Origin: Desulfurivibrio dismutans
GTDB lineage: Bacteria > Desulfobacterota > Desulfobulbia > Desulfobulbales > Desulfurivibrionaceae
DNA: 64,000 nt
Direction of reading: 5' to 3'
NCBI RefSeq assembly: GCF_029210385.1
Contig: NZ_JARGDQ010000001.1
Span: forward strand, 372,001 to 436,000
A program made the translations under genes and the position numbers. Positions within the stretch are counted from its first letter, which is position 1, and each line of letters begins with the position of its first letter. Under the pieces are notes generated by a model. That model was not told the origin of the DNA. It saw nothing but the letters and a program-made list of their open reading frames with translations, and did no database searches. This document shows, piece after piece, positions 1-64,000 of this stretch.

Positions 1-1386
1 GATCTGTGCCGGGGGCCGCATCTGCCCTCCACCGGCTGGTTGAAAGCCTTCAAGCTGACCCGCCTGGCCGGGGCCTACTGGCGCGGTGAAGAAAAAAACA
101 AGATGCTGCAGCGCATTTACGGCACCGCCTTTTTTGACAAAAAAGAGCTGCGCGCCCATCTCGAGCGCCTGGAAGAGGCCAAGAAGCGGGATCACCGCAA
201 GCTGGGCAAGGAGCTGGAGCTGTTCACCATCAATGACCAGATCGGCCCGGGGCTGATTTTGTGGCAGCCCAAGGGGGCCCTGCTGCGGCGACTGATTGAA
301 GACTACTGGCGTGATGAGCACTACCGCCACGACTACGAACTGCTCTCCACCCCCCATATCGCCCGCCGCGAGTTGTGGCAGACCAGTGGTCATCTCGATT
401 TCTACAGCGAGAACATGTACGCGCCCATGGAGGTCGAGGAGGTGCAGTATCAGCTTAAGCCCATGAACTGTCCCTTCCATATCGCCATCTATAAAACCCG
501 CAAGCGCAGCTACCGGGAGTTTCCCCTGCGCTGGTGCGAGTTGGGCACCGTCTACCGCTTTGAAAAGACCGGCGCCCTGCACGGGTTGATGCGGGTGCGG
601 GGCTTTACCCAGGATGACGCCCATATCTTCTGCCGGCCCGATCACCTGGAAGATGAGATCTTCCGCATTCTCGATCTCAATCTCAATATCCTGCAGGCCT
701 TCGGTTTCAGCGATTACGATATCTATCTGTCCACCCGCCCGGACAAGTACGTCGGCAGCGACGAACACTGGGACCGTTCCACCGCCGCGCTGCAGACGGC
801 ATTGGAGAAAAAGGGCCTGAACTACAGCCTGGACCCCGGCGAGGGGGTCTTCTACGGCCCCAAGATCGACATCAAGATCAAGGATGTGCTGGGCCGGTCC
901 TGGCAGTGTTCCACCATCCAGGTGGATTTCAACCTGCCGGAGCGTTTCGAGTTGGGTTACACCGGCGAGGACGGCCACGAGCACCGGCCCATCATGATCC
1001 ATCGGGCCCTGATGGGTTCCCTGGAGCGTTTTTTTGGGGTGCTCATCGAGCACTATGCCGGCGCTTTTCCGTTGTGGCTGGCGCCGGTGCAGGCCCGCAT
1101 CTGCAACATCACTGATGCCCAGCTTGACTACGGGGAAGAGGTCTATGCCGCCTTGCGCCGGGCCGGCGTGCGGGTGGAAAAGGATCTGCGCAACGAGAAG
1201 CTCAACTACAAGATCCGTGAAGCCCAGCTACAGAAAATTCCTTACATGCTCATAGTCGGCGATAAGGAAGCGGCCGAAAAAACGGTAACCGTGCGGCAGC
1301 GGGACGGCAAAAACCTGCCGCCCATGCCGGTGAGCGACTTTGCCGCCCTGGTGGCGGCCGAATGTGCGCGTAAGGGCCAGCTCTAA
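1..1386 (+). CDS. thrS: Threonyl-tRNA synthetase, 5' truncated by window edge
   Basis: The enzyme charges tRNA-Thr in the cytoplasm. The frame is open from base 1 ([12 protein letters not shown], the end of the editing region), so the TGS domain and most of the editing domain lie outside the window. The class II catalytic core is complete: KPMNCPFHI carries the zinc-binding Cys, [14 protein letters not shown] is motif 2, and [19 protein letters not shown] is motif 3. The C-terminal anticodon-binding domain (PLWLAPVQ through MLIVGDKE) follows. The neighbouring infC-rpmI-rplT-pheST order is the classical one and supports the call. A TTG at 40 is not the start, because family homology continues upstream of it in the same frame. 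Confidence 0.98.
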
Positions 1387-1441
1387 ACAACACCGGGGCG
1401 ATCACCGGGCAGAGGCGCTGCTCACAGCGGTTACGATTTTA

Positions 1442-1472
1442 TTGGCACAACCTTAGGTGAATGTGTTATATA
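1442..1472 (+). promoter_or_regulatory. Candidate promoter for the infC operon
   Basis: TTGGCA (1442-1447) is followed after 19 bases by TATATA (1467-1472), preceded by TG one base upstream (an extended -10 form). It lies in the 288-base gap between thrS and the ATT start of infC. The spacer is slightly long, so this is only a plausible sigma70 promoter. Read by eye. Confidence 0.4.
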
Positions 1473-1487
1473 TCCCCGTTTACGTAG

Positions 1488-1506
1488 CTTCCGGTTGTGC
1501 CGGAAG
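1488..1506 (+). promoter_or_regulatory. Perfect hairpin in the infC leader
   Basis: CTTCCGG (1488-1494) and CCGGAAG (1500-1506) pair perfectly around a five-base loop, just downstream of the candidate promoter. No T-run follows, so it is not an obvious terminator. The infC-rpmI-rplT leader is a known site of IF3 and L20 autoregulation in other bacteria, but no specific L20 site could be identified here. Confidence 0.4.
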
Positions 1507-1674
1507 AAGTTTGCCGCGCCTGGCGGGGTGAAAAGTTGTTGACCTCGCTGGTGTGTTGCCGGATGGGCACGCACTGTCGATCTTTTTTGCCTTGCCGGTC
1601 AACACGTTGGCAGTTTTTTACGAGGCTGTCAAAGTGGGGCTGTCGCTGTTATCTGAAACGGGAGGACGGGTACC

Positions 1675-2217
1675 ATTAAGGGAAGACGCAAAGAGCCGGA
1701 AAAAAAGGAAGTTCGGGCCAGAACCAATCAGCAGATCCGTTGTGATGAGGTGCGGCTGATTGATGAGGACGGCGCTCAGCTGGGGCTTATGACGCCCCGG
1801 GAGGCCCTGATGAAGGCGGAAGAAAGCGGGTTGGACCTGGTGGAGGTTTCCCCCACCGCCAAACCCCCGGTTTGTCGGATCATGGATTACGGCAAATACC
1901 GCTATGAGTTGAGCAAAAAACAGCAGGACGCCAAGAAAAAACAGGCGGTGGTCGAGGTCAAGGAAATCAAATTGCGACCCAAGACCGAAAAACACGACCT
2001 GGATTTTAAAATTAAAAATATCAAAAAATTTCTCGACCAGAACAACAAGGTCAAGGTGACCCTGCGCTTCCGGGGCCGGGAGATTGTTTACGCCGACACT
2101 TTGGGGGTGGAGGTTCTGAACCGGATCGCCCAGGAGTTGACGGAAGTGGCCACCGTGCTGCAGCCACCTCAAATGGAAGGGCGGCAGATGACCATGTTGG
2201 TAGGGCCAAATAAGTAA
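1675..2217 (+). CDS. infC: Translation initiation factor IF-3 (ATT start)
   Basis: IF-3 binds the 30S subunit and checks start-codon and initiator-tRNA pairing. Starting at ATT 1675 gives 180 residues, the usual IF-3 length, beginning (M)KGRRKEPEKKEVRARTNQQI, which matches the conserved N-terminal region. A strong Shine-Dalgarno GGAGG (1661-1665) sits nine bases upstream. The next in-frame start, GTG 1750, would remove the conserved NQQIR segment. ATT is the known rare start codon of infC in enterics, where it allows IF-3 to repress its own translation. The N-domain (ARTNQQIRCDEVRLID), basic linker (KKQQDAKKKQ) and C-domain (EIKLRPKTEKHDLDFK) are all present. rpmI follows after 54 bases. Confidence 0.95.
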   Translation: MKGRRKEPEKKEVRARTNQQIRCDEVRLIDEDGAQLGLMTPREALMKAEESGLDLVEVSPTAKPPVCRIMDYGKYRYELSKKQQDAKKKQAVVEVKEIKLRPKTEKHDLDFKIKNIKKFLDQNNKVKVTLRFRGREIVYADTLGVEVLNRIAQELTEVATVLQPPQMEGRQMTMLVGPNK

Positions 2218-2271
2218 CCTCTTTTTAATTTAAAGTTTAAACATAAGAAACTGTACCGTAAGGAGCAAGCA

Positions 2272-2469
2272 ATGCCTAAGATGAAAACCAACCGGGGAGC
2301 GGCCAAGCGCTTCAAATGCACCGGCACCGGCAAGGTGGCCCGGCGCAAGGCCTTTGCCAACCATATTCTCACCAAGAAAACCACCAAGAGGAAGCGCGGG
2401 CTGCGCCAGGGGGCCATTGTCGATGCCACCAACGCGGCCGGTATCAAGCGTATTCTTCCGTACCTTTAA
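2272..2469 (+). CDS. rpmI: 50S ribosomal protein L35
   Basis: A 65-residue, very basic protein starting [15 protein letters not shown] and ending RILPYL, typical of L35 in both length and sequence. AAGGAG lies just ahead of ATG 2272. It sits between infC and rplT as in most bacteria, so the three are almost certainly cotranscribed. It is a structural component of the large subunit. Confidence 0.98.
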
Positions 2470-2480
2470 GGAGAGCAGTC

Positions 2481-2831
2481 ATGCCCAGAGTAACCCGTGG
2501 ATTCAAGGCGCGTCAGCGCCGGAAAAAAGTTCTCAAACAGGCCGGAGGTTATGTCGGCGGTCGTCATCGTCTTTACCGCAGCGCCACTGAAGCGGTGGAT
2601 CGCGCCCTTAACTATGCCTATCGTGACCGGCGGCAGAAAAAACGTGATTTCCGCAGCCTGTGGATCGTCCGCATCGGCGCGGCGGCCCACGAGCACGGCA
2701 CCACTTACAGTCGCTTGATGGGCGGCTTGAAAAAGGCCGGAGTTGATCTGGACCGTAAGGCGCTGGCTAACCTGGCCATCATGGACCCGGCCGGGTTTGC
2801 CGCTGTGGTACAAACCTCCCGGACCAACTAG
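2481..2831 (+). CDS. rplT: 50S ribosomal protein L20
   Basis: 116 residues, [20 protein letters not shown] to the C-terminal VVQTSRTN, the normal L20 length. ATG 2481 is chosen because an upstream in-frame extension runs through rpmI, and AAGGAGAG precedes this ATG. L20 is an early 50S assembly protein that also represses the infC-rpmI-rplT transcript in several bacteria. It begins 11 bases after the rpmI stop. Confidence 0.98.
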
Positions 2832-2863
2832 GCCGCGGCACGGGCCCCTATTTTGTCGAAGCT

Positions 2864-3880
2864 GTGAAAGCAATGGAAGAAGAACTCCAGCGGCTGCGTG
2901 CCGAGGCTGAAGCGAAACTAGCGCAGATTACCGACCCGGAAGAGCTTGAGCCCTTCCGGGTCGAATATCTTGGCCGCAAGGGGCGTTTTACCGCCCTGAT
3001 GCGCAGTCTGGGGCAGGCCCCGGCTGAAGACCGACCCAGGTTGGGCAAGCTGGCCAACGAAAGCCGGACTGTTCTTGAGGCCGCTTTCAATGTACGGCGG
3101 GATGAACTGGCGGCCGCCGCCCCTTCGCCGGCCCAGCGGCCCGATCTGACCCTGCCGGGGAGGCGCTATCCCGCCGGACGTTTGCATCCGGTAACCCAAG
3201 TGATGGCGGAAATCTGCGACGTCTTTGCCGGCATGGGCTTTGCCGTGTCCGAAGGGCCCGACGTGGAAACCGATTTCTACAACTTCGAGGCCCTCAATAT
3301 TCCTCCCCATCATCCGGCCCGGGCCATGCACGACACCTTTTACGTTGATGCCGGTCGTCTGCTGCGCACCCACACCTCGCCCATGCAGATCAGGGCCATG
3401 GAACAGGCCAGGCCGCCGCTGCGGATGATCGCTCCGGGTAAGGTCTACCGCTGTGATTCCGATATTACCCATACCCCCATGTTTCACCAGGTGGAAGGCT
3501 TCCTGGTGGATGACAAGGTTTCCTTTGCCGACCTCAAGGGGGTGCTGTCGGCCTTCATCGCCCGGATATTTGACGCCGAAACCCCCATCCGTTTCCGCCC
3601 CAGTTTTTTCCCCTTCACCGAGCCTAGCGCCGAAGTGGATATCGGTTGTGTGATCTGCGGCGGCAAAGGCTGCCGGGTTTGCAAGCAGACCGGCTGGCTG
3701 GAGATCCTGGGGGCCGGCATGATCGACCCGGAGGTTTTTGCCAAGGTTGGTTACGACCCGGAAGAATACAGCGGTTTCGCTTTCGGGCTGGGAGTGGAGC
3801 GGATCGCCATGCTCCGTTACGGCATCAACGATATTCGTCTTTTCTACGAAAACGATCTGCGCTTTTTGCGACAGTTTTAA
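2864..3880 (+). CDS. pheS: Phenylalanyl-tRNA synthetase alpha subunit
   Basis: 338 residues from GTG 2864 (ATG 2873 is a possible alternative, three codons in). The N-terminal coiled coil is followed by the class II core: GRKGRFTALM, the HPVTQVM region, VEGFLVDDKVSFADLKG, FFPFTEPSAEVDI and the motif 3 run FGLGVERIAMLRYGINDIR. A Cys-rich insert (CVICGGKGCRVCKQTGW, four Cys) near residue 265 is seen in many bacterial PheS proteins and may bind a metal. It forms the alpha2beta2 enzyme with pheT, which begins 78 bases downstream. Confidence 0.97.
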   Translation: MKAMEEELQRLRAEAEAKLAQITDPEELEPFRVEYLGRKGRFTALMRSLGQAPAEDRPRLGKLANESRTVLEAAFNVRRDELAAAAPSPAQRPDLTLPGRRYPAGRLHPVTQVMAEICDVFAGMGFAVSEGPDVETDFYNFEALNIPPHHPARAMHDTFYVDAGRLLRTHTSPMQIRAMEQARPPLRMIAPGKVYRCDSDITHTPMFHQVEGFLVDDKVSFADLKGVLSAFIARIFDAETPIRFRPSFFPFTEPSAEVDIGCVICGGKGCRVCKQTGWLEILGAGMIDPEVFAKVGYDPEEYSGFAFGLGVERIAMLRYGINDIRLFYENDLRFLRQF

Positions 3881-3958
3881 TTATTTGCCGGTCTTGATGT
3901 TCAGAGGGCAGGCCAACCTGAACGGCGGACCTTTCGCTTTTTACCAGGGTTTTTGGGT

Positions 3959-6418
3959 ATGAAATTTACTTACAACTGGTTGCGGGAATATGTGGCCGTG
4001 GAACTCGGTCCCGAAGAGATCGCCGCCCGGCTTACCCTGCTTGGTCTGGAAGTTGATGCGGTGGAGCCGTTGTATGCCGAACTGGCGCCGGTGAGGGTGG
4101 CCCGGGTGGCGGCGGTGCATCCCCATCCCAATGCCGACCGGTTGACCCTCTGCGATGTCGAGGATGGAGAGGCGCAGATGCGGCGGGTGGTCTGCGGCGC
4201 CCCCAACGTCCGGGCCGGAATGTACTCGGCCCTGGTAACGCCCGGCGCGGTGCTTCCCGGTGGCCTGAAGATCAAGGCCAGCAAAATCCGCGGCGAACGT
4301 TCGGAAGGGATGCTTTGTTCCGCCCAGGAATTGGGCCTGGCGGCCGACGCTGAGGCCGCCACCGGCATCATGGACCTCGATCCTGCTGCAATTCCAAGCC
4401 TTGAGCCGGGGCTGCCCTTGCGGACGGCCTTGGGGCTGGCCGATACCCTGTTCGAGGTGGATCTTACCCCCAACCGGCCCGACTGTACCGGGGTGATCGG
4501 CTTGGCCCGCGAGGTTGCCGGCTTTACCGGTCTGCCGCTCAGGCGGCCGGTGGAGCAGGCCCCGCTATTACCCACCCCGGAACAGGCGGGTTCAGACCTG
4601 CCTTTTACGGTGGCCGTTGAAGCGGCGGAATGTCACCGTTATGCCGCCCGGCTGTTGCGCAACCTGCGCATCGCCCCCTCGCCCCCTTGGTTGCAGCAGC
4701 GTCTGCAGGCGGTGGGGTTGCGCCCCATTAACAACATAGTCGATGTCACCAATCTGGTGATGCTGGAATACGGGCAACCAATGCACGCCTTTGACTTCGA
4801 TCGCCTGGCCGGTGGTCGGATCCGGGTGCGGCGGGCGGCGCAGCAGGAAAAAATCACCACCCTCGACGGCGTGGCGCGGGAACTGACCCCTGCCATGCTG
4901 GTGATCGCCGATTCCGATCAGCCGGTGGCGGTGGCTGGGATCATGGGCGGTGCCAGTTCCGAGGTTGGCCCTGATTCGGTCAATATTCTGCTGGAAAGTG
5001 CCTGTTTTGAAGCCAAAAGCGTGCGCACCACCGCCGCCGCTCTCAAGCTGGCCACCGATTCTTCCTACCGTTTTGAACGCGGGGTCGATCCCCAGGTAGC
5101 GCCCTTGGCCCTGGAACGGGCGGTGGCACTGATTCTGGAACTGGCCGGCGGTGAGGCGGTGCCGGGCGGGATTGATTACCGGGCCGGCGTCCAGCCTTCG
5201 TCGGAACTGATCCTGCGACTGCGCCGGGTTAATGACCTGCTGGGCACCGCCCTGGATATTGACACCGTGGAAAAGGTGTTGGCGGGGATTGAGATTACCG
5301 GGGAGCGGGCTGATGACCAGACTTTGCGGATCACCCCGCCGTCTTTCCGGGTGGATCTGGAGCGGGAAGTGGACCTGATCGAAGAGGTGGCTCGCCTGGT
5401 GGGTTATGACCGCATTCCCGCCGCCATGCCGAAGGTGGCCATGGAACTGCCAGCTGTCGATCCTGTCGCCGAACGCCGCCGACGCTTGCGCAGCCTGATG
5501 CAGGCCGCCGGCTGCCATGAGGCCATCAACTACAGCTTTGTCAACCCGGCCCACGCCGACACCCTGCAGCTGCCCGCTGATGATCCGCGCCGCCAGGCAC
5601 TGCCCCTGCTTAACCCTTTGAGCGAAGAGCAGGCCGTGATGCGCACCTCGCTGCTGCCAGGGCTGCTGGATAACGCCCGTCATAATATCAACCACCAGAG
5701 TCCGGATCTGCGTCTTTTTGAACTGGGCAAGGTCTTTTTCGTGGAAGAAAGGCAGGATCTTCCACGGGAAGAAGAGCATTTGGCGGCGGTGTTCAGTGGT
5801 CGCCGTTCCCCTCGGGCGCCAATGCTCTGGACCGGCGAAGAGCCGGTGGATATCTATGATGTCAAAGGGGTGATGGAGGAGTTGCTGACCGGGTTGGCTT
5901 TGGCCGACTTGCAGCTGGTCCCGGCGGCGACGACGCCTTCCTACGCGATGGCCAGTTTTCAGCTGATCATCACCGACGGACCGGAAGGAGAGCTGCTGGG
6001 CGAGGCGGGAAAAATTCAGCCTGCGGTTCTAAAAGCATTTGGCATCAAGCAGGAAGTCTTTTATCTTGAACTGAATCTGACCGAGCTTAGCCGTTGCCGG
6101 TCGACGTCCGCCGGCTTTGCCGCTCTGCCCAGGTTTCCAGCCGTCAAGTGGGATCTGGCCATGCTGGTGCCGGAAGAGGTGGAAGCCGGCGAGATGTTGG
6201 CGGCCATTCGTAAAACCGGCGGCAAGCTGCTGGAGCAGGTTGAAATTTTCGATGTGTACCGCGGTAAACATATAGAACCGGGGCGTAAAAGCGTGGCTTT
6301 TGCCATTCACTATCGCGACGCTGAGCAGACCCTGAATGATAAAAAAGTGGGAGTGGTTCACGGCAAGATTATTAAAATGCTGGAACAGCGTTTCCACGGT
6401 CAACTAAGAGAGGCCTGA
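3959..6418 (+). CDS. pheT: Phenylalanyl-tRNA synthetase beta subunit
   Basis: 819 residues from ATG 3959 (MKFTYNWLREYVAVE). A TTG two codons upstream is possible but less likely. Domains in order: N-terminal catalytic-like start, EMAP-type tRNA-binding fold (about 40-150, VVCGAPNVRAG), B3/B4 editing region (about 215-380, with YRFERGVDP), B5 domain (about 405-475), class II-like core, and the C-terminal ferredoxin-fold anticodon-binding domain (ALPRFPAVKWDLAMLV). The length is normal for the long bacterial PheT. It ends four bases before ihfA. Confidence 0.97.
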   Translation: MKFTYNWLREYVAVELGPEEIAARLTLLGLEVDAVEPLYAELAPVRVARVAAVHPHPNADRLTLCDVEDGEAQMRRVVCGAPNVRAGMYSALVTPGAVLPGGLKIKASKIRGERSEGMLCSAQELGLAADAEAATGIMDLDPAAIPSLEPGLPLRTALGLADTLFEVDLTPNRPDCTGVIGLAREVAGFTGLPLRRPVEQAPLLPTPEQAGSDLPFTVAVEAAECHRYAARLLRNLRIAPSPPWLQQRLQAVGLRPINNIVDVTNLVMLEYGQPMHAFDFDRLAGGRIRVRRAAQQEKITTLDGVARELTPAMLVIADSDQPVAVAGIMGGASSEVGPDSVNILLESACFEAKSVRTTAAALKLATDSSYRFERGVDPQVAPLALERAVALILELAGGEAVPGGIDYRAGVQPSSELILRLRRVNDLLGTALDIDTVEKVLAGIEITGERADDQTLRITPPSFRVDLEREVDLIEEVARLVGYDRIPAAMPKVAMELPAVDPVAERRRRLRSLMQAAGCHEAINYSFVNPAHADTLQLPADDPRRQALPLLNPLSEEQAVMRTSLLPGLLDNARHNINHQSPDLRLFELGKVFFVEERQDLPREEEHLAAVFSGRRSPRAPMLWTGEEPVDIYDVKGVMEELLTGLALADLQLVPAATTPSYAMASFQLIITDGPEGELLGEAGKIQPAVLKAFGIKQEVFYLELNLTELSRCRSTSAGFAALPRFPAVKWDLAMLVPEEVEAGEMLAAIRKTGGKLLEQVEIFDVYRGKHIEPGRKSVAFAIHYRDAEQTLNDKKVGVVHGKIIKMLEQRFHGQLREA

Positions 6419-6421
6419 AAA

Positions 6422-6718
6422 ATGAATCGTGCAAATCTGACCCGCAAGGACCTGGCAAAGGCCATCAACGAGAAGATGGGCTTTTCCCAGCGCAGTGCCG
6501 CCGACCTGGTGGATATTGTATTTGATCGTTTGAAGGCGACCCTACTGGCCGAAGAACCCATCAAGCTGGTCCAGTTCGGAACCTTTAACGTGCGCCGCAA
6601 ATCTCCCCGACAGGGGCGCAATCCGCGGACCGGTGATCCCATGGAAATCTGCAAACGCAGCATGATTTCCTTCCGTCCCAGCAAGAGCGTGCGGGAGCGG
6701 ATCAATCGTCGTTCCTGA
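6422..6718 (+). CDS. ihfA: Integration host factor alpha subunit
   Basis: 98 residues of the HU/IHF fold. NLTRKDLAKAINEKMGFS is the dimerising helical part and FGTFNVRRKSPRQGRNPRTG the DNA-bending beta arm with its conserved RNPRTG tip. Location straight after pheT (three bases between) is the enteric and deltaproteobacterial position of ihfA, which favours alpha over HU or beta. IHF bends DNA at promoters, recombination sites and origins. Confidence 0.93.
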   Translation: MNRANLTRKDLAKAINEKMGFSQRSAADLVDIVFDRLKATLLAEEPIKLVQFGTFNVRRKSPRQGRNPRTGDPMEICKRSMISFRPSKSVRERINRRS

Positions 6719-6745
6719 GCGGCGGATCGGTCGTGAGGCCTGATT

Positions 6746-7177
6746 TTGAGTGCCGCTGAGCAGCATGAGCCCCGGATTCCGGATAAGCTCTATTTCAAAA
6801 TCGGTGAGGTCTGCGAGATCACCGGGGTAAAGCAGCACGTGCTGCGCTACTGGGAGTCCGAGTTTCGCATGCTGGCTCCCCAGCGGGCCAATTCCCGTCA
6901 GCGCTTGTACCGGCGCAGCGATGTGGAAAATATCCTGCGGATCAAGCGGCTGCTTAAGGAAGAAGGATTTACCATCAGCGGGGCCAAGAAGTTACTGGCC
7001 CGGGAACGAAAACGTGGCGCTGCCAAGGAGCCGGAAGGCCAACTCCAAGGGCAGCAACCATCGCCACCCCCACCAGCCGGTGGCACCGGGGCAGCCGATG
7101 CCCCGCAGAACTCGGCCGAGATCTTCAGCGGCATCAAGGAAGAGCTGTTGAGCCTGAAAAAGATCCTCGAACGATAA
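6746..7177 (+). CDS. MerR-family transcriptional regulator
   Basis: 143 residues from TTG 6746; I see no other in-frame start before the conserved region. Residues about 13-85 form a MerR-type winged helix: [20 protein letters not shown], then a basic wing ([20 protein letters not shown]). A Pro/Gln-rich linker leads to a short helical tail (about 125-143). There is no Cys or drug-binding effector domain, so the inducer is unknown. It closes the ribosomal/pheST operon, a position seen in related deltaproteobacteria. Confidence 0.85.
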
Positions 7178-7206
7178 TCGCGCCGGGACGTATTCTGTCC
7201 TTGACA

Positions 7207-7230
7207 GCCGGCCATCGGGCCGGTATTTTA
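7207..7230 (+). terminator. Terminator-like hairpin after the translation operon
   Basis: CCGGCC (7208-7213) pairs with GGCCGG (7218-7223) around ATCG, followed by TATTTTA. It lies 30 bases after the merR stop and before the tRNA gene. The T-run is short, so strength is uncertain. Confidence 0.6.
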
Positions 7231-7254
7231 GCCGTTTCAATTTTGACCGGTTTT

Positions 7255-7331
<77 letters not shown>

Positions 7332-7337
7332 GAAATC

Positions 7338-7373
7338 AAAGGCTTACGGATAAATCCGTGGGCCTTTTTTTTT
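7338..7373 (+). terminator. Rho-independent terminator of tRNA-Pro
   Basis: AAAGGC..ACGGAT pairs with ATCCGT..GCCTTT around AA, followed by a long T-run (7365-7373). It begins about six bases after the tRNA CCA. Confidence 0.88.
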
Positions 7374-7396
7374 GTGGTTTTTAGTGACATGTTGCC

Positions 7397-7480
7397 ACCG
7401 TCACCAGCGTCATCGAACGAAGGCGCCTGGATTCCCAAACCCACCAAGTGGGACACGGGATACTTCGACATTCTCTTCGG
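7397..7480 (+). pseudogene. Decayed fragment of a katG catalase-peroxidase gene
   Basis: 84 bases that align end to end with bases 29236-29315 inside the intact katG, apart from a four-base insertion (CGAA) that shifts the frame. The readable part encodes EGAWIPKPTKWDTGYFDILF, against [20 protein letters not shown] in the intact gene. No start, no flanking katG sequence and no stop at the expected place were seen. It is a relic of a second katG copy, perhaps lost or left after insertion beside the tRNA gene. The sequence match is seen directly; the history is inferred. Confidence 0.8.
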
Positions 7481-7522
7481 AAAAAATATTGACTTTGTTT
7501 GCGGTTACATTCAAGATTGCCA

Positions 7523-9349
7523 ATGGTGACCACGGTTAGACCTTTGCAAGTTTCAATTCGCACCAAGCTGCTGTTTCTTTTGCTGGTGGCTCTGGTGCCG
7601 TCCCTGCTGGTCATCGCCTATAAAGGGCTGGAGAGTAGCCGGGCGGCCCAGGCCAAAACCCATCGTGATGCGTTCTTTCTGGTGGATAACCTGGCCACCC
7701 AGCAGTTGCTGATTACCGAATCGATCCGCGCCATGTTTCAGACCATGGCGCAACTCCCTCAGGTGCGCAGCCTGGATCAGCCAGCCTGTGACCTGCTGTT
7801 TGGCAAACTGCTGCAAGACATCCCCTATCTCGTTAATATCGGCCTGTTTGATCCTCGGGGGGATGTGGTGGCCGTCGGCCGACCGGTAAAGCCTTTTAAC
7901 AATGCCGGTAGCCGACAGTTCCGGGAAGCGGTGGCCACTGGTGAGATGGCTACCGGCGAGTTCACGATCGGCCGGATCAGTGGCCAGCCCAGCTTCCAGT
8001 TTGCCTTCCCCGTTCGGGATGAAGAAAATCGGCTGCTGGGCGTGCTGCAGGCCGGTTTCGTGCTGGATGTATTCAATGAAACCTTCAGCCGGGCCGGGTT
8101 GCCGCCCCAAACCGTTTTGGGGATTCTTGATCATCAAGGGCGGCGCCTGTACCGCTTTCCCCCCACCGAGGAATTTCCGGCCGGAGACTTGGCGCCGGCG
8201 CATCTGCTGACCCACTTTTACGGGGCCGACCGGCAAGGCACTCTGTTGGCCGGTGGCGGCGATGGTCGCCCCCGCCTTTTTGCCTTCCAACAACTTCGTT
8301 TGAGCGAGCAGTCTCCGTCCTATATGGTTTTCCACGTGGCCGTCCTGCAGGCGGAGGCCTTGGCGGAGAGCCGCCGGGTTTTACTGCTCAGCCTGGCCCT
8401 GATGGGCGGAGCGATACTGGCAACGCTGCTGATCGCCGGGCTGATGAGTGGCCGGCTGCTGCTTTATCCCCTGGGCAAACTGGTTGCCGCGGCCCGGAGT
8501 CTGGGGAGCGGCGATCTTGCGGCTCGGAGTCAACTGTTCCACGGCCAAGATGAATTCGGTCAGTTGGCCCAATCTTTTGACCAGATGGCGGCCACCATCG
8601 CCCAGCGGGAAATGGAGCGTAATGAGGCATTGCTCAAAACGGAACGGTTGTTGTTGGAACAAGAAATTGCTCTTCGTGAAAACAAAAGACTCAACGAGGT
8701 CATGGCTCACCATCTCCAGGAGCCGGCCCGGCGGGTGGCCATTTTCGCCCAGTTGCTGAAGCGGGAGGCCGGAGACAAAATCGGGGAGGCGGGGCCCGAG
8801 GTTGGCCGGTTTTGGGAGTTCATCGAAAATGAAGCCGCTCGGCTTAAAAATTTAATTAATGACGCCCAAAAATATCTGGCGGTGGACTCGGTCGAGGCCG
8901 GCAAGGGTGACAGTGATGCCGGTATGGTAATCGAAGAGGTTTGCCGACAGTTGCGGATGGAGTCTGGAAGTTCGGATTTTCGGGTTGAAACCGGTTTGTT
9001 GCCAGATCTGCCCATAGACCAGAACAACACCCGAATGCTGTTCAAGATTATCCTCCAAAATGCCATCAGCCATGCCGATCCGGATCGTAGCCCCCTGATC
9101 AGGATCGACGGCGAAATCGCAAACACCCTGGTTCGTTACCGACTGGCTGACAATGGCCTCGGTGTTGCTCCGCAGTACCGGGAAAAGGTTTTCAACCTTT
9201 TTGAAAGAGTTAATAACGTAAATTCCGGCACCGGCCTGGGCTTGGCCATTGCCCGCCGCCTGGTGGAAAAAAATGGCGGTCAAATCAGGCTGGCCGACAG
9301 CGAGCTTGGCGGCGTGGCGGTGATTTTCGAATTGCCGGCAAAATTGTAA
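7523..9349 (+). CDS. Membrane sensor histidine kinase (Cache-like sensor, HAMP, HATPase)
   Basis: 608 residues from ATG 7523; an upstream TTG would add eight residues. TM helix about 15-33, periplasmic sensor region about 35-285 resembling a double-Cache fold, TM helix about 286-308, HAMP about 309-362, coiled coil, then a phospho-acceptor region VMAHHLQEPARRVAIFAQLL (candidate His 396 or 397). The ATP-binding domain shows the N box (N513 in LQNAISHADPD), DNGLGV (543) and GTGLGLA (569-575). There is no receiver domain, so it needs a separate regulator. The H-box differs from the usual HExRTP form, so its kinase subfamily is uncertain. The ligand cannot be read from sequence. Confidence 0.88.
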   Translation: MVTTVRPLQVSIRTKLLFLLLVALVPSLLVIAYKGLESSRAAQAKTHRDAFFLVDNLATQQLLITESIRAMFQTMAQLPQVRSLDQPACDLLFGKLLQDIPYLVNIGLFDPRGDVVAVGRPVKPFNNAGSRQFREAVATGEMATGEFTIGRISGQPSFQFAFPVRDEENRLLGVLQAGFVLDVFNETFSRAGLPPQTVLGILDHQGRRLYRFPPTEEFPAGDLAPAHLLTHFYGADRQGTLLAGGGDGRPRLFAFQQLRLSEQSPSYMVFHVAVLQAEALAESRRVLLLSLALMGGAILATLLIAGLMSGRLLLYPLGKLVAAARSLGSGDLAARSQLFHGQDEFGQLAQSFDQMAATIAQREMERNEALLKTERLLLEQEIALRENKRLNEVMAHHLQEPARRVAIFAQLLKREAGDKIGEAGPEVGRFWEFIENEAARLKNLINDAQKYLAVDSVEAGKGDSDAGMVIEEVCRQLRMESGSSDFRVETGLLPDLPIDQNNTRMLFKIILQNAISHADPDRSPLIRIDGEIANTLVRYRLADNGLGVAPQYREKVFNLFERVNNVNSGTGLGLAIARRLVEKNGGQIRLADSELGGVAVIFELPAKL

Positions 9350-9387
9350 GCTTTACAAGGAAATTTATGTAATCTAAAATCAGAACC

Positions 9388-9425
9388 GTTTCCAGCACCA
9401 TTTTAATGATGGTGGGCTGGGAAAC
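9388..9425. repeat. Imperfect inverted repeat between the kinase and the binding-protein gene
   Basis: GTTTCCAGCACCAT (9388-9401) pairs with ATGGTGGGCTGGGAAAC (9409-9425) with small bulges and a short AT loop. No T-run follows. It could be a weak terminator for the upstream gene or an operator for the downstream one. Confidence 0.45.
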
Positions 9426-9466
9426 TGTTTCCAAAGATTAATTTCTGTAACCCGGAGCACGATGTT

Positions 9467-10369
9467 TTGAAAATTATTCTTTCAATGCTACTGACTGTTC
9501 TGGGAGGGCTGTTTTTTTCCTCTTCCGTCGCCGCCGAGCCCTTGCGGCTGGGGGTTTTTCCCTATATTTCGCCGGCCCAGATGGTGGAGCAGCTCAGCCC
9601 CCTGCGCCAGCGGCTGGCGACGGCGTTGGAGCGGGAGGTGGAAATGCTGTCGGCGCCGGATTTCATGACCTTCGTCGAACGCCAAGCCGCCGGCCACTAC
9701 GACCTGGTGATCACCGCCCCGCACATGGGGCGACTGGCGCAGCAAAGGGATGGCTGGCAACCGGTGGTGATCTCCAGCCAACAGACCGCCACCGTGATTC
9801 TGGTCCGGGCAGATGCCGATATTACCCGACTGGAACAGCTTAAGGGGCGGCGGCTGGCGGTGGGCAACTGGCGTTCCGTTACTTACCTGCTGGCGGCCCG
9901 GGCCCTGAACGCGGCCGGGCTGGAGCTGGGTGATGATGTGCAGGTGTTGGAGACCGCGACCTTTTCCAACGTGGTGGCGGCCATCCTGGCCGGGGAAGCG
10001 GTGGCCGGTGCCACTCCCACCCTGTTGTGGGATCAGTGGTCCCATGTATACCCGGAAGAGAAGCGCCGGATCCGGGAGCTTTTTCGGGCGCCACCGCCCA
10101 ACCCCCACTCCTTTTTGCTGATGATGCCGGCCGCCGCCGACCAGGCAACCATCGACCACCTGCGCGGCAGTTTGCTTGCCTTCCACCGGGACCCGGCCGG
10201 GCAGGCGTTTTTTCAGGAGAGCAACTTCGAGTCCTTTCAACTGCCCAGCGAGGAGGCCATGGCCCTGGCCGATCCCTTTGTCTACGTACTGCTGCCTGAA
10301 TCTTCCGGACCCTCCGAAACCTCCAAATCTTCCGGAGCTTCCCGGCCGGCCGGCAAACCAGAGGAGTAA
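9467..10369 (+). CDS. PhnD-type periplasmic substrate-binding protein
   Basis: 300 residues from TTG 9467, preceded by CCGGAG; the ATG at 9462 is out of frame and stops at once. A Sec signal peptide (about 1-23, ending SSVAAEP) precedes a type II binding-protein fold of the phosphate/phosphonate/PhnD class (LRLGVFPYISPAQMVEQLSP, then ADITRLEQLKGRRLAVGN). A Ser/Pro-rich tail closes it. No ABC permease or ATPase is nearby. The next gene, two bases later, is a sensor kinase, so the protein more likely hands a ligand signal to that kinase than to a transporter (inference). The ligand is unknown. Confidence 0.85.
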   Translation: MKIILSMLLTVLGGLFFSSSVAAEPLRLGVFPYISPAQMVEQLSPLRQRLATALEREVEMLSAPDFMTFVERQAAGHYDLVITAPHMGRLAQQRDGWQPVVISSQQTATVILVRADADITRLEQLKGRRLAVGNWRSVTYLLAARALNAAGLELGDDVQVLETATFSNVVAAILAGEAVAGATPTLLWDQWSHVYPEEKRRIRELFRAPPPNPHSFLLMMPAAADQATIDHLRGSLLAFHRDPAGQAFFQESNFESFQLPSEEAMALADPFVYVLLPESSGPSETSKSSGASRPAGKPEE

Positions 10370-10371
10370 CC

Positions 10372-12885
10372 ATGGCGCAGGTGCAAGCCAGCTCAGCCTT
10401 GAATTCCACTTGGTACCGCTCCCTGCAGTTTCGGGTGGTGGCGGCCGTGCTGCTGGTCACCCTGGCGGTGATGGGGGTTTTGCTGGCCAACGGTCATCGA
10501 TTGACCACCAACGCCCTGGAGGTGCAGACCCAGGCCCGGCTGGATTCCCTGTCCCCGCTGCTCAATGCCGCCCTGGCCGGTCGGGTCTTTCAGCGGGATC
10601 ATAGTGAGCTCCGCAGTATTACCGCAGAACTGGTGCAAACCCCGGATGCCGATATTTTATACATCGAGGTGGCTACCACCCGAGGAGAGGTTATCGCCCG
10701 GGCGGGGGCCATGGCGGACGCCGCACAACCCAGTTCATCGGTGCTGACCGCCCTGGAGCAGGGGCTGATTTACCACGTCCGGAAGCCCCTCTCCCTGGGG
10801 GCTGATGTCGAGGTGGGGGTGGTGCGTTTCGGCCTCTCGCTGGCCGGCCTGGTTGGTTTGCGGGATAACATGATCCGCCAGAGCCTGCTGATTGTCGCCG
10901 TTACCCTGCCCCTGGCTTTTGTGCTGCTGGCCTGGGGCGGTTATCGTCTGGCCGGCAGGGTTGATCGTCAGCTCAAAGAGATGCGGGAAGGGGAGGAGCG
11001 CTACCGGACCATCTTCAACGCCCCCGATGATGCCATCTTTGTTCATGAGGCCGACAGCGGCAGGATCGTCGATGTCAACCGGGCCATGCTGGTAATGTAC
11101 GGCTTTGATTATCAGTCGGCGCTGCAACTCGGTGTCGGCGAGATCAGCGCCAATGTTCCCCCCTATACCCGGGCCGAGGCGGAAAAACTGCTCAATGCCG
11201 CCAGGCAGCAGGGCTCGCAACGTTTTGAGTGGCTTTGCCGCCGGCGCGACGGCGAGCTGTTCTGGGGGGAGATTTCGCTGCGCCTGGACCGGATTGGCGA
11301 CCGGGACTTCATCATTGGCGTGAATCGCAATATCAACGACCGCAAACTGGCGGAGCAGGCTCTGGAAGAAGAAAAGGAATGGCTGGCCACCACCCTGCAA
11401 AGCATCGGCGACGGGGTGATCACCACCGACCGCCAGGGGCGGGTGCTGATGCTCAATAAACTGGCCGCCGAACTGACCGGCTGGTCAGCGGCGGAGGCCG
11501 CCGGCCGCCCGCTGCCCGAGGTTTTTGCCATCATTAACGAGCGGACCGGCGAGCCGGCAAAAAACCCGGTGGAAAAAGTGCTGGCCGAGGGCAAAATCGT
11601 GACCTTGGAAAACCATACCGTCCTGATTGCCCGCAACGGCAGCAGAAAACCCATCGCCGACAGCGGCGCGCCCATCCGCAACCGGGAGGGGGAAATCATC
11701 GGGGTGGTGCTGGTCTTTCGAGACATGACCGAGCAGGAGCGCACCGAACGGGAGTTGCTGAAGATCAAGAAACTGGAGTCGGTGGGGGTCTTGGCTGCCG
11801 GTATTGCCCATGATTTCAACAACCTGCTCACCGCCATCCTGGGCAACGTGGACTTGGCCCGCTACCTGGCCAAGGAACAGCCCCCCATCGTCAATCTGCT
11901 GCAGGAGGCCAAAAAGGCCGGGTTGCGGGCCCGGGGGCTGACCCAGCAGCTGTTGACCTTTGCCCGGGGCGGTGATCCCGTCCGTCAGGTGGCCTCCTTG
12001 GAGGCCGTGATTCGGGACTCCTCCCGGTTTGTTCTGCGGGGCAGCAAGGTGACCTGCGATTATGATATCCCGCCCGACCTTTGGCTGGTGGAGATTGACC
12101 AGGGCCAGATCAGCCAGGTGATTCAAAATATCGTCCTCAACGCCCGCCAGGCCATGGCCGAGGGCGGCCGGATCACCATCACCGGCCGCAACCGGCCCGC
12201 CGATGCCGCCGACCAGGCCCGGGGGAAGGGCGACGAGGTGGCGATCACCATCAGCGATGATGGCCCCGGTGTTGAGCCGGCGGTTCTGGAAAAGATCTTC
12301 GACCCCTATTTTACCACGAAAAAGGAAGGCAGCGGCCTGGGGCTGACCATCTGCCATTCCATCGTGGACAAGCATGACGGCAAAATCACCGTGGACTCCC
12401 GCCCGGCGGCGGGAACGACCTTTACCATTACCCTGCCCGCCAGTCGACAAAGTGCCGCGGAGGTCCGGGAAAAGGCACCGATAACCGTGCGGCGGCGGGC
12501 AAAAATCCTGGTGATGGACGATGAAACCATGGTGCGCCAGGTTATGGCCAGTTCCCTGACGGCCCTGGGCCACGAGGTGGTAACGGTGGCCGATGGCGCT
12601 GAAGCCCTGAAGGTTTACCGGGAGGCCATGGGCTTGTCCGCCCCCTTTGACTTGGTTATCATGGACTTGACCGTTCCCGGCGGCATGGGCGGGCAGGAGG
12701 CGGTGGGCAAGTTGCGGCAGCTTGACCCCGCCGCCCGGGTGGTGGTCGCCAGCGGCTATGCCGATGACCGAATCATGGCCCACCACCGGGATTACGGTTT
12801 TGCCGCCCGCCTGAGCAAACCGGTCCTGCTGGAAGAACTGGATCGGGTTGTCCAGACTCTGCTGGAACCCGGAGAGAATTTATGA
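10372..12885 (+). CDS. Hybrid sensor histidine kinase (2 TM, PAS-PAS, HisKA-HATPase, REC)
   Basis: 837 residues from ATG 10372 with GAGGAG ahead. TM about 20-40, a small periplasmic domain, TM about 170-194, PAS1 about 210-325, PAS2 about 345-455 (GDGVITTDRQGRVLMLNKLA), HisKA with His near 480 (GIAHDFNNLLTAILGN), HATPase (N box IVLNARQAMAEGG; SDDGPGV; EGSGLGLTICHS), and a C-terminal receiver domain (ILVMDDE; phospho-Asp in VIMDLTVPGG near 764). It follows the PhnD-like gene by two bases, so the two probably form a ligand-sensing pair. It is a clear paralogue of the kinase at 38961-41942. Confidence 0.93.
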   Translation: MAQVQASSALNSTWYRSLQFRVVAAVLLVTLAVMGVLLANGHRLTTNALEVQTQARLDSLSPLLNAALAGRVFQRDHSELRSITAELVQTPDADILYIEVATTRGEVIARAGAMADAAQPSSSVLTALEQGLIYHVRKPLSLGADVEVGVVRFGLSLAGLVGLRDNMIRQSLLIVAVTLPLAFVLLAWGGYRLAGRVDRQLKEMREGEERYRTIFNAPDDAIFVHEADSGRIVDVNRAMLVMYGFDYQSALQLGVGEISANVPPYTRAEAEKLLNAARQQGSQRFEWLCRRRDGELFWGEISLRLDRIGDRDFIIGVNRNINDRKLAEQALEEEKEWLATTLQSIGDGVITTDRQGRVLMLNKLAAELTGWSAAEAAGRPLPEVFAIINERTGEPAKNPVEKVLAEGKIVTLENHTVLIARNGSRKPIADSGAPIRNREGEIIGVVLVFRDMTEQERTERELLKIKKLESVGVLAAGIAHDFNNLLTAILGNVDLARYLAKEQPPIVNLLQEAKKAGLRARGLTQQLLTFARGGDPVRQVASLEAVIRDSSRFVLRGSKVTCDYDIPPDLWLVEIDQGQISQVIQNIVLNARQAMAEGGRITITGRNRPADAADQARGKGDEVAITISDDGPGVEPAVLEKIFDPYFTTKKEGSGLGLTICHSIVDKHDGKITVDSRPAAGTTFTITLPASRQSAAEVREKAPITVRRRAKILVMDDETMVRQVMASSLTALGHEVVTVADGAEALKVYREAMGLSAPFDLVIMDLTVPGGMGGQEAVGKLRQLDPAARVVVASGYADDRIMAHHRDYGFAARLSKPVLLEELDRVVQTLLEPGENL

Positions 12886-12985
12886 GCGGCCGCCGCTTTG
12901 AGTTTAAGTTTTTCGCTGATGGTAACGTCTCGGTGGTACCATTGCTCTAGTTTGTTAACATTGTAACGTCAAGGAAAACGAAAAC

Positions 12986-13387
12986 ATGAAACTACAAGAA
13001 TATTTTGCAACCACCAGTGGCCGGGGTGTTCTGGCCACTGCTGCCGCCGACGGCAAGGTCAACGCCGCAGTTTACAGCAGTCCCCATTTTCTGGAAGAGG
13101 GCAGCGTGGCTTTTGTTATGCGCGATCGGCTTACCCATCGCAATCTCCAGGAGAACCCCTACGCCACTTTTCTCTTTATCGAAGAAGGTTCTGCGGGCCG
13201 GGGGGTCCGCCTGTATCTCAAAAAAACCAGGGAAGAAAACGATCCCGAAAAGATCAAGGGGCTCAAACGCCGACATCTTACCCCGGCGGAAGACCAGGCG
13301 CTGGGGCAGACTTTTCTGGTCTTCTTAGCGGTGGAAAAAATTCTGCCCCTGGTGGGCGCAGATCCGGACAGTTTGCCAATCAGTTGA
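12986..13387 (+). CDS. Pyridoxamine 5'-phosphate oxidase-like FMN-binding protein
   Basis: 133 residues, MKLQEYFATTSGRGVLATAA to DSLPIS, of the split-barrel PNPOx-like superfamily. GVLATAAADGKVNAAVYSSP is the flavin-binding strand region, followed by FVMRDRLTHRNLQENPYATF. It is far shorter than PdxH, so it is probably a flavin- or F420-type reductase-like or heme-handling relative and not vitamin B6 oxidase. AAGGA precedes ATG. A 100-base gap separates it from the hybrid kinase. Confidence 0.75.
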   Translation: MKLQEYFATTSGRGVLATAAADGKVNAAVYSSPHFLEEGSVAFVMRDRLTHRNLQENPYATFLFIEEGSAGRGVRLYLKKTREENDPEKIKGLKRRHLTPAEDQALGQTFLVFLAVEKILPLVGADPDSLPIS

Positions 13388-13506
13388 ATATGGCAATTTC
13401 TGGTCGGTCTTGGTAAGCGGCAACTGGCGCGTTACCTTTCGATTTACCGGAACTGACGTGGAAGTGGTCGATTACCTCGATTATTATTAAGATGGAGGAT
13501 AAATCC

Positions 13507-13735
13507 ATGCTTAAAAAACATCCGCGCCCCGGCGAGCTGTTGCGCGAAGGTCGATGACGGCGAGCTCCGGGGTTGGTTTATTGCCGCCTCACGGAAGGGG
13601 GCAGCCTTCGGGGCTACGGCAGGCTTTTTCCTGTTTTTTCTCTTCCAGCCGGAGTCGGCGGCGGTCCTGGGCCTGGCGGCAACTGCTTTGGGTTCCGGTT
13701 GTGCGCTGGCGGTGCTGTTCATGGTGTCCTCGTAG
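13507..13735 (+). pseudogene. Small membrane protein gene with a frameshift
   Basis: GGAGG (13495-13499) and ATG 13507 are well placed and start MLKKHPRPGELLREGR, but this frame stops at once. A +1-shifted frame continues from about 13550 to TAG 13733-13735 and encodes a plausible continuation, VDDGELRGWFIAASRKG, and then two hydrophobic stretches (FFLFFLF; AALGLAAT-like Ala/Leu-rich run). The pair looks like one small inner-membrane protein of about 75 residues split by a single-base indel. It may be a real pseudogene or a sequencing error. Confidence 0.4.
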
Positions 13736-13746
13736 AGATTGTTTGC

Positions 13747-16107
13747 TCATAGCTCTCGGTTAAGTTTTTCCAGAGTGGTTGCCGCATTATTGAAATCCAG
13801 CTTCTTGATCTGGCGTTCCAGCTCAACCACCAGCGGCGAGGCGGCCTGGGGGCCCAGGGATTTTTTCAACTCGGCAAAACGGGTCAGGGCGGTGAGGTCG
13901 CGACTGCGCAGCAGGGGGGGCAAGTCGGTAATCATGGCCTTCAGCTCTTCCCGGTCGGCCTCGTCTTCCGGGGGTGGGGTGGCGGCGGCCGGCAGTAGGG
14001 CTTCCGCCTGTACGATACGGCTCAGATCATCTTCAATTTTCGCCAGCAGACGATCGATTTTTTCCCGATCCGGTGCGGTCCGAAGCAACTCTTCCAGCTC
14101 CCACGCTGCTTTGGTTAAGGGGGTGGCGCCCAGGCTGTCGGCGGTTCCCCGCAGGGTGAACAGCAGTCCGCTTAGTTGCCGATACTCCCCGGCGATTTCC
14201 TGGGTGATCAGTTTGGGAGCCAGACCTTGGTATTCGTGGCAAAAATCTACCAGCAGGGAGGCCAGAAATTTCTGATCGTTGTTGAGGCGGGAGAGGGCCA
14301 GGTTCCGGTCCAGTAACGGTGGGGCGGGCAGTTCGCCCCTCTTGTCGGCTTGGGCTACGGCTTGGAGGAATTTATCCAGCTCTTTGGTAAAACGGTTCAA
14401 TTTGATCCTGATTTTGGCCCGGCTGGTAGAATTGGCCAGTAGTTGTTCCAGCTCTTGGGTCAGGGCGGCGGTTTTTTCCGCCCCGACGGTGGCGGCCGCC
14501 CCTTTCAGGGTGTGGGCCTGGAGCCGGGCCTGGGCATAGTCGAGCTGCTCCAAGGCGCTCTTCAGGGCCGTCGGCCCCTGGCGGTAATCGTCGATGAAGC
14601 TGCCCAGCAGTCTGAAAAATAACCCCTGATCATGGTTGAGGCGGTCCAGGGCGGCCCGGCTATTGATGCCCGACAGGGCGGGCAACGCAGCCTGCCTTGA
14701 GCCGCTTTTTTGAACCCCCGGTGACGGTTCCGCAGCGGGAGCGGTTTGCTCCTCCGTCACCGGCACCCTCAGCCCTTGCAGGTCCGAAGCGGGCAGCAGG
14801 TAATCGGCTGTGGCTCGGGCTTGACGGCCCAAGGGACAGATGACGGTGAATATGCTGCCCTTTGCCGGTTCGCTTGCTACCTCCATGCGTCCGCCCATTA
14901 GTTTGACCAGCCGATCGACGATACTCAGGCCCAGGCCGGTGCCACCGTATTTGCGACTGAAGGAGCCGTCGGCCTGGGTGAAGGGCTGGAAAATTTTTTC
15001 TATCTGTTCGGGGCTCATCCCAATGCCGTTGTCCTTGACCTTGATGATCAGTTCCAGCGGGTCGCTGGTGGGGTCAGCTACGTTCACGGCAATGGTGACC
15101 TCCCCCCGTTCGGTAAATTTGATGGCGTTGCCGGCCAAGTTGGTTAGCACCTGACCCAGGCGCAGCGAATCTCCCAACAGTAGGCGGGGCACCGAGGAGT
15201 CAACGGCAAAGAGTAGTTCCACCTCCTTTTCCCGGGCCCGCACCGAGAGGATGTTGCCGACCTCAGTGAGGATTTCAATTAAATCGAAGGGCCGTTCATC
15301 GAGAGTCAATTTGCCGGCTTCGATTTTGGAGAAGTCGAGGATGTCGTTGATAATTCCCAGCAGGGATTTGGCCGAATCGGATATTTTTCCCAGATAGTCC
15401 CGGAGTTTGGGGCTCATCTCGCCGTTAAGGGCCAACTGGCTCAGGCCCATGATGGCGTTCATCGGGGTGCGAATTTCATGGCTCATGTTGGCCAGAAATT
15501 CGCTTTTACTGCGACTGGCCGCCTCGGCCAGGTCTTTGGCTTTGCGCAGGGCCAGCTCCTGCTCCTTGCGTTGGCTGATATCCTGGATGCAGCCGACAAA
15601 GATCCGTTCATCTCCCGCCACCGCTTCGCTGACCCCCAGCAGCAGGGGAAAGGTGGCCCCCGATTTGCGCCGGCCCACAACCTCCCGGCCGATGCCGATG
15701 ATTTTTTTGACCCCGCCGGTCAGATAGTTCTGCACGTAGCGGTCATGGTGGGAGTGGTAAGGCTCGGGCATCAGCATCTTGACGTTTTGCCCCAGCACCT
15801 CTTGGGCTTTATAGCCAAAAATCTTTTCCGCCGCCCGGTTGAAGGAGGTTATTTGCCGTGCCTCGTTGATGGTGATAAAGCCGTCCACCGTGCCGTCGAG
15901 GATGATGGCCAGCCGGTTCTCCCGCTCCTCCAGATCCTGGAGCGCCTTTTGTGCTCGGGCATCACAAATACGGTGCTGCTCCGCCGTCCATCGGTCCAAG
16001 GTGTCGGGCAGGGATTTCAGGGCGGCTAAGGCCTCCGGGGGCGGGGGGTCATGGTCCGGCAAGTTTTTGATCAGGTCGATCAGGTGTTGCAGGTCGGCTG
16101 AACTCAT
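13747..16107 (-). CDS. PAS sensor histidine kinase with two C-terminal Hpt-like domains
   Basis: 786 residues with no TM helix, so cytoplasmic. PAS about 60-185, HisKA with His210 (NMSHEIRTPMNAIMGL), HATPase about 325-430 (KDNGIGM; GGTGLGLSIVDRLV), then two histidine-phosphotransfer-like domains. The first has the acceptor motif AHTLKGAAATVGA (His532). In the second the aligned motif reads LFTLRGTADSLGA, with Phe650 where the acceptor His should be. It lacks a receiver domain. The response regulator needed for phosphorelay is probably the REC-GGDEF protein encoded 46 bases upstream in the same direction. Confidence 0.92.
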   Translation of the reverse strand: MSSADLQHLIDLIKNLPDHDPPPPEALAALKSLPDTLDRWTAEQHRICDARAQKALQDLEERENRLAIILDGTVDGFITINEARQITSFNRAAEKIFGYKAQEVLGQNVKMLMPEPYHSHHDRYVQNYLTGGVKKIIGIGREVVGRRKSGATFPLLLGVSEAVAGDERIFVGCIQDISQRKEQELALRKAKDLAEAASRSKSEFLANMSHEIRTPMNAIMGLSQLALNGEMSPKLRDYLGKISDSAKSLLGIINDILDFSKIEAGKLTLDERPFDLIEILTEVGNILSVRAREKEVELLFAVDSSVPRLLLGDSLRLGQVLTNLAGNAIKFTERGEVTIAVNVADPTSDPLELIIKVKDNGIGMSPEQIEKIFQPFTQADGSFSRKYGGTGLGLSIVDRLVKLMGGRMEVASEPAKGSIFTVICPLGRQARATADYLLPASDLQGLRVPVTEEQTAPAAEPSPGVQKSGSRQAALPALSGINSRAALDRLNHDQGLFFRLLGSFIDDYRQGPTALKSALEQLDYAQARLQAHTLKGAAATVGAEKTAALTQELEQLLANSTSRAKIRIKLNRFTKELDKFLQAVAQADKRGELPAPPLLDRNLALSRLNNDQKFLASLLVDFCHEYQGLAPKLITQEIAGEYRQLSGLLFTLRGTADSLGATPLTKAAWELEELLRTAPDREKIDRLLAKIEDDLSRIVQAEALLPAAATPPPEDEADREELKAMITDLPPLLRSRDLTALTRFAELKKSLGPQAASPLVVELERQIKKLDFNNAATTLEKLNREL

Positions 16108-16153
16108 GGCTGGGTGGTTCCCGATGGGTGGAAAAATGGGGTTGTTGTCCGGC

Positions 16154-17062
<909 letters not shown>

Positions 17063-17234
17063 AAACTATCTCCCTTCAAGTGGTGCTCAATTTTATCAAG
17101 TTTCACCCACCCACCATAATACAAACCCGGCGGGCGGCGCAGTAAAATTGTTGTCGCTTGAAGACGGCGATCCCCGTCCGTTCGCTCCTGGTCACCAGTG
17201 AAATCGGGACCGGCTGGGAGCTTTTGTCTTGACA

Positions 17235-17272
17235 GAATGTAACTATCCAGCTCACACCGGGCAGTTACAATC
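17235..17272 (+). promoter_or_regulatory. Long dyad over a -10-like box ahead of the AbrB/cyclase operon
   Basis: GAATGTAACT (17235-17244) and AGTTACAATC (17263-17272) are inverted repeats with one mismatch. The right arm contains TACAAT (17266-17271), a good -10 hexamer, and TTGACA lies at 17229-17234. The spacing between TTGACA and TACAAT (31) is too long for a single promoter, so the TTGACA may belong to another start. The dyad suits an operator for a dimeric regulator. Confidence 0.4.
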
Positions 17273-17323
17273 TGAACCAGAAAACAAGGTTGTCATCATG
17301 ATCGATAATACCTGGCCAGCTTA
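17273..17323 (+). repeat. Displaced copy of the 5' end of the 19746 kinase gene
   Basis: About 51 bases match 19721-19771 (the ribosome-binding region and first codons of the large hybrid kinase) with about nine differences. The copy contains ATG ATC GAT AAT ACC TGG CCA GCT TAG, so it encodes only MIDNTWPA before stopping, against MSDNTWLP in the gene. The rest of 17063-17403 shows no gene. Confidence 0.7.
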
Positions 17324-17403
17324 GTTTGGTTCCGCTTTTTCTTGCTGGTCGGGCACGGTGGCATTATTGTAAGGAAGCGATAATTGCAACCGGGAGGATC
17401 GCC

Positions 17404-17571
17404 ATGGCCGCCATCGCCAAAGTAACCGCCAAGGGACAGACCAACATACCTCGGGAAATCCGGGAAACCCTCCACGTCAAACCTGGAGACTTGATTACCT
17501 GGGAAAAAAGTGCTGACGGGGTGGTGCAGATCCGCAACTTCGCCGACGCCGGCAAAGGAGCCGCAAGTTGA
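17404..17571 (+). CDS. AbrB/MazE-type SpoVT-AbrB domain protein
   Basis: 55 residues from ATG 17404, which has GGGAGG upstream; an in-frame upstream extension lacks a good ribosome site. AIAKVTAKGQTNIPREIRET is the swapped-hairpin AbrB DNA-binding fold, and VKPGDLITWEKSADGVVQIR completes it. Such proteins act as transition-state regulators or antitoxins. No PIN or MazF toxin follows; the next gene, overlapping by four bases, is an adenylyl cyclase. A regulatory role on its own operon is likely but inferred. Confidence 0.85.
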   Translation: MAAIAKVTAKGQTNIPREIRETLHVKPGDLITWEKSADGVVQIRNFADAGKGAAS

Positions 17572-18392
17572 CGGACCGACCGAATGCCGATCTCCGGGCT
17601 TTGACCAAGGAGGGGGCCGACTACCTACCGCTTTTGACGGCCTACCTGGAATCTGCCTCGCGGGTGCGCGATCAGGATATTCACCGGGAACTGCTGGCCC
17701 TAGTGGTCGATAAATTTGTGGCCCTGGAAAAGCAGGTGGATGATCTGCTCAAAAACACCCTGCCGCCGGGGGTGGCGGAAGAGATTCGTTACCTGGGCAC
17801 CTTCGCCCCCCGCCAGTACAACTGCACCATCCTTTTCAGCGATGTCACCGGCTTCACCCGCCTGGCCGAAGAGCTTTCCTCCGCCACGCTGGTGGCCGTC
17901 ATCGATGATGTTTTCCGGGCCTTTGACAGGGTGGTGCGGCGGTTTAACGGGACCAAGATCAAGACCATAGGTGATGCCTACATGGTGGTTTTCGGGGCGC
18001 CTACGGTCGATGAAGAGCATCCGGTCCGGGCGGTGCGGGCCGCCCTGGCCATGCAGGAGGTGCTGGCCGAACTCAACCGGCAACGTTACGGCGCCGCGAC
18101 GGAAAAGTACGTCCGTTGCCGGATCGGCATTCACAGCGGGCCGGTAACCGCCGGGGTGGTGGGCGAGGACCGGATGCAATTTGACGTTTTCGGCGACCAT
18201 GTTAATATCGCCGCCCGTTTTGAAACCGCCGGTGAGCCCGGCCGGGTCAACATCTCCGCAGCAACCCGGCGGCGTTTACCCCCCGAATTGGTTTGCGAAG
18301 ACCGGGGCGAGGTGGCCCTGAAGCACAAAAAGGCGATGCGGGCCTATTTTGTCAGGGAGCTCTCCGCCGACCCAGGATTACAGGAGGATTGA
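17568..18392 (+). CDS. Class III adenylyl cyclase
   Basis: 274 residues from TTG 17568 overlapping the previous stop (TTGA). An N-terminal helical part (1-80) precedes a complete cyclase domain. Metal-binding Asp92 (LFSDVTGFT) and Asp136 (IGDAYM), adenine-selecting Lys (TKIK, 130/132) and Asp206 (FDVFGD), and transition-state Asn213 and Arg217 (NIAAR) are all present. The set predicts ATP as substrate, giving cAMP. It is soluble, and its activating input may be the downstream oxygen-binding-like protein (inference). Confidence 0.92.
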   Translation: MTDRPNADLRALTKEGADYLPLLTAYLESASRVRDQDIHRELLALVVDKFVALEKQVDDLLKNTLPPGVAEEIRYLGTFAPRQYNCTILFSDVTGFTRLAEELSSATLVAVIDDVFRAFDRVVRRFNGTKIKTIGDAYMVVFGAPTVDEEHPVRAVRAALAMQEVLAELNRQRYGAATEKYVRCRIGIHSGPVTAGVVGEDRMQFDVFGDHVNIAARFETAGEPGRVNISAATRRRLPPELVCEDRGEVALKHKKAMRAYFVRELSADPGLQED

Positions 18393-19214
18393 ATGGTACA
18401 GCTCAAGCAAGAAAAACAGTATAACCGGCCCATCCAAATTGCCGAGGGGATTTTCTGGGTGGGATTTCACGAGCTGGGCTACGATCTTAACTGCAATCCC
18501 TACCTGATCACCACCCCCGGCGGTGAGGCGGCGGTGATCGACGGCGGCAGCCGGCCGGACTTTGCCGTGGTGATGACCAAAATTCTCCAGACCGGCCAGG
18601 ACCCGGACCTGATCAACTTTCTCATCTATCAGCATTATGACCCGGATCTCTGCGGCTCTCTGCCCCATTTTGTCGACATGTGCGACGCGGACAACCTCAG
18701 CGTGGTTTCGCATCCGGCCAACAATATTTTCCTGCGCTACTACAGCGGCCCCCAGCACTTTCGCCGCTTTATCTCGACCCATCGCGATGGCGGCACCCTC
18801 AGTATCAGCGACCGCCGCCTGCGTTTTATTGAAACCCCGTACTGCCACACCGCAGGCAGCTTCGTTACCTACGATGAGCAGACCAAAACCCTTTTTACCA
18901 GCGACCTGTTCGGCAGCTTTACCAAGGAGTGGGATCTTTACCTCGACCTGGGTGATGACTGCTTTACCTGCAGCAACCACCAACACTGTCCCAAGGGCAG
19001 AACTTTTTGCCCCTTAAGCGGGATTATCTCCTTTCACCGCACCATTATGCCCGGCGGTAAGGCCCTGGCCCATGCCATGGGGATAATCAAAAAGCTGGAC
19101 ATTGAGTTGCTGGCCCCTCAACATGGCAGCATTGTGAGAGAGCGGAGCCGCATTTACGCTCTGGTCGAACTCCTGGAGAAACTCGACCGGGTGGGAATCG
19201 ACAATCTTTGTTAA
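18393..19214 (+). CDS. ODP-like di-iron metallo-beta-lactamase-fold protein
   Basis: 273 residues. The fold is that of flavodiiron proteins, but no flavodoxin domain follows. Candidate metal ligands: H81, D83 and D85 (HYDPDLCGS), H152 (PYCHTAGS), D171 (TSDLFGS) and H244 (APQHGS). The usual HxExDH motif is altered: Asp replaces Glu and Leu86 stands at the last His. A four-Cys cluster at 190-206 (CFTC, HC, FC) is not part of the usual flavodiiron core. Stand-alone members (ODP) bind oxygen and act in signalling. It begins straight after the adenylyl cyclase stop. Confidence 0.82.
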   Translation: MVQLKQEKQYNRPIQIAEGIFWVGFHELGYDLNCNPYLITTPGGEAAVIDGGSRPDFAVVMTKILQTGQDPDLINFLIYQHYDPDLCGSLPHFVDMCDADNLSVVSHPANNIFLRYYSGPQHFRRFISTHRDGGTLSISDRRLRFIETPYCHTAGSFVTYDEQTKTLFTSDLFGSFTKEWDLYLDLGDDCFTCSNHQHCPKGRTFCPLSGIISFHRTIMPGGKALAHAMGIIKKLDIELLAPQHGSIVRERSRIYALVELLEKLDRVGIDNLC

Positions 19215-19240
19215 GCAGGACAGAAACCAGGAGGGAGACG

Positions 19241-19723
19241 GTGACCGACGAAAAAGCGCTCAAACCGTACCAGGAAAAGATCATCAATTTGATGCTGCGC
19301 CAGGAAACCATGCTGGCCGAGCTATACCGGGTTTTTGCCGCGCAATTTCCCCAGCATGCCGAGTTCTGGAACAACCTGGCCCGCGATGAGGAAAAACATG
19401 CCGGCTGGCTGCAGCAGCTGTACGATGCCAGCCGGAACAAGGTGGTCCTCTTTAGTGAGGGCAAGCTCAAGACCTACACCATGGAAACCATGCTCAAGGG
19501 TCTGGAGGAAAATCTCGAGCGGGCCAAAGCCGGGGAGTTCGATGAACGTCAGGCCCTCAGTTATACCGTTGACTTGGAGCGGGCCCTGATTGAAAAGGAA
19601 CTGTTTACTCGCTTTACCGGTCTGACGGAAAAGGCCCGGGGGGTAATGAAATTTCTTGCCCAGGAAACTAACAAGCATCAGGATTTGGCGCATCAATTAT
19701 ACCTCCAGGGACAAAAACCCTGA
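19241..19723 (+). CDS. Ferritin-like (rubrerythrin-type) helical protein
   Basis: 160 residues from GTG 19241 with GGAGGG at 19230. Four-helix pattern with Glu/His pairs typical of a di-iron carboxylate site: RQETMLAELY, ARDEEKHAGWL, DLERALIEKE and QETNKHQDLAHQ. There is no rubredoxin-like Cys tail. The fold is that of the ferritin-like superfamily, so an iron- or peroxide-handling role is likely but not proven. It sits between the ODP-like gene and a large hybrid kinase. Confidence 0.75.
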   Translation: MTDEKALKPYQEKIINLMLRQETMLAELYRVFAAQFPQHAEFWNNLARDEEKHAGWLQQLYDASRNKVVLFSEGKLKTYTMETMLKGLEENLERAKAGEFDERQALSYTVDLERALIEKELFTRFTGLTEKARGVMKFLAQETNKHQDLAHQLYLQGQKP

Positions 19724-19745
19724 ACCAGCAAACAAGGTTGCGATT

Positions 19746-24155
<4,410 letters not shown>

Positions 24156-24266
24156 TGTGATTAGCCAACCAAACAAGACGATGACGGCTGAGCCGCAATC
24201 GGGCCTGCTGGCCCGGTCGTTTACTGCCGTCATCAACGGAGGCGGATTATCAGCAGCGAAATCACA
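24156..24266. terminator. Nested palindromes between two convergent kinase genes
   Basis: An outer pair TGTGATT (24156-24162)/AATCACA (24260-24266), a nine-base perfect pair GATGACGGC (24180-24188)/GCCGTCATC (24226-24234), and an inner hairpin CGGGCC-TGCT-GGCCCG (24200-24215). There is no T-run on either strand. The position between convergent genes suggests a bidirectional terminator. Confidence 0.5.
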
Positions 24267-24299
24267 CCTGGTATTGAGGGGCAATGAACCGTATGGGCG

Positions 24300-27200
24300 T
24301 TAGTGGTTAAACCTGGCTATTTCCGCCAGGGCGGCTTTGATGTCCAGCCTGGCGATGGCCCGGCCCAATGGGGCCAATTGTTCCTGCTGAAGCTCATCAC
24401 TCTCCTCCAGCAGGCGGCTGTACTCTTCCGTGGCCGTGAGGTTGTGCTCCCGCAGGAGTTGGGCTATGAGTTCCAGGCGGGCGATCAAAATTCCGGGGGT
24501 GTCCGGGGTGTCGGCCTTGTTTTGGGGGCCGGGTCGGGTGGAGGGCGGTTCCCAAGTGGCGATGGCCTGGTCCAGTGCTTCGGCGCTCTGCCGGATCAGT
24601 TGCTCCAGGTCGGCAAGCAAAGAGTCATCCGCCAGGGGAAGCCCCTGGTCCCGAACCAGGACTTGGCCGGCGGCGGCTCGGCGGGACAGGGCCGTGGCGC
24701 CCAGGGTGGCGGCGGTACCTTTCATGGTGTGCAGGGTGCGTTCGGCTCCGGCCTGGTCGCCTTGCGCCGATTGCTGTTTTAACTGGATTATGGACTTCAG
24801 GTGTTCCCGGCGGAATCTCCGAGCCAGGCTGACAAAGAGAGCGTGGTCGCCCCCCAGCCGTTGGATGGCCGCCTCCAGCTCAAGACCGGTTGCGGCAGAG
24901 GGAGGCGGAGCAGAGGCGGGGACGGCTTCGGAAGTGGCCCCGAAAGCTGGCCCGGCCGTTGCCGGGGCCTCTGGTTGAGCCGGGTCGGTGGTCCGGCAGT
25001 GGCGCAACAGGGTGCTCACCAGGATTTCCAGGTCGATGGGCTTGGCCACATGGTCGTTCATCCCGATGGCCAGAGCCGCTTCCCGGTCGGCGGGCATGGC
25101 GTTGGCGGTCATGGCGATGATGGGCAACTCGGCCCAGCGCGGCTCACGGCGCAGTTGGCGGGTCGCTTCATAACCATCCATTTCCGGCATCTGGATATCC
25201 ATCAGGACGGCATCAAAGGGCTGTTCGGCTCCCCGCACCCGGTCCACTCCCTGGCGACCGTTGTCGGCGGTCTCCACCTGGGCGCCCTGGTGGAGCAGCA
25301 GTTCCCTGGCCACCTGCTGGTTGGTGGGGTTGTCTTCCACCACCAGCAAACGCAGACCGGCCAGGCGTTGGCTACTCTCCGGCCGCTCCGTCGCCTGTCG
25401 GCTGGTCACCGAATCGCCGCCGCTGGCCTCGGCCACGGCATCAAAGAGCATGGAGGGGGTAACCGGTTTAACTAGAAACCCGTCCAGAATATTTTCCCCG
25501 CCGGAGCGCATTTTCCGGGTCAGGGCATCCAGGCCGTGGGCGGTGACCATCACGATGATGGGCGCCTGGCAATGGGCGCACAATTCCCGAATCCGGCGGG
25601 CGGTCTCCCAGCCGTCAAGATCCGGCATCTTCCAGTCGACAAAGATCACCCGGTAGGGGCACGGTTGCTCATCTTGGAGCTGCAAGCGGGTCAGGGCCTC
25701 CCGGCCCCCGTTGGCGGTGTCCGCCTGCCAGCCCAGCATCTCCGCCATGTTGGTCAGAATTTCCCGGGCCTGGGCGTTGTCGTCCACGATCAGCACCCGC
25801 ATGGGTCCGGCGGTCTTCCGCTGTTGCCACTCCTTGCCCGTCGCGAGTTGCCGGGGAAATTCGAGAATAAAGGCGAAGCGACTGCCGACTCCGGGCTCGC
25901 TTTGCACCGTCAGTTCTCCCCCCATCAGACCAACCAGCCTTTTGCTGATGGCCAGCCCCAGGCCCGAACCGCCGTAGCTCCGACTGGTGGAGGCATCGGC
26001 CTGGCTGAAACCGCTGAAAATTTTCTTATGCTGCTCGGGGGCGATGCCGATTCCGCTATCCCGGACGGCAAATTCGATCCGGGCGCTCTCCGGGGTGACA
26101 TGCAAGATCCGCAGGCTGATCACCACGGTGCCGGCCGGGGTGAACTTGACCGCGTTGCCGGCTAGATTTAGCAGCACCTGACGCAGTCGCAGAGGATCTC
26201 CCACCAGGTCGCGGGGGGTCTCCGGGTCCAGGTCGAAGAGGATTTCCAGCTCCTTGTCCCGGCTCAGGGTGGCCAGGACTCCGGCCAGATCGCGCAGGAG
26301 GTGGTCGAGCCGGAAAGGCTTGTTTTCCAGCTCCAGGCGGCCGGCCTCCACCTTGGAAAAATCGAGGATATCGTTGATGATTCCCAGCAGGGAGCGGGCC
26401 GCCCCGTGGGCCTTTTGGGTGTAATCCTGCTGTTTGGCCGTCAGTTCGGTATGCTCAAGCAGCTCCAGCAAACCCATCACCGCATTCATCGGGGTCCTGA
26501 TTTCATGGCTCATGTTGGCCAGGAAATAGCTTTTGGCCAAGTTGGCGGCTTCCGCTTCCGCGGTGCGCTGCTGCAGTTGCCGATTGATCAGCTCCAGTTG
26601 CCGATCCGTGAGACGTCGCCGGTGCTGGTAGAACCACAGGCCGCCTCCAAGGGCCAGGGCCACCAGGCCGAAGAGCATGGCGTAAAAGGCAACCTCCTGG
26701 CGCCAGGCGGCGTACAACTTCCGGATGTCGCGGCCGACCGCCACCACCATGGGCTTGTCCAGGTGCAGTCGGGCCGGCTGGATGGTGTGCAGGGCCATCA
26801 TCCGTTGTTCGCCTGTGGCGTGGACCACCCCGGTCAGGACGTTGGCCTTGCGGCCGCTCTCCTTATGACGGGTGAAAAAGGAGCCGGGTTGGGCCAGGTT
26901 CAGCCCGGCCTGGCCTTCCCGATGGGGAACCATCAAAAACTGGAGGCCGTCGCCGTGGGCGATGGCGCACCACATATCCGGGGTGTAGCGAACCGAATCA
27001 AGGATGATTTTGAATGCTTCCGGGTCCAGGGTGGCGCTGACGATACCGGCAAATTCGCCGCCCGGTCCGGCTACCACCCGGCTCAGGTTCATTCCGTAAA
27101 CGGCGAGAGAGGTTTCAAACGGTTGCCCCAGATAGAGGGTATCGGGATCGGGGTTGCGCCGGGGGGCCTGGAAATAATCGCGATGGGCGAAGTTGCGACC

Positions 27201-27575
27201 GATGAGCTGCTGGTGGTTGATGGCCTTGGTGGTCCCCTCCCCATCGAGGATCAGCAGGGTGCGAATCCCGGGCAGGGCCCCGACAAAAGCCTGGAGCAGG
27301 GGAACCCCGGCCGCCGGTCCCTCCGGCCGGGCCTGCCACTGCGGCAGCTCGGCCAGCAGCACCCGCAGGGTTAGATCCACCCCATAGAGGTGGTGGACGA
27401 TAAGATCGTGGACCACCTCGGCCTGTTTGGCCAGACGTTCTCTCTCCCGCTCTTCGATTTCCCGGCGCTCGTTGACCAGTTCATAAAGGGGAATGACGGC
27501 CAGGAGCAGCAGCAGGCCGCCAAGCAGCAGCCATTCAATTACCGTCCTCTTCTTTCTGTAATTCTGATGTTCCAT
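24300..27575 (-). CDS. Membrane hybrid histidine kinase (dCache, HisKA-HATPase, REC-REC, Hpt)
   Basis: 1091 residues. TM about 14-31 (LLLGGLLLLLAVIPL), double-Cache periplasmic sensor about 40-290 (FAHRDYFQAPRR is the typical Cache motif), TM about 298-318, HisKA with His357 (NMSHEIRTPMNAVMGL), HATPase (RDSGIGI; GGSGLGLAISKRLV), receiver 1 (VLIVDDN; VDWKMPDLDG), receiver 2 (LLVVEDN; LMDIQMPEMDG), Hpt (LHTMKGTAATLGA), and a helical tail. The order from kinase to Hpt is the same as in the 19746-24155 protein, which faces it, so the two are likely paralogues with different sensor halves. Confidence 0.93.
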   Translation of the reverse strand: MEHQNYRKKRTVIEWLLLGGLLLLLAVIPLYELVNERREIEERERERLAKQAEVVHDLIVHHLYGVDLTLRVLLAELPQWQARPEGPAAGVPLLQAFVGALPGIRTLLILDGEGTTKAINHQQLIGRNFAHRDYFQAPRRNPDPDTLYLGQPFETSLAVYGMNLSRVVAGPGGEFAGIVSATLDPEAFKIILDSVRYTPDMWCAIAHGDGLQFLMVPHREGQAGLNLAQPGSFFTRHKESGRKANVLTGVVHATGEQRMMALHTIQPARLHLDKPMVVAVGRDIRKLYAAWRQEVAFYAMLFGLVALALGGGLWFYQHRRRLTDRQLELINRQLQQRTAEAEAANLAKSYFLANMSHEIRTPMNAVMGLLELLEHTELTAKQQDYTQKAHGAARSLLGIINDILDFSKVEAGRLELENKPFRLDHLLRDLAGVLATLSRDKELEILFDLDPETPRDLVGDPLRLRQVLLNLAGNAVKFTPAGTVVISLRILHVTPESARIEFAVRDSGIGIAPEQHKKIFSGFSQADASTSRSYGGSGLGLAISKRLVGLMGGELTVQSEPGVGSRFAFILEFPRQLATGKEWQQRKTAGPMRVLIVDDNAQAREILTNMAEMLGWQADTANGGREALTRLQLQDEQPCPYRVIFVDWKMPDLDGWETARRIRELCAHCQAPIIVMVTAHGLDALTRKMRSGGENILDGFLVKPVTPSMLFDAVAEASGGDSVTSRQATERPESSQRLAGLRLLVVEDNPTNQQVARELLLHQGAQVETADNGRQGVDRVRGAEQPFDAVLMDIQMPEMDGYEATRQLRREPRWAELPIIAMTANAMPADREAALAIGMNDHVAKPIDLEILVSTLLRHCRTTDPAQPEAPATAGPAFGATSEAVPASAPPPSAATGLELEAAIQRLGGDHALFVSLARRFRREHLKSIIQLKQQSAQGDQAGAERTLHTMKGTAATLGATALSRRAAAGQVLVRDQGLPLADDSLLADLEQLIRQSAEALDQAIATWEPPSTRPGPQNKADTPDTPGILIARLELIAQLLREHNLTATEEYSRLLEESDELQQEQLAPLGRAIARLDIKAALAEIARFNH

Positions 27576-27666
27576 GCCGGTTCACCGATGGGCCTCGGGC
27601 AGTGGTGCTGCCGGATAATTGTAAAATTGTCGTTGACAAGCCGGGGCGGCGCTCGCTAAGCCGTTA

Positions 27667-27675
27667 TGCTATAAT
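27667..27675 (+). promoter_or_regulatory. Extended -10 promoter ahead of the Fur-family gene
   Basis: TGCTATAAT is an exact extended -10 (TGn plus TATAAT), about 55 bases before the GTG start at 27731. No good -35 lies 17 bases upstream; TTGACA at 27633-27638 is too far. Extended -10 promoters tolerate a poor -35. The overlapping TTATGCTATAA is a short dyad that a Fur-type dimer could contact (inference). Confidence 0.5.
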
Positions 27676-27730
27676 GCTACCATGTTTTTCCCTAGGGGTA
27701 CCGGGATTTACTCAAACGAGGTGTTTTGCC

Positions 27731-28195
27731 GTGCATGAACTGGATCAGCACTTGCTGCAAGAGCGGCTAGTCGATTTTGAAAAGCGTTGCCGGGAAAATG
27801 GTTTGAAAATGACCCATCAGCGGCTCACTGTCTATCGTGAGCTGCTCTCCTCTAGGGACCACCCTGCGGTGGAGACCCTTTTTCAGCGGGTGCGCCGCCA
27901 TATTTCCACCATTTCCATCGACACCGTTTATCGGACCCTGGCCACCCTGGAAGAGGCCGGGATGATCAACCGTGTTGATACCACCGAGGGCGTGGTACGC
28001 TACGAAGCGGACCACGGGGTTAGCCACCATCATCTTGTCTGCAAAAAATGCCACCGAATTAAAGATTTCGTCTGGGAGTCGTTCGACACCATGCCCCCGC
28101 CCCCGGCGGTTGATCACTGGGGGGAAAGTGTGGGTAGAAGCGTGGTCTTCACCGGCATTTGCCGCCATTGCCGTGAACAGGGCGGAGAGAAATAA
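27731..28195 (+). CDS. Fur-family regulator, PerR-like
   Basis: 154 residues from GTG 27731 with ACGAGG nine bases upstream; in-frame sequence before it lacks Fur homology. Winged helix about 20-90 (GLKMTHQRLTVYRELL; ISIDTVYRTLATLEEAGMI), then the metal-binding region YEADHGVSHHHLVCKKC and a second CxxC (ICRHC) for structural zinc. Both Cys pairs are present, as in PerR. The downstream neighbour on the same strand is katG, a classic PerR target, 137 bases away, so peroxide sensing is the likely job. Fur proper cannot be excluded from sequence alone. Confidence 0.85.
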   Translation: MHELDQHLLQERLVDFEKRCRENGLKMTHQRLTVYRELLSSRDHPAVETLFQRVRRHISTISIDTVYRTLATLEEAGMINRVDTTEGVVRYEADHGVSHHHLVCKKCHRIKDFVWESFDTMPPPPAVDHWGESVGRSVVFTGICRHCREQGGEK

Positions 28196-28248
28196 TTTGC
28201 CCCGGCCCGTCGTTTTCCTGTTGCTTAATCAGAATATTTCCTAAATAG

Positions 28249-30528
<2,280 letters not shown>

Positions 30529-30584
30529 TACCCGGCGGAGCTGCGCCGGAGATGAACCATTAACTAAAAAAGGAGAACAAGACC

Positions 30585-30740
30585 ATGGACAAGTATGAGT
30601 GCCCCTGCGGCTATGTGTATGACCCGGCGGAAGGAGACTCCGATAGCGGTATTGAATAAGGCACCGCCTTTGCCGACTTGCCCGATGACTGGGTCTGCCC
30701 CAAGTGTCAGGCGGAAAAGGAACATTTTTACAAGATTTAG
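30585..30740 (+). pseudogene. Rubredoxin gene interrupted by an in-frame TAA
   Basis: AAAGGAGA and ATG 30585 start MDKYECPCGYVYDPAEGDSD, a clear rubredoxin N-terminus. Codon 25 (30657-30659) is TAA. The same frame continues after it with GTAFADLPDDWVCPKCQAEK to a natural stop at 30738-30740, so the whole 52-codon gene is present apart from the stop, which stands where rubredoxins usually have Pro before GT. The first Cys pair is CxC instead of the usual CxxC, so one residue is also missing there. Probably a recent pseudogene beside the intact minus-strand rubredoxin. Confidence 0.85.
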
Positions 30741-30774
30741 CCGTAGTAAGCGGCCATGGTCAGGCCCGGGACGG

Positions 30775-31002
30775 TCAGCTTTCGGTGGGTAACTCACACT
30801 TGGCTTCCTTGGTCGAACCGGGCCCGGCCAAGGGACGAAAGCACTTTTTGGTGCCCCCGCAAATCGGGCAACGCCATTCCTCGGGCAAGTCTTCAAACTT
30901 GGTCCCCGGAGGGATTTTGCCCTTACGGTCACCCCGGTCGGGGTCGTAAACGTAGCCGCAGTTTGAGGTTTGACACTGATACATCTCTTCGGGCTTAGCC
31001 AT
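30775..31002 (-). CDS. Rubredoxin, CxxxxC (type II) spacing
   Basis: 75 residues with AAGGAG before ATG. Iron ligands C10 and C15 ([14 protein letters not shown], four residues between) and C45 and C48 (WRCPICGG). The core FEDLPEEW is typical. The wide first Cys spacing is that of type II rubredoxins described from Desulfovibrio. The C-terminal 25 residues ([22 protein letters not shown]) extend past the fold and add two Cys. It is an electron carrier, probably serving oxygen or peroxide reduction given katG and the ferritin-like neighbours. Confidence 0.88.
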
Positions 31003-31066
31003 GATTTGATTCTCCTTGAATTACAGTGAGGGCCAGGGGACCATCTTCTGTTTCACCCTTCCTTTG

Positions 31067-31134
31067 CGCCGACTTTCCCCGTCGGGCGAACAACGGCTTG
31101 CTTAGCCGTCGGCAGTCCGTTTTTCAACGGGCTG

Positions 31135-31137
<3 letters not shown>
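31067..31137. repeat. Three consecutive hairpins after icd
   Basis: CGCCGAC/GTCGGGCG (31067-31088), ACGGCT/AGCCGT (31093-31109) and AGTCCGTT/AACGGGCT (31114-31133) stand side by side. Bases 31117-31137 are the exact reverse complement of 61482-61502 (21 bases), and they include the icd stop codon. They probably end icd transcription and are also part of a dispersed repeat. Confidence 0.6.
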
Positions 31138-33714
<2,577 letters not shown>

Positions 33715-35163
33715 ATGCAAAAAGCGGATATCGGCCTGATCGGCCTGGCCGTCATGGGCCAGAATCTGGTGCTCAATATGCATGATCACGGTTACAAGGT
33801 GGCAGTGTACAACCGGACCACCGCCCGGGTGGATGAATTTCTGGCCGGTCCGGCGGCCGATACCGGCATCATCGGCACCCATTCCCTGGAAGAGCTGAGC
33901 GTGGTGTTGAAAAAACCGCGCAAGGTGATGCTGATGGTCAAGGCCGGAGAGGTGGTGGACGCCTTTATCGAACAGCTTTTGCCCCACCTGGAAGCGGGGG
34001 ATATCATCATCGACGGCGGCAATTCGCTTTACACCGACAGCAATCGCCGCACCCGGGAGTTGGCCGCCAAGGGTATTTTGTTCATCGGCAGCGGCGTTTC
34101 CGGCGGCGAGGAAGGAGCCCGCCGGGGGCCGTCCATCATGCCGGGCGGCAACCCCGCAGCCTGGCCTCAGGTGCAACAGATTTTTCAGGATATTGCCGCT
34201 AAAGTCAACGGTGAGCCCTGTTGCGACTGGGTTGGCGAGGAAGGGGCGGGCCATTTCGTGAAAATGGTCCACAACGGCATTGAATACGGCGATATGCAGC
34301 TGATTTGCGAGGCCTACGACTTCCTGCGCCGAGGGCTTGGGTTGTCGGTGCCGGAGATTGCCGCCATCTTTGATGAGTGGAACCGGGGGTCGCTGGAGTC
34401 CTACTTGATGGAAATTTCCAGTGAAATCCTGACCTACCAGGAGGCCGACGGCACCCCTCTGGTGGATAAGATTCTTGATGCCGCCGGCCAGAAAGGCACC
34501 GGCAAGTGGACCGGCATCAACGCCCTGGAACTGGGGGTGCCGCTGAGTTTAATCAGCGAAGCGGTTTTCGCCCGCTTTATCTCGGCCATGCATGAGGAAC
34601 GGCAGCGGGCCGCGGCCGTCCTGCCCGGCCCGGACACGATTTTTGCCGGTGAGGTGCAGGAATACGTCCAGGCCCTGCACGACGCCCTTTATGCCGCCAA
34701 AATCGTCTCCTATGCCCAGGGTTACCTGCTGATGCGGGCGGCGGCCGGCGAGTACGGCTGGCACCTCAACTACGGCGGAATCGCTCGCATGTGGCGCGGC
34801 GGCTGCATTATCCGCAGCGTTTTTCTGGACAACATCTCCCAGGCCTATAGCGCCGATCCGGACCTGGAAAACCTCTTGCTGGCGGACTTCTTTGCCGGCG
34901 CGCTGGCCAAGGCCCAGATGGGATGGCGCCGGGTGGTGGCCAAATGTGCAGAACTGGGGTTGCCGGCGCCGGCTCTCTCGTCGGCCCTGGCTTTCTATGA
35001 TGGTTACCGCAGCCACCGGCTGCCGGCCAACCTGCTCCAGGCCCAGCGGGACTACTTTGGGGCGCATACCTACGAACGGGTGGATCGTCCCCGTGGGGAA
35101 TTTTTTCACACCGACTGGACCGGCCGGGGCGGCAAAGTTGCTTCCGGCACCTATAATGTTTAG
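33715..35163 (+). CDS. gnd: 6-phosphogluconate dehydrogenase, decarboxylating
   Basis: 482 residues from ATG 33715 with GCGAGG ahead, the normal length for the dimeric class. N-terminal Rossmann motif GLIGLAVMGQNLVLNM and NADP-binding NRTTAR; substrate-binding signature DGGNSLYTDSNRR and SGVSGGEEGARRGPSIMPGG; catalytic Lys and helix GHFVKMVHNGIEYGDMQL; the C-terminal tail GRGGKVASGTYNV. It makes ribulose 5-phosphate, CO2 and NADPH. No zwf or pgl is next to it in this window. Confidence 0.97.
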   Translation: MQKADIGLIGLAVMGQNLVLNMHDHGYKVAVYNRTTARVDEFLAGPAADTGIIGTHSLEELSVVLKKPRKVMLMVKAGEVVDAFIEQLLPHLEAGDIIIDGGNSLYTDSNRRTRELAAKGILFIGSGVSGGEEGARRGPSIMPGGNPAAWPQVQQIFQDIAAKVNGEPCCDWVGEEGAGHFVKMVHNGIEYGDMQLICEAYDFLRRGLGLSVPEIAAIFDEWNRGSLESYLMEISSEILTYQEADGTPLVDKILDAAGQKGTGKWTGINALELGVPLSLISEAVFARFISAMHEERQRAAAVLPGPDTIFAGEVQEYVQALHDALYAAKIVSYAQGYLLMRAAAGEYGWHLNYGGIARMWRGGCIIRSVFLDNISQAYSADPDLENLLLADFFAGALAKAQMGWRRVVAKCAELGLPAPALSSALAFYDGYRSHRLPANLLQAQRDYFGAHTYERVDRPRGEFFHTDWTGRGGKVASGTYNV

Positions 35164-35184
35164 GGTCCCAACAAGGAGGTTGCG

Positions 35185-35631
35185 ATGCCTCATTTTGGTT
35201 TGATTGACGAAGAAGCACTGGGTCCGGTGGCAGGGCCGCTGTTGCGGGCGAGATTGCATATCCGCAGCGGCCGCCGCCGGTTGCGTCAGGGCAAAACCGC
35301 CGGGGCCGTCGCCGTGCTGGCCGATGCGTTGAATTCGGCATTACGATGGTACTTCGCTGTTCCCGATCGGCGTGAGAGGCTGGCGCTTCCGGCCGCCGAA
35401 AAACTGCCGGATGATTTCGCCAGATATCAGGCCCTGGTCCGGGCCGGAGTGCTTGATGGCGCCTTTGATTTCGACGCCTTTGCGCAAGCCCTGGATCTGG
35501 CCCTGGAGGGTGATTCCGCCGATCTTGACGGGGCGGCCATCCTGCGAGACTTTGAACAGGTGATGTTGCAACTTGGGGTCATGCCTTTTGCCGAAGAAGA
35601 ACTGCCGCCGGAAGATCCCGGAACCGATTAA
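35185..35631 (+). CDS. Hypothetical protein preceding a CbbQ-type ATPase
   Basis: 148 residues, MPHFGLIDEEALGPVAGPLL, with AAGGAGG at 35173. Mostly alpha-helical and acidic at the C-terminus (EEELPPEDPGTD). No family recognised. A region LRQGKTAGAVAVLADALNSA resembles a TPR- or HEPN-like helical pair only loosely. Its stop overlaps the start of the ATPase gene (TAATG), so the two are translationally coupled, and it probably works with the ATPase-VWA pair. Confidence 0.7.
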   Translation: MPHFGLIDEEALGPVAGPLLRARLHIRSGRRRLRQGKTAGAVAVLADALNSALRWYFAVPDRRERLALPAAEKLPDDFARYQALVRAGVLDGAFDFDAFAQALDLALEGDSADLDGAAILRDFEQVMLQLGVMPFAEEELPPEDPGTD

Positions 35632-36479
35632 TGGAACCGCCCCGTTCCCTTGGCCAGAGGTTACTTATGCCGGTCCAGCAGGAAAGAATCGAAGAACACC
35701 GGATTACCGCCGAACCCTACTATCTGCCCCGGGGTGAAGAGCTGGAGATCGCCCGGATGGTTTATGCCCACCGGCTGCCCCTGCTGTTGAAGGGCCCCAC
35801 CGGCTGCGGCAAGACCCGTTTCATGGAGTACCTGGCCTGGGAGCTTGAACGCCCCCTGGTCACCGTGTCCTGCCATGATGATCTCACCACCGGTGATCTG
35901 GTGGGCCGCTACCTGATCCGGGGCGGAGAGGCGGTCTGGATGGACGGGCCACTCTCCCTGGCGGTGAGGGCCGGGGCCATCTGTTATCTCGATGAAATCG
36001 TCGAGGCTCGCAAGGACACCACGGTGGTGATCCATCCCCTGGCCGACGACCGCCGGGAGTTGCCGGTGGAAAAGCTCGGTGAACTGCTCACCGCACCGCC
36101 GGAGTTCATGCTGGCGGTTTCTTACAACCCCGGTTACCAGAGCGTCCTTAAGGATCTCAAACAGTCCACCCGCCAACGATTTGTGGCCCTGGAGTTTGAT
36201 TATCCCGCCGCCGAATTTGAAACCGAGATCGTGGCCCGCGAGGCGGGCCTGGATGAGGGTACTGCCCGGAACCTGGTAAAAGTGGCCACCATGACCCGGG
36301 GGCTCAAGGATTCCGGGCTCCAGGAGGGGGCCAGCACCCGGCTGCTGATCCATGCCGGCAAGCTGATCAAGGGCGGCATTGCTCCGCGCACCGCCTGTCG
36401 GGTGGCCGTCTGCGCCCCACTGAGCGATGAACCCGAGATGCTGGCGGCGCTGGAAGAAATCGTCAGCTCGGTTTTTTAG
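35631..36479 (+). CDS. MoxR-type AAA+ ATPase of the CbbQ/NorQ/NirQ group
   Basis: 282 residues from ATG 35631; ATG 35667 is an alternative. Walker A GPTGCGKT (55-62), Walker B ICYLDEI (D121, E122), sensor region AVSYNPGYQ (about 160), Arg-finger-like STRQRF, and a C-terminal CbbQ-type lid (ASTRLLIHAGKLIKGG). Relatives load or activate metalloenzymes (Rubisco, nitric oxide reductase, nitrite reductase) with a VWA partner, which is the next gene here. None of these clients lies in the window. Confidence 0.9.
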   Translation: MEPPRSLGQRLLMPVQQERIEEHRITAEPYYLPRGEELEIARMVYAHRLPLLLKGPTGCGKTRFMEYLAWELERPLVTVSCHDDLTTGDLVGRYLIRGGEAVWMDGPLSLAVRAGAICYLDEIVEARKDTTVVIHPLADDRRELPVEKLGELLTAPPEFMLAVSYNPGYQSVLKDLKQSTRQRFVALEFDYPAAEFETEIVAREAGLDEGTARNLVKVATMTRGLKDSGLQEGASTRLLIHAGKLIKGGIAPRTACRVAVCAPLSDEPEMLAALEEIVSSVF

Positions 36480-36488
36480 CTTTTTGCG

Positions 36489-38924
36489 ATGCCGACAACT
36501 TTAAACCGGGACGAGAAAGTGACCTGGAAATCCGCCACCACCGCCGGCCAGGCGCTGCTTGAAGAGTTGGCCTATTGGGGCAAGGATGATTATCTGGAGC
36601 GCCTGGCGGCTTATCCCGAACCGGTGCGGGAGGAGGTGTTGCGCCTGGCGGCGGCCATCTGGCCGGTGAGCTACGCCCTGGGTTACAATTTTCTGGATCA
36701 GGTGGACAAAGGGTTGTCCTGCCTGGCGCCGGAGCAACTGGCCGAGTGGGTCAAGGCCACCTTGGATGTTTACGAGCGGGAAGGGCTGCAGGCCGCCACC
36801 CGCTATCTGGCCGAGGTGGAGGATAACTTTCTCTGCCGGTTGCGGGGGGAGCACGGGTTGAGCCTGACGGCCGCCACTTCGCGGCTGCTTCCCTATCTGC
36901 GGGGCCTGGCCGGCGGCGAGCTGGCCCTGGCGCCGGCGCCGGTAAGCTGGACCGATGGCGAAACCATCTTCCTGCCCCCGGAAATCTCGCTTTTTAAACA
37001 AAGTGTTGCCAATTTCACTGTTTACAAGCTGCTGGCCACTTTCCAGTGGGGGCTGCTCAAGCTCGGCACCCTGACCGGTGACCTTGCCATGTTCCCCGGC
37101 CTGGCGAAGGAGCTTATTAACCGTTATGGTAGGCAGCCGGCCGGCGAGGAACCATTTCCCGCCGATTTCTGTTCGCTTTTTCCTGCCCCCCGCCAGGCCG
37201 CCGATCTTCTCATGTTGCTGGAAAGCCAGCGGGTGTTGCGCTATTTGCAGCAGCAATTGCCGGGTTTGATGCGCGACAGCCTGCCGGTCTGCCGACGGCT
37301 GCAAAGCCGGCGGCCCGCCCCGGCTTCCTTGCGTGGCCCGTCCCGCGTGCTGGAAGCATGGAGCCGGTGGGTGCTGACCGGCGAAGGTGAAGCCGGTGAG
37401 GGGCTGGGGCCGGAGGAAAAGAAGCTTTACCGGCAGGGATTGTTGCTGCTGGCCGCCGCCGGGGAACCTGGCGAAGATGCTGCTGCTCCCGTTCAGGGCG
37501 GCGGGGCAGGGCAGCAGGAAGGCGGCGTGGGGCAGAGCCTGGAGCTTACCGCCGGGTTGTACCAACTGCTGGCGGAGTTGTCCGGGGATTATGAAAGGAT
37601 TGAGCCTTTGCTGGGCATTTTACGTCCCGCCGCTGTCCAGGCTGTCCGTTTGCGGCGTCGTGAAGAACGCCGCCAGCGCTTTGTCGAGGCCCTGGGCGCC
37701 TTTTTACCCCCGGAGGCTGCCACTTCCGCGACCACTGACGAAGAGGCCGGCCCGGTAACCGGCGGGGCGCCGCCGCCGCCGGACAGTGAGGGACTGGCCA
37801 TGCTGATCGGCAGGTCGGGCGAGGGGGACGAAGAGCGGGAACCGCCGGCGGCGGAGGGCGCCCCGGAGTACCTGGTCATCGGCGGCCGGGAGTTTAAGCT
37901 GCCGGAAGAGATTCAAGCCCTGGCCCGGGAAATCCAAAACGATCTGGGCCGGGTGCCGCCGCGTTATCTCAGCGCCGCCGTGGGCCAGGCCGGCGGTTCG
38001 GCGATCCGGGGGCCGGGGCCGGCGGCCGGCTCGGACGGGGAAGAGTCTTTGGTCGGCCCGCTGGTCTACGATGAATGGGATTACCGCCGGCAGGGTTTTC
38101 GCAAAGACTGGTGCAAGCTGCTGCCCAAGGAACTGGCCCCGGTGCAGAGCACCTTTGTCTCCTCCACCCTGGCCCGTTATCGAGGCTCCTTACACCAACT
38201 CAAAAGGCAGTTTGAGATGATGCGCTTGCAACAGCGTCACCTCAGACGCCAGCGGGACGGTGATGAGATTGACTTCGATGCCGTGGTGGAATCCCTGGCC
38301 GACGCCCAAGCCGGGGTCTCGCCGACGGAAAAACTCTTCATCCGCCTGGACCGGGATGAACGCAACATCGCCGCCGTCTTCCTGGTGGACATGTCCTCCT
38401 CCACCGAAGGTTGGGTCAGTCTTTCCCTCAAGGAGGCTCTGGCCCTGATGTGCGAGGCCCTGGAGGTGCTGGGGGACCGCTATGCCATATACGGCTTTTC
38501 CGGCATGCGCCGTCAGCGTTCCGAGTTCTACCACGTCAAGCACTTGGATGAACCTTACAGCGACCTGGTCCGGGGGCGGCTTGCCGCCATCAACCCCCGG
38601 GAATATACCCGCATGGGCCCGCCCATCCGCCACGTAACCAAACTGCTCACCGCCGTCGATGCCCGGGTTCGATTGCTGATCACCCTCTCCGACGGCAAGC
38701 CCGAGGATTATGATGATTACAAAGGGGATTACGCCATTGAAGACACCCGCCACGCCCTCATTGAGGCCCGGGCGGCGGGGGTGCATCCCTTTGCCATTAC
38801 CATCGACCGCCAGGCCCAGGACTATATTCCCCACCTTTACGGGGCGGTGAGTTACTGTTTCATCGATGACGTCAGAAAACTGCCCCTGCGGCTGCCCGGT
38901 ATATACCGTACCCTGACCACTTAA
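36489..38924 (+). CDS. VWA-domain protein of the CbbO/NorD type
   Basis: 811 residues from ATG 36489; no good ribosome site is seen, so coupling from the gene nine bases upstream is likely. A long helical N-terminal part (about 1-600, with an acidic low-complexity stretch about 410-470) precedes a C-terminal VWA domain with MIDAS motif DMSSST (about 633), and the family ending PFAITIDRQAQDYIPHLYG and LPLRLPGIYRTLT. It is the partner of the CbbQ-like ATPase. The client is unknown. The gene is followed closely by a kinase gene on the same strand. Confidence 0.88.
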   Translation: MPTTLNRDEKVTWKSATTAGQALLEELAYWGKDDYLERLAAYPEPVREEVLRLAAAIWPVSYALGYNFLDQVDKGLSCLAPEQLAEWVKATLDVYEREGLQAATRYLAEVEDNFLCRLRGEHGLSLTAATSRLLPYLRGLAGGELALAPAPVSWTDGETIFLPPEISLFKQSVANFTVYKLLATFQWGLLKLGTLTGDLAMFPGLAKELINRYGRQPAGEEPFPADFCSLFPAPRQAADLLMLLESQRVLRYLQQQLPGLMRDSLPVCRRLQSRRPAPASLRGPSRVLEAWSRWVLTGEGEAGEGLGPEEKKLYRQGLLLLAAAGEPGEDAAAPVQGGGAGQQEGGVGQSLELTAGLYQLLAELSGDYERIEPLLGILRPAAVQAVRLRRREERRQRFVEALGAFLPPEAATSATTDEEAGPVTGGAPPPPDSEGLAMLIGRSGEGDEEREPPAAEGAPEYLVIGGREFKLPEEIQALAREIQNDLGRVPPRYLSAAVGQAGGSAIRGPGPAAGSDGEESLVGPLVYDEWDYRRQGFRKDWCKLLPKELAPVQSTFVSSTLARYRGSLHQLKRQFEMMRLQQRHLRRQRDGDEIDFDAVVESLADAQAGVSPTEKLFIRLDRDERNIAAVFLVDMSSSTEGWVSLSLKEALALMCEALEVLGDRYAIYGFSGMRRQRSEFYHVKHLDEPYSDLVRGRLAAINPREYTRMGPPIRHVTKLLTAVDARVRLLITLSDGKPEDYDDYKGDYAIEDTRHALIEARAAGVHPFAITIDRQAQDYIPHLYGAVSYCFIDDVRKLPLRLPGIYRTLTT

Positions 38925-38960
38925 CCCCCTTGGCGCGGGGGTAACCTGCGAGGTTGACGG

Positions 38961-41942
38961 ATGATCTTCAGCAAAACCGGTTCCATCGGCAAGAATCTCG
39001 CCTTACTGGTGCTGGCGGCCGTCCTGCCGGCCCTGGCTATTCTGCTGTACACTGGCTTTGAGCAGCGGCGCAATTCCATCGAAAACGCCACCCATGATGT
39101 CCTGATGCTGGCCGCCGGCATGGCCGAGGTCCAAAAGGACCTGGCCAACGCAGCCCGGCAAATCCTCTCCACCCTCTCGCTGCTGCCGGACATCCGGCAG
39201 GTCAATCTGGAGATGAGCAATGAAATTCTGACCGCCGTGCTGGCGCAAAACCCGGATTTCCAAAACATCACCTTAACCGATTTGGACGGTGAGGTGCTGG
39301 TTTCCGGCGGCGCCTTCTCCCCGGCCAACCTGGCCGATCGCAAACATTTCCGAGAAGCCCTGGCCCGCCAGGGTTTTGCCGTGGGGGAATTCATTATTTC
39401 CCGAGTCGGTTCCACCACCCCGGCCTTTGCCTTTGCCCACCCGGTTTTGGGTTTGGACGATGGGCCGGTGGCGGTACTCACCGCTGCCATTTCCTTAAAT
39501 CGCTTTGCCCGTTTCCACAATTCCTCCTCTCTGCCGGCCGGGTCTTTTGTGGCCATTACCGATCATCAGGGGCTTCGCCTGTTTTTCCATCCGCCCCGGG
39601 AGGAGACCAATCCCGTGGGGCAGCCCATTGCCAGGGACTCCTGGGAGATCGCCCGGGGCTCCACCGAGTCGGGAATCTTTATGGGCGAAGGATCCGACGG
39701 TATCCGCCGGATCTTCGCCTTTAATCCCGTGCAACTGACCGAAGTAGAGTCCCCCTACGCCTACGTCTGGGCGGGGATTCCGGAAGAGCATATCCTGCAG
39801 CCGGCCAACGCGGTGCTGCTCCGCAATCTGCTGCTGCTGGGGCTGGCTGCCGCCATGTCGCTGAGCGTGGCCTGGCTGCTGGGCCGGCAAAAGCTGGTCT
39901 TGCCCATTACCAGCCTGGTCAATCTCAGCCGTGAGTTTGCCGCCGGCCGGTTGGGCACCCGGCTGGACAAGTCCGACCTGCCCGCTGAAATCGAAACCCT
40001 GACCCAGGCCTTTCATGACATGGCTGCCGGGCTGGCGGCCGGCCAGCAGGTGTTGCGGGACAACGAAGCCCGTTTCCGCCTGCTGATGAACAGCCTGGAT
40101 GCGGTGGTTTACGTGGCCGACATGGAAACCTACGAAATCCTGTTTATCAATGAAACCGGCAAGCGGCAGTTTGGTGAGGTAACCGGCAAGCTGTGCTGGC
40201 AAAGCCTGCACAAGGGTCAGGACGGACCCTGTTCATTCTGCACCAACAAATTTTTGCTGGATGAACAGGGCCAGCCTACCGGCACTTATGCCTGGGAAAT
40301 GGAAAACACCATCACCGGCCAATGGCTCTATCTGCGGGACCGGGCCATCACCTGGGTGGACGGCCGCATCGTGCGCCTGGAGGTGGCCACCGATATCACC
40401 TCGCGCAAACAGGCGGAAAGCCGGCTGGCGACAGAAAGCGAGCGACTGGCGGTGACCCTGAAAAGTATCGGCGACGGGGTGATCACCACCGATACCGAAA
40501 GCCTGGTGACCATGGTTAATCCGGTGGCGGAAAAACTAACCGGCTGGCGGGCCGAAGAGGCAGCCGGGAGGCCGCTGGCGGAGGTTTTTGCGCTGGTCGA
40601 TGAAGCCACCGGTGAGCCCGGCCGGAATCCGGTGGCCCAGGTGCTGGCCTCGGGGCGGATCGTCGGCCTGGAGCAGCAGGCGACTTTGCGCACCAAAGAT
40701 GGGCGGGAACTAAGAATCGCCGACAGCGCCGCCCCCATCAAAGACCAGGAGGGAGCCATCATCGGCGTGGTGCTGGTGTTTCGGGATATCACCGAGCAGC
40801 TTCGCACCGAGCAGGAGCTGATGAAGGTTAAAAAACTTGAATCCATCGGGGTGCTGGCCGGCGGCCTGGCCCACGATTTCAACAACATCCTTACCGCCAT
40901 CCTGGGCAACATCCAGCTTGCGCTGTATGACTCCCAGTTGTCGACAGAATCAAAGGGGCTGCTGCAGGAGGCGGTCAAGGCCTCGCTGCGGGCCCGGCAA
41001 CTGACCCAACAGTTACTCACCTTCGCCAAAGGCGGGGAACCCATCCGGGAAGCGGCCTCGTTGGCCGAGGTGATCCGCGACTCCGCCGACTTTGTGCTGC
41101 GCGGCAGCAAAACGGCCTGCCGTTATGCCATTCCCGAAGATCTATGGCTGGTGGATATCGACAAAGGCCAGATCAGCCAGGTGGTGCAGAACCTGATCTT
41201 AAACGCCAGCCAGGCCATGCCCGACGGCGGCATCATCGAGGTGACCTGCGAAAACCTGACCACCGGCCAGGCGGCGGCCGTGGCCCTGCCCAGTCAGGGT
41301 GATTATGTGAAGATGAGTGTCATGGACCGGGGGGTGGGGATTCCCGTCAACGTCATCGAACGGATTTTTGATCCCTATTATACAACCAAACAGTTGGGCA
41401 ACGGTTTGGGGCTGGCCATCTGCCATTCCATCGTCAGCAAGCACGATGGCCGGATTACGGTGCATTCCACCCCTGGATACGGCACTACTTTCGAGGTCTA
41501 TCTACCGGTGGCCGTAGAGTCGGGGGCAACCGGCGAGGAAACCGAGCCCTGGTCTGGCGGCGCCAAAAAGGCCCGGGTGCTGGTGATGGATGATGAAGAT
41601 CTGATCCGTCAGGTCGGCCACATCGTGCTGACCAGAATGGGGTATGAGGTGGAGTTGGCGGCGGACGGTACGGAGGCGGTGACCAGGTACCGCGAAGCCA
41701 TGGAGCAAGGCAGGCCTTTTGCGCTGGTGATCATGGACCTGACCGTTCCCGGCGGTATGGGAGGGGCGGAGGCGGTGAAGGAAATTCTCACTCTGGAGCC
41801 GGCGGCCAAGGTGGTGGTGGTCAGCGGTTATTCCCACGACCCGGTCATGGCCAATTACGCCGATTACGGCTTCAGCGCCGCCCTGGCCAAGCCCTTCGAT
41901 CTGAAGGAGTTTGCCCGGGTGCTCAACAAACTTTTGCCGTGA
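38961..41942 (+). CDS. Membrane hybrid histidine kinase (dCache, HAMP, PAS-PAS, HisKA-HATPase, REC)
   Basis: 993 residues. TM about 12-32, Cache-type sensor about 40-285 (LADRKHFREALARQ), TM about 290-308, HAMP about 309-362, PAS1 about 370-490 with a CSFC motif, PAS2 about 490-615 (GDGVITTDTESLVTMVN), HisKA His638 (GLAHDFNNILTAILGN), HATPase (MDRGVGI; GNGLGLAICHS), receiver (VLVMDDE; VIMDLTVPGGMGG, Asp about 926). From PAS2 to the end it parallels the 10372-12885 kinase almost motif for motif. It starts 36 bases after the CbbO-like stop, so it may be cotranscribed with it. Confidence 0.93.
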   Translation: MIFSKTGSIGKNLALLVLAAVLPALAILLYTGFEQRRNSIENATHDVLMLAAGMAEVQKDLANAARQILSTLSLLPDIRQVNLEMSNEILTAVLAQNPDFQNITLTDLDGEVLVSGGAFSPANLADRKHFREALARQGFAVGEFIISRVGSTTPAFAFAHPVLGLDDGPVAVLTAAISLNRFARFHNSSSLPAGSFVAITDHQGLRLFFHPPREETNPVGQPIARDSWEIARGSTESGIFMGEGSDGIRRIFAFNPVQLTEVESPYAYVWAGIPEEHILQPANAVLLRNLLLLGLAAAMSLSVAWLLGRQKLVLPITSLVNLSREFAAGRLGTRLDKSDLPAEIETLTQAFHDMAAGLAAGQQVLRDNEARFRLLMNSLDAVVYVADMETYEILFINETGKRQFGEVTGKLCWQSLHKGQDGPCSFCTNKFLLDEQGQPTGTYAWEMENTITGQWLYLRDRAITWVDGRIVRLEVATDITSRKQAESRLATESERLAVTLKSIGDGVITTDTESLVTMVNPVAEKLTGWRAEEAAGRPLAEVFALVDEATGEPGRNPVAQVLASGRIVGLEQQATLRTKDGRELRIADSAAPIKDQEGAIIGVVLVFRDITEQLRTEQELMKVKKLESIGVLAGGLAHDFNNILTAILGNIQLALYDSQLSTESKGLLQEAVKASLRARQLTQQLLTFAKGGEPIREAASLAEVIRDSADFVLRGSKTACRYAIPEDLWLVDIDKGQISQVVQNLILNASQAMPDGGIIEVTCENLTTGQAAAVALPSQGDYVKMSVMDRGVGIPVNVIERIFDPYYTTKQLGNGLGLAICHSIVSKHDGRITVHSTPGYGTTFEVYLPVAVESGATGEETEPWSGGAKKARVLVMDDEDLIRQVGHIVLTRMGYEVELAADGTEAVTRYREAMEQGRPFALVIMDLTVPGGMGGAEAVKEILTLEPAAKVVVVSGYSHDPVMANYADYGFSAALAKPFDLKEFARVLNKLLP

Positions 41943-41944
41943 AG

Positions 41945-41972
41945 GGGGATACTTTTTTATTCCCAATTTTTT
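41945..41972 (+). terminator. Rho-independent terminator after the kinase gene
   Basis: GGGGATA (41945-41951) pairs with TATTCCC (41958-41964) around a six-base loop, then AATTTTTT (41965-41972). It starts three bases after the stop codon. Confidence 0.85.
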
Positions 41973-41973
41973 C

Positions 41974-42000
41974 TTGACAGTTCCTTCCTGACTTAATAAT
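41974..42000 (+). promoter_or_regulatory. Candidate promoter of the surface-protein/toxin operon
   Basis: A perfect -35 TTGACA (41974-41979) is followed by AATAAT (41995-42000) after 15 bases, or TAATGA (41997-42002) after 17. It lies immediately after the terminator of the upstream gene and about 210 bases before ATG 42212, leaving a long untranslated leader. Confidence 0.55.
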
Positions 42001-42128
42001 GAAGTTCTTATCGCGTTTAAGCAGAGGGGGAGCGGCGCGGCATATTCCTGTCTAATATTCTTGTTCTCACGGTACCTTGTCCGGTTTCTTAATCGTACCT
42101 TTCCCCGTCTGACTTGTCTTGTCCGGCT

Positions 42129-42154
42129 TGTCTCGTTTTGTCGGCAACGAGACA
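42129..42154 (+). promoter_or_regulatory. Strong leader hairpin ahead of the surface-protein operon
   Basis: TGTCTCGTT (42129-42137) and AACGAGACA (42146-42154) pair perfectly over nine bases with an eight-base loop, followed by CGTTTTC. Only a weak T-run follows. It may attenuate or stabilise the operon transcript. Confidence 0.5.
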
Positions 42155-42211
42155 CGTTTTCATTGGATGCTTGTAGCTGGCCAGGGTCTGGACGGGCCGA
42201 AGGGTGATGTG

Positions 42212-44944
42212 ATGAAAACAAGTTTTACCATGACAAGAAGAAAGTCGAAAAAAACCGGCTTCGGCCGGCTTTTGATGGTGTTGGCGATGGGCCTGTTTTG
42301 CACCTTGTGGGGTGGAGGGGGTTCACCGGTCCAGGCGTCGAGCGAGACCGGGATTGCCTGGCTGCTGGAGCAGCAGCAGGATGATGGTCGCATTGCTGCC
42401 GCCGATGAAGTCATCGCTCACCACGCCACCTTTGAATCATTTCTCACTCTTCATCTGCTGGGGCATGACTCCGGCTCCGCGTTCCAGGAAGCTCTTCAAT
42501 ATCTGGTGTCAGACGCCTCCAGCGAGCTTTCATTTCTGGTTAGACGGCTAAAGGCAGCCGCGCTGCAGAGAGAAAACGTCGATGGTTTGCTGAGTGAACT
42601 AGCCCGGTACCAGAATCCTGACGGGGGCTTCAGTTCACGACCGGGCTGGGGAAGTAGTCTACTTGACACCATTGAGGCATTGGAGGCCCTTAGCGTGGCA
42701 GGCATGCGGGAAGCTGCGGTGGTGCAACCGGCCCTCAACTATCTGCTTCAGCGCCAACACGCCGACGGCAGCTTTTCCATCACCCCGTCCAGCCCGTCTT
42801 CTGTATACCTTACCTCTCGAACGCTGCTTGTGCTGCAAAGTCAGCTTTTTGATTACAACCTTTCCGGTCCGCTGCAAGGGGGTGCGGATTTTCTCCTGCA
42901 ACAACACCAGGCCGGCATCTTGTGGGGAGAACCATGGGAAAGCGCCCAGGCGCTGCTGGCCTTGATCCCCGCCGTCACCGATGCGACTCGCTATGACGAT
43001 TCGGTTGCCGCCTTGCGCGAGCGTCAGAATGCATCCGGTTCATGGGATGGCAGCGTTTACGCCACCGCTTTAGGTCTGCGGGCAATCTATTTGGCGGAGC
43101 AACGGGAAGCGCCGGTCGTTGAACCGGAAACGGGAAGCATTACAGGCAGGGTTCAGGATGCGGCGACCGGCCTGCCTTTGGCCGGCGGGCGTGTCACTTT
43201 GCCGGACACGGACTTTGAGGCTTTGATCCGCGACAATGGCGGCTTTGAGTTGGGCGAGCTGCCTCCGGGAGAGCACACGGTTGAGTTCGGTTATGCCGGT
43301 TATGATTCGGTTTTCCGCCAAGTGCGGGTGGAAGCCGGCAGACATCTGGATATGGGCATCGTTTTGCTTCACCCGTTGCTCGATTCCGGGTTGTTGCGGG
43401 GTGTTGTAACCGATGGCGTCAGTGGCGCCCTGGTGCCCGGTGCCTTGGTGGCGGCGGTGGGTGAGGAACAGATCTCGACCATGACCGGCGCCGATGGCGG
43501 TTATCAATTGGAACTTAGGGTGGGGGAAGTATCGATTACGGTCACCGCCGATGGCTATGAACCGGTAACCGTCAATGCAACGGTGGTTGCCGGGGCGGTT
43601 CTCAACTTCTCACCGGCCTTGCTGCCGGCAGGCACAGAACCCGAAAGCACCCTGACTCTTCGGGGCAGGGTGCTGGATTCCTTTGATGGGACTCCGATTG
43701 CCGGCGCCCTGGTCACCTCACCCGGGCCGGTCGAGACTCTCACCGGCAACGATGGCGCATTTCTGCTTGAGGAGCTTGTCCCGGCGGAACTCATCCTTGC
43801 AATCCAGGCGGATGGATATCTGGGCGTATCCCTCTCGCTGCTGGCGGACCAAGGCGGCTTGTTTGATCTTGGGGGCTTGCGCCTGGCCCGGATAGAGCTT
43901 CCCGAAACCAGCACCATTCGCGGGACGGTACACGCGGCCGACAGTGGCGAACCGATTGCCGGCGCGCTGTTGACGGTTGCCGGTGAATCGGCCGAAAGCG
44001 ACGATGCGGGACGCTTTGTGATCGAAGGCATCAAGAGCCTGAATTTCGAACTGGCTGCCGCCGCGCCCGGTTACCATGCAAGGCGTTACGCGGTGGAATT
44101 TGCCGAACACGGTCGCGCCGAGTTGGCCGTGGTATTGCAACCGGCATCATACGGCGGGATAGCCATCACCTCCCTGACCGCCGAACGCCCGGCATACCCG
44201 GCTTACAGTCAGGTTCTCCTGAATGCCGCCCTGGAAAGCAGGGCCGACAGCGAACGTTTGGTACGGCTGCACCTGCGGGTGATGGATTCCCAAGGCGGTC
44301 TGATTGATGAGTTTGGAGTGACGCCCGAGGCGGCGGGTGGACTTGCTGCCTTCAGCCTTGCCCCCGGAACGGTCAGGGAGGCGGCGATCAGTTGGTATAA
44401 CCGGCACTACCCGCCGGATACCTATACGGTCTGGCTCCAGGTTCATGATGCCGCCTCCGCGGAACTGCTGGCCGAGCGGACTGCCCGGGTAGTGGTGGAA
44501 GAGACCAGGTGGCTGGAATATGTGCGACTGGCCGCCGACCCTCACCAGGCCAATCAGGGAGCATCCGAAGCGGTGCGGATTCTGCTCTCGCTGCGCAACC
44601 GGTCCAATGTTTCGTTGACGCCGAGCGTTACCTACGAGTGGCGCGATCCCGAAGGGATGCTCCTGCATGCCGATACCGCCGTGGTGGAGATCGATCCCCG
44701 GACGATCTCCGCCACCCTGCCCCTCGCCTCCCTGGAATGGAATTTTGCCCGGGCTGGCAGTTACCCCTTCAAGCTTATCGGTATTGAAGGGGTCGAGGCA
44801 GCGACCATGGAGGCAGGCACGGTGGAAGTGGCGCCGGATATCCGCATCGAACCCCGGCAGAATCTGGAACCGGAGCAAGTTCTGCCCCAAGGCGATCAGC
44901 GGCTGCGCATGAGGATTCGAATCGAGGGGGGGCAAGCGCCATGA
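42212..44944 (+). CDS. Secreted alpha/alpha-toroid plus carboxypeptidase-regulatory-repeat protein
   Basis: 910 residues from ATG 42212; ATG 42230 is an alternative. A basic N-terminus and hydrophobic segment (about 15-40, GRLLMVLAMGLFCTLWGGG) form a signal peptide or anchor. Residues about 45-310 carry prenyltransferase/squalene-cyclase-like repeats (QNPDGGFSSRPGW; QHADGSFSI; RQNASGSWDG), an alpha/alpha toroid without catalytic motifs that I can see. Residues about 315-645 hold four carboxypeptidase-regulatory-like beta domains (ITGRVQDAATGLPLAGGRV is typical). The rest is Ig/CARDB-like. It is probably structural or adhesive, outside the inner membrane. It overlaps the next gene by ATGA. Confidence 0.8.
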   Translation: MKTSFTMTRRKSKKTGFGRLLMVLAMGLFCTLWGGGGSPVQASSETGIAWLLEQQQDDGRIAAADEVIAHHATFESFLTLHLLGHDSGSAFQEALQYLVSDASSELSFLVRRLKAAALQRENVDGLLSELARYQNPDGGFSSRPGWGSSLLDTIEALEALSVAGMREAAVVQPALNYLLQRQHADGSFSITPSSPSSVYLTSRTLLVLQSQLFDYNLSGPLQGGADFLLQQHQAGILWGEPWESAQALLALIPAVTDATRYDDSVAALRERQNASGSWDGSVYATALGLRAIYLAEQREAPVVEPETGSITGRVQDAATGLPLAGGRVTLPDTDFEALIRDNGGFELGELPPGEHTVEFGYAGYDSVFRQVRVEAGRHLDMGIVLLHPLLDSGLLRGVVTDGVSGALVPGALVAAVGEEQISTMTGADGGYQLELRVGEVSITVTADGYEPVTVNATVVAGAVLNFSPALLPAGTEPESTLTLRGRVLDSFDGTPIAGALVTSPGPVETLTGNDGAFLLEELVPAELILAIQADGYLGVSLSLLADQGGLFDLGGLRLARIELPETSTIRGTVHAADSGEPIAGALLTVAGESAESDDAGRFVIEGIKSLNFELAAAAPGYHARRYAVEFAEHGRAELAVVLQPASYGGIAITSLTAERPAYPAYSQVLLNAALESRADSERLVRLHLRVMDSQGGLIDEFGVTPEAAGGLAAFSLAPGTVREAAISWYNRHYPPDTYTVWLQVHDAASAELLAERTARVVVEETRWLEYVRLAADPHQANQGASEAVRILLSLRNRSNVSLTPSVTYEWRDPEGMLLHADTAVVEIDPRTISATLPLASLEWNFARAGSYPFKLIGIEGVEAATMEAGTVEVAPDIRIEPRQNLEPEQVLPQGDQRLRMRIRIEGGQAP

Positions 44945-47900
44945 GGACGAAATTAATCGCGCAAGGTCTCAGGTTGCTGGCGGTGACGCTTTGTTGTTGG
45001 CTGGCGCTGTTCAACAACGCCCAGGCGCAGGAGCGTGAGTTGAAGGATACCTCGGGTACCGAGTTTATCTTCTCTTTTCTGTTCAACTATACTGGTGGCA
45101 GCACCTTGAATCTGTTTATCGCCTCCCGGGAAGATACCCAGGGTACCGTTGAAATTCCGGGGCTCGGATTCTTTACCTATTTCACCGTTGAGGCCGGCCA
45201 GGTGACGACGGTCACGGTTCCCGGCAATGCCCAGAATTTGCCCAGTAACCAGGTGTCCAACCTTGGTGTGCGGGTGGCGGCCGACGCCCCGGTCCATGTT
45301 TACGGACTAAACCGCCGGCAATATACCACCGATGCCTTTCTGGGACTTCCGACCCATGGACTGGACATGGATTACCTGGTGATGAGCTATTTCGGGGCGA
45401 TGGGATCGCAGTTTGCGGTGATCGGAGTTGAAGACAATACCGAGGTGACCATCGTTCCGGCCGCATCCGTGCCCGGTCGCCCGGCGGGGGAACCGTTCAC
45501 CATCACCTTAAACCGTCTGCAGACCTTTCGGCTCAGGGGTAGTGCCGACCTTACCGGAACCTCCATTGCCGCCAGCGCACCGGTGGCGGTAATGGGCGGT
45601 GAGGAGTGCGCCAATGTGCCCCGGGGAGTATACGCCTGCGATCACATTGTCGACATGATGCCCCCGCTTACGGCCTGGGGAAAATCCTTCCTCACCTATC
45701 CCCTGGCAACCCGGCTGCGGGGTGATCTCTTCCGGGTTCTGGCCTCTCAAGATGGAACCGAGGTAAGGATCGACGGCGAGCCGGTTGCTACCCTCAATGC
45801 CGGGGGCTATTATGACCAGATACTGACCGCGCCGGCCCGGGTCGAGGCCAACGCTCCAATGCTGCTGGCTCAATATTCGGTGGGGCAGAGTTATGACCGG
45901 GTGCCCTCCGACCCTTTTATGATGCTGGTGCCGCCCAGCGAGCAGTTTCTTGACCACTATGTTTTTGCCACTCCCACCAGTGGTTTCAATAATTTCGTCA
46001 ATATTGTGATCCCGACGCCGGCCGTCGAAACCCTGCTGCTGGATGGCGAACCCCTGGACCCGGAGCTGTTTCATCCCATCGGCGACAGCGGCTTCAGCGG
46101 CGCTCAGGTGCCGCTTCAGGCCGGTTCCCATGCCATCGCAGCGGGACAGCCCTTCGGCATCTATGTTTACGGGTTTGCTTCCTATGATTCTTACGGCTAT
46201 GCCGGCGGCGGGGCGATGGAAGTGATCAACCCCATTCACGGCGACTATCGTAATGTACGTGTTATCAGCACCATCGCCACCGGCGGAATCGATCTGGAAG
46301 CGGACTCTTTCCTGCTGCCGCCGGAGCGGATCGAACAGCACCCAGACCGCCTCGAGATCGAATGGAATTTCCCGCAATTTGCCATCGGCCAGGTGCAGGA
46401 TCTCGACTTCGATCTTACCCTGCGCGATGCCGTGCCCGGAGAGCAGCGCCTGGTAAGTCACAGCCTGGAGCTTATCTACGAGGATCTCAACGGCAACGAG
46501 CATCGCCGCACGCTGGGGGAACAGCTGGTGACCGTGCTGCCGTCGGTTTACCGTCTTGATCTGGCCCTGGACAAAGCGGTTTATACCTTGGGCGAATCCG
46601 CGCTTGTTCAGCCCGGCATCACCAATATGGGCGCGGTTGACGGTATGGTGGCGCTGACGCTTGAGGTTCGGGATGGAACCGGTAATTTTGTCGCGCTGCT
46701 GCCCGGCAGTGAAGCGCTGGCCGTCGGCGCCGGGCAGCGGGTTGATCCGGCCCCGGAGCTGTTCGACACCACCGGGATTTACACCGGTGATTACCAGGTT
46801 TACGCCCGGGTGCTGGATCAGTACGGACAGCTTGAGCTCTCCGCCGTGGCCGACTTCCGGGTGGATCAGCCCGCCGGCGTCGGGCTGACGGCGGCGGTAG
46901 CCACCGACCGGGATACCTATGAGCCGCAGCAGTCGGTGACGATCAGCGGCCGATTGCGCAATACCGCCGTCGGCGCCCAGATCGAAGGCCATACCGTAAC
47001 GGTTGCCGTGTACGAGCCCGGCGGCGGGGAGTTGTGGCGGGATGAAAATCCGTTGTCCACCCTGGCTGCCGGCGGCCATCAGGAGTTGGCGTGGTCCATG
47101 CCCTTGGGCGCGGCGTCTCCGGGCGGCTACCAGGTTGTACTAACCGCCCATGACGTCGGAGGCGCCTTGCGGGCCCTGGCCGAAACCGGGTTCCAGGTAC
47201 TCTCCACCGCCGAGACCGGCGCCGGCCTGAGCGGCCGGTTGTTTGCCGCCCCCAACCCCGTGTATCGCTTCGAGCCGCTCCTGCTTTCCGCCCAAGTGGC
47301 TAATTACGGCAACGCAGCCCTCATGGGTCTACCGGTCACCCTTACCCTGGTTGATCCCGCCGCTCAGCAAGAGTTGGCGGGCTGGAGTGAAACTATCAAC
47401 CTGGAACAAGGAGCCGGTCACGGCTTCTCGGCTGACTGGAACGCAGAAGTGGCCGCCGACACGGTACTACTGGCCGTGCTGCGGGCGGAAATTGGCGGTG
47501 AGATCCGCACCCTGGCCAGCGCTCCGGTGCGGGTCGAGGACAAATTCCTCTCCACTCCGAATATTGGCGAACGCGGGCGGGTGCTGGTGTTGCTGGACGA
47601 TGTTTCCCCCAGTGAGTGCCGGGGGGTGACGGCCCTCAATCTGCATCTCGAGACGTCCCAGCCCCTGGCCGGCGGAGAAGTGGTGCGGGTGGAACTTCTC
47701 GATGAAAACGGCCGGCTGCTGGATGTGGAAACCGCGATGGCGGACGAGCTTCTGCCCATGGACCTCAGCCCCGGCAGCGGCGCCAACCTGGTGCTGCGGG
47801 AGATCTCCACCCACGGCGTGGCCGTCGAAATCAGGGCCCCGGAAGGCGGCACGTTCACGGAAGGTTCCCATCGGTTGGTCGCCACCCTGTATCAGCAAGA

Positions 47901-49146
47901 CCGGACCCATTCACTGGATTCCGGTCTCCTGCCGGCCGGCTGCGCCGATCTACCGCAGCCCGGCACCGCGTTCGGTGATTTTATTTTAACCGATGCCGAT
48001 ATCCACGGGGACGGATCAAGCCGACAACGCCGTGCCTTCCTGGAAGAACTGCTCACGGCCCATGGCTGGTCCCATACGGTGGTTACCGATGGTTCCGCTT
48101 TCGCCCGGGAGCTGCGCCAGGGCGGCTACAGCGCCTTCCTGCTGCTCTCCTCCCGCGTCAAGCTGGACAACCAGGTAAGCCGCGAGTTGCGGGAGGCGAT
48201 TTTTGCCGGCCGGGGTCTGGTCATGGCCGGTATCCATGATCAACGCAATCATCACCTGCTGGCCGCCTCCGGAGTCGAGGTGGTGGGGGTTCATTCCCAT
48301 GCCGACGGGATTGTTTCGCTGCCTTCCGTACCTTTGGCGGTGCCTGATCTGGCCTTCGTCCAAGAGGAATTGCCGCAGGCCCTGCGCCTGGCTGGAGCGG
48401 TCCCGCTGGCCGAGTATCTCATTGACCGGGGTCGGCCCGGTGATCGCACGTCAGTGGCCTGGCATGAGTATGGTCAGGGGCTGGCCGTGACCGCCGGTTT
48501 TGACCTTCTGAGCCAGGCCCATGCCGCTGGGGCGGAGAGTGGTTTTGCCGAGCTGCTTCCGCAGGCCTTGACGCACGTTCATCCCGAGCCGGCCATCAAC
48601 CGGGCCGGCATGGCGGTGCCGGTGTACTGGCGGCTCGACAACCGGGGTAAAGCCGTCGCTGTCCGGCTGCACCTCGAGGTTGCCGGCGGGAGGATCGTCG
48701 ATCCCGGCCAGGGTAACCCGGCGGGCTATCAATGCCTCTCCTTTGACCTGGATCTGCCCGCCGACGGCTCGGCCGAGGTCGGATTCTGGTGGCAACTGCC
48801 GGACGAGCCGCAGTCTGCCGTGGTCACCGCCCGGATCGAGTTGCGTGACGGTGGCTGGTGGGAGGAGTACGGCATCACCAGCCATGTCTTCCCGGTGGAA
48901 CCCCTGCCGACCTTCGAGGAGCTGCGCACGGTGCTCATCTGGCTGGCTGCCCGGGATCGCGACTATGGCCGGGTTCTGCGTGAAGTTGAGCAGGCCGAAG
49001 GCTTTCACGGCCGGGGGCGGCCCGAACAGGCCGTCTTCCATCTGCTCAAAGCCGCTGAAATCCTGGGGGGCATGGATGGGGAGCAGGCGGAGGAGGTCCG
49101 CGACTCCATGGCCTGGCTGATTGTTCGTATTGCCAAAGAGATATGA
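44941..49146 (+). CDS. Very large secreted protein with IgGFc-binding-like N-terminus
   Basis: 1401 residues. A clear Sec signal peptide (1-29, ending NNAQAQ). Residues about 30-470 match the IgGFc-binding-protein N-terminal beta-repeat pattern (VYGLNRRQYTTDAFLGLP; VIGVEDNTEVTIVPAAS; VASINGs replaced here by APVAVMGGEECANVP). Residues about 530-880 look like CARDB or Ig-like beta domains. Residues about 1020-1200 resemble a GATase1/ThuA-like alpha/beta fold (ILTDADIHGDGSSRQRRAFL), and the final part is beta-rich with a helical end. It is translationally coupled to the gene before, and the toxin-like gene follows after 28 bases. Function inferred: cell-surface scaffold or adhesin. Confidence 0.78.
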   Translation: MRTKLIAQGLRLLAVTLCCWLALFNNAQAQERELKDTSGTEFIFSFLFNYTGGSTLNLFIASREDTQGTVEIPGLGFFTYFTVEAGQVTTVTVPGNAQNLPSNQVSNLGVRVAADAPVHVYGLNRRQYTTDAFLGLPTHGLDMDYLVMSYFGAMGSQFAVIGVEDNTEVTIVPAASVPGRPAGEPFTITLNRLQTFRLRGSADLTGTSIAASAPVAVMGGEECANVPRGVYACDHIVDMMPPLTAWGKSFLTYPLATRLRGDLFRVLASQDGTEVRIDGEPVATLNAGGYYDQILTAPARVEANAPMLLAQYSVGQSYDRVPSDPFMMLVPPSEQFLDHYVFATPTSGFNNFVNIVIPTPAVETLLLDGEPLDPELFHPIGDSGFSGAQVPLQAGSHAIAAGQPFGIYVYGFASYDSYGYAGGGAMEVINPIHGDYRNVRVISTIATGGIDLEADSFLLPPERIEQHPDRLEIEWNFPQFAIGQVQDLDFDLTLRDAVPGEQRLVSHSLELIYEDLNGNEHRRTLGEQLVTVLPSVYRLDLALDKAVYTLGESALVQPGITNMGAVDGMVALTLEVRDGTGNFVALLPGSEALAVGAGQRVDPAPELFDTTGIYTGDYQVYARVLDQYGQLELSAVADFRVDQPAGVGLTAAVATDRDTYEPQQSVTISGRLRNTAVGAQIEGHTVTVAVYEPGGGELWRDENPLSTLAAGGHQELAWSMPLGAASPGGYQVVLTAHDVGGALRALAETGFQVLSTAETGAGLSGRLFAAPNPVYRFEPLLLSAQVANYGNAALMGLPVTLTLVDPAAQQELAGWSETINLEQGAGHGFSADWNAEVAADTVLLAVLRAEIGGEIRTLASAPVRVEDKFLSTPNIGERGRVLVLLDDVSPSECRGVTALNLHLETSQPLAGGEVVRVELLDENGRLLDVETAMADELLPMDLSPGSGANLVLREISTHGVAVEIRAPEGGTFTEGSHRLVATLYQQDRTHSLDSGLLPAGCADLPQPGTAFGDFILTDADIHGDGSSRQRRAFLEELLTAHGWSHTVVTDGSAFARELRQGGYSAFLLLSSRVKLDNQVSRELREAIFAGRGLVMAGIHDQRNHHLLAASGVEVVGVHSHADGIVSLPSVPLAVPDLAFVQEELPQALRLAGAVPLAEYLIDRGRPGDRTSVAWHEYGQGLAVTAGFDLLSQAHAAGAESGFAELLPQALTHVHPEPAINRAGMAVPVYWRLDNRGKAVAVRLHLEVAGGRIVDPGQGNPAGYQCLSFDLDLPADGSAEVGFWWQLPDEPQSAVVTARIELRDGGWWEEYGITSHVFPVEPLPTFEELRTVLIWLAARDRDYGRVLREVEQAEGFHGRGRPEQAVFHLLKAAEILGGMDGEQAEEVRDSMAWLIVRIAKEI

Positions 49147-49174
49147 TGCAAATAACCGTGAAGGAGCGATACCC

Positions 49175-52100
49175 ATGAGCGCACCCCTGGCCCTGATGCC
49201 GCGCCCTGGCACTCTGTTTCTGAAATTCACCGCCGTGGCGGTGCTGGTGGCCTTTGTCATGCAGATTACCCAGCCGGTGGTGTTGGCCTTTCAGCCCGGA
49301 ACTCCGTCCGGCCAGGACCGGCAGGTCCGCAAGCCCGACCATAATGAACAGCTGGCCAAGCTGCTGCGCGAAACCGGGGACACTTTGCAGGCCGCGGAAT
49401 CAGGGTTGCGCCGGGGTCTGGCTGTTGCCCATGAGCGCAGGGCCCTGGCGGATCTTCGCCGCCAGTTGGCGGGCCTGGACCGGGAAGTACTGGCGGAGTT
49501 CGACGCGGTGGAGGCCATGTTGCGGGAACGCGGCGTGCCGGAGGTGATCCTGGAGCGCCACCGCGAGACCGTGACCGCCTACCGGCAGGAATTCGGGGCG
49601 TTTAATGAAGAGCTTGCCGCGGTGGAAGAGCCCGGGATTACTGCTGAAGAATTGCGGGCGAGGGTGGTGCGCGCCGGGCGGCGTCTTGGCGGCCACCAGC
49701 TTGAACGCTCGCCCCGCCCGTTCGACCCCGCCGTGCTGCCCCACGGCCCCAGGCTGCCGGCACCGGACAACCATCCCCGGGAGCGCGGCGAGGATTTTCC
49801 GGTCAGCGGGCTATATAACACGCCCCCGCTACGGTTAGCCGCCCTGGAGGGTTTCCGCTTCGACACCCTGCCTGGAGCCGATGACCCGGCCTATCTGGCC
49901 GAGAGTGTGGAGGTGCGCCTCAGCCCCGCCATCCTGGCCAAGGCCGCGGAGTTGGAGCATCAACCGGTGGCCATTTACCACTGGGTGCGCAACCATGTTG
50001 AATGGCTGCCCTCCTGGGGCGCGGTGCAGGATGCCGATGTCACCCTCACCAGCCGCCGGGGCAACGCTATGGATATCGCCGGCCTGCTGGTATCGCTTCT
50101 GCGTGCCTCGGGGGTTCCGGCCCGCTATGTGCATGGCGCCGTCGAGGTGCCGGAGGATCGTTTCCGCAACTGGGCGGGCGGTTTCGAGCAGATCGAAGAA
50201 GCGATGAATTACGCCCGTTCAGGGGGCATTCCCTTGACCGGCCTAGTGGCCGGCGGTAAGGTCTCCCATGTGCGGATGGAACACGTTTGGGTGGAAGCGG
50301 CGGTGGATTTCCTCCCCTCCCGGGCGGCGGTGATGCGCCAGGCCGACACCTGGCTTGGCCTGGACGCGGCCTTCAAGCAGTATGAATATCTTGAAGGGCT
50401 CGATCTGGCCGCCATCACCGCTATCGACGGCGAGGCCTTGGTGCAGCAATTTATCGACAGTGGTACGGTCAACGAGGAGCAGGGCTGGGTGCAGGGCCTC
50501 GACCCGACGGTGGTGGAGGCGGCCCAGGAGCAGGCACGCCAGGCCCTGGAAGCCCATATCGAGACCATGACCGACCCCACGGTGGGCGAGGTGGTCGGCG
50601 GCGGCAAGGTGATCCTGCAGGAGGAAGCGGTGCTGCCCTCGGGATTGCCCTATCAGCGGGTGGTGGAAGGCGCCCGCTATGCCTATCTGCCCCAGGCCCT
50701 GCAGCCGCGGATCACCTTCGGCATGGGAGCGGATCTCTTCGGCGACCCCCAGGTGCAAGAGAGCTTCCCTTGGGCCCAGCTCAACAACCGCAAGGTGACG
50801 CTTTCCTTCCGGCCGGCCACCGAGGCGGATGAGGAGGCGCTGCTGGCGCTGCTGCCCGAGGGCGAGATCACCGATCTCAGCCAGTTGCCCACCAGCATTC
50901 CGGCCTACCTGATCCAGGTCATCCCGGAGCTAAGCGTGGAGGGCGAGACGGTGCTGACCGGCAGCCCCATGGGCCTGGGCGAGGAACTGGACTTTTTCTA
51001 CCGTATCAGCGAACCGGGCTATGGCAGCCGCCATTATCCCCATAAGGTGGTGGCGGGCTCTTATCTTGCGGTGGCGGTGATCGGCGGCAGTGTGGCGGTG
51101 GGTAGCCTGGATGAGGTCAAGACCAAGATCGAACAGACCCGGAACCTGCTGGAGGCCGCCGACGAGGGCCTGCCGGCGGGCCTGAGCCGCGAGGATCTGC
51201 TGGGTGATATCTTCCACGCCGGACTGCTGGGCTACTTCGCCCAATACCAGGCCCTGGGCAAGCTGGCGGCCTTGAGCGGGCAAAACCATTTCCAGCTTGC
51301 CACCTCGGCCGGCACCTTCGGCTATGTGCCGCGGGTAACCTATTTCTTCGGGGTACCCCGCACCATCGCCGTCGGCGGCATGGTGATGGATCTGGACCGG
51401 GTGATGCACGTCAGCAGCGTGGACGGCAAGGGGGATGAAGCCTGGAAGAACTTCAACTTCCAGCTGGGCTCCCTCTCCTCGGCCCTGGAGCACGCGGTGC
51501 CGGAACAGATGTTTGTAACCCAAGAGAGCCAGGGTGAGGCGATCTCGGCGGTCAAGGCCCTGCAGAAAGCGGCGGCCCAGGGCCAGCGGATATACCATAT
51601 CACCAGAGAAAACCAGGCCGCAGCCCTGCCCAACATCCGCCACGACACCCAAACCATGGACGAGATCCGCACCGCCCTGGCGGTGGGCAAGGAGGTGATC
51701 GTCCACACCAACCCGGTCAGCGTCCCGGGCTGGCAGGGCGCGGGCTACGTGATCACCGATCCGCACACCGGCGCCGGGGCCTGGAAGATCGGGGGTGGGG
51801 CCAATGGTAGTTTTCTCAATGATATTAACATATTGGCTACAATAGGTGGGTTTTTGGCATCGGTGGGATCACTTGCGCTTATTGGCGAGAACATTAAATC
51901 TCCTTTGTTGACTAGTTTTGGCAGATTACTTGCGGGGGTAGGTGTTGCATTCACATGGTGGTATATTCTGGATGAGACCGACTCTCCTTTAAAAGCCCTT
52001 ACAGGCGTTTTGCTCTCGGCAGTAACTGCCGTTTATGTCGGTCTCACAGCTTCAGCGTTGGCTTGGTCAGTTACGCTCGGCACCTCGGTAGTAGCAGCCG

Positions 52101-52294
52101 TATTTTTTCTTTTCGTAGTAACTGCGATAACTTCGCTAATTCTAACACTTTTGATTGACTATCTTGTCTCGTATATCTTACCTGTAATCAGAAAACGCAT
52201 GTATGCAGCAAATGTTCAATGGTTAATTCCTGATTGTTTCAGTGGTTACCGCGTGCCGAAGTCAAGACCGATAGCATTGAGCGTAACGATATGA
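49175..52294 (+). CDS. Polymorphic-toxin-like protein: transglutaminase-like domain, pre-tip region, hydrophobic C-terminal tip
   Basis: 1039 residues from ATG 49175 (AAGGAG 49161-49166). Signal/TM segment about 15-38; helical region about 45-190; transglutaminase-like domain about 255-410 with the His (EHVWVEA, about 370) and Asp (GLDAAFKQY) motifs, but the Cys motif reads RRGNAMDIAGLL, with Ala in the Cys place. Residues 532-880 are the conserved region repeated downstream. The boundary motif DPHTGAGAWKIGGGANGSF ends at 880. Residues 881-1039 are AT-rich-coded, with four or five TM helices, and unlike the rest in composition. This suggests an exported carrier with an exchangeable, membrane-acting toxin tip. 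The stop overlaps the next start (ATGA). The toxin function is inferred. Confidence 0.7.
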   Translation: MSAPLALMPRPGTLFLKFTAVAVLVAFVMQITQPVVLAFQPGTPSGQDRQVRKPDHNEQLAKLLRETGDTLQAAESGLRRGLAVAHERRALADLRRQLAGLDREVLAEFDAVEAMLRERGVPEVILERHRETVTAYRQEFGAFNEELAAVEEPGITAEELRARVVRAGRRLGGHQLERSPRPFDPAVLPHGPRLPAPDNHPRERGEDFPVSGLYNTPPLRLAALEGFRFDTLPGADDPAYLAESVEVRLSPAILAKAAELEHQPVAIYHWVRNHVEWLPSWGAVQDADVTLTSRRGNAMDIAGLLVSLLRASGVPARYVHGAVEVPEDRFRNWAGGFEQIEEAMNYARSGGIPLTGLVAGGKVSHVRMEHVWVEAAVDFLPSRAAVMRQADTWLGLDAAFKQYEYLEGLDLAAITAIDGEALVQQFIDSGTVNEEQGWVQGLDPTVVEAAQEQARQALEAHIETMTDPTVGEVVGGGKVILQEEAVLPSGLPYQRVVEGARYAYLPQALQPRITFGMGADLFGDPQVQESFPWAQLNNRKVTLSFRPATEADEEALLALLPEGEITDLSQLPTSIPAYLIQVIPELSVEGETVLTGSPMGLGEELDFFYRISEPGYGSRHYPHKVVAGSYLAVAVIGGSVAVGSLDEVKTKIEQTRNLLEAADEGLPAGLSREDLLGDIFHAGLLGYFAQYQALGKLAALSGQNHFQLATSAGTFGYVPRVTYFFGVPRTIAVGGMVMDLDRVMHVSSVDGKGDEAWKNFNFQLGSLSSALEHAVPEQMFVTQESQGEAISAVKALQKAAAQGQRIYHITRENQAAALPNIRHDTQTMDEIRTALAVGKEVIVHTNPVSVPGWQGAGYVITDPHTGAGAWKIGGGANGSFLNDINILATIGGFLASVGSLALIGENIKSPLLTSFGRLLAGVGVAFTWWYILDETDSPLKALTGVLLSAVTAVYVGLTASALAWSVTLGTSVVAAVFFLFVVTAITSLILTLLIDYLVSYILPVIRKRMYAANVQWLIPDCFSGYRVPKSRPIALSVTI
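51443..51814 (+). repeat. Pre-tip direct repeat, copy A (in the full-length gene)
   Basis: 372 bases matching 53560-53931 without gaps and with few substitutions, in the same reading frame. Homology ends abruptly at the GANGSF codons, exactly where the two tips start to differ. Confidence 0.93.
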
Positions 52295-53163
52295 AAACAA
52301 CAAAAAAAAGAAGAACGTTGCGATATGCAGATAATTACGTTCATATCGCGCTGTTGTTCATATATATTATATCTTTTTTTAGTGCTGCAGGGTCGTTGCT
52401 GGTCATATTTGACCTGCTTTTAGGCATACGAATAACAAAGGTGAATTTGTTTGATAGTATCGTTATATTTCTGGTTACCGTTTCAGCATGTTTGGTGATT
52501 ATTGCTTTTTGGCGAAGATACTGGTTTTTACCTGTTGATTTACGGTGGCTCATAACGCAACATGGTGGAACCGATATCCGTCAACAAAGCTCATACAGAG
52601 GGGTGCTGGTTCGGGGAAGGCTGGGATCAATGTGGTTGCTGGCGACGCTCAATTCACCAATTCTCGATGCTGATCCAATGTTGCATAGTTACGAGTTCTG
52701 GCGCAAATTATCACGAGGGTTTCCGGAGTTCATGTTTGAAGGAGCACGGGTCAGCTTTGTGCAACCGGGTGATTTTGATCAACTGCCGCAGATTGATATC
52801 ACCGTTATCGGCCAGGAAGAAATTAGTCCTGCTGAGACGGGTGTTCCGGCCTTGGACCGTGCAATAAAGAGCGCCGCACAGTCATTGGATGATGAAAATA
52901 TCACTTTGCGTGTTGAGGTTCGTTCACAATGGCTCTTGGTGGAAGTGGATGGTGGAGTCTGGCTGGGTGCACGTTTTATGCATAAAATTGAGCAAGCTAT
53001 GAAATTTTCTCAAATCTTAACAGGGCAACTGGTCGGCATATTTTCTTTTTTAGACGCTGATAATTGGGAAGTGGAACAGAAAAATTTTTTTAGAGGATTA
53101 CGCGATCCTCCTGACATGCCGGAGCGAGAGTTATATGTAGTACCGAGGCGAAAAAACGCATGA
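52291..53163 (+). CDS. Two-TM partner protein, candidate immunity protein 1
   Basis: 290 residues from ATG 52291, overlapping the toxin-like gene by four bases. Two TM helices (about 16-44 and 52-74), then a soluble domain of about 210 residues. AT-rich like the preceding tip. It shares layout and scattered motifs with the protein at 54366-55130 (FWRRYWFLPVDLRWLITQHGG against FWRLPLCLKPDIKRVVMAMGG after TM2; MHKIEQAMKFSQIL against AGKVRKGIELMHQM near the end). No known family recognised. Coupling to a membrane-type tip suggests it protects the producing cell (inference). Confidence 0.7.
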   Translation: MKTTKKRRTLRYADNYVHIALLFIYIISFFSAAGSLLVIFDLLLGIRITKVNLFDSIVIFLVTVSACLVIIAFWRRYWFLPVDLRWLITQHGGTDIRQQSSYRGVLVRGRLGSMWLLATLNSPILDADPMLHSYEFWRKLSRGFPEFMFEGARVSFVQPGDFDQLPQIDITVIGQEEISPAETGVPALDRAIKSAAQSLDDENITLRVEVRSQWLLVEVDGGVWLGARFMHKIEQAMKFSQILTGQLVGIFSFLDADNWEVEQKNFFRGLRDPPDMPERELYVVPRRKNA

Positions 53164-53172
53164 AGTGAGTCA

Positions 53173-53248
53173 TTCCGGCCTGCTGGGTTATTTCGCCCAG
53201 TACCCGGCCCTGGGCCATTTAATGGCCTCAAGCGGCGGCAACCACTAG
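53173..53248 (+). pseudogene. Decayed piece of the toxin pre-tip region
   Basis: Encodes HSGLLGYFAQYPALGHLMAS and stops at TAG 53246-53248. It aligns with bases about 51217-51292 (HAGLLGYFAQYQALGKLAAL) of the full-length gene. It lies ten bases after candidate immunity gene 1, as the remains of a further tandem module. Confidence 0.8.
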
Positions 53249-53252
53249 GGCT

Positions 53253-53507
53253 ATGAGACAGAAAAAAAACAAAAATGCAACAACATCCAAATTGCAGTTA
53301 ATTCCTTTAACAGTATTTATTGTTGTCGTTGTTAATTATGGGATTTGGAATATTTATTTCCTGATTCTTTCTCTACCTTTTTTCGACAATTTTCAAGGCA
53401 CTCGAAAAATTCTTACTGTTTCGGGTTACGGTTTGGCGGTGTTTTCGTACGTATATACAGCTATATATGCTTTTAGGTTTTTGGGTCAGATTACACAAGA
53501 TCGGTAG
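53253..53507 (+). CDS. Small two-TM protein inside the toxin module array
   Basis: 84 residues, MRQKKNKNATTSKLQLIPLT, with a basic N-terminus and two hydrophobic helices (about 16-40 and 52-75). Markedly AT-rich. No clear ribosome site (CACTAGGG precedes). Flanked on both sides by pieces of the toxin conserved region, so it is probably the immunity gene or tip remnant of a lost module. No family recognised. Confidence 0.5.
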   Translation: MRQKKNKNATTSKLQLIPLTVFIVVVVNYGIWNIYFLILSLPFFDNFQGTRKILTVSGYGLAVFSYVYTAIYAFRFLGQITQDR

Positions 53508-53559
53508 TGGCGCCATATCATTGACATGGTACGAGATGGGCCAGTAGTTCAGCGAGCAG

Positions 53560-53931
53560 TGGAAAAATTTCAACTTCCAGCTCGGCTCCCTCTCCTCGGC
53601 CCTGGAGCACGCGGTGCCGGAACAGATGTTTGTAACCCAAGAGAGCCAGGGTGAGGCGATCTCGGCGGTCAAGGCCCTGCAGAAAGCGGCGGCCCAGGGC
53701 CAGCGGATCTACCATATCACCAAAGAAAACCAGGCCGAAGCCCTGCCCAACATCCACCAGGGCGCCCAAACCATGGACGAGATCCGCACTGCCCTGGCGG
53801 TGGGCAAGGAGGTGATCGTCCACACCGACCCGGTCAGCGTCCCGGGCTGGCAGGGCGCGGGCTACGTGATCACCGATCCTTACACCGGCGCCGGGGCCTG
53901 GAAGATCGGCGGAGGGGCCAATGGCTCGTTT
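53560..53931 (+). repeat. Pre-tip direct repeat, copy B (in the orphan module)
   Basis: Gap-free match to 51443-51814 at a constant offset of 2117 bases. It gives a substrate for homologous recombination that would replace tip 1 with tip 2. Confidence 0.93.
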
Positions 53932-54390
53932 ACCGAAGCGGAAATTGCGGATGCGGGTCTTACGCTATTGAGTGTAATCACCGACATCGCCAGCTTTTTG
54001 GCCAAAGCCGGGGTTGCCCTGGCGGTGTATATGACTGCTCTTGAAGATGTCAGCAAGGTCATCGCAGGAGTCAGTGCTGTACTAACCGGTTTATTGATTT
54101 ATCATGCTACTGATTCCCACCTGAAGGGAGTGGGGGCTTTTGCGATAGATTTAATGCTCACTGTTCTTGCGAGTTTGGCGGCGAAAGCGATGTTTGGCCT
54201 GCTGGTCACATCTGTTTCTCCTGTCCTGGCTTCAGTTTTCGTCGTGCTTAGCGTCGCCTTTGTAGTCTCCAGGATCAAAACACTGATAATGGAGACTTAT
54301 TTCCTAACGAGGAACACCGTTGGAGCTAGGTTTGCGCGGCATTATTACAATTGGCAGATGGGACTATGGCTACCGCAAAGTATTGGTTAA
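53560..54390 (+). pseudogene. Orphan toxin tip 2: start-less pre-tip region fused to a second hydrophobic C-terminus
   Basis: The frame is open from just after TAG 53545-53547 to TAA 54388-54390. The first 124 codons copy the pre-tip region of the full-length gene. The last 152 (53932-54387) encode a different but similarly hydrophobic tip. Both tips contain a TDSxLK motif (DETDSPLKALTG and HATDSHLKGVGA) followed by long TM stretches. No start codon with a ribosome site is present; GTG 53614 is the first possible one. This matches orphan tip cassettes of CdiA and Rhs systems, which are silent until recombined into the main gene. Confidence 0.75.
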
Positions 54391-55130
54391 CTGTTCAAAA
54401 TCCAATTAGATGCCGTTGGGACATGCCGCCGTATATCCTGGCCATCTCCTACTTTCTTTATTGGTTTGGAATGGGTGGCATTGCCATAGTGTCGGTGGGA
54501 GAATTTCTTAAACACTTTTTCTTTTTTCCTGTTCACGCACCAAATGGACCATTTCATGAAGCCGTTCTTGTGATAGCTTTTTCTTTAGCTTTCATATTGT
54601 TCTGGCGCCTACCTTTATGTCTGAAGCCAGATATTAAGCGAGTAGTGATGGCCATGGGAGGTACCTTTCTTGCCGAAAAGCGGCTCGCCAAGGGACTGGT
54701 CGGGAAGGTTGGGTATGAAATTCGTTTCGATAGGCCATTCTTCGACTATTGGCCTCACCCACGGGGAGTTGATGTGCAAATAGGTGGATATAATCCCAAA
54801 TACATGCGAAGGCTGTCCGAGATCAGATTGCGGGTCGACCTCGAAAAGCCCCTGTCCCGTCGTGTGCGACTCTGTCCGGGGAATTCCGAAAACGAGATTA
54901 TCGATGATACCCTCGCGGTAACCGGCCAATGGCGGCATGCTTTCGAGGAATCTTTTGGCAATGAGCCGGGCGACTGGGAGTTAGAACTGGAGCAAAACCG
55001 CCTTTCGGCCCTGATCAGAAGTGGCACCTGGGAGGGGACCACCTTTGCGGGCAAGGTACGCAAGGGAATTGAGTTAATGCACCAGATGGCTGACGATTTG
55101 GCTTCCATAGGACACCTGGAGACCAATTAG
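54366..55130 (+). CDS. Two-TM partner protein, candidate immunity protein 2
   Basis: 254 residues from ATG 54366 (TTG 54351 and ATG 54423 are alternatives), overlapping the orphan tip by 25 bases. Two TM helices (about 22-46 and 65-82) and a soluble domain of about 170 residues. Same layout and distant similarity to the protein at 52291-53163. It likely neutralises tip 2. No known family recognised. Confidence 0.68.
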   Translation: MATAKYWLTVQNPIRCRWDMPPYILAISYFLYWFGMGGIAIVSVGEFLKHFFFFPVHAPNGPFHEAVLVIAFSLAFILFWRLPLCLKPDIKRVVMAMGGTFLAEKRLAKGLVGKVGYEIRFDRPFFDYWPHPRGVDVQIGGYNPKYMRRLSEIRLRVDLEKPLSRRVRLCPGNSENEIIDDTLAVTGQWRHAFEESFGNEPGDWELELEQNRLSALIRSGTWEGTTFAGKVRKGIELMHQMADDLASIGHLETN

Positions 55131-55180
55131 CAAGGTCCACCCATGTGCGAATGAAGCAGAGCTGGGCACCGGGACCATAC

Positions 55181-55609
55181 CTTGGGCCCAACTCAACAAC
55201 CGCAAGGTGACGCTTTCCTTCCGGCCGGCCACCGATGCGGATGAAGAGGCGTTGCTGGCGCTGCTGCCCGAGGGCGAGATCACCGATCTCAGCCAGTTGC
55301 CCACCAGCATTCCGGCCTACCTGATCCAGGTCATCCCGGAGCTAAGCGTGGAGGGCGAGACGGTGCTGACCGGCAGCCCCATGGGCCTGGGCGAGGAACT
55401 GGACTTTTTCTACCGTATCAGCGAACCGGGCTATGGCAGCCGCCATTATCCCCATAAGGTGGTGGCGGGCTTTTATCTTGCGGTGGCGGTGATCGGCGGC
55501 AGTGTGGCGGGGTAGCTTACGGGAAGAGGTCAAGACAAGGATCGAGCAGACCCGGGACCTGCTGCAGGCCGCAGACAAGGCACTGCTTGATGGTCTTACC
55601 AGCGAGAGG
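55181..55609 (+). pseudogene. Decayed upstream part of the toxin conserved region
   Basis: Matches bases 50769 to about 51198 of the full-length gene at an offset of 4412, nearly identical for the first 330 bases (LPEGEITDLSQLPTSIPAYL). A small deletion near 55510 (GTGGCGGGGTAG against GTGGCGGTGGGTAG) creates a stop, and the match then fades. It is the start of another module with no tip left. The protein region continues into neighbouring amrS on the opposite strand. Confidence 0.85.
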
Positions 55610-55654
55610 AAGCTTCCCTGTCCTGGATAACCGAATCCTCCTCTTGATGTGCAA

Positions 55655-56668
55655 TTATTTCCATACCCCTTCGATTTTCTCGCCGCAGGCGGGGCAGGTG
55701 TCGGCGGCCAGGAGGTTGTCGTCGATACGGAAGCCGTGTCGTTTGATCAGCAACGTTCCACAGGCCGGGCAGTAAGTGTTTTCGCCGCCGCTGCCGGGGA
55801 TGTTGCCTTCATAGACAAAGCGCAATCCGGTTGCAAGGCCGATTTCCCGGGCCCTCTCCAGGCTGGCGGTGGGGGTCGGCGGCCGGTCCAGCATCTCGTG
55901 GGTGGGGTAGAAGGCGGTGACGTGCCAGGGGATGCCGGGGTCGGTCTCCTTGATGAACCGGGCGATATTTTGCAGCTCTTGGTCGCTGTCGTTAAGGCCG
56001 GGGATGAGCAGGGTGGTCAGCTCCACCCAGACCCCCAGCTGGTGCAGCCGGCGGATGTTGTCCAGCACCGGCTGCAGTCGGGCCTGGCAGACCTGGCGGT
56101 AAAACTGATCGCTGTAGGCCTTCAGGTCGATGTTGATTCCATCCAGCACCCCGGCCAGCTGCCGGCTGACCTCTTTGGTCATGTAACCGTTGCTGACAAA
56201 GACGTTTTTGATGCCCCGCTTTTGGGCCAGCACGGCGCAATCGTAGGCGAATTCATAGAAGATGGTGGGCTCCACGTAGGTGTAGCTGATGCTTTGGCAA
56301 CCGCCGGCCGCCGCCGCCGCCACCACTTCGGCCGCCGTCCGCTCCTGTCCGGCGATTTCGCCCCGGTGCAGGTGGGGGTACTGGGAGATATGGTAGTTCT
56401 GGCAATGCTGGCAGCGGAAATTGCAGCCTACGGTGGAGATGGAGTAGGAGCGGCTGCCCGGCAAAAAATGAAAGAGCGGCTTTTTTTCGATGGGGTCGAA
56501 ATTCTCCGCCACCAGCCGCCCGTAAACCAGGCTGTAGAGCTTGCCCGCCCGGTTTTCCCGCACCCCGCACAAGCCCCGCCGACCATCTTTAATCCGACAG
56601 TGGTGGCTGCACAACCCGCAGACCACGGTGGCGCCCTTTTCCACCTGGTAAAACATCGCTTCCCGCAT
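55655..56668 (-). CDS. amrS: AmmeMemoRadiSam-type radical SAM enzyme (PflA-like)
   Basis: 337 residues from the ATG at 56668, which has GGAGAG upstream; an in-frame extension of 23 residues is less likely. N-terminal Cys motifs CGLCSHHCRI and GLCGVREN, then the radical SAM cluster motif CNFRCQHC, YTYVEPTIFYEF, and a C-terminal zinc-ribbon-like tail (CPACGTLLI; CPACGEKIE). It belongs to the family encoded with AmrA and AmrB (AMMECR1 and Memo) in many anaerobes; neither partner is in this window. The substrate is unknown. Confidence 0.9.
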   Translation of the reverse strand: MREAMFYQVEKGATVVCGLCSHHCRIKDGRRGLCGVRENRAGKLYSLVYGRLVAENFDPIEKKPLFHFLPGSRSYSISTVGCNFRCQHCQNYHISQYPHLHRGEIAGQERTAAEVVAAAAAGGCQSISYTYVEPTIFYEFAYDCAVLAQKRGIKNVFVSNGYMTKEVSRQLAGVLDGINIDLKAYSDQFYRQVCQARLQPVLDNIRRLHQLGVWVELTTLLIPGLNDSDQELQNIARFIKETDPGIPWHVTAFYPTHEMLDRPPTPTASLERAREIGLATGLRFVYEGNIPGSGGENTYCPACGTLLIKRHGFRIDDNLLAADTCPACGEKIEGVWK

Positions 56669-56788
56669 GGCGTGTCTCTCCGTTATCTGTTTTGCTGAAC
56701 GCCTTTTATTACAGCACAGGGCAGAGATGGTTGTCAAATAACGCTTGCCTGCCGAGTCCTACGATGACCCCCAGCGCGTAGGCCTGCT

Positions 56789-57664
56789 TTACTTGCTGAT
56801 CAGCCCGCGCAGGACTTTGAGGTTTTCGATGTCTTCGGTCAGGTCCGGGCCTTTGTCGGTTTCCAGCACCATGGGGTGGTTTTTGAAGCGGGGGTCGTTC
56901 ATCAGCAGGCGGAAGCCTTCCAGGCCGATCTCGCCCTGGCCGATATGGGTGTGGCGGTCCACCCGGCTGCCCAGAGGTTTGGTGGCGTCATTCAGGTGGA
57001 AGAAATGCAGGCGCTTAAAGCCGATGATTTGGTCCAAGGTGCTGAAGGTCTGGTCGTAGGCCTCGGGGGTGCGCAGGTCGTAGCCGGCGGCGAAGGCGTG
57101 GCAGGTGTCGAAGCAGATGCCGAAGCGCTCCGGGTGCTTGGAGGCTTCGATGATGACCGCCAGTTCCTCGAAGCGGTGGCCCAGGTTGGTGCCCTGGCCG
57201 GCGGTGTTTTCAAGTAGAATGGTCACCCGGTTGTCGTCGCCGGCCTGCGCTAAAGCGGTGTCCAGATTTCGGCTGCAGCGTTTCAGCCCCGCTTCGGTGC
57301 CCTGGCCCAGGTGGGAGCCGGGGTGCATGATCAGCCATGGGATCTGCAGGGTTTGGCAGCGGACCAGTTCCTCGGTGAGGGCCTGGATGGAACGCTGTTC
57401 GGTCTCCGGCTTGTTGCCGGCCAGGTTGATCAGGTAAGAGTCATGGGCGGCCACCGGCATTTTTGTGCCGCCGCCGGCGGTGGGGCCGATTTCCCGCCAG
57501 GCCCGCAGGAAGGTTTCCGCCTCTTCGGGGCTCACCGGGGCGGCGCGCCACTGGCGCTGGTTGCGGGTGAAGATCTGCAGGGCCTCGCCCCCCACCTGGC
57601 GGATATGCTCAAAGGCATGGTGCAAACCGCCGGCCACCGACATGTGCGCTCCCAACAGGGGCAT
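56789..57664 (-). CDS. nfo: Endonuclease IV
   Basis: 291 residues, MPLLGAHMSVAGGLHHAFEH, the normal Nfo length and TIM-barrel pattern. Zinc-site motifs: LIMHPGSHLGQG, LLENTAGQG, FGICFDTCHAFAAGYD, HLNDATKPLGSRVDRHTHIG and LETDKGPD. It cleaves DNA at abasic sites and at oxidised 3' ends, a fitting partner for the oxidative-stress genes elsewhere in the window. AAGGAG precedes the start. Confidence 0.97.
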   Translation of the reverse strand: MPLLGAHMSVAGGLHHAFEHIRQVGGEALQIFTRNQRQWRAAPVSPEEAETFLRAWREIGPTAGGGTKMPVAAHDSYLINLAGNKPETEQRSIQALTEELVRCQTLQIPWLIMHPGSHLGQGTEAGLKRCSRNLDTALAQAGDDNRVTILLENTAGQGTNLGHRFEELAVIIEASKHPERFGICFDTCHAFAAGYDLRTPEAYDQTFSTLDQIIGFKRLHFFHLNDATKPLGSRVDRHTHIGQGEIGLEGFRLLMNDPRFKNHPMVLETDKGPDLTEDIENLKVLRGLISK

Positions 57665-57678
57665 GTTGTTCTCCTTGG

Positions 57679-57783
57679 TAACTGTCCAGCAGCAACCCCG
57701 AAAGCGGCGATCGGCCCGGCTTGCGTACCTGATGTACGCGGCGCCGGTCCGCTTGCCGCAACCTGGGCACTGCTGAACAGTTA
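57679..57783. repeat. Palindromic intergenic element, copy 1
   Basis: 105 bases bounded by inverted ends TAACTGTcCAGCAG and CTGCTGaACAGTTA. The centre has GTACCTGATGTACGCGGCGCC. The centre is the reverse complement of that in copy 2. No open frame of note. Confidence 0.75.
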
Positions 57784-57831
57784 CGCGTTTGCTTTAAATT
57801 TTCATGTGAAACCAATTACCGGGTTTGTCCC

Positions 57832-57939
57832 GTAAACGTTCAGCAGTGCCGCAGGTGCGGGCAAGCAGCCAGGCGCCGCGTACCCTCTGTACGCAAGTCT
57901 GGCTGATCGCCCGCAGATGCGGTGCTGCTGGACGTTTAC
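57832..57939. repeat. Palindromic intergenic element, copy 2
   Basis: 108 bases with inverted ends GTAAACGTTCAGCAG and CTGCTGGACGTTTAC and inner pairs GCAGGTGCGGGC/GCCCGCAGATGC. Its last bases supply the TAA stop of sbcC (57936-57938). Confidence 0.8.
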
Positions 57940-60900
57940 TTAAGGGTGATGCCCGGGCCGCTCAAGTGACTGCGGCCGCCGGTTTGCGGTACTACCCGGA
58001 TGCGGGTGGCGATCCGTTCCTTCAGGGCCGGCACATGCGAGATGATGCCGATCAGCTTGCCGTCCTGCTGCAGCCCGGCCAGGGTTTCCAGGGCGGTGTC
58101 CAGGGCCTCGTCGTCCAGGGTACCGAATCCTTCGTCCAAAAACAAGGAATCCACCCGCACGTTGCGGCTGGCCAGGCGGGACAGTCCCAGGGCCAGGGCC
58201 AGGCTGACCAGGAAGGCCTCACCGCCGGAGAGGTTCTTAGTGGTGCGGATCTCGCCGGCCTGGTAGTTGTCCACCACGTTGAGTTCAAGGGGGCGGAGGG
58301 GATCGCGCAGCAGCAGGTAGCGGTCGGTCATCCGCCGCAGTTGGCGGTTGGCCTGGTTGACCATCATTTCAAAGGTCAGCCCCTGGGCAAAGTTGCGGAA
58401 CTTCTTGCCGTCGCTAGCGCCGATCAGTTCATGGAGCAGGTCCCAGCGGGCGCATTCCCGCCGCTGGGCGTCCAGTAAGCGGGCCTGGTTTTCCTGCTGT
58501 TGCCGCAGTTGCCGGTTGTCTTCCAATTTTTGCTTGACCGCCCCGATTTGCTCCTGCACCGCTCGGCGCTGCTCTTCCCGAGTGGTCAGTTGCTGTTGCA
58601 ACTCCTCCTTGCCGGTGGTGGTGAGTTGCTGCTCCTGCAGTTCCTGAAGTTGGCGGGTTTTGTCCCGGCGGGTGGCGGTAAGTGCCGCTTCCTGGTCGGC
58701 CAGTTGCTGGGCCTGGCGCTGCAGCCCGCGGCGCTGGTCTTCCGGCAGGCAGGCGGCGAGATATTCCTTTTCGGTGGTAAATTCGGCGGCGGCCAGGCGT
58801 TTTTTGAATTCTTCCTCGGCTTGGGCCAGGGGTTGGGCCCGCCCGGCCAAGGCCTGTTCCAGTTCCTGGCGGCGGTTATGCAGCTTTTCCCGGGCCTGTT
58901 GAGCTTCGGTCATGGCCTGGCGGGCTTGCTCCACCAGTTTTTCGGCCGCTTCCAGGGCGGTGGTCAGGCGCTGTTCTTCTTGCTCCGGGTCCTGGTCGCC
59001 CAGCAGGTCTTGCCGCTTTTTAAGCAACTGTTGCCGCTGCTGCTGCAGTTGCTCCTGGTTGGCCTGCTGTTGTTGCAGTTCGGTGGCGGTCTGACGATGC
59101 TGTTCCTCCAGGTGTTCGCCGCGCAGTTGCAGGTTGGCCAGTTGCTGTTCAAGCTCGTTTTTTTCCTGTTGCCGGGCCTGCCAGCGGTCCCGCCGCTGGG
59201 TCAGCTGCTGCCGGGCCTGGTCGCGGGTGGCGGGGGTCAGCTCCTTGATGCCGTAGGGTGCGATGCGGGCCAGCAGCTCGTCGCGCTGCTGCTGCAGGCG
59301 GGTTTCCAGGCCGCTTAGCTCCTCTTGTAAACGTTTTACCGTTTGTTCGGCGTTGTCCCGCTGGTGTTGGGCGCTTTGGCTGTCCCGCTCCCGCCGGTTC
59401 AGCTCCTCGCGCTGGGCGGCCTGGGCTTCGCGCTCTTGCTGCAGCTCCTTTTCCAGTTTTTCGGCGCTGGCCACCAGTTTGGCCACTTGCTCACAGGCGG
59501 CGGTGGCTTCCGGGTCCGGGTCCGGAATGTCGCCACCGGCGAAGGGGTGGTCGCGGGAGCCGCAGAGAGGGCAGGGCTGCTGGGGGCGCAATTGCTGCCG
59601 GGTCTGCTCCAGGGAATGGGTGGCTTCCAGGAATCTCTCCCGCCGGATGGCGGCTTCTCGTCTGGTCAACAGCTCCTGGCGCCAGGCGGCCAGTTCCTTG
59701 CCGGCCAGCAGTTGTTGCAGTTTTTCCCCTTTGCGCTCCAACTCCCCGGCGGCCTGCGCCAAGCCCTGGCGGGCTTTTTTTGCCTGCTGCTCCTGTTGCT
59801 GCCAGGTCTGCTCCGCCGTCTGCCGCTGCTTTTGGGCCGTGGCCAGTTGACGCTGCCGCTCCTGCAGTTGGCCGCCAAGCTCGGCAAAACCGTTGAACCG
59901 TTCCTCGATGGCGGCCAGGTGTTCCACCAGCTGTTGGTCCGCCGCCGTGGCCGCCAGTTCCTGGTTGAGTTTTTGCCGCTGGTCTTCGGCTGTTTGCCGC
60001 GCCTGGCCAGTCTTTTGTCGGGCGGCGTCCAGTTCGGCCAGCCGGCTTTGCAACTGCTTGATGCTCGTGGCCGTGGCCTGTCGGGGCTTTTCCTGTTCCC
60101 GCAGTTGCAGGTCCAACTCCCGCGCCTGACGCAGCCGGGGTTGGGCCTCTTGCCAGCGGTTTTTCTGCTCCCGACGCTTTTGTTCCGCCTGTTCCAAGGC
60201 CTTTTGTGCCTGTTGGCAGTTGGCTTCCAGAGCGGGCAGGGCCTGGCGGCAGCCGGCCAGGTTGTCCTGGTCGGTTTGCCGGGCCTGGCGCATGGCGGCC
60301 AGTGAGGCGTGGGCGCCGGCCAGTTCCAGGGCCCGGTTGGCGTGCTCCAGTTTGGTTAATTGGGGGGCGAAGGCCTGCCGGCGCTGCTGCAACTCTTCCT
60401 GCCGGCGGGCGTTTTGGGCCAACTCCTGCTCCAGACGGGTCAGGTTATCCAGCCAACCCACGGCCCGGTTGAGCTCGCCGAGCTGGGCGGTCAGCTCCTT
60501 TTCCCGTTTAAGCCCGGCGGCCAGTTCCTGCTGCAACTGCTCTTCCTCTTCCGGGGCCAGCAGCCGGATGCCGGCCAGTTGGGCCTCCAGGGCTTCCAGT
60601 TGCCGGTGTTCGGTGCCACGGCGCTGATGGACCTTGATCGAGATCAGGCTGTAGATGCCGGTGCCGGTGATCTGCTCTAAAATCGGCGCCCGTTCGTCGG
60701 GGTCCGCCTGCAGGAAGGCGGCAAACCCGCCTTGGGCCAGCAGCATGGAGCGAGTGAAGCGGTCGAAATCCATGCCGGTGACGGTTTCGATCTGCTCGGC
60801 CACTCCCCGCTGCTTGCTTTCAAAGATTCGGCCACTGTCGGCGTCGGCGATTTCATGTTTGGGGGCCTGCAGCTTGCCGTCGGGCCGGCGTCGGGCCCGG

Positions 60901-61196
60901 TGCTGACTCCAGTGGCAGCGAAAGCGGCCGGCGGCGGTGGTAAAGCTCGCTTCGGCAAAACACTCGCCGGTCTGCCGGCTCATGATCTCGTTGCTGGCCA
61001 TGGTAATCTTGCCCAGCCGCGGCGTGCAGCCGTACAGAGCCAGGCACAGCGCGTCGAGAATGGTGCTCTTGCCGGCCCCGGTGGGCCCGGTAATGGCAAA
61101 GATTCCACTGGAGGCATAGTCGGGATGGGTCAGGTCGATCTCCCATTGGCCCGCCAGCGAATTAAGGTTTTTGAACCGCAGTTGCTGAATTTGCAT
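57936..61196 (-). CDS. sbcC: Exonuclease subunit SbcC (Rad50-like ATPase)
   Basis: 1086 residues. N-terminal ATPase half with Walker A GPTGAGKST (37-45) and Q-loop area LLAQGGFAAFLQADPDERA; two long Gln/Glu-rich coiled coils; zinc hook CPLC (about residue 540); C-terminal half with signature LSGGEAFLVSLALALGLS and Walker B DSLFLDEGFGTLDD. With SbcD it cuts hairpins and blocked DNA ends. Its C-terminal codons run into a palindromic repeat that gives the stop. Unlike the usual arrangement, sbcD is not adjacent but 727 bases upstream. Confidence 0.96.
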   Translation of the reverse strand: MQIQQLRFKNLNSLAGQWEIDLTHPDYASSGIFAITGPTGAGKSTILDALCLALYGCTPRLGKITMASNEIMSRQTGECFAEASFTTAAGRFRCHWSQHRARRRPDGKLQAPKHEIADADSGRIFESKQRGVAEQIETVTGMDFDRFTRSMLLAQGGFAAFLQADPDERAPILEQITGTGIYSLISIKVHQRRGTEHRQLEALEAQLAGIRLLAPEEEEQLQQELAAGLKREKELTAQLGELNRAVGWLDNLTRLEQELAQNARRQEELQQRRQAFAPQLTKLEHANRALELAGAHASLAAMRQARQTDQDNLAGCRQALPALEANCQQAQKALEQAEQKRREQKNRWQEAQPRLRQARELDLQLREQEKPRQATATSIKQLQSRLAELDAARQKTGQARQTAEDQRQKLNQELAATAADQQLVEHLAAIEERFNGFAELGGQLQERQRQLATAQKQRQTAEQTWQQQEQQAKKARQGLAQAAGELERKGEKLQQLLAGKELAAWRQELLTRREAAIRRERFLEATHSLEQTRQQLRPQQPCPLCGSRDHPFAGGDIPDPDPEATAACEQVAKLVASAEKLEKELQQEREAQAAQREELNRRERDSQSAQHQRDNAEQTVKRLQEELSGLETRLQQQRDELLARIAPYGIKELTPATRDQARQQLTQRRDRWQARQQEKNELEQQLANLQLRGEHLEEQHRQTATELQQQQANQEQLQQQRQQLLKKRQDLLGDQDPEQEEQRLTTALEAAEKLVEQARQAMTEAQQAREKLHNRRQELEQALAGRAQPLAQAEEEFKKRLAAAEFTTEKEYLAACLPEDQRRGLQRQAQQLADQEAALTATRRDKTRQLQELQEQQLTTTGKEELQQQLTTREEQRRAVQEQIGAVKQKLEDNRQLRQQQENQARLLDAQRRECARWDLLHELIGASDGKKFRNFAQGLTFEMMVNQANRQLRRMTDRYLLLRDPLRPLELNVVDNYQAGEIRTTKNLSGGEAFLVSLALALGLSRLASRNVRVDSLFLDEGFGTLDDEALDTALETLAGLQQDGKLIGIISHVPALKERIATRIRVVPQTGGRSHLSGPGITLK

Positions 61197-61238
61197 GTCT
61201 TGCCGTCTGCTTTTTCATCTTGCTTGTGCGGCGCTCAC

Positions 61239-61431
61239 GTAAACGAATAGCCGCACCCCACCTTGTCGGCGGCTGGCGCCCGACTGGTCAAGCTCCGATA
61301 CTCTTTGCTGCCAAGTACCGTCGCTAAACATGCGGGGTTGGCAAGCTTTATCCCGCGCGGGCGATCAGCCAAGCTTACGACGGGTACGCGGCGCTTGCTT
61401 GGCCGAATCTGGGGCACTGCTGAACGTTTAC
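61239..61431. repeat. Palindromic intergenic element, copy 3 (longer)
   Basis: Starts GTAAACGAATAGC and ends GGGCACTGCTGAACGTTTAC, the same ends as copy 2. Shares the runs GCGGGCGATCAGCCA and GGTACGCGGCGC with it. About 85 bases longer than copy 2, so either copy 3 has an insertion or the others are deletion forms. Confidence 0.7.
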
Positions 61432-61484
61432 AGCCCGTTAAATTAGCAGGTTAGTACCCCTGGAGAACGGTTACGCATCCATAG

Positions 61485-61629
61485 CAGCCCGTTGAAAAAC
61501 GGGCTGGTAGCGGCCCATGGATGGGCCGCCGAATTCAGTGGCACTGAAAGTGGCAATGAATTCGTGAGGTTGGCCAAAGCCATCTTTGGCCAACCGTTAG
61601 TTGAAAAAGCCAGGGATGGCTTTTTCAAC
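61485..61629. repeat. Array of five consecutive hairpins
   Basis: Five separate perfect or near-perfect hairpins stand side by side with gaps of one to five bases: CAGCCCGTT/AACGGGCTG (61485-61506), GCGGCCCAT/ATGGGCCGC (61510-61529), GAATTCA/TGAATTC (61531-61563), GGTTGGCCAAA/TTTGGCCAACC (61568-61595) and GTTGAAAAAGCCA/TGGCTTTTTCAAC (61600-61629). The first shares 21 identical bases with the icd 3' region (31117-31137). No CRISPR-like direct repeats. Confidence 0.85.
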
Positions 61630-61690
61630 GGACTGATAGTACCCAAAAATGCCCTGGCAGGCCATGAATTCGTGATAGATGTGATTGCCA

Positions 61691-61916
61691 ATGACGGTGG
61701 AGGCCGGTCGGGAAGGGATCCTGCGAGGCTTCAAGGAGGCGGAAAAGATTTGGGGCGGCCAAGCTGTCCGAGATTTCTTACCAGACCATCGAAAAGGCCC
61801 TGGCAGACATTGACGAACGCGTCCCGAAGTTGGGTGATTCAGTAATCGACCGGGGGCTTGAGAAAACCAGGCAGGCTGCCCGTCTCAAGGCGGAAGCGAT
61901 TTGTCGGCCGATTTAA
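61691..61916 (+). pseudogene. Possible remnant of a small helical protein gene
   Basis: ATG 61691 opens MTVEAGREGILRGFKEAEKI; a shifted frame from about 61758 continues KLSEISYQTIEKALADIDER and ends at TAA 61914-61916 with an amphipathic helical run. The two frames together look like one gene with a frameshift. No family recognised and no ribosome site. It could also be chance coding in GC-rich DNA. Confidence 0.3.
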
Positions 61917-61923
61917 ACGGTGT

Positions 61924-63156
61924 TTATTCCGCCCGGTGGTCTTCTTCCAGTAGCGCCGTTACCGTTTCGCGGTAGGCCTGGAGCAGGGGAGGCTGCTGCT
62001 CGGGGGGGATGGCGTGGGCTTCCAGGCAGCGCTGGAACACCTGGTAGGGGTCCAGGTCGTCCAGGGTTTCCGATGGTTTGGTCTGCTCCAGGAGGCGGCG
62101 GCTGAGCCGCTGGTTGATGATCCGCAGGATCTCGACTTCGCTGCCGGCGATTTTTTCCTCCAGGCGCTGCCGCAGCTCTGGGATTACCTCCTCGCCTTCG
62201 TAAACGATCTCCAGCCAGCAGGGGCAGTCCCCGGCGGCCAGGTCCACCAGCCGCCGGTCTATCTCGTCCCAGTTGCCCCGGATTCTCTCCATGGGTTGAA
62301 AAACCGGCACCGGCAGAGTGGTGACGGCGGCCGGTTGTCCGGCCTGCAGTTCCACCAGGCAGATGCTTTTCTGTTGGCCCGCCTCGCCAAAGCTCAGGGG
62401 CAGCGGCGAGCCGCTGTAGCGGCGGTTTTCCGTCCCGCCAACCCGCTGGGGGACGTGGAGGTGGCCCAGGGCCAGGTAGTCGAAGTTGTCTGGTAACTGG
62501 CCGGCGGGCACGTGGGCCAGGGAGCCGACATAGAGCTCCCGCACCCCGTCGCCCTCCACAGTTTGGCCGCCGGCGGTGAACAGGTGGCCCATGGCCACGG
62601 CGGGCACCGGCCGGGCCATGGTTTGTCGTCTTTCCTCGATGATGGCGGCAACCCGGGCGTAATGTTCCCGCAGGCCGGCGAGCAGCTTGCGTTCCTTGTC
62701 CGCCAGGCTTTCGCCGGGTTCGGCCAGGCGCAGATCACGGTCCCGCAGGTAGGGCACGGCGGCCACCAGCAGTTCCGGTTGCTGGTGCTGGTCGGTGAGC
62801 AGCAGCACCACGTCGGCCGGGTCGGCAGTGGCCGCGCCCACCACGTGGACATCCATGGCCCGCAGTAATTCCCGGGGAGCGTTCAAAAAAGTGGGGGAGT
62901 CGTGGTTGCCGGCGATTATCACCACGTGGCGGCAGCCGACGGCGGCCACCCGGCCGAGGAAGCGGTAATAAAGTTCCTGGGCGCGGTTGCCGGGGGCGGT
63001 GGTGTCGAAGATGTCGCCGGCCACCAGCAGGGTGTCCACCTGTTGGTGTTCGATGACGCTGATCAGCCAGTCCAGCAGGGCGGTGAATTCGGGGTAGCGT
63101 CGTCGGCCGTACAGGGTGCGGCCCAAGTGCCAGTCTGAGGTGTGGAGAATTTTCAT
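61924..63156 (-). CDS. sbcD: Exonuclease subunit SbcD (Mre11-like)
   Basis: 410 residues from ATG 63156; an in-frame upstream extension lacks homology. Metallophosphoesterase motifs in order: MKILHTSDWHLGR (D8, H10), LLVAGDIFDTT, IIAGNHDSP, and LALGHLHVPQ; the C-terminal SbcD cap follows. It is the nuclease partner of SbcC. The gene is first in the minus-strand run sbcD, sbcC, nfo, amrS, but the gaps hold repeats, so a single transcript is not certain. Confidence 0.96.
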   Translation of the reverse strand: MKILHTSDWHLGRTLYGRRRYPEFTALLDWLISVIEHQQVDTLLVAGDIFDTTAPGNRAQELYYRFLGRVAAVGCRHVVIIAGNHDSPTFLNAPRELLRAMDVHVVGAATADPADVVLLLTDQHQQPELLVAAVPYLRDRDLRLAEPGESLADKERKLLAGLREHYARVAAIIEERRQTMARPVPAVAMGHLFTAGGQTVEGDGVRELYVGSLAHVPAGQLPDNFDYLALGHLHVPQRVGGTENRRYSGSPLPLSFGEAGQQKSICLVELQAGQPAAVTTLPVPVFQPMERIRGNWDEIDRRLVDLAAGDCPCWLEIVYEGEEVIPELRQRLEEKIAGSEVEILRIINQRLSRRLLEQTKPSETLDDLDPYQVFQRCLEAHAIPPEQQPPLLQAYRETVTALLEEDHRAE

Positions 63157-63452
63157 GGTATGGCCAAAATAGCACAGCCTGGAGCCGGCGGGGAGAGTAA
63201 AGTTGTCGGCGTCGTTAAAAGCGGCACCGCCTACTGGGCACACTTGGTAACTGATTGTTTTCACGTTGTCGACCAACCAGCTTGGCGGGTTTTTGCGAGG
63301 TTATCAAGTTAACCAGGCAACTGTCACGGTCACCGCCCATGGTAACCGGATAGCCTCTTTCGGGGGCGCTGCCGGACCGTTACGTCATTGACCCGGCAGC
63401 CCTTCGGCGATTATGTTGGGGCCGAAAAGACAACCCATGGGAGAGTGCCGGA
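63157..63452. other. Divergent gap between sbcD and the NUDIX-like gene
   Basis: 296 bases with no convincing gene. It contains a hairpin GCTGCCGG/CCGGCAGC (63368-63400) and a shorter one GGTCACC/GGTAACC around 63330-63350. No known riboswitch consensus was recognised. Confidence 0.4.
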
Positions 63453-64000
63453 ATGACAAAAATGGCGGAAGAGGTTTTTTGTTTACCGCGCCGGGAGCTG
63501 GAACAGCTTTTCGGCGGCGGGTTGCCCCAGGGCGGTTTTATCGGCCCGGCGCCGGAGCTGCTGCTGGAACTTTCCCAGCACTTCATTGCCCGTGGCAACT
63601 GCGAGGAGGACCCCAGCTTCAAGCAGCTGATTCCCTACCAGCTTTTTGCCTTTAAGGAGCGTTTTTTTGTTTACCGGCGCGGCGGCGGGGTGGGGGAAGG
63701 GCGGCTGGCTGGGCGGCTGTCGGTGGGCATCGGCGGCCATATCAACCGGGAAGATGCCGAATCCGACGGCCGCTTGACGGCGGTGGCCTACCAGCAGGCC
63801 CTGCTGCGGGAACGGCGGGAGGAACTGGTCAACAGCGAGGGGATAACCAGCCGCTTTGTCGGCTGGATCAACGACGACGCCTCACCGGTGGGCCGGGTGC
63901 ACTTGGGGGCCGTGCACCTGGGGCGGCTGGATGATGAGGCGGCCTGCGACGCCTTGAGTATCAGAACCCATGGCGAGGATATTCATCCTTTGGGCTGGTG
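63453..64000 (+). CDS. NUDIX-family phosphoesterase-like protein, 3' truncated by window edge
   Basis: 182 codons from ATG 63453 (GGGAGAG upstream), open to the window end. The region FKQLIPYQLFAFKERFFVYR, then GEGRLAGRLSVGIGGHINRE, matches the predicted NUDIX phosphoesterase group (COG4112-like). A divergent Nudix helix follows (ALLRERREELVNSEG). Hydrolysis of a nucleoside diphosphate linked to another group is likely; the substrate is unknown. The C-terminus is not seen. Confidence 0.75.
   Translation, partial: MTKMAEEVFCLPRRELEQLFGGGLPQGGFIGPAPELLLELSQHFIARGNCEEDPSFKQLIPYQLFAFKERFFVYRRGGGVGEGRLAGRLSVGIGGHINREDAESDGRLTAVAYQQALLRERREELVNSEGITSRFVGWINDDASPVGRVHLGAVHLGRLDDEAACDALSIRTHGEDIHPLGW

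Follow-up and report, generated by a model that had tools for sequence, protein, structure and literature searches.

The window analysed here, a stretch of 64,000 nucleotides from Desulfurivibrio dismutans (contig NZ_JARGDQ010000001.1, positions 372,001 to 436,000), contains five hairpins standing head to tail between sbcC and sbcD (61485-61629). An earlier note made from the sequence alone judged such a row of palindromes very unlikely to arise by chance, and raised the question of whether palindromic units had inserted side by side to form a mosaic, or whether the row is a structured RNA. The judgement about chance is borne out: all five hairpins could be mapped, and the stability of the region lies 11.2 SD above that of dinucleotide shuffles when folded as DNA (z -11.2), and 8.2 SD (+ strand) and 8.5 SD (- strand) above when folded as RNA. 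None of 200 shuffles was as stable, which rules out chance palindromes. Rather than five adjoining units, the hairpins form a single mobile element of 151 bp (61485-61635). Its inverted ends are CAGYCCGTTGAAAAA, the inverted-repeat arms (61482-61499 and 61621-61638) are 89% complementary, and its parts are as follows.

61481-61484, no strand: left 4-bp target duplication, ATAG (ATAG/ATAG)
61485-61635, + strand: five-hairpin mobile element (MITE-like), subfamily S1, with near-full copies and a covariance-model match of 151.8 bits
61485-61499, + strand: left terminal inverted repeat, CAGCCCGTTGAAAAA (arm pairing)
61485-61506, + strand: hairpin 1, containing the left end (folding, alignment)
61510-61529, + strand: hairpin 2, loop ATGGAT (61517-61522) in CATGGATG; loop GGA in 29 of 30 rows of alignment A3
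61530-61564, + strand: hairpin 3; 13 of 14 pairs with changes on both sides in A3
61568-61595, + strand: hairpin 4; 9 of 12 pairs with changes on both sides in A3
61600-61629, + strand: hairpin 5, running into the right end, loop AGGGAT (61612-61617) in CAGGGATG; loop GGA in 29 of 30 rows of A3
61621-61635, - strand: right terminal inverted repeat, TTTTTCAACGGACTG as read on the + strand (arm pairing)
61636-61639, no strand: right 4-bp target duplication, ATAG (ATAG/ATAG)

A genome-wide search, as the earlier note had advised, returned the entire block as the repeated unit rather than single hairpins. The host genome (2.84 Mb, 33 contigs searched) has nine near-full copies including the one in the window, with 91-100% identity (91-99% for the other eight), as well as partial copies; aligned copies start with CAG and finish with CTG. 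Matches to the window element occur in 14 of 58 genomes searched, host included. There are many further copies in other genomes of the order, and the order of the hairpins is fixed across several families. With at most one mismatch, the end pattern matches 425 times in G027, 445 times in G035, 44 times in G011 and 26 times in G026, while a reversed control of the pattern gave zero matches. Copies within one genome are more alike than copies from other genomes. Most cores measure 147-154 bp, and no transposase gene lies inside.

Both CAG/CTG ends were located in 118 of 135 unique full copies, and the 17 without an end were left out of the duplication counts. The base at position -4 on the left is the same as that at +0 on the right in 103 of the 118 copies, where 42 were expected; for -1 on the left and +3 on the right the count is 91, where 47.5 were expected. 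The 4-bp duplication is exact in 77 copies and extends to 5 bp in none; the commonest forms are TTAA, ATAG, ATAA and TTAG. The mosaic reading is therefore wrong for the five hairpins, which are inherited as a block that has a single pair of ends and a single target duplication. With terminal inverted repeats, a duplication of fixed length, a short multi-copy body devoid of transposase and an empty site in relatives, they constitute one non-autonomous, MITE-type transposon, and this mobile part of the reading is well supported. IS5-group and IS701 transposases typically generate 4-bp duplications of the NTAR type. The element would depend on a transposase provided in trans, which would recognise its 15-bp inverted ends and insert it at NTAN sites, generating the 4-bp duplication.

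No transposase with the same ends was found in the fetched loci, nor among the matches listed in the four-genome end search. PF01609 loci in eight genomes showed no such end pair at transposon length, and phage and plasmid records gave no match. Two end pairs lying 400-3500 bp apart in the fetched loci have matching 4-bp flanks, and neither reads as a partner: one (L209) encloses ordinary genes (by eye, sigma factor and anti-sigma genes), and the other (L222) reads as an element adjoining a lone end. In one S1 copy, at L209:1650-3900, a foreign stretch lies within hairpin 3. At L253 (G027:C73) a DDE transposase fragment adjoins a mini-palindrome with the same ends, which may be what is left of a transposase gene into which the element inserted, or a chance neighbour. 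A 44-bp mini-element (G000:C4:51924-51969; L015, L257:407-450) consists of two ends back to back with TCAT on both flanks, and suggests that the ends alone can move.

The features around the element at the sbcD-sbcC locus are these.

57936-61196, - strand: sbcC (AAA_23 and SbcC_Walker_B)
61239-61474, + strand: family B, a dispersed repeat unrelated to the element and 10 bp away from it, GTAAACG...CGGTTAC (copies at L010, L011, L013, L014, L017, L022 and L026)
61924-63276, - strand: sbcD (SbcD_C and Metallophos; relatives)

The 727-bp gap between the two genes (61197-61923) is filled by family B, the five-hairpin element and some 280 bp of further sequence. The sbcD ORF is listed from a TTG, and relatives align from about residue 24-40. 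A search for SbcD in 27 genomes of the family gave a strong match in four besides the host. In G002, G025 and G019, no more than about 20 bp lie between the end of sbcD and the start of sbcC, and in G001 no sbcC start was found behind sbcD. On this sequence comparison, the 727-bp block is shown to be an insertion cluster that contains the five-hairpin element together with another mobile repeat. Because the copy in the window is oriented antisense to sbcDC, the sbcDC mRNA does not display its loops; at this locus it is most likely only an insertion parting sbcD from sbcC.

The idea of a mosaic survives in a smaller sense, since an unrelated mobile repeat, family B, lies 10 bp from the element. 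A short match that had been reported at 61432-61440 is real but sits within this different dispersed repeat. Family B has a short form of about 150 bp and a long form of about 240 bp, both with the ends GTAAACG/CGGTTAC, and at L011, L013, L014 and L022 inspection by eye shows flank repeats of some 7-9 bp. In the roughly 280 bp that separate the element from sbcD (61640-61923), one frame resembles a decayed gene fragment (AAKLSEISYQTIEKALADIDERVPKLGDSVIDRGLEKTRQAARLKAEAI).

The earlier note had also pointed to a 21-base identity with a hairpin behind icd. The identity is exact, 61482-61502 being the reverse complement of 31117-31137, and it marks the following feature.

31113-31134, - strand: solo hairpin-1 remnant near icd (L020; pattern match with no mismatch)

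A pattern search found solo copies of hairpin 1 at C1:403113, C12:48343, C12:79593, C30:9080 and C5:28615. Three of these five have CAGCCC on one side and GGACTG on the other, that is, the left and right ends of the element. Solo hairpins, the icd one included, look like deletion remnants of the element; those with CAGCCC and GGACTG would be expected if hairpins 2-5 had been deleted between the near-direct repeats AACGGGCTG and AACGGACTG.

Conservation of the fold was assessed in a structure-blind MAFFT alignment (A1) of 26 rows, 30 having been picked and the degenerate-looking L133, L074, L191 and L224 left out. Changes on both sides occur in 21 of 55 pairs (13.9 in shuffles) and in 101 cells (36.1 in shuffles), and 91.9% of cells are paired, against 32-51% with partners slid. 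A covariance model built from A1 led to a subfamily (S2, ends CAGGNTGTTGAAAAA) with E values down to 4e-24 although its stems are almost unrelated. At E 1e-5 or better the model matches in 16 of 218 genomes of the class; this search used stricter filters, with 14 candidates scored per genome, so its copy numbers are a lower bound. A joint alignment (A3; 32 matches, 30 distinct rows) was fitted to the model, which leans its counts towards structure as A1 does not; in it, 46 of 54 pairs have both-side changes with pairing kept, and 95.9% of cells are paired versus 34-50% when slid. The covariation shows the body to be a conserved five-hairpin module whose stems diverge freely, though by paired changes. 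A covariance check across relatives, which the earlier note had proposed, thus returned strong covariation, and the unit has copies elsewhere, so that the refuting outcome on these two points did not occur. Two single members with further different ends, L300 (G048) and L298 (G063), have the same five-hairpin fold; L300 has CCATTAG on both flanks.

GU and AC cells number 52 to 50 in the structure-blind A1 and 78 to 20 in A3, the latter because that alignment was fitted to the + strand. Equal in A1 and skewed only in the fitted A3, this count was dropped as a strand test, and separate folding of the strands was therefore used alone, as weak support. Each folded by itself, the + strand is the more stable in 13 of 13 representatives, which are related and hence do not amount to 13 independent tests; GU pairs number 44 on the + strand and 15 on the other.

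The same fold is carried by a second mobile family. Near L004 the A1 model picked up a copy whose ends differ, and a second model gave 30 host-genome matches with E no higher than 0.001; of these, 16 are usable members of the family (S3; L322-L337). S3 ends are GATGACTTCGCAA / TTGCGACTTCATC, and a 6-bp repeat is present in its flanks (73 of 96 positions agree; shuffled mean 44.7, maximum 60 in 500 shuffles), repeats at the other lengths from 4 to 9 being within the shuffled range. Because the transposase sets the length of the duplication, 4 bp in one family and 6 bp in the other mean that two transposition systems carry one module. Stems of S3 are less variable than its unpaired sites (26/1276 vs. 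28/385, p 3.5e-6). L322-L332 contain a further, third GGA, located in the linker that joins hairpin 3 to hairpin 4 (UAAGGA), which also resembles a ribosome-binding sequence.

Two of the loops are conserved along with the fold. In A3, loops 2 and 5 read A-N-GGA-N closed by C-G, with GGA in 29 of 30 rows each, whereas no column in the loops of hairpins 3 and 4 exceeds 1 bit. The linker joining these two hairpins contains an A that is likewise kept in all 30 rows. Of the 118 S1 copies, 56 have two occurrences of CANGGANG on the + strand, 48 have one and 14 have none; at least one occurrence on the + strand in 104 of 118 compares with 1 of 118 on the - strand. With two copies of odd length set aside, the strict motif is present among the remaining 116 resident S1 copies in hairpin 2 of 83, in hairpin 5 of 109 and in both of 81; in G027 the hairpin-2 motif is often lost (30 of 50 left). 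PMC4894983 describes apical CANGGANG hexaloops as high-affinity CsrA/RsmE sites. The element has what is looked for in a CsrA-binding RNA, paired hairpins with CANGGANG-type GGA loops. CsrA is encoded in all eight genomes examined, the host being among the encoders, which says little because CsrA is present in many bacteria. Going by loop sequence, CsrA is the best specific guess for a partner of loops 2 and 5, and a tentative one.

We infer that the module is kept because it is active as RNA. When the element is transcribed in the + direction within an operon, hairpins 2 and 5 would display two CANGGANG hexaloops, which a CsrA dimer could bridge; bridging of this kind would make the element tolerable within mRNAs, tune surrounding genes or titrate CsrA.

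Orientation relative to genes differs between families (gene calls were from a home-made codon-usage caller). S3 copies in tandem gene pairs are co-directional in 12 cases and antisense in none (two-sided p 0.0005); the remaining 4 of 16 lie outside such pairs, 3 in divergent and 1 in convergent gaps. S1 has no bias, with 32 co-directional to 29 antisense copies, the others being divergent (25), convergent (18), over genes (4) or at edges (10). A cruder first gene caller gave 11 to 1 for S3 and 21 to 10 for S1, and S2 stands at 4 to 2 of 15 copies. The neighbours of S3 are genuine genes. Its co-directional sites include the operons rimP-nusA (RimP before NusA) and hslV-hslU (the products being read as HslV, a proteasome-type protease, and HslU, an AAA ATPase, in that order), and further sites fall between a TPP enzyme and POR gamma and between FtsJ and YebC. 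The downstream genes are unrelated, and a regulon behind S3 was rejected.

Several readings account for part of these data. That five independent palindromes were inserted side by side is scarcely credible: solo copies of hairpin 1 do exist and a second repeat does adjoin the element, but five hairpins in fixed order across several families, with one duplication per copy, contradict it. An origin as REP or BIME palindromes mobilised by a RAYT (Y1) transposase would likewise give palindromic, intergenic repeats, and the host genome has three Y1_Tnp proteins; yet Y1 transposition is not known to make target duplications, 4-bp duplications are present here, and no such hairpins lie beside any of the three Y1_Tnp genes, so that this origin is most improbable. 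Being stable and lying between sbcD and sbcC, the hairpins could also form a tandem terminator or attenuator of transcription. We regard this as very unlikely, given that a terminator scan found no site within the element (two outside it, near chance), that S3 copies lie within classic operons, and that a stem followed by a T-run is rare (after hairpin 1 on the - strand, 3 of 118 S1 and 1 of 16 S3 copies), a scarcity that also leaves termination unsupported as the cause of S3 orientation. An Rfam match to RT-4 was dropped because it scored 26 bits, far below the cut-off of 73.5, and did not recur in eight other loci.

A serious competitor, though one we would not bet on, is that the hairpins act at the DNA level only, either aiding transposition or as palindromes that correct themselves by replication template switching, in which case paired changes need no selection on RNA. 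The transposon nature of the element is clear, and the equal GU and AC cells in A1 and the unbiased orientation of S1 favour this reading; the latter two, together with the antisense window copy, count against an RNA role. Template switching, however, cannot keep loop letters, and GGA is kept in two loops while the other loops drift; moreover, the CANGGANG motif is confined to one strand, S3 orientation is 12 to 0, and the module is common to the 4-bp and 6-bp duplication families and thus cannot be explained by one transposase. Covariation, one-strand loops, S3 orientation and the better + fold suggest an RNA role, so that the structured RNA of the earlier note gains support from strong covariation and conserved loops while remaining a suggestion. 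Overall, we consider it likely that the element is a MITE-kind transposon, a conserved five-hairpin module carried by two systems and kept as RNA with putative CsrA loops.

Bacterial MITEs such as Correia/NEMIS, ERIC, RUP, YPAL and Chunjie are, according to PMC2229807 and PMC10969869, likewise small, non-coding, multi-copy and intergenic with inverted ends and a target duplication; the same texts report that MITE transcripts fold strongly and that Chunjie is a 235-bp MITE within an operon of Geobacter uraniireducens. Those elements form mainly one end-to-end stem (Chunjie compared by description), whereas here there are five separate hairpins, a fold that covaries over very divergent families, two fixed GGA loops, and a single module that occurs with two different sets of ends and two duplication lengths. 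Two A-N-GGA-Y type hairpin loops also occur in CsrB, RsmY, RsmZ and the TwoAYGGAY RNA (RF01731), the last proposed as a CsrA binder (PMC4333381); in contrast to these RNAs, the five-hairpin module is a dispersed mobile element, and the TwoAYGGAY model was not among Rfam matches with E up to 1 for the window element or eight related loci. The Campylobacter flaA leader, a CsrA target, similarly has two adjacent CANGGANG-type hexaloops (ANGGA) in mRNA, but it is a single non-mobile leader with 21-nt spacing, as against about 95 nt with two hairpins between here; CsrA was also seen binding between genes of polycistrons in that study (PMC4894983). REP/BIME sequences with RAYT share the intergenic, multi-copy palindromes and differ in that the present element has target duplications and no RAYT link was seen. 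A literature search confined mostly to papers outside subscription found, among the papers listed, no account of the five-hairpin element (Desulfurivibrio palindromes, covarying MITE stem-loops), and in the same range only the Rfam 12 paper names both CsrA and MITEs, unrelatedly.

MITEs are usually regarded as dead-weight palindromes. Here the fold is kept by paired mutations through deep divergence, with two loops kept letter for letter, and it is common to families with differing ends and duplication lengths, so that the cargo is separable from the transposase; this separation makes RNA action and a CsrA partnership clearly testable. We tentatively propose a superfamily of mobile RNA cassettes, in which a five-hairpin RNA with two CsrA-type hexaloops and a selected fold and loops would be carried by at least two transposition systems, planting CsrA sites in operons (S3 in the coding direction only) and rewiring or titrating the Csr network. 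If this is true, transposons can distribute the binding sites of a global RNA regulator within operons, and would give their mostly uncultured host bacteria a ready supply of new post-transcriptional controls.
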